Shown piece after piece: positions 1-17,496 of a stretch of 17,496 nucleotides of DNA. The stretch is from Endomicrobiia bacterium. Its GTDB lineage: Bacteria > Elusimicrobiota > Endomicrobiia > Endomicrobiales > Endomicrobiaceae. Position 1 is the first letter of the stretch. Every line of letters begins with the position of its first letter. Made by a program: the position numbers and the translations under genes. The stretch is taken from NCBI GenBank assembly GCA_009782015.1, contig WQUP01000007.1, positions 1 through 17,496 of the forward strand, written 5' to 3'. The notes under the pieces are model-generated. The model was not told the DNA's origin. It worked only from the letters and a program-made list of their open reading frames with translations, and made no database searches.

Positions 1-2
1 CC

Positions 3-719
3 TGCATAAGCAAGCCGTTTGAAATAGACGACATCTTAAACACCGTAAAAGAAATAATTTCCAAGCGCATGGCGCTTGTCATAACGTCCGACGCTTCCGT
101 CGCGGATTTTTTTAACGCCAATTTTGCAACATGCGGATTTTTCGTAGTCTGCGAAAGCGATTTGAACAAAGCGCTCAGGCTGGCCGAAAGAAGAAAACCG
201 GAACTCGTATTTATCGACGCTGCGTACCGCGGCTCAGCTTCAAGCGTCAGTTCGGCCGCAGGCTCTTATTCCAAAGTAGTGCTCATCGGACAGGATTTGC
301 AGGAAAGCCCGGGCGCGGCTTTCAAGCATATCTCCCTTTCAAAATCGGCGGTCTCCGAGTTTTTGCAGTCCGACGGCAAAAAAAACGCGTCTATAGTGAG
401 CGGCGACACCATAAATTCCAACAATTTGAAACTTGCACTGACGGCAAAAGGCTACGACACGTCGGTTTTTAACGGCGAGGATGCGTTTTTCAAAGGCCGC
501 GCGGCAGGAAACTGCGATTTTATAATAATCGATTCCGAGGCCTCGGCAGATCCCGAAAAATTCTGCTCCCGCATAAGGCAGTGCGGCGCAGCCGGCGTTA
601 TAATTTTTATTTTCGATTACAATACTCCGCTGAGCGAAGAGCTGAAAAAACTTGACGTTTTATTTCTCCAAAGGCCGTTTGATTCGAAAGACGTTATTAA
701 ACTGATGGAACGGCAATGA
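3..719 (+). CDS. Tandem receiver-domain (response regulator-like) protein, 5' partial
   Basis: The frame is open from base 3 to a TGA at 717-719 (238 codons), so the gene begins left of the window and the ATG at 69 is probably internal; no clear ribosome binding site precedes it. The first 22 residues (ISKPFEIDDILNTV) look like the end of a CheY-like receiver domain with its conserved Lys-Pro-Phe. Two more receiver-like segments follow. The first has an aspartate in ELVFID, 50 residues after the ATG at 69. The second has IIIDSE at about residue 155, but its usual lysine is replaced (FLQRPF) and its N-terminal acidic cluster is poor, so it may not be phosphorylated. No DNA-binding output domain is seen. 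A histidine kinase lies just downstream, which suggests a two-component relay. The last heptamer-repeat boundary supplies the stop codon. The receiver fold is fairly clear; the partner and output are unknown. Confidence 0.7.
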   Translation, partial: CISKPFEIDDILNTVKEIISKRMALVITSDASVADFFNANFATCGFFVVCESDLNKALRLAERRKPELVFIDAAYRGSASSVSSAAGSYSKVVLIGQDLQESPGAAFKHISLSKSAVSEFLQSDGKKNASIVSGDTINSNNLKLALTAKGYDTSVFNGEDAFFKGRAAGNCDFIIIDSEASADPEKFCSRIRQCGAAGVIIFIFDYNTPLSEELKKLDVLFLQRPFDSKDVIKLMERQ

Positions 720-826
720 TAAATGGTAAATGGTTAATGGTTAATTATGGAGCGCGCTTTGCGCGCAACTGTTAGTGCGGCTCCGCCGCTCCGACATTTA
801 TCATTCACCATTTACCATTTATCATT
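715..826. repeat. Inverted repeat with heptamer-array arms (copy A)
   Basis: The left arm (715-742) is four tandem 7-mers of the form AATGRTW, followed by a degenerate AATTATG. The right arm (799-826) is four units of the complement (TATCATT, TACCATT and similar). The outer three units pair almost perfectly. Between the arms are two inner hairpins, GCGCGC-TTT-GCGCGC at 752-766 and a GCGGC/GCCGC hairpin near 777-789. The first 7-mer contains the TGA stop of the upstream receiver gene. The copy at 12070-12181 is the same element in inverted orientation. Confidence 0.85.
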
Positions 827-848
827 GTCTTTCCAGAAAGGCGGTAAC

Positions 849-1841
849 ATGAAAAGTTTTATATTCGTAAAGTTCCTTCTTTTACTGGCATGCGCTCTTG
901 CCGTTGCGTCTTTTGTGACTTCTAAACACATATTCGTATTGATTTCGGCCGCTTTGGTTTTAATAGCTTTTATGGCTCTTATAGCGGCAGAGTCGGATAA
1001 TCAGTATCATAAGTCTGAAAACGCGCGGCCTGAATTTGAAAAACCGGAACCGTCGTATTACAAGCCGCCGCAGTCTAAACAAGGTTCTCCGCTGCATGCT
1101 TATGCCGTTAAAAGCGATGCCGCCGCAGAACCGCAAAAAACTCCTCCGCCCGCCGCCGCGCCTGCGCCGCTTTCATCGGATGAACTTAACAGCGAAAAGA
1201 TAGCCGTTTTAAATAAATTCGCTTCGGTCGCGTCGCACGACCTCAAAAATCCCCTTTCCAGCATGAAAAATATTGCATATTACTTTACGCATTCCGTAAA
1301 AATCGACGGAGAAGTGCCGAACAAGATGCTTAAAATGCTCGGCAGCGAAGTTGACAGGATGAACAGTATGATCGTCGATCTTCTTGACGTCACAAGGGTC
1401 AAACAGCTCAATCCTTCAGTCTCTGATCTGGACGTTTTGATAAACGAAGCGGTCGAAAAAGAGAAAACGCCGGCATTTTCGTTCGAGTTGAATCTTGAGA
1501 AGCTGCGTGTGAACGTCGATCCCGAAAGATTCAAACAGGTGATAAAAAATTTGATAGACAACGCTAAAGACGCAATGCCCGACGGCGGAAATATAAAAGT
1601 CAGAGCTTTTAAGGCCAATAAATACGCGATAACGGAAATAACCGACAGCGGAAAAGGCATGGATAAAGCTACTTTGGACAAATGCTTTGACCCCATGTTT
1701 ACTACTAAGACTGCCAAGGCGCTCGGGATGTCGCTTACCGTTTCAAAACAGATAGTAACTATGAGCGGCGGAAGCATAAGAGCGGAAAGCGAGCTTGGCA
1801 GCGGTTCAAAGTTTATAATTAAGCTTCCTCTGGTTTTATAA
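849..1841 (+). CDS. Membrane-anchored sensor histidine kinase
   Basis: A 330-residue kinase expected to autophosphorylate and pass phosphate to a receiver protein, possibly the tandem receiver protein upstream. I chose the ATG at 849 because AAAGGCGG lies just before it; the longer frame from 747 would translate the hairpin repeat. Two hydrophobic segments (about residues 3-21 and 26-47) make an N-terminal hairpin with almost no periplasmic part. A proline/alanine-rich linker follows (about 55-108). The H-box is FASVASHDLKNP with His130. The ATPase domain has an N-box (NLIDNAKDAM, about 234-243), G1 (DSGKGM, 266-271), an F-box (FDPMFTTK, 280-287) and a shortened G2 (KALGMSL, about 290-296). 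No PAS, HAMP or other sensor domain is seen, so its signal is unknown. It ends one base before smpB. Confidence 0.9.
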   Translation: MKSFIFVKFLLLLACALAVASFVTSKHIFVLISAALVLIAFMALIAAESDNQYHKSENARPEFEKPEPSYYKPPQSKQGSPLHAYAVKSDAAAEPQKTPPPAAAPAPLSSDELNSEKIAVLNKFASVASHDLKNPLSSMKNIAYYFTHSVKIDGEVPNKMLKMLGSEVDRMNSMIVDLLDVTRVKQLNPSVSDLDVLINEAVEKEKTPAFSFELNLEKLRVNVDPERFKQVIKNLIDNAKDAMPDGGNIKVRAFKANKYAITEITDSGKGMDKATLDKCFDPMFTTKTAKALGMSLTVSKQIVTMSGGSIRAESELGSGSKFIIKLPLVL

Positions 1842-1842
1842 A

Positions 1843-2301
1843 ATGGAAAAAAAAGTTTTGGCGTCAAACCGCAAGGCGTTTTACAACTACGAAATTCTCG
1901 ATAAAATCGAAACGGGAATAGTTCTCTCCGGATACGAAGTCAAATCCGCAAGGCGTTCCAATATAAGTCTGGTTGACAGCGTGGTGCGTTTTTCAAACGG
2001 CGAAGCTTTTGCCGACAACATGTTTATCGCGCCGTACGAGCAAATATCCACCCATGTGGCCGATTATGACGCAAAAAGAAAAAGAAAGCTGCTCATGCAT
2101 AAATCGGAAATTACGAGGATGCATACGAAAGTCAAAGAAAAAGGCCTCACCGTCATACCTCTTGAAGTTTATCTCTCCAAAGAAGGCAGAATAAAAGTTC
2201 TCATCGGGCTTGCCAAGGGCAAAAAGACGTATGACAAAAAAGAATCTATCAAAAGAAAAGATATTGACAGGGATACAGACAGAGAGATGGGGAGAAGATA
2301 A
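1843..2301 (+). CDS. smpB: SsrA (tmRNA)-binding protein SmpB
   Basis: SmpB binds tmRNA and delivers it to stalled ribosomes for trans-translation. The 152-residue length is normal for the family. Recognisable motifs in order are NRKAFYNYEILDKIETGIVLSG (written in part), GYEVKSARRSNISLVDS, the APYEQ strand, KRKRKLLMHKSEI, and the GLAKGKKTYDKKESIKRKD segment that leads into the basic C-terminal tail inserted in the ribosome decoding centre. The start ATG follows the kinase stop by one base with no convincing ribosome binding site, which suggests translational coupling. The tmRNA gene itself (ssrA) was not recognised in this window. Identification is firm. Confidence 0.97.
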   Translation: MEKKVLASNRKAFYNYEILDKIETGIVLSGYEVKSARRSNISLVDSVVRFSNGEAFADNMFIAPYEQISTHVADYDAKRKRKLLMHKSEITRMHTKVKEKGLTVIPLEVYLSKEGRIKVLIGLAKGKKTYDKKESIKRKDIDRDTDREMGRR

Positions 2302-2305
2302 CGGC

Positions 2306-2337
2306 GATGCAGGGATGCGAGGATGCGAAGATGCATA
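2306..2337 (+). repeat. Four tandem GATGCnnn octamers (one-armed relative of the octamer hairpins)
   Basis: Starting four bases after the smpB stop are four perfectly phased 8-mers, each GATGC plus three variable bases (units at 2306, 2314, 2322 and 2330). No complementary GCATC arm follows before the next gene, so this looks like half of the octamer-armed elements found at 7026, 9971 and 14357. The following bases AGCAACAGCAAAGTCGTT resemble the loop of the 7026 element. Confidence 0.75.
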
Positions 2338-2360
2338 GCAACAGCAAAGTCGTTAAAATT

Positions 2361-2401
2361 CCCCTTTATTATAAAGGGGCGGCAGGAGACAAGGTCTCCT
2401 G
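2361..2401. promoter_or_regulatory. Two adjacent perfect palindromes upstream of the GH26 fusion gene
   Basis: At 2361-2379 is a 9-bp palindrome with a single central base (CCCCTTTAT-T-ATAAAGGGG). At 2383-2401 is an 8-bp stem with a 3-nt loop (CAGGAGAC-AAG-GTCTCCTG). The first has the shape of a repressor operator; the second would form an RNA hairpin in the leader. No T-run follows either, so an intrinsic terminator is unlikely. No convincing promoter was found in 2302-2441. Function is inferred only from symmetry. Confidence 0.45.
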
Positions 2402-2441
2402 ACGGGGTATGGCCTTTTATCGTCATTGTGAGGATAGCGTT

Positions 2442-3986
2442 TTGATTAAAAAGATATTTATTTCAGCCGTTTTGGTTTTTGTTTCAGTTTCGCTTTCATG
2501 CGCAAGGGATATATGCCTTGCCGGAAGATTTATACCAAAAGACGGAAAAACTCTTCTTTTTGCCGGACAAACCAATTCCGACAGCGACGCGTATGTGAAA
2601 GCTGCAAAGAGCGTTCCCGCAGGATTTATGATATATACCTCCCTTGCACAGCTCGACGGTTTGGATGAAAACGCCGATTTCGGCACGGGCGAAACATCAG
2701 GCAAACACATACTTTCAAATTATCCCGGCGCGGCGCTTCAGATAGGGCTTTATCTTGTGAACTCCCTTGACGCCGTTATAGACGGCTCTCTTGACGCAAA
2801 TATAGAAAAACTCGGCAAATGGATAAAAGCCGCTAAAGTTCCGGTTTTCTTAAGGATAGGCTACGAATTTGATTTTCCGGAAAACGGATACGATCCTGAC
2901 AAATACGTAAAAGCCTACAGGCATATAGCCGATAAACTTGACGATATGAAAGTAACAAATGCCGCGTACGTCTGGCACTCGTACGCGTCGCTTAATCCGA
3001 GAGGAATAGAGGCATGGTATCCGGGAGACGAATACGTCGATTGGTGCGCGATATCGTACTTTGCAAATCCTCAGTGGATACCCATGGTCAAATTCGCCCA
3101 AAGGCATTCAAAGCCCCTTATGATTGCCGAATGCGCGCCGATGCTCGGACTTGACCTGAAAAAAGAAAATAAAGTTGCGTGGCATAACAAGCTTTTCAGG
3201 TTTATCGAATCTAACAACGTCAAAGCTTTATGCTGCATAAACTCCGACTGGGACGCTACGGCAATGTTTGGGGATAAGGGCTGGGGAAACAGCAGGATAG
3301 ATGACACTGCGGAGATAACGGAACTGTGGATAAAAAATACTTCTGACAAAAGATTTGTTCAGCTGAAAGACATGCCGGCAGCCGTAGGCTTTAATCCTGT
3401 CGGCAGCGTTTTGATAATTTTCTGTCATCCCGATAACAAAAACAGCAGTAATGCCGCAATTCTCGGGCGCATAAAAAGCGTTCTTGAAAAAAATGAGATA
3501 AAGTATGCGGTCCGCGACCTTTACTCTATGAAGTTTAATCCCGCTCTCTCCAAAAGCGAACTGGCCGGTTTGAAAAATAAAAAATATTCCAAAGAAGTTT
3601 TGCGCGAGCAAAAACTCATCAAAGATGCCGGCGCCGTAATTTTTATATATCCGATTTGGTGGGGAACAACTCCGGCAATGCTCAAAGGCTATATAGACAG
3701 AGTTTTCTCGATAAGTTTTGCCGCAGATTCCAAAGACAGCGGCGGAATTCACTCGATAAAATACAAAGACGCTTATGTGTTCAATACCATGGGCATGTCT
3801 AAAGACGCTTTTGAAGAGCGCAATTTCGGGCAGCTTTACGAGAAGACTTTTGACGACGGAGCGCTCTCCGTAGCGGGATTTAACGTCGTAAAGCATAAAT
3901 ATTTTTGGTCTCTTCCGACCGATGACGATACCCTGATGAAAAGCTATCTTGATGAGGTCGAAAAGACTGTCGGCGCGATAGAATAA
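2442..3986 (+). CDS. Exported fusion: GH26-like glycosidase + NQO1/KefF-type flavodoxin-fold domain
   Basis: I chose the TTG at 2442 because AGGA lies 7 bases before it and translation then opens with a classic signal peptide (MIKKIFISAVLVF...LSCA). The ATG at 2409 would add 11 polar residues and lies in repeat-like DNA. The protein is 514 residues. Residues about 25-300 resemble GH26 beta-mannanases (COG4124). FLRIGYEF carries the likely acid/base Glu142, and KPLMIAE carries the likely nucleophile Glu230. DWCAISYF and WHSYA also fit a glycosidase TIM barrel. Residues about 322-514 resemble Flavodoxin_2 NAD(P)H quinone reductases, starting VLIIFCHPDNKNSSN and containing YPIWWGTTPAMLKGYIDRVF. 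The reading frame is continuous between the halves. An export signal on a domain normally found in the cytoplasm is odd. The substrate is unknown. It abuts the addA start with no gap. Confidence 0.75.
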   Translation: MIKKIFISAVLVFVSVSLSCARDICLAGRFIPKDGKTLLFAGQTNSDSDAYVKAAKSVPAGFMIYTSLAQLDGLDENADFGTGETSGKHILSNYPGAALQIGLYLVNSLDAVIDGSLDANIEKLGKWIKAAKVPVFLRIGYEFDFPENGYDPDKYVKAYRHIADKLDDMKVTNAAYVWHSYASLNPRGIEAWYPGDEYVDWCAISYFANPQWIPMVKFAQRHSKPLMIAECAPMLGLDLKKENKVAWHNKLFRFIESNNVKALCCINSDWDATAMFGDKGWGNSRIDDTAEITELWIKNTSDKRFVQLKDMPAAVGFNPVGSVLIIFCHPDNKNSSNAAILGRIKSVLEKNEIKYAVRDLYSMKFNPALSKSELAGLKNKKYSKEVLREQKLIKDAGAVIFIYPIWWGTTPAMLKGYIDRVFSISFAADSKDSGGIHSIKYKDAYVFNTMGMSKDAFEERNFGQLYEKTFDDGALSVAGFNVVKHKYFWSLPTDDDTLMKSYLDEVEKTVGAIE

Positions 3987-6900
3987 ATGAAAAAAGAAAA
4001 CAGCCAGATAATTTTAACGCAAGCCTCGGCGGGCTCAGGCAAAACATACAGCCTCGCCAAAAGATACATATATCTTCTTCTTAACTCCGACGGAAAAAAC
4101 TCATTCAAAAACATAATAGCGGTTACTTTTGCAAACAAAGCCGCCGTTGAGATGAAGTACAGGATTATAAATTATCTCAAAAAAGCCGCGCTGTCTCTGG
4201 ACACCGAAGGAATATTTGACGGCGCCTGGCTTACGCAGCGGCAGGCGCGCGCAAAAAGCAGAGAAATGTTAAGCGCTATCCTTAAAGACTACGACGGTTT
4301 TAATATAAGCACCATAGACAGCTTTATAAACCGCATATTAAAAGCCTGCGCTTTCAATCTGGGAATATCTCCGAATTTCACAGTGGAAAAAGAGTACTCG
4401 GATCATCTCTATTTCGCGCTTGATTCTTTTTTGCGCGCCTCTTCTTCTTCGCACAAGAGCAGAGAACTCCTCATAGATTACATTTCACAGTATCTTATAA
4501 CCGACAAAACCGGATGGTTTCCCAGAAACGACATATATGATGAAATAGCCAAGGTTTTTTCTAAAGCCGGAAACAGCGGCAAAGAGATAGCGGTAAATAA
4601 AAGCGATTTTAAGACGCGTTTTCCTGCATTGTGTTCAAAGGCAGAAGAGAAAATAAAAACGTTTTTTGAAAAGTTCTCAAATCCGGGAATATACTCGTCG
4701 CATATCAAAGCCGCAGAGAAGGTTTTGTCGGAAGGATCAAAGATTTTTTATTCCGGAAAAATACCGAAGGTATTTGCCGAAAGCGGGCTTAAATACAAGA
4801 AAGGCGCACAAACGGACCGCGCCGCCGACGAGCTTTGGGCTGAAATAAGCGCGGCGGTTAAAGAGCTGTGCGCTTTTTATGCCGCGAATTATTACGGCAT
4901 ATACTCGCAAATTTACTCGCAAATCGAAGAGGAGTTTGAGGGGCAGGCAAAGAAGGACGAATTGGTTTTTTTAAACGGCATCAACAGAAAAGCCGTAAAA
5001 TTTTTTGAAAACAACAACGGCATAATGCCGGAAGTGTATTACAGGCTGTCGGAAAAATATAAACACTTTCTTATAGACGAGTTTCAGGACACCAGCCCCG
5101 TGCAGTGGTCCGGCATCAAAAGGTTTCTTGAAGAAAGCCTTGCCGGCGGCGGCACGTTTTTCTATGTGGGAGACGCAAAGCAGGCCATATACGATTTCCG
5201 CGGAGGAAACTCCGGCATCTTTTACAGCGCTGCCGGAAAGTTCGCCGGCATAGAGTGCGACAGCGTCATACTCGGGGAGAACTACAGGAGCCGCAGGGAA
5301 ATAGTGGAGTTTAACAACAAAATTTTTTCAAGAGACAACATAGAGAGATATCTTGCCGAAACCTACGGCGATAAAGACGGCGCGGCGGATTACGGTGAAC
5401 TGTTTTCCGTATATGACGCTTCAAGACAGAACTGCACGGCAGGCAAAGACAAAGGATATGTGGAAATAGACATAGTTCCGCAGGAATGCGGCGATGAAGA
5501 AAAATATACGAAAGAAAAGTTTACGGGATTTGTGAAGCAGGCTTTGGAGAGATTTGAGGCGCAGGATATAGCCGTTTTATGCAGAACAAACGGCGAAGCG
5601 GCGCTCTCAGGGACATGGCTCCTTGAAAGCGGCATTGACGTCGAATCCGTTCAGACTCTCAATATAAGAAACGACGGCGTAATAAAACAGATAATTTCGC
5701 TTTTGAAATTCATAAATTCGCCGTCTGACGAGCTGTCGTTCGCCTCATTTTTAGTTGGAGAGATATTCGCGAGGCGTTCCGGCATAAATACGGCAGCCAT
5801 GGAAGAGTTTTTATTTTCGCGCCGCGCCGCGCGCCAAGTCCGAGCTTTATACAGGGATTTTGCCTTGAAATATGACGATGTATGGAAAGAATGCTTCGAA
5901 GAGTTATTTTCAAAAACCGGTTTTACCGCGGTTTACGAGCTGGCGGTTTTCATGATGGAAAAGTTTCAAGTCATTGAAAATTTTCCGCAGTCAAAGGCTT
6001 TCGTGATGCGTTTTCTCGAACTCATTAACGCGTTTGAACAGGACGATTCGGGTTTAAAAAACTTTCTTGAACATTTTGATTCGCTGGAAGACAAAGACGA
6101 GGCTCTTTACGTAAAAAGCGGGTCAGGACGCGGCGTAAAGGTAACGACTGTGCACAGAGCCAAGGGACTTGAGTTTCCGGTCGTTATACTTCCCTTTTTA
6201 AAGCTTGCAGCCGGCAGAACGGACAAGCCTTATTTCGACGATTCAGGCGAAAAAATAAATCTGCTCGGCGTTACTAAAAATCTTTCCGAGTTTTCGCCCG
6301 AGATAAAAAATATTTACGACTCTGAAAAAGCCAAAAGCCTGCTTTCTGAAATGAACGTCCTTTATGTGTCTATGACCAGAGCCGAGTGCGAAATGTACGC
6401 GATAGCGCCTACGAAAGCCGGCGCTTCAAAAAACGGGGCGGTTGCGCTTTTGGGCAATGCCGGGCTGGTATGCGGCGCGAAAGAAAAATATGTCATTAAA
6501 AGAAAACACTCTGACATCGTCAGCGATGAGGCGGATTCAGGGTATAAAGACATAGAGCCCCATTACGGAACAAACGCGTCGGATCTGTCATTGAGCGAAT
6601 TAAGGATGCGCGGCAATATGATACATTTTGCGCTTTCCAGAATAATTACTCTTAGGGGTAAAAATCTTTCCGATGAAATATCGCGCGCCGTAAAAGACAC
6701 GGCGAAGAAATTCATATCCGAAGACGCCGGCTGGCTTAAAGCCGAACTTGAAAGCATTTTCAATTCTCCCGAGATTTCGGAGCTTTTCGGCTATGACGAG
6801 TCATGCGTTTTCAACGAGAAGGAAATAGTAAACTCTTCGGGAGATACTTTCCGCATAGACAAACTCATAAACAACGGCGGGGAAATTATAATAGCCGACT

Positions 6901-7049
6901 TTAAAAGCTCGCAAACCGCCGATGCGGCGGAGCAAGTAAGAAATTACGCAGCCTGCATTGCGCAAATTTATCCTGAAGCCGAAATTTCCGCACTGATAGC
7001 GGATCTGTCGTCAAAAAAAACAACTGAGGTTGAGAAGCTGGGAAGCTGA
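3987..7049 (+). CDS. addA: AddA-type ATP-dependent helicase-nuclease (UvrD/RecB family)
   Basis: A 1020-residue SF1A helicase with a C-terminal nuclease, expected to work with the product of the next gene in processing double-strand DNA ends for recombination. Helicase motifs are intact: Walker A ASAGSGKT (13-20), Ia VTFANKAA (46-53), II LIDEFQDTSP (362-371), III YVGDAKQAIYDFRGG (393-407), IV ENYRSR (431-436), V VTTVHRAKGLEFPVV (719-733) and VI LYVSMTRA (792-799). The RecB-type nuclease has His880, Asp958 (FRIDKL) and Asp971-x-Lys973 (ADFKSS), with a downstream NYAAC helix. Its ATG immediately follows the previous stop codon. The last residues (VEKLGS) and the stop are encoded inside an octamer repeat arm. 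AddA is the best name, but a RecB-like member of another two-subunit family is possible. Confidence 0.88.
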   Translation: MKKENSQIILTQASAGSGKTYSLAKRYIYLLLNSDGKNSFKNIIAVTFANKAAVEMKYRIINYLKKAALSLDTEGIFDGAWLTQRQARAKSREMLSAILKDYDGFNISTIDSFINRILKACAFNLGISPNFTVEKEYSDHLYFALDSFLRASSSSHKSRELLIDYISQYLITDKTGWFPRNDIYDEIAKVFSKAGNSGKEIAVNKSDFKTRFPALCSKAEEKIKTFFEKFSNPGIYSSHIKAAEKVLSEGSKIFYSGKIPKVFAESGLKYKKGAQTDRAADELWAEISAAVKELCAFYAANYYGIYSQIYSQIEEEFEGQAKKDELVFLNGINRKAVKFFENNNGIMPEVYYRLSEKYKHFLIDEFQDTSPVQWSGIKRFLEESLAGGGTFFYVGDAKQAIYDFRGGNSGIFYSAAGKFAGIECDSVILGENYRSRREIVEFNNKIFSRDNIERYLAETYGDKDGAADYGELFSVYDASRQNCTAGKDKGYVEIDIVPQECGDEEKYTKEKFTGFVKQALERFEAQDIAVLCRTNGEAALSGTWLLESGIDVESVQTLNIRNDGVIKQIISLLKFINSPSDELSFASFLVGEIFARRSGINTAAMEEFLFSRRAARQVRALYRDFALKYDDVWKECFEELFSKTGFTAVYELAVFMMEKFQVIENFPQSKAFVMRFLELINAFEQDDSGLKNFLEHFDSLEDKDEALYVKSGSGRGVKVTTVHRAKGLEFPVVILPFLKLAAGRTDKPYFDDSGEKINLLGVTKNLSEFSPEIKNIYDSEKAKSLLSEMNVLYVSMTRAECEMYAIAPTKAGASKNGAVALLGNAGLVCGAKEKYVIKRKHSDIVSDEADSGYKDIEPHYGTNASDLSLSELRMRGNMIHFALSRIITLRGKNLSDEISRAVKDTAKKFISEDAGWLKAELESIFNSPEISELFGYDESCVFNEKEIVNSSGDTFRIDKLINNGGEIIIADFKSSQTADAAEQVRNYAACIAQIYPEAEISALIADLSSKKTTEVEKLGS

Positions 7050-7117
7050 GAGGTTGGGCAAAAACAAAGTCTTTGTTGTCGTTGCCCAGCTTCCCAGCTT
7101 CTCAACTTCTCAGCTTC
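7026..7117. repeat. Inverted repeat with octamer-array arms (copy C, addA-addB junction)
   Basis: The left arm (7026-7057) is exactly four tandem 8-mers with consensus GAAGCTGR; the outer units are GAGGTTGA and GAGGTTGG. The right arm (7086-7117) is exactly four 8-mers of the complement (CCAGCTTC twice, TCAACTTC, TCAGCTTC). Shifting by one unit gives a 20-bp perfect stem. The 28-nt loop contains its own small hairpin (AACAAAG/TTTGTT) bounded by GCAA/TTGC. The left arm encodes the last codons and the TGA of addA. The right arm ends 16 bases before the addB start. Confidence 0.9.
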
Positions 7118-7133
7118 TAACAAGGATGTTACG

Positions 7134-9965
7134 ATGCCGTCTGAAATTTTAAACATACCGTTATCTGAAAATATCATAGATTTCGCTTCGGATTATCTTG
7201 CCGGAAAAGGCGATAAAACCGCATTGATAAGCGGCGGCCGCCGGCCTTTTCTGTTTATAAAGAGGAAGCTCGCTCTTGAAAAGCGTTCAGCATTTTATCC
7301 TCCTTCGTTTTTTACAAATGACGATTTTATCGATAACATAATTTTTGAAAATACGGATTGCGCCAAAGTTTCGGATATTGAAGCTGCATATATGCTTTAC
7401 AAGTGCATTTTGGCGCAAGCGCCGGAAATGCTCAAGGGCGGGATGGAAGCATCGTTCGCCAGCTTTATTCCGTGGGCGTTCGAGATTCTGTCTTTTATAG
7501 AACAGCTGGATCTTGAAAACGTTTCCCGCGACAAACTCATGAGCATAAAAGCCAATGCGGAAATAGGATACGATGTTCCCGAGAACATAAATCTTCTGCT
7601 GAAAAACATATTTGCCATAAGGGATTCATTTCATGCGGCGCTTGAAAAGAACTCCCTGTGCACGAAAGGCCTCTCTTTTGCGAAAGCCGCACAGTTTGAC
7701 GCGCGTATCCTTTCGCGCGGTTTTGAAGAGATCATTCTCTTTGCGCCTTTTTATCTTCATAAAACCGAAATGGAAATATTTAAAAAAATATTCGACGCGG
7801 GAAAGCTGACCGTTATGATACACGGCGATGCCGGAGAGTATGAAACTTTGGCGAAAATCTATTCGGCTTTCGGGCGCAGGCCGTCCGGTTTTCAGGGCGG
7901 GCGCAAAAAATCTTCCGACGGATTCGACCTTAACGTTTACTGCGCTTATGACGGACAGTCTCAAGCCGCTCTGCTGAAAAACCTTTTGAAAAAAGCGCCG
8001 AAAGATGATATGGAGAATACCGTAATCGTCGTTCCCGATGAAAAGCTTTTGCAGCCCGTTATAAGCGAGATAACGAATGAAGTCGGAGATTTTAACGTCT
8101 CCGCGGGATACCCCGCTTTCAAGACGGCTGTCGTTACTCTTGTAAAAGACATTGTGCGGGCGCAGCTTTCAAGAAAAGGGAAGTCATATTACGCAAAGGA
8201 TATGATGAAATGCATTTCAAATCCGCTTGTTAAAAATATGCGTTTCTCGAAAGCCTCGGCGCTGCCTGCGGTAATTGCCCATAAAATTGAAGAGGCTCTT
8301 GATTCTTCGTCGGGAGGAAAACTGTCCGGCAGATCTTTTGTCGGGTTGGACGAAATTCTCTCCGATAAAGAACTTATCGGAACAATATCTGATACGGCCG
8401 GGAAAAACGGCGGGATCTTAAGCTCCGAAGAGCTTAAAGATGCATTAAAAGACATATTTTCTTTTTTATTTGACGGATGGGAAAAAATCGAAACGCTAGA
8501 ACAATGCGCTGCGGCTTTGACCGCTTTTATAGGCAAATTGTCGGATGCCGGTACATTGGAAAAGCATTATCTCAACGGAGCCTCGGCGCAAATGCTTTTG
8601 ACCGCGTCGCGCGACATAGGACGCGGAGAAGTGTCTAAACTCAAATTTTTGCAAAGCGACGTTTTAAATATATTTCTGGATTTGATAAAGGACAAAAAAA
8701 TAGCTCTTCCCGGCTCCCCTCTAAAAGGCATGCAGATTCTCGGGCTTCTTGAAGCAAGGAATCTTTCTTTTAAAAACGTGTTTGTGATAGGCATGACGGA
8801 TTCCGCAATGCCTGCCGTGAAAAAAGAATCTCCGCTTGTTCCGAGAGAAATAATGTTTTCTCTCGGCATAGAGATGGCAGGCAGAGAGTATGAGATACAG
8901 GCGTACCACTTCAACAGGCTTGCCGCCGGAGCGAAGAATCTGAATCTCATATATCCCGATAACGAAAAGGAAGAAAGAAGCAGATTTATAGAGCAGCTCA
9001 TCTGGAAAAAACAGGAAGAAAAAGGCGACATTGCGGCTTTTGAAGCAAGGGGCTTTGCCCCTGGTATTTTTACGGCGGCGCGGATTGGAAGATGTTCTTA
9101 TGCGAAAACTCCGGCAATCAAAGAATGCCTGAAAAAAATGAAATATTCATACAGCCGCATAGATACTTATTTGAGATGCAGGCTGGAGTTTTACTTTAAA
9201 TACGTGCTGGGACTTGACGAAGGAGCGGAAGTAGGCAAAGAGATTTCAGGGAGTGATATAGGCACTTTTGTACATAAATTTTTGCAGGGAAATTTTTGCG
9301 AAGGGGTAACGTCGGAACAGGTAAAAAGCAAAGAGTTCGGAAAATCATACGTTGCCGATCTTCTGGAGCGATTTGAAAATACTCCGGCATTAAACTCCAG
9401 AGAAGACGCGTTTTTGATAAAGGAAGTGCTTGAGCACAGAATGCGCGGAGTGCTGGATTTTGAGCGTTCAAGAGAATTCGGCTCCGTTTATGCCTGCGAG
9501 AAGGAGTATGTTTCCGAAATAGAATGCAAAACCGGAAAATATACTCTGTACTGCGTAATAGACAGAATAGACCGCAGCGGGATGAAGTATTCGATTTTTG
9601 ATTATAAAACCGGCAGGGTTGACTCTCCGCTTCTTTCAAAGCGTTTCGGCGAGCTTATTGCCGGCGGCTATGACAGGGATAAAGTCAAAAAGGCTGTAAA
9701 ATCGCTTCAGCTTCCGCTGTATAAATATATTTTTGAAAAAAATGAAAGCTCCAAGATATCGGAATGCGCCGTATATGACGTTAAAAAAGCCGAAACAATC
9801 GATTTTTTTGAAAGCGTTGAAGAAGACGCCGGCGCCGTATTTGAAAGCTGCATGAACATAATCATGGACACTCTTGACGAAATTAACTCGGGAGACGCGT
9901 TTGAATTTCATGGAAAAGACGAGCCGGACTGCGCAAACTGCAAGTTTTTTTATATGTGCAGATAA
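7134..9965 (+). CDS. addB: AddB-like nuclease subunit with Fe-S cluster cysteines
   Basis: A 943-residue partner for the AddA-type protein. The N-terminal half resembles an inactivated SF1 helicase: the place where Walker A would lie reads LISGGRRPFLF, without GKT. A conserved-looking LLEARNLSFKNVFVIGMTDSAMP segment is at about 539-560. The C-terminal RecB/Cas4-like nuclease has YSYSRIDTYLRCRLEFYFKY (671-690), GTFVH with His714, VIDRID with Asp810, FDYKTG with Asp823 and Lys825, and a LQLPLYKYIF helix. Cys682 together with Cys933, Cys936 and Cys942 matches the split four-cysteine 4Fe-4S signature of AddB-type nucleases. The ATG at 7134 has AAGGA about 8 bases upstream. The gene sits downstream of addA, separated only by the octamer hairpin. 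Assignment as AddB rests on the nuclease, the cysteines and the neighbour. Confidence 0.85.
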   Translation: MPSEILNIPLSENIIDFASDYLAGKGDKTALISGGRRPFLFIKRKLALEKRSAFYPPSFFTNDDFIDNIIFENTDCAKVSDIEAAYMLYKCILAQAPEMLKGGMEASFASFIPWAFEILSFIEQLDLENVSRDKLMSIKANAEIGYDVPENINLLLKNIFAIRDSFHAALEKNSLCTKGLSFAKAAQFDARILSRGFEEIILFAPFYLHKTEMEIFKKIFDAGKLTVMIHGDAGEYETLAKIYSAFGRRPSGFQGGRKKSSDGFDLNVYCAYDGQSQAALLKNLLKKAPKDDMENTVIVVPDEKLLQPVISEITNEVGDFNVSAGYPAFKTAVVTLVKDIVRAQLSRKGKSYYAKDMMKCISNPLVKNMRFSKASALPAVIAHKIEEALDSSSGGKLSGRSFVGLDEILSDKELIGTISDTAGKNGGILSSEELKDALKDIFSFLFDGWEKIETLEQCAAALTAFIGKLSDAGTLEKHYLNGASAQMLLTASRDIGRGEVSKLKFLQSDVLNIFLDLIKDKKIALPGSPLKGMQILGLLEARNLSFKNVFVIGMTDSAMPAVKKESPLVPREIMFSLGIEMAGREYEIQAYHFNRLAAGAKNLNLIYPDNEKEERSRFIEQLIWKKQEEKGDIAAFEARGFAPGIFTAARIGRCSYAKTPAIKECLKKMKYSYSRIDTYLRCRLEFYFKYVLGLDEGAEVGKEISGSDIGTFVHKFLQGNFCEGVTSEQVKSKEFGKSYVADLLERFENTPALNSREDAFLIKEVLEHRMRGVLDFERSREFGSVYACEKEYVSEIECKTGKYTLYCVIDRIDRSGMKYSIFDYKTGRVDSPLLSKRFGELIAGGYDRDKVKKAVKSLQLPLYKYIFEKNESSKISECAVYDVKKAETIDFFESVEEDAGAVFESCMNIIMDTLDEINSGDAFEFHGKDEPDCANCKFFYMCR

Positions 9966-9970
9966 CGGCG

Positions 9971-10065
9971 GAAGATTGGAAGTTCGGCAGCTCGGCAAAG
10001 ACAACGACAAGGGGCATTGCCGTACGCCGTTGCTGAGCTGCCGAACTTCTGAGCTGCTAATCTTC
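9971..10065. repeat. Inverted repeat with octamer-array arms (copy D, after addB)
   Basis: The left arm (9971-9994) has three phased 8-mers: GAAGATTG, GAAGTTCG and GCAGCTCG. The right arm (10034-10065) has four, read on the minus strand as GAAGATTA, GCAGCTCA, GAAGTTCG and GCAGCTCA. Three right-arm units pair with the three left-arm units, so the arms differ by exactly one extra octamer. The element starts five bases after the addB stop. The loop contains CAAAGACAACGACAA, related to the loops at 7058 and 14390. Confidence 0.85.
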
Positions 10066-10082
10066 GGCGCGCTTTGCGCGCC
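10066..10082. repeat. GC hairpin shared with the heptamer elements
   Basis: GGCGCGC-TTT-GCGCGCC forms a 7-bp stem directly after the right arm of the octamer element. The core GCGCGCTTTGCGCGC also occurs inside the heptamer element at 752-766 and, in reverse complement, at 12130-12144. No T-run follows, so it is not a standard terminator. It lies immediately before the -35 box of the next promoter. Confidence 0.7.
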
Positions 10083-10111
10083 TTGAAAGCGCGCAAATAA
10101 AAAGATAGAAT
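10083..10111 (+). promoter_or_regulatory. Predicted sigma70-type promoter for the DUF4833-DUF2914 pair
   Basis: TTGAAA (10083-10088) and TAGAAT (10106-10111) are separated by exactly 17 bases. Transcription would begin near 10118, leaving a short leader with AAAAGGAGA before the GTG start at 10141. Confidence 0.65.
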
Positions 10112-10140
10112 CTACAAGCCGATTAAAAGGAGAGATTCAA

Positions 10141-10644
10141 GTGAAAAGATTTTTTGTTGTTCTTGCCATGACATTCCTTCTTTCCGCGCCTTTATTTGCC
10201 CAAACTGCCAAGGAATTATTCAGAATAGAGAGAAATACGAATGCCAATATAGTGCGTTACGATGTAGTTCTAAATGACGACGGAACTATAAATGCAAACA
10301 GGCCTATAGATTCGTATTGGCTTTTGCTTGCCGGCAATGGACAGCGCGAAGAAATTACGGCTTTTCAAAGAAGGGCTTACGGTTTTACTATAAGGCAGAA
10401 CGATGCCGGCGGCTATTTTTCAATGTTTCTGACGGCCGTAAAAGACAGAGAGATAAAGGTGTATGTAAAAGACGGCGAGCCAAAGGCTGAAATACTGATA
10501 AACGGCGCTCCTGCGTTTCTTTCTTCAGTCTATGTGGACGCTTCAAGCGGGATGTTTGGAATCCCGAGAGTTAATTTCTACATACTGAACGGCATTGACA
10601 TGGAAACCGGCGGGCAGGTGTCGGAAAAGATAGCAAATAGATAA
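10141..10644 (+). CDS. Exported DUF4833-like protein
   Basis: A 167-residue protein starting at a GTG preceded by AAAAGGAGA at good spacing. A Sec signal peptide is clear, with probable cleavage after LFA (residue 20). The mature part opens LFRIERNTNANIVRYDVVLNDDG and continues with PIDSYWLLLAGNGQREEITAFQRRAYGF, which I recognise from memory as DUF4833-like. The rest is predicted beta-rich. The biochemical role is unknown. It has its own promoter and is probably cotranscribed with the DUF2914 gene 16 bases downstream. No lipobox or membrane anchor is seen, so it should be periplasmic or secreted. Confidence 0.75.
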   Translation: MKRFFVVLAMTFLLSAPLFAQTAKELFRIERNTNANIVRYDVVLNDDGTINANRPIDSYWLLLAGNGQREEITAFQRRAYGFTIRQNDAGGYFSMFLTAVKDREIKVYVKDGEPKAEILINGAPAFLSSVYVDASSGMFGIPRVNFYILNGIDMETGGQVSEKIANR

Positions 10645-10660
10645 CAGGGAGGCACAAAAG

Positions 10661-11089
10661 ATGAGAAAGGTTAGTTTGTTGTTGGCGTTTGCAGTAATGA
10701 TTGGCGCGGGAAGCATGGTTTTTGCGCAGAACAACACGCAACAGGCGGCGCAAGAGAAATCGAAATCCGCTCTTACGGTGACCGATTCGGCTGTCTGCAC
10801 GGCCATTGCCGACAGAATGCCGGAAGGAAAAGCCGCCGAATTCGGCTCCGACGTTACGAAAGTTTATTATTGGACTAAAATCGAAGGCGCGACTGAAAAT
10901 ACTCCCGTGAAACACGTATGGTATGCCGGCGATGCCGTAATAGGCGAAGTTCCTTTGACGGTGACAACTTCTCCGTTTAGAACCTGGAGTTCAAAAACGC
11001 TTTATCCGGGACTTTCGGAAATGTCTGTGGAAGTCGTTGACGCGGACGGAAACGTGCTGAAAAAAGATACTTTTACGGTTAAACAATAG
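10661..11089 (+). CDS. Exported DUF2914-family protein
   Basis: A 142-residue protein with a strong ribosome binding site (GGGAGG) before its ATG. The signal peptide ends at about residue 22 (SMVFA before QNN), followed by a short Gln/Lys-rich linker. The remaining domain has the marks of DUF2914: an early VCTAI, VYYWTKIEGA, VKHVWYAGD, SPFRTWSSKTLYPG, and a final strand VEVVDADGNVLKKDTFTV. The fold is likely an immunoglobulin-like beta sandwich, and the function of the family is not established. A terminator follows the stop codon, so this closes the short operon with the DUF4833-like gene. Confidence 0.82.
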   Translation: MRKVSLLLAFAVMIGAGSMVFAQNNTQQAAQEKSKSALTVTDSAVCTAIADRMPEGKAAEFGSDVTKVYYWTKIEGATENTPVKHVWYAGDAVIGEVPLTVTTSPFRTWSSKTLYPGLSEMSVEVVDADGNVLKKDTFTVKQ

Positions 11090-11103
11090 AGAACTAAAAA
11101 TCG

Positions 11104-11141
11104 CGGCGGAGCGTTTTGAAATGCTCCGCCGGATTTATTTT
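11104..11141 (+). terminator. Intrinsic terminator after the DUF2914 gene
   Basis: A 9-bp GC-rich stem (CGGCGGAGC at 11104-11112 with GCTCCGCCG at 11123-11131) is followed by GATTTATTTT. The T-run is interrupted, so termination may be incomplete. That could let transcription reach the pilin gene 12 bases further on, for which no separate promoter fits in this gap. Confidence 0.65.
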
Positions 11142-11153
11142 AAGGCGGTTAAA

Positions 11154-11570
11154 ATGAATAAAAAATCAGGATTTACGCTTGTAGAACTTGTTATTGTGAT
11201 TGTTATTCTCGGCATTCTGTCGCTTGTTGCGGTTCCGATTTACAGAGGCCGCGTCAAATCTTCCATGGCTACCGAGGCAAAAGCATTGCTCGCCGAAGTA
11301 AGCGCATCGCAAGAAATTTACAAGGCGCGCACAGGGTCATTCTTTTCTTCCTCGACTTTCAAGTCAATCTCCCGCGACAATAACGTCACTGAAATAGGAG
11401 TGGACTCAAGAAGAAACAGGTATTTCAATGATTTTAGTTGGCAGGGAGATAACAACGGTAATATGACTATATGGACTACAGGCAACACCAACTCTCAAGC
11501 GAGCGGTATGACGCTTTCGCTTACATATTTTGCAACCGCTCCTCAGGTGATAAACGAAGATAAAATGTAA
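11154..11570 (+). CDS. Type IV pilin-like / pseudopilin protein
   Basis: A 138-residue prepilin. I chose the ATG at 11154, preceded by AAGGCGG; an upstream in-frame ATG at 11121 lies inside the terminator stem. The leader MNKKSG is followed by FTLVELVIVIVILGIL, the class III signal with cleavage after Gly6 and the conserved Glu at position +5 of the mature protein. The rest is a long N-terminal helix (to about residue 60) and a small globular domain rich in Ser, Asn and Thr, without the C-terminal disulfide pair of many major pilins. No prepilin peptidase or assembly ATPase gene is nearby, so it relies on genes elsewhere. Major pilin, minor pilin and type II secretion pseudopilin cannot be told apart here. 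Confidence 0.88.
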   Translation: MNKKSGFTLVELVIVIVILGILSLVAVPIYRGRVKSSMATEAKALLAEVSASQEIYKARTGSFFSSSTFKSISRDNNVTEIGVDSRRNRYFNDFSWQGDNNGNMTIWTTGNTNSQASGMTLSLTYFATAPQVINEDKM

Positions 11571-11583
11571 TGAAAGGTATTTA

Positions 11584-11619
11584 AAAAAAAAGAGCCTCCG
11601 GAAAGGGGGCTCTTTTTTT
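11584..11619 (+). terminator. Intrinsic terminator after the pilin gene
   Basis: GAGCCTCC (11592-11599) pairs with GGGGGCTC (11105 plus 500, i.e. 11605-11612) through a 5-nt loop, with one T-G pair. A-run and T-run flanks extend the stem, and seven T residues follow. The symmetrical A/T flanks could let it work in both directions. Confidence 0.88.
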
Positions 11620-11644
11620 ATGACTTCATTATTTGAAATATACC

Positions 11645-11767
11645 CCGCGGACTTGCCGCGCGGAACCGCTTAGATGTCATTCCCGCGAAAGCGGGAATCC
11701 AAGTTTAAAAATAGATTGCGGCTCGGAGGCCGCAATGACAACTGGTACCGCACAGCTTGCTGTGCGG
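11645..11767. repeat. Cluster of unrelated perfect palindromes, including a dRS3-like unit
   Basis: This gene-free stretch holds four compact hairpins: CGCGG-ACTTG-CCGCG near 11646-11660; ATTCCCGC-GAAA-GCGGGAAT at 11679-11698; ATTGCGGC/GCCGCAAT with a 6-nt loop at 11715-11736; and CCGCACAGC-TT-GCTGTGCGG at 11748-11767. The second fits the ATTCCC-N8-GGGAAT pattern of the dRS3 repeat of Neisseria, and similar palindromes occur in many bacteria. The second and third share flanks: GTCATTCCC on one side and CAATGAC on the other. Confidence 0.75.
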
Positions 11768-11811
11768 ATGTTCATTTTTTATAAATAACGGCAGTATGAT
11801 AAACTTGAATA

Positions 11812-11969
11812 ATGATACGCGCCTTCGGCGCATGAGAAATGATACGTTGCCTTGCGGCAACATGATACGATATGTCCTTGTTGTTAATGTATCCGAAGGA
11901 TACGTATCATGTGGACAATGTCCACGTATCATTTCCGAAGGAAGTATCATGTCCTGCAGGACATATCAT
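11812..11969. repeat. Array of seven ATGATAC/GTATCAT 7-mers separated by different mini-hairpins
   Basis: ATGATAC occurs at 11812, 11839 and 11862. Its reverse complement GTATCAT occurs at 11904, 11926 and 11944, with ATATCAT at 11963. Between them are short perfect palindromes that differ in sequence: GCGCC-TTC-GGCGC (11819), GTTGCC-TTGC-GGCAAC (11846), GTATCC-GAA-GGATAC (11889), GTGGAC-AAT-GTCCAC (11911), TTCC-GAA-GGAA (11933) and GTCCTGCAGGAC (11951). Orientation of the 7-mers flips once, near 11869-11888, the only non-palindromic stretch. The array ends 8 bases from the tRNA 3' end. No significant coding frame is supported here. Confidence 0.85.
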
Positions 11970-11977
11970 TGTATTTA

Positions 11978-12060
11978 TGCCGAGGATGGGATTTGAACCC
12001 ATACACCCTTGCGAGCACAGGCTTCTGAGACCTGCGTGTCTGCCGTTCCACCACCTCGGC
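11978..12060 (-). tRNA. tRNA-Leu (anticodon CAG)
   Basis: Read on the minus strand, the 83-nt gene has acceptor stem GCCGAGG/CCTCGGC with discriminator A. Its D-arm contains GGTGGAACGGCAGACAC. The anticodon stem is CAGGT/GCCTG around loop CTCAGAA, giving anticodon CAG for CUG codons. A long class II variable arm of about 15 nt and a T-arm ATGGG-TTCAAAT-CCCAT follow. The long variable arm and the similarity to other bacterial tRNA-Leu sequences make the type firm. The 3' CCA is not encoded (the following bases are TAAATAC), so it must be added by CCA-adding enzyme. Confidence 0.96.
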
Positions 12061-12069
12061 GCTAACTTC

Positions 12070-12181
12070 AATGATTAATGATAAATGGTTAATGGTAAAC
12101 GTCGGAGCGGCAAAGCCGCAATAATAGTTGCGCGCAAAGCGCGCTCATTAATTAACCATTAATCATTAACCATTTATCATT
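12070..12181. repeat. Inverted repeat with heptamer-array arms (copy E)
   Basis: The left arm (12070-12097) is four tandem 7-mers, AATGATT, AATGATA, AATGGTT and AATGGTA. The right arm (12154-12181) is four units of the complement, preceded by ATTAATT. Eighteen bases pair without mismatch at the outer end. The core holds a GCGGC-AAA-GCCGC hairpin and GCGCGC-AAA-GCGCGC. Compared in reverse complement, nearly the whole 112-bp element matches the copy at 715-826. The end of the right arm contains the stop codon of the minus-strand MATE gene, as the other copy does for the receiver gene. Confidence 0.88.
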
Positions 12182-13565
12182 GCATTTCAATCACTCTCAT
12201 CTTTTTCCACTTGCCTGTTTTATATCTTAAATAGAAAGAAGTTGCAAGCGCTCCGGCGTAAAATACCATTACGCCCCAGCAAACATACAGATTCATTTTC
12301 AGCACAACCACGACAATATACATAGGTATCGCGGCGGCAAGCACCGAAAGAGTTATCAAAATTTTCATCACAAATGCCGTGTCTCCCGCGCCTTTTATTG
12401 CCGCTGCCGAAATTATATTGAGCGGATCGAAAACGGAGTACAAAGCCACAAACCTCAAAAGGTTTATCGTCATGGGGCGTATCTGCTCTATTATGCCTGC
12501 TTCCGCGCCCCTTGAAAATGGGTATATGAGGATATTCGGTATGAAAATATATCCGAGAACTATCAAGGCCGTATATGCGTACACAACGTGCAGCGCGGTC
12601 TGAACGCTTATCTGCGCAATGGACGCCTTGTTCCTTCCGAGATACTGGCCGACAAGAATGGAAGTCGTTATGCCGCAGCCTATCAGAGGCATGAACGCCA
12701 GATGGTTTATGTTCAGGGCTATGTTGGTAGCCGAAAGCTCGGAAATCCCTATAGTGCCTATAATCAGGATAAAAAAAGTAAAGCCGGCCATATCGAAGAA
12801 AAACTGCACGCCGTTTGGCAGGCCGAATTTCAAAAGCCTTTTAATAAAGTTCATATCCAGGGCCGCAAAGCGCGTATTGTACTTTTCGTCATTTGCTTTG
12901 GACTTTATCAGGATTATAAACGCCAGGCTCATGAGAACGGAAGCGCAAATGCTTGCGATTCCCGCTCCTTCTATGCCAAGCTCCGGAAAGCCGAAATTGC
13001 CGAATATCAGAAGATAATCTAAAATCACGTTTAAGATTATACCGGCTATGTTTATCTGCAGAATTACACCTGTCTTTCCTTGTCCGGCGTAAAAACCCGA
13101 CAAAGCCGAAGCCGCAAGAGACGGAAAAGCGCCGTAGCATAAAACCCGGAAGTATTTTATCTCTTCGGCTGCGATATCAGGCGCATGTCCTACAAAGTCA
13201 AAAATATTTTTTGCAAAGAATGATACGGCAAATATTATCAAAGCTCCGGCAAAAGCCAGATAAAAACTCTGCCATACGCAGCGCCCTATGGAGCGGTACT
13301 CTTTTTTTCCGTAGTACTGCGAAACAAAGACATCTATATATGAGACCGTTCCTATAAAAAAGCTCATTATGGAAAAGTTGAGCATTCCTGCCGGAAGCGC
13401 CGCGGCAAAAGCCGCCTCGGAATGCCACGCCAGAAAAAATCTGTTTATAAAGCTTTGCAATGCCCAGGCGCCCGTGGATATTATCAGCGGAAACGCTACG
13501 GCAAGGAATTCCCCGTATCCGCCGGCGCAGCCCCATCTTCTTTTTATGTGCCTGACAAATGACAT
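12177..13565 (-). CDS. MATE-family multidrug/cation exporter
   Basis: A 462-residue integral inner-membrane protein of the MatE (NorM-like) superfamily, which exports organic cations in exchange for Na+ or H+. I chose the ATG at 13565 because AGGAG lies 7 bases upstream; an in-frame ATG nine codons earlier lacks such a site. About 12 hydrophobic segments are visible. The two MatE halves show paired features: AVAFPLIISTGAWALQSFINRFFLAWHS near the N-terminus (written in part) and FGLPNGVQFFFDMAGFT in the second half, with GAGIASICASVL and AAAIKGAGDTAFVMK as further family marks. The length is typical. It is transcribed divergently from the MORN_2 gene. The stop codon lies inside the heptamer repeat. 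Substrate cannot be predicted. Confidence 0.92.
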   Translation of the reverse strand: MSFVRHIKRRWGCAGGYGEFLAVAFPLIISTGAWALQSFINRFFLAWHSEAAFAAALPAGMLNFSIMSFFIGTVSYIDVFVSQYYGKKEYRSIGRCVWQSFYLAFAGALIIFAVSFFAKNIFDFVGHAPDIAAEEIKYFRVLCYGAFPSLAASALSGFYAGQGKTGVILQINIAGIILNVILDYLLIFGNFGFPELGIEGAGIASICASVLMSLAFIILIKSKANDEKYNTRFAALDMNFIKRLLKFGLPNGVQFFFDMAGFTFFILIIGTIGISELSATNIALNINHLAFMPLIGCGITTSILVGQYLGRNKASIAQISVQTALHVVYAYTALIVLGYIFIPNILIYPFSRGAEAGIIEQIRPMTINLLRFVALYSVFDPLNIISAAAIKGAGDTAFVMKILITLSVLAAAIPMYIVVVVLKMNLYVCWGVMVFYAGALATSFYLRYKTGKWKKMRVIEMQ

Positions 13566-13590
13566 TTTACCGCTCCTAATATTGAGTAAC

Positions 13591-13596
13591 ATTATA
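13591..13596 (-). promoter_or_regulatory. Predicted -10 box for the MATE gene
   Basis: A perfect TATAAT reads on the minus strand here, 25 bases before the chosen MATE start. No good -35 hexamer stands at 16-18 bases upstream, so this is a weak or activator-dependent promoter prediction. Confidence 0.5.
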
Positions 13597-13627
13597 CTTT
13601 TTTATAAGGCTGATTTTACGATTCGTC

Positions 13628-13656
13628 TTGAAAATGCAATATAAAATTATTAAAAT
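13628..13656 (+). promoter_or_regulatory. Predicted sigma70-type promoter for the MORN_2 gene
   Basis: TTGAAA (13628-13633) and TAAAAT (13651-13656) are separated by 17 bases. The start would fall near 13663, about 29 bases before the ATG, with GGAG at 13681-13684 as ribosome binding site. It diverges from the MATE -10 box. Confidence 0.62.
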
Positions 13657-13691
13657 ACTTTCGCAAACAAGGCTCCCCGCGGAGAAAAACC

Positions 13692-14351
13692 ATGAAAAAA
13701 ATAACGCCGTTTGTGTTGTTTCTTTTTTGTGTTTTTGCTTCCGGCGCCGTTGCCGAAAACACCAGGAAAGTGATTTCATCCGGCTACTCTGAAGGCAATC
13801 CTAAAAAAGAAGTCGCTTATTACGGCAACAGCGGCAAAGAAGTCGCCAGAGAATACTATCATATCGACGGCAGAGTGATGGGCGTAAAAGGCAGCATACC
13901 GGATGGCGAGATACTCGAATATTATCCCGACGGCGCTGTAAAAAGCAAAGCGCTCTACCGGTCAAATCTGATGGTTGAAGAGACCGAATACTGCGATGAC
14001 GGCGCAAAAAAATCGCGCACTCTCAACGAATGGTCAGGAAGAAATCTTGTAAAGACCGGCAACATCATATACTATCCGGACGGTTCGGTTCAGCGGGAAA
14101 TAACTATGGACGGCGACGGAATCGGGACAAGCAGGGTTTACTACAAAACCGGAGAGCTTTTTGAAGAGTCGTCTATGGAAAACGCCTGCAGAAGCGGTCC
14201 GGCAACGCAGTACTACAAAAGCGGAAAAAAGAAGCTTACGGGTTTTATGAAAGACGACGCGCTTGACGGCCCGGCAAAAGAGTACGGCGAAAACGGAAAC
14301 GTGATTGAAAAATCGATATATAAAAACGGCAAAAAGACGGAAAAATTATAA
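13692..14351 (+). CDS. Secreted MORN_2 (YwqK-type) repeat protein
   Basis: A 219-residue protein with a clear signal peptide (cleavage likely after GAVA, residue 21). It consists mainly of MORN-variant repeats of the type YYPDGxxxxE...G, starting at about residues 72 (GEILEYYPDG), 123 (GNIIYYPDG), 144 (GTSRVYYKTG), 169 (GPATQYYKSG) and 193 (GPAKEYGENG). Such repeats form extended beta-meanders. YwqK in Bacillus is annotated as an antitoxin-like protein, but this exported copy has no toxin neighbour, so I do not infer that role. It is headed by its own promoter and lies upstream of two outer-membrane-type genes, which suggests an envelope function. An octamer hairpin follows the stop. Confidence 0.82.
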   Translation: MKKITPFVLFLFCVFASGAVAENTRKVISSGYSEGNPKKEVAYYGNSGKEVAREYYHIDGRVMGVKGSIPDGEILEYYPDGAVKSKALYRSNLMVEETEYCDDGAKKSRTLNEWSGRNLVKTGNIIYYPDGSVQREITMDGDGIGTSRVYYKTGELFEESSMENACRSGPATQYYKSGKKKLTGFMKDDALDGPAKEYGENGNVIEKSIYKNGKKTEKL

Positions 14352-14356
14352 CGGCA

Positions 14357-14448
14357 GAAGTTTAGAGAGCTTGGAAGCATGGAAGTTTAGCGACGGATTA
14401 CGGCTTTTGTCTTTGTCAAACTTCCAATCATCTAAACTTCTAATCTTC
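14357..14448. repeat. Inverted repeat with octamer-array arms (copy F)
   Basis: The left arm (14357-14389) has GAAGTTTA, a 9-nt unit GAGAGCTTG, GAAGCATG and GAAGTTTA. The right arm (14417-14448), read on the minus strand, is four exact 8-mers: GAAGATTA, GAAGTTTA, GATGATTG and GAAGTTTG. Pairing between arms is imperfect but in phase. The loop includes TTGTCTTTGTC, the complement of the CAAAGACAA motif in the copy at 9971. It starts five bases after the MORN_2 stop and ends 18 bases before the next ATG. Confidence 0.8.
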
Positions 14449-14466
14449 CGGCTCAAAAGGGGTTTT

Positions 14467-15804
14467 ATGAAAAAGCTTTTTTTCGCGGCATTATTTATTT
14501 TTCTTCTTGCAGGCGCTGCATCCGCCGAATATTTTTATATGAAATCGGGTGAAGTCGTAGAAGGGAAAATAATTTCCGAAACCATGGATTCGGTGACGGT
14601 ATCCGTTGGCGGAACAAAAACCAAAAGAAAGCTGATGTTTAAAGACATCGACCAAATGTCATCTAAGCCAAGGCCGGCGTCGCAGGCTGCAATAACTTCG
14701 CAGGCTGGCTACGATGAAAAAACAGCCAAATCACAGTTTACAAGCCAAGCCAAGCAGGATATGCCGGATTCAAAAACTTATATCGATGAAAATAAGTCCG
14801 GAATAATAGTTTACAATGTGAAAGAAACGGAAAATGTTGTCGTAAAAGACATGAAAACGCCTTCCGTATCTCCGGCGCAGCCGAACGGTAACGACGATTT
14901 TGACGCCGCGGCCTATCTTCTCGGCGGGGGCCAGCCTTCGGATTTAAAACCCAAAGTCGCGCAGCCTGCTCCGGCAGCCGTGCAGCCGAGCGATAACGGC
15001 GACTTTGACGCTGCGGCTTATCTCCTAAGCGGCGGTAAGCCTTCGGATATCAAACCCGGAGTTTCTGCGCCACAGCCGGCAAAGCCTGCGGAAGCTGTAC
15101 GGCCTCAGGAGCGGCAGATTCCCGTTAAGACGGATAATAACGACGATTTCTCTTATGATCCGAATAAGTATCTCATCAATGACAACCCGCAGGTAAAAAA
15201 GTCTGCGCCGGTTTCTCAGCCGGCTGTCGAAAAAAACGGCATTCAATCTGCATCATCAAAACCTCCGAGCGAATTATTTTTAGCGGCGTCTTTAGATCTC
15301 AAGGGAGCGCATAAATTTACCGGCTCCGTTACAAACGAAGGAGTCAGACAAAGCGCGGATATTTCCGAAAGTTCCGATTACGGCGTCAGCTTATCCGCGG
15401 AAAGATACGGTTACTTGAGCAGGTTTGCCGCTTTGGGCATAGGATTAGGCTATCAATTCGGCAGGTGTTTGGAGACAAGTCCGGGACGTTTCGGATTTCT
15501 TCCTGTTTACGCGGCTTTCAAAATGAGGGTGCTAAGCGGAGAAGATTATCATCTGTACGGCGTGGCGCATCTGGGCTACGGTTTTATCATTCCAAATACA
15601 CGATACAGGCAGGGAACAGACAGCGCGGAAGGCGGAATATATTATGCCGCCGGCGCCGGAATAGCATATCACAGGTTCGTGTTTCAGGCTCTCTATTCAG
15701 CGGATTATGCCCATTTGACTCTGGCAGATTCGACTTCGTACAAAGATATCAATAAAAGCGTTCAGTATTCAAAGCTCGGACTTTACTTCGGGTATCTTAT
15801 TTGA
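14467..15804 (+). CDS. Outer-membrane beta-barrel protein with LSm-like N-domain and DFDAAxYLL repeats
   Basis: A 445-residue protein; the ATG at 14467 follows AAAAGGGG, whereas the frame from 14305 would translate the hairpin. The signal peptide ends at about residue 20 (GAASA before EYF). Residues 21-65 (MKSGEVVEGKIISETMDSVTV...KDIDQM) look like the small LSm/SH3-like domain common in exported proteins. Residues 66-265 are low complexity, rich in Pro, Ala, Gln and Ser, with three motif copies: NDDFDAAAYLL (142-152), GDFDAAAYLL (178-187) and the divergent DDFSYDPNKYLI (226-237). The first two are also followed by PSDLKP/PSDIKP. Residues about 268-445 alternate in beta-barrel fashion and end KLGLYFGYLI, as outer-membrane barrels do. 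The function is unknown. The motif recurs in the next gene. Confidence 0.72.
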   Translation: MKKLFFAALFIFLLAGAASAEYFYMKSGEVVEGKIISETMDSVTVSVGGTKTKRKLMFKDIDQMSSKPRPASQAAITSQAGYDEKTAKSQFTSQAKQDMPDSKTYIDENKSGIIVYNVKETENVVVKDMKTPSVSPAQPNGNDDFDAAAYLLGGGQPSDLKPKVAQPAPAAVQPSDNGDFDAAAYLLSGGKPSDIKPGVSAPQPAKPAEAVRPQERQIPVKTDNNDDFSYDPNKYLINDNPQVKKSAPVSQPAVEKNGIQSASSKPPSELFLAASLDLKGAHKFTGSVTNEGVRQSADISESSDYGVSLSAERYGYLSRFAALGIGLGYQFGRCLETSPGRFGFLPVYAAFKMRVLSGEDYHLYGVAHLGYGFIIPNTRYRQGTDSAEGGIYYAAGAGIAYHRFVFQALYSADYAHLTLADSTSYKDINKSVQYSKLGLYFGYLI

Positions 15805-15828
15805 TGCGTATGCATTTACGCGTAATAC

Positions 15829-15870
15829 AAAACGCCCCTAGGAATCATTTCCCGCGGGGCGTTTGTATTT
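15829..15870 (+). terminator. Probable intrinsic terminator
   Basis: AAACGCCCC (15830-15838) pairs with GGGGCGTTT (15856-15864) around a 17-nt loop, followed by GTATTT. The T-run is short, but the position between the barrel gene and the next promoter fits. A smaller hairpin, GCGTA/TACGC, lies at about 15806-15821. Confidence 0.65.
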
Positions 15871-15939
15871 AAAAACTTCAAACAGGCGAAAAGTTTGAAA
15901 AGAGTTTGAAAAAAACATAATGCAACTTTTTGCCCGTTG

Positions 15940-15948
15940 TGCTATAGT
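15940..15948 (+). promoter_or_regulatory. Predicted extended -10 promoter for the PorV-like gene
   Basis: TGC-TATAGT forms an extended -10 element; the -35 region is poor. Transcription would start near 15955, giving a leader of about 30 bases. The preceding stretch has a direct repeat of GTTTGAAAA at about 15889-15909 that could be a regulator site. Confidence 0.5.
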
Positions 15949-15984
15949 ATGCGGGCAGTCAATAATTCCCGGCAAGAAGATAAT

Positions 15985-17496
15985 ATGATCAAAACAACCG
16001 CAACGGCTTTCGCAATCATTGCATTTGCCGCCACATTTTGTTTTTCCTCCGTAAGAGACGGGCATGTCTTATACGCCAATCCTTCCGTAAAAGCCGCCGG
16101 AATGCGCGGCGCTTTCAGCGCAAATACAACCGACGACGCGTTCGGAACCTTTGTAAATCCCGCATATTCTCCTTCCGGCCCCATGGCCGGCGCAATGTTT
16201 TCTACTGCATTTAAGGACGGATACAATCTTTCCGAATATGCTTACGGCGCGCTTTCTTTCATATATACGGATTTGTTTTTCGGCATAAACGCCGGCATCG
16301 GCGCTTTGAGCAGCGTTGAGGCAAATTTCGGACAAGACCAAGAGTGCGCGGCAAATATTAACCTTTCCAGAAAGTTTGGTTTTTTAGGCATCGGTGCAAA
16401 CATTAAGTATGTCGGCTCGCAGTTTTACAGAAATACCGATTCGGCTCAGTTTACCGGAGATGCCGGCATTCTTGCCGATTTCGGAATTTTTAGTTTAGGT
16501 GTGGCCGGATATAACCTTGTCGGAGATTTTTATGATTCCAACGGCGAGAGAATACGTCCCTACGCCAGCGCCGGCGCGTCTTTTAATTTAAAACTGTTCC
16601 GCGATATCGGCGTAATAATTTCAGCAGAGGGATATCAGCCGGATATAGAAAAGTGCTACTTCAGCCCCAGGGCCGGCATTCAGTTAAGTTACTTATATTT
16701 TGCCCTGCGCGCAGGATACGAGTACGATGAAAGGGCTGAAAAGAAAGATAAGTTTTCTGCCGGAGCCGGGATAGATTTTAAGAACATACAGCTTGAATAT
16801 GCATACGTTCCGGACGAAGCCTCAAAAGTCGATCAGCATAGAGCGTCGCTGTCTTACAGGTTTAAGCAGTTCAGGGTGAAGGACAAACAGTTTAACCGGC
16901 AAATAGCGCGTGAAAAAAAGCAGGCCAAAGCCGACAGTTTGCTTGCCAAGGTTAAATCAAAATACGATGTTCAGCCGCGGCAGGAAGTTAAAAAACAGCT
17001 TGTTGCGGAAAAATCGGAGATACTGCCGCTTCAGGCGGTCAGCTACAATAAGGATGAGTATGAGTTTACGGCAATTTTGTGTCCGGTTGACGCGTCAACC
17101 ATGCCGGATTCCGATGCGACGACGTACTATGCGTCCACTCCGAAAGGCGACGATTTCGACGCCGCAAAATATCTTCTTGCGCTTGGAAATTCAAAATCTT
17201 CAGCGAATTTGTCAGCCGCATCGGCTGAAGCCAAACAGGGTGTGTATCCGCCGACTCCGGCAGAAGATAACGATTACGATCCGGCAAAAGAGCTGCTCAA
17301 AAGCAGTCTGACATCCAAACTGCCGCAGTCAAAAGAGAGCGTTAATGTGGACATGAAGAGCAAAAATACCGCTTTGTCAAAAAAAGCGGATCGGAAATCT
17401 AAAAAAAGTTCTTCGGTTAACGACGATTTTGACGCCGCAAAATATATTCTTGACAACCCGGGCGCAAGTAAAGCAGAAATAAAGCAAACCTATGAG
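15985..17496 (+). CDS. PorV/PorQ-like outer-membrane barrel with DFDAAKYLL tail, 3' partial
   Basis: The frame is open from the ATG at 15985 to the window edge (504 codons, no stop). A signal peptide covers about residues 1-22. Residues 27-295 resemble PorV/PorQ-type barrels: GMRGAFSANTTDDAFGTFVNPAYS near the start (written in part), followed by repeating strands such as FLGIGANIKYVG, GILADFGIFSLGVAGYNLVG and AGYEYDERAEKKDKFSAGAGIDF. From about 296 the protein turns basic and low complexity, with three motif copies: GDDFDAAKYLL (388-398), NDYDPAKELL (429-438) and NDDFDAAKYIL (479-489). PorV in Bacteroidota is a type IX secretion shuttle, but no other type IX gene is here, and this family is widespread with unknown roles. 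The tail is the unusual part. Confidence 0.78.
   Translation, partial: MIKTTATAFAIIAFAATFCFSSVRDGHVLYANPSVKAAGMRGAFSANTTDDAFGTFVNPAYSPSGPMAGAMFSTAFKDGYNLSEYAYGALSFIYTDLFFGINAGIGALSSVEANFGQDQECAANINLSRKFGFLGIGANIKYVGSQFYRNTDSAQFTGDAGILADFGIFSLGVAGYNLVGDFYDSNGERIRPYASAGASFNLKLFRDIGVIISAEGYQPDIEKCYFSPRAGIQLSYLYFALRAGYEYDERAEKKDKFSAGAGIDFKNIQLEYAYVPDEASKVDQHRASLSYRFKQFRVKDKQFNRQIAREKKQAKADSLLAKVKSKYDVQPRQEVKKQLVAEKSEILPLQAVSYNKDEYEFTAILCPVDASTMPDSDATTYYASTPKGDDFDAAKYLLALGNSKSSANLSAASAEAKQGVYPPTPAEDNDYDPAKELLKSSLTSKLPQSKESVNVDMKSKNTALSKKADRKSKKSSSVNDDFDAAKYILDNPGASKAEIKQTYE

Follow-up and report, generated by a model that had tools for sequence, protein, structure and literature searches.

Introduction

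The TonB box is a single short N-terminal periplasmic peptide on TonB-dependent receptors, which carry a plug domain. In the cytoplasm, the C-terminal peptide of FtsZ sits on a disordered tail and binds several partners, while in cohesin-dockerin systems repeated modules, which are folded domains outside the cell, gather several proteins on one scaffold. To our knowledge, few short linear motifs have been described from the periplasm, and most of these occur once, on a single type of protein. In Acinetobacter, the autotransporter adhesin AtaA pairs through its membrane domain with the periplasmic protein TpgA (PMC13082670).

The motif described here, an eight-residue peptide on two outer-membrane proteins of an Endomicrobiia bacterium (here named A and B) and on further proteins of related genomes, resembles each of these systems in part. 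Like the TonB box, it would lie in the periplasm as a short peptide by which an outer-membrane barrel docks a partner there, putative in our case; unlike it, the motif is present one to six times per protein, preceding or following barrels of three types, and A and B, a small barrel and a PorV-like barrel without any Pfam match at E <= 0.1, do not qualify as TonB-box proteins. With the FtsZ peptide, the motif shares a hydrophobic residue, Asp, Pro or Ala, an aromatic residue and Leu on a disordered tail, but the carriers here begin with signal-peptide-like sequences; no FtsZ was seen among the inspected matches of our first profile (A1, below). Repeated modules that gather proteins also recall cohesin-dockerin, except that here they are eight-residue peptides and not folded extracellular domains. 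The available text of the AtaA-TpgA report (PMC13082670) does not mention any short motif that is repeated across different barrels. Finally, the barrel predicted for B has its top structural match in the type IX secretion protein PorV, but B scores below the NCBIfam cut-off and has a motif-bearing tail. A search of literature listings found no report of this motif.

Results

Two outer-membrane proteins carry six copies of a short motif

The window analyzed here is the whole of contig WQUP01000007.1 (17,496 bases), from a fragmentary genome assembly in 290 contigs that totals 1.58 Mb at 71% completeness. Protein A (14467..15801, + strand, 445 aa) begins with what looks by eye like a signal peptide, followed by a small N-terminal domain (about residues 21-121, 14527..14829, + strand), a disordered linker with three motif copies and an OmpA/OmpW-like beta-barrel (residues 269-444, 15271..15798, + strand, from the predicted structure). 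In the structure model (14 sequences, mean pLDDT 58), the barrel is predicted best and the linker lies mostly below pLDDT 50. OmpA, OprG, and OmpW are among the nearest solved folds of residues 269-444, at 11-14% identity, placing A with the OmpA/OmpW-type small barrels by fold only. The seven named relatives of A all come from Endomicrobium or Endomicrobia genomes, three of them with termite-derived species names.

Protein B (15985..17496, + strand, 504 aa read) consists of a PorV-like barrel, a helix, and a disordered tail with three copies, and is truncated at the contig end; as the window is the whole contig, the truncation is due to the assembly. The missing end of B was absent from the 4,000 of 4,583 bases examined in a candidate contig (G000:C141). 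Its model (4 sequences, pLDDT 50) has 14 strands and a helix at residues 300-327. The top PDB match of the barrel was the PorV structure 8gl6_F (E 4.1e-7, TMt 0.51), for a low-confidence model with many other porins close behind, and 6h3i_F, also PorV, ranked 17 among the PDB matches. The NCBIfam family PorV_fam (NF033709) reached 37.8 bits on B, with its best stretch at residues 238-293, below the cut-off of 90, so that B is called PorV-like and is not assigned to the family.

Translation bore out the six copies that the sequence-only reading had placed in these two proteins. All on the + strand, they are FDAAAYLL (A1, residues 145-152, 14899..14922), FDAAAYLL (A2, residues 180-187, 15004..15027), and YDPNKYLI (A3, residues 230-237, 15154..15177) in A, and FDAAKYLL (B1, residues 391-398, 17155..17178), YDPAKELL (B2, residues 431-438, 17275..17298), and FDAAKYIL (B3, residues 482-489, 17428..17451) in B. 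A3 and B2 depart furthest from the [ND]DFDAAxYLL form; the consensus is about [DEN]-x-[FY]-D-[AP]-A-x-[YF]-L-L. The copies were scored with a matrix of 71 unique copies from relatives; neither the window proteins nor P0002 and P0016, the homologues closest to them, contributed to it. A1, A2, and A3 scored 35.1, 31.4, and 9.9 bits, and B1, B2, and B3 scored 24.0, 22.3, and 29.2 bits, while the highest-scoring site among the remaining 11 window proteins scored reached 3.3 bits. None of 5000 shuffles of the B tail had a best score reaching the lowest B copy. Five copies thus stand far above shuffled sequence; the score of the weakest, A3, was reached in 6 of 5000 shuffled A linkers.

Short helices are modelled at residues 148-151 and 182-187 of A, within copies 1 and 2, and at 393-401, 433-441, and 484-490 of B, the sites of its three copies. 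The proposal that the motif forms a short helix is consistent with these predictions at five of six copies, although their confidence is low (mean pLDDT of the relevant blocks about 36-54); at A3, no helix is predicted.

Copies are kept in most relatives while linkers drift

By regular expression, 11 of the 13 homologues of A (P0002-P0014) carry at least two copies; P0011 and P0012 have zero recognizable copies and keep the N-terminal domain. All three homologues of B (P0016, P0017, and P0018) have three or more, counting a copy of P0016 (YDPAKDLL) that the expression missed. All ten A homologues in the gene neighbourhoods examined have one to six copies. P0016-P0018 and the B proteins of genomes G001, G004, and G018 have two to four by regular expression; the homologue sets overlap, since P0006 is the same sequence as A of G004 and P0018 is contained in B of G001. 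The last copy in A homologues usually begins with Tyr. In P0016-P0018, one further copy lies about 30 residues past the equivalent of B3, which here would fall past the contig end, in agreement with the earlier suggestion that more copies may follow beyond position 17496.

In the alignment of the 13 A homologues, identity to the window was 0.69 for copy 1, 0.26 for copy 2, and 0.52 for copy 3, compared with 0.12 for the other linker columns, 0.52 for the N-terminal domain, and 0.55 for the barrel, all figures being slightly higher when the window itself is counted among the sequences. Motif copies are kept in most A and B relatives while linkers drift, and the position of copy 2 of A is poorly conserved. 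Relatives without the motif at conserved positions had been named as evidence that would speak against it; most homologues of A and all of B keep copies, with P0011, P0012, and the shifting copy 2 as the exceptions.

In the A proteins of G002, G003, and G031, neighbouring copies are separated by near-identical spacers, so local duplication can enlarge the arrays. Such spacers would be expected if low-complexity linkers grew by slippage in a neutral repeat expansion and the motif were a by-product. This explanation is very unlikely in our view, as copies 1 and 3 stay while the linkers diverge and the motif is also present in other families of barrels.

The motif recurs in autotransporters and in stand-alone proteins

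A profile of 49 peptides from the families of A, B, and two stand-alone relatives (profile A1) was searched in 60 genomes. At E <= 0.0129, where about 0.8 matches are expected by chance (60 genomes x 0.0129), it returned nine new sites in autotransporters and PorV-like barrels plus one ankyrin look-alike; none of the 49 training peptides is present in the new carriers. Autotransporters of about 1200 aa in G001, G002, and G003 hold a copy between the barrel and the OmpA domain, and the G004 autotransporter has one in the same place (E 0.025). Pfam recognized Autotransporter and OmpA domains in the G003 carrier, to whose barrel-to-OmpA part the carriers of G001, G002, and G004 are 68-76% identical. 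In G014, a 1876-aa protein has a copy directly after its last barrel strand (by eye) and matches the Pfam models AIDA, AC_1, Pertactin, ART-PolyVal, and OmpA, and no Autotransporter-barrel model; two PorV-like barrels of the same genome (388 and 346 aa) have copies at their C-terminus. The PorV3 protein, the autotransporter, and the A protein of G014 are single-copy carriers. A decayed piece, YDPS-[LI]-Y, seen in paralogous autotransporters of G001 and G004, was excluded from copy counts.

Stand-alone short proteins with an export-signal-like start adjoin A in two genomes of genus g11. The stand-alone protein of G014 (170 aa) has three copies and a secretion-signal-like start, that of G023 (251 aa) four copies and a lipobox-like start, and no barrel was recognized in either, judging by length and the lack of an NCBIfam match. 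In BLASTP within a nine-sequence set, they matched the tail of P0017 at E 6e-16 and 4e-15, scores inflated by switching off filters and composition correction; other pairs of carriers in this comparison also match around the motif, for example at 3e-7. The tail of B appears to occur alone in G014 and G023, as an anchor swap.

The motif recurs on three barrel types and on two proteins without a recognized barrel, all in one group. The sequence-only reading had it shared by two outer-membrane proteins; each of these does carry three copies, and the set of carriers extends to autotransporters, PorV-like barrels, and stand-alone proteins. Its view that simple duplication does not explain the sharing stands for the different barrel families, whereas the near-identical spacers of A and the likeness of the B tail to the stand-alone proteins explain part of it.

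The motif lies before the barrel in A, C-terminal to the PorV-like barrels, and between the barrel and the OmpA domain, which binds peptidoglycan, in the autotransporters. Both ends of outer-membrane barrels face the periplasm, so by general topology the arms of A, B, and the autotransporters would be periplasmic, and every identified carrier holds the motif on the side where periplasm is expected. Recurrence in different families within disordered regions, the disorder being modelled for A and B, is what characterizes a short linear motif. If the arms extended outside the cell instead, the motif might act on a protist or insect host, as the host-associated lifestyle described for Endomicrobia in the available part of one report (PMC11257099) might invite one to think; the periplasmic topology of barrel termini and the place of the autotransporter copy ahead of an OmpA domain make this extremely improbable.

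Distribution of the motif and its look-alikes

Profile A2 was made of profile A1 plus the newly found copies (64 peptides). At E <= 0.0112, a cut chosen after viewing the match list and past which a few true copies score, it gave 61 matches in 11 of 76 family genomes and 3 of 14 genera; the next matches were MATE-like (0.0176, G035) and an ankyrin look-alike (0.0179, G023). The same cut across the phylum (294 genomes) gave 62 matches, 61 of them in the same 11 Endomicrobium-group genomes and the 62nd in a Sel1-like repeat protein, with about three chance matches expected. As many matched sites are in the training set, these searches indicate restriction at their own sensitivity and are not an independent discovery. 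The reversed profile gave 14 matches at E <= 1 in the same 76 genomes, the best at 0.0395. These profile searches with their reversed-profile control come closest to the comparison of exported proteins with shuffled proteomes that had been named as a refuting check, and they favour the motif.

Look-alikes excluded by eye were a MATE transporter loop, a TonB-receptor barrel strand, a GntR-like regulator, phosphoglycerate-mutase-like, GalT-like, and VWA-like frames, and the Sel1-like repeat of G107; the ankyrin repeats of G023 were excluded as carrier by Pfam. The motif resembles single helices of ankyrin and Sel1-like repeats, which we record as a lead only. In the source genome, an early search gave five matches outside A and B; the four examined had no full in-frame motif. 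From a further search, a match on contig C97 was excluded by eye as a homoserine-acetyltransferase-like frame. Profile searches at the cut used found no carrier besides A and B in this genome, which is 71% complete.

The narrow distribution also bears on whether the motif could be an assembly or quality-control signal, recognized by a chaperone, protease, or barrel-assembly factor of the periplasm and perhaps offsetting missing BamBCD. One report, in the part available, describes all Endomicrobiaceae as lacking BamBCD, FadL, and LptD (PMC11257099), which would suit such a signal, but the motif is in only 11 of 76 family genomes (E <= 0.0112) despite this family-wide absence. Moreover, stand-alone carriers without a recognized barrel keep the motif. 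Autotransporter barrel/OmpA matches at E <= 1e-20 were found in 21 of 37 genomes, with 33 in G001 and 28 in G014 (barrel and OmpA parts may count separately, some proteins giving two), and at the cut only the G001-G004 orthologues and one G014 protein carry the motif. Since paralogues are this numerous and few have the motif, it is not a general assembly signal, and we consider this explanation quite unlikely.

Candidate partners

The MORN_2-repeat protein upstream of A (13692..14351, + strand; Pfam and genome search) was found at E <= 1e-12 in 7 of 76 family genomes, all among the 11 motif genomes; it was rejected as a general partner, not being found in 4 of the 11. A neighbour with a metallo-beta-lactamase fold was likewise rejected: of the 27 genomes (among 76) that have it, 17 lie outside the 11 motif genomes and 10 within them.

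That neither neighbour examined fits as a receptor would be natural if the motif helices paired mutually and the barrels clustered through self-association, with no separate receptor. Several copies per protein and short predicted helices agree with this possibility; eight core residues are few for a stable bundle to form, however, and single-copy carriers exist, so that self-association seems unlikely to us.

The N-terminal domain of A, at E <= 0.001, is in exactly the 11 motif genomes of the 76, by a profile built from protein homologues and some of the same genomes. This occurrence and its conservation at 0.52 would fit a narrower version of docking, in which this domain is the receptor and A both bears and binds the motif. 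All the evidence comes from one clade, with domain and motif in one protein, so the co-occurrence is not independent and carries little weight. Moreover, P0011 and P0012 retain the domain without the motif, and its first half has relatives elsewhere, namely a weaker one in a 262-aa protein of G014 and the NCBIfam PTPDL and LA_0442 N-terminal families, matched below cut-off. We regard the narrower version as unlikely.

Discussion

We propose, with a probability of roughly 60%, that the motif is a multivalent periplasmic short linear motif that docks selected outer-membrane proteins onto a putative common partner. The docking peptide, on flexible arms, probably folds into a short helix upon binding; a putative common periplasmic partner, for which the N-terminal domain of A is one candidate, would bind the motifs, and their repetition would provide avidity. 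As an outcome, the OmpA-like barrel, the PorV-like barrel, and the autotransporter may be clustered or tethered. Counting against docking are P0011 and P0012, which have no recognizable motif, the low score of A3, the shifting position of copy 2, the low-confidence helices, the single clade, and the poor fit of both neighbours examined as partners, as well as the fact that A and B are the only carriers found at the cut in their own genome, at its 71% completeness.

In a fuller version, to which we give about even odds, this would be a docking code of one Endomicrobium group: different barrels, a lipoprotein-like protein, and a secreted protein would have acquired the same eight-residue peptide arrays, apparently more than once independently, to be read by one putative receptor that builds a multivalent assembly.

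Recurrence of a repeated motif across three types of barrel implies that a receptor exists, and the peptide is a direct handle for finding it. The motif may thus be an entry to how bacteria organize selected outer-membrane proteins in a lineage that, in the available part of the published report, is described without several of the usual assembly proteins (PMC11257099).

Homologues and genomic neighbours of the motif-bearing barrels

Two homologues of A, the window protein with three motif copies in the linker between its N-domain and its barrel, retain the N-domain and the barrel (P0011 and P0012), and no recognisable copies of the motif were found in either of them. A metallo-beta-lactamase-fold protein, present in 27 of the 76 family genomes, lies close to A in several genomes (for instance L088:3-929, minus strand, and L096:10318-11202, plus strand). 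In genome G014, two gene groups that resemble each other (L127 and L128) are each built around a motif-tailed PorV-like barrel; the three neighbours checked from L127 had no match in Pfam.

Elsewhere in the window, the product of 2409-3986 (plus strand) matched a GH26-like glycosidase part (residues 117-219) and a flavodoxin-like part (334-519), an unusual pairing within one protein, whose start resembles by eye a signal peptide.

Autotransporters and helical repeats

Autotransporter-OmpA matches are abundant in the window's own genome, in G001, G014 and other family genomes, reaching 33 in a single genome. In the part that follows its barrel region, an AIDA-repeat protein of G014 (L129:5223-10850, minus strand) combines a copy of the motif with ART-PolyVal and OmpA domains. 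Autotransporter paralogues of G001 (L131:12376-16185, plus strand) and G004 (L205) have a single decayed piece, YDPS-[LI]-Y, in the linker preceding the OmpA domain.

The motif is also resembled by helices of ankyrin repeats (G023, L134:7973-11344, minus strand) and of Sel1-like repeats (G107, from the phylum set, L170). As a possible hint from sequence likeness, the motif may mimic one helix of a helical-repeat protein.
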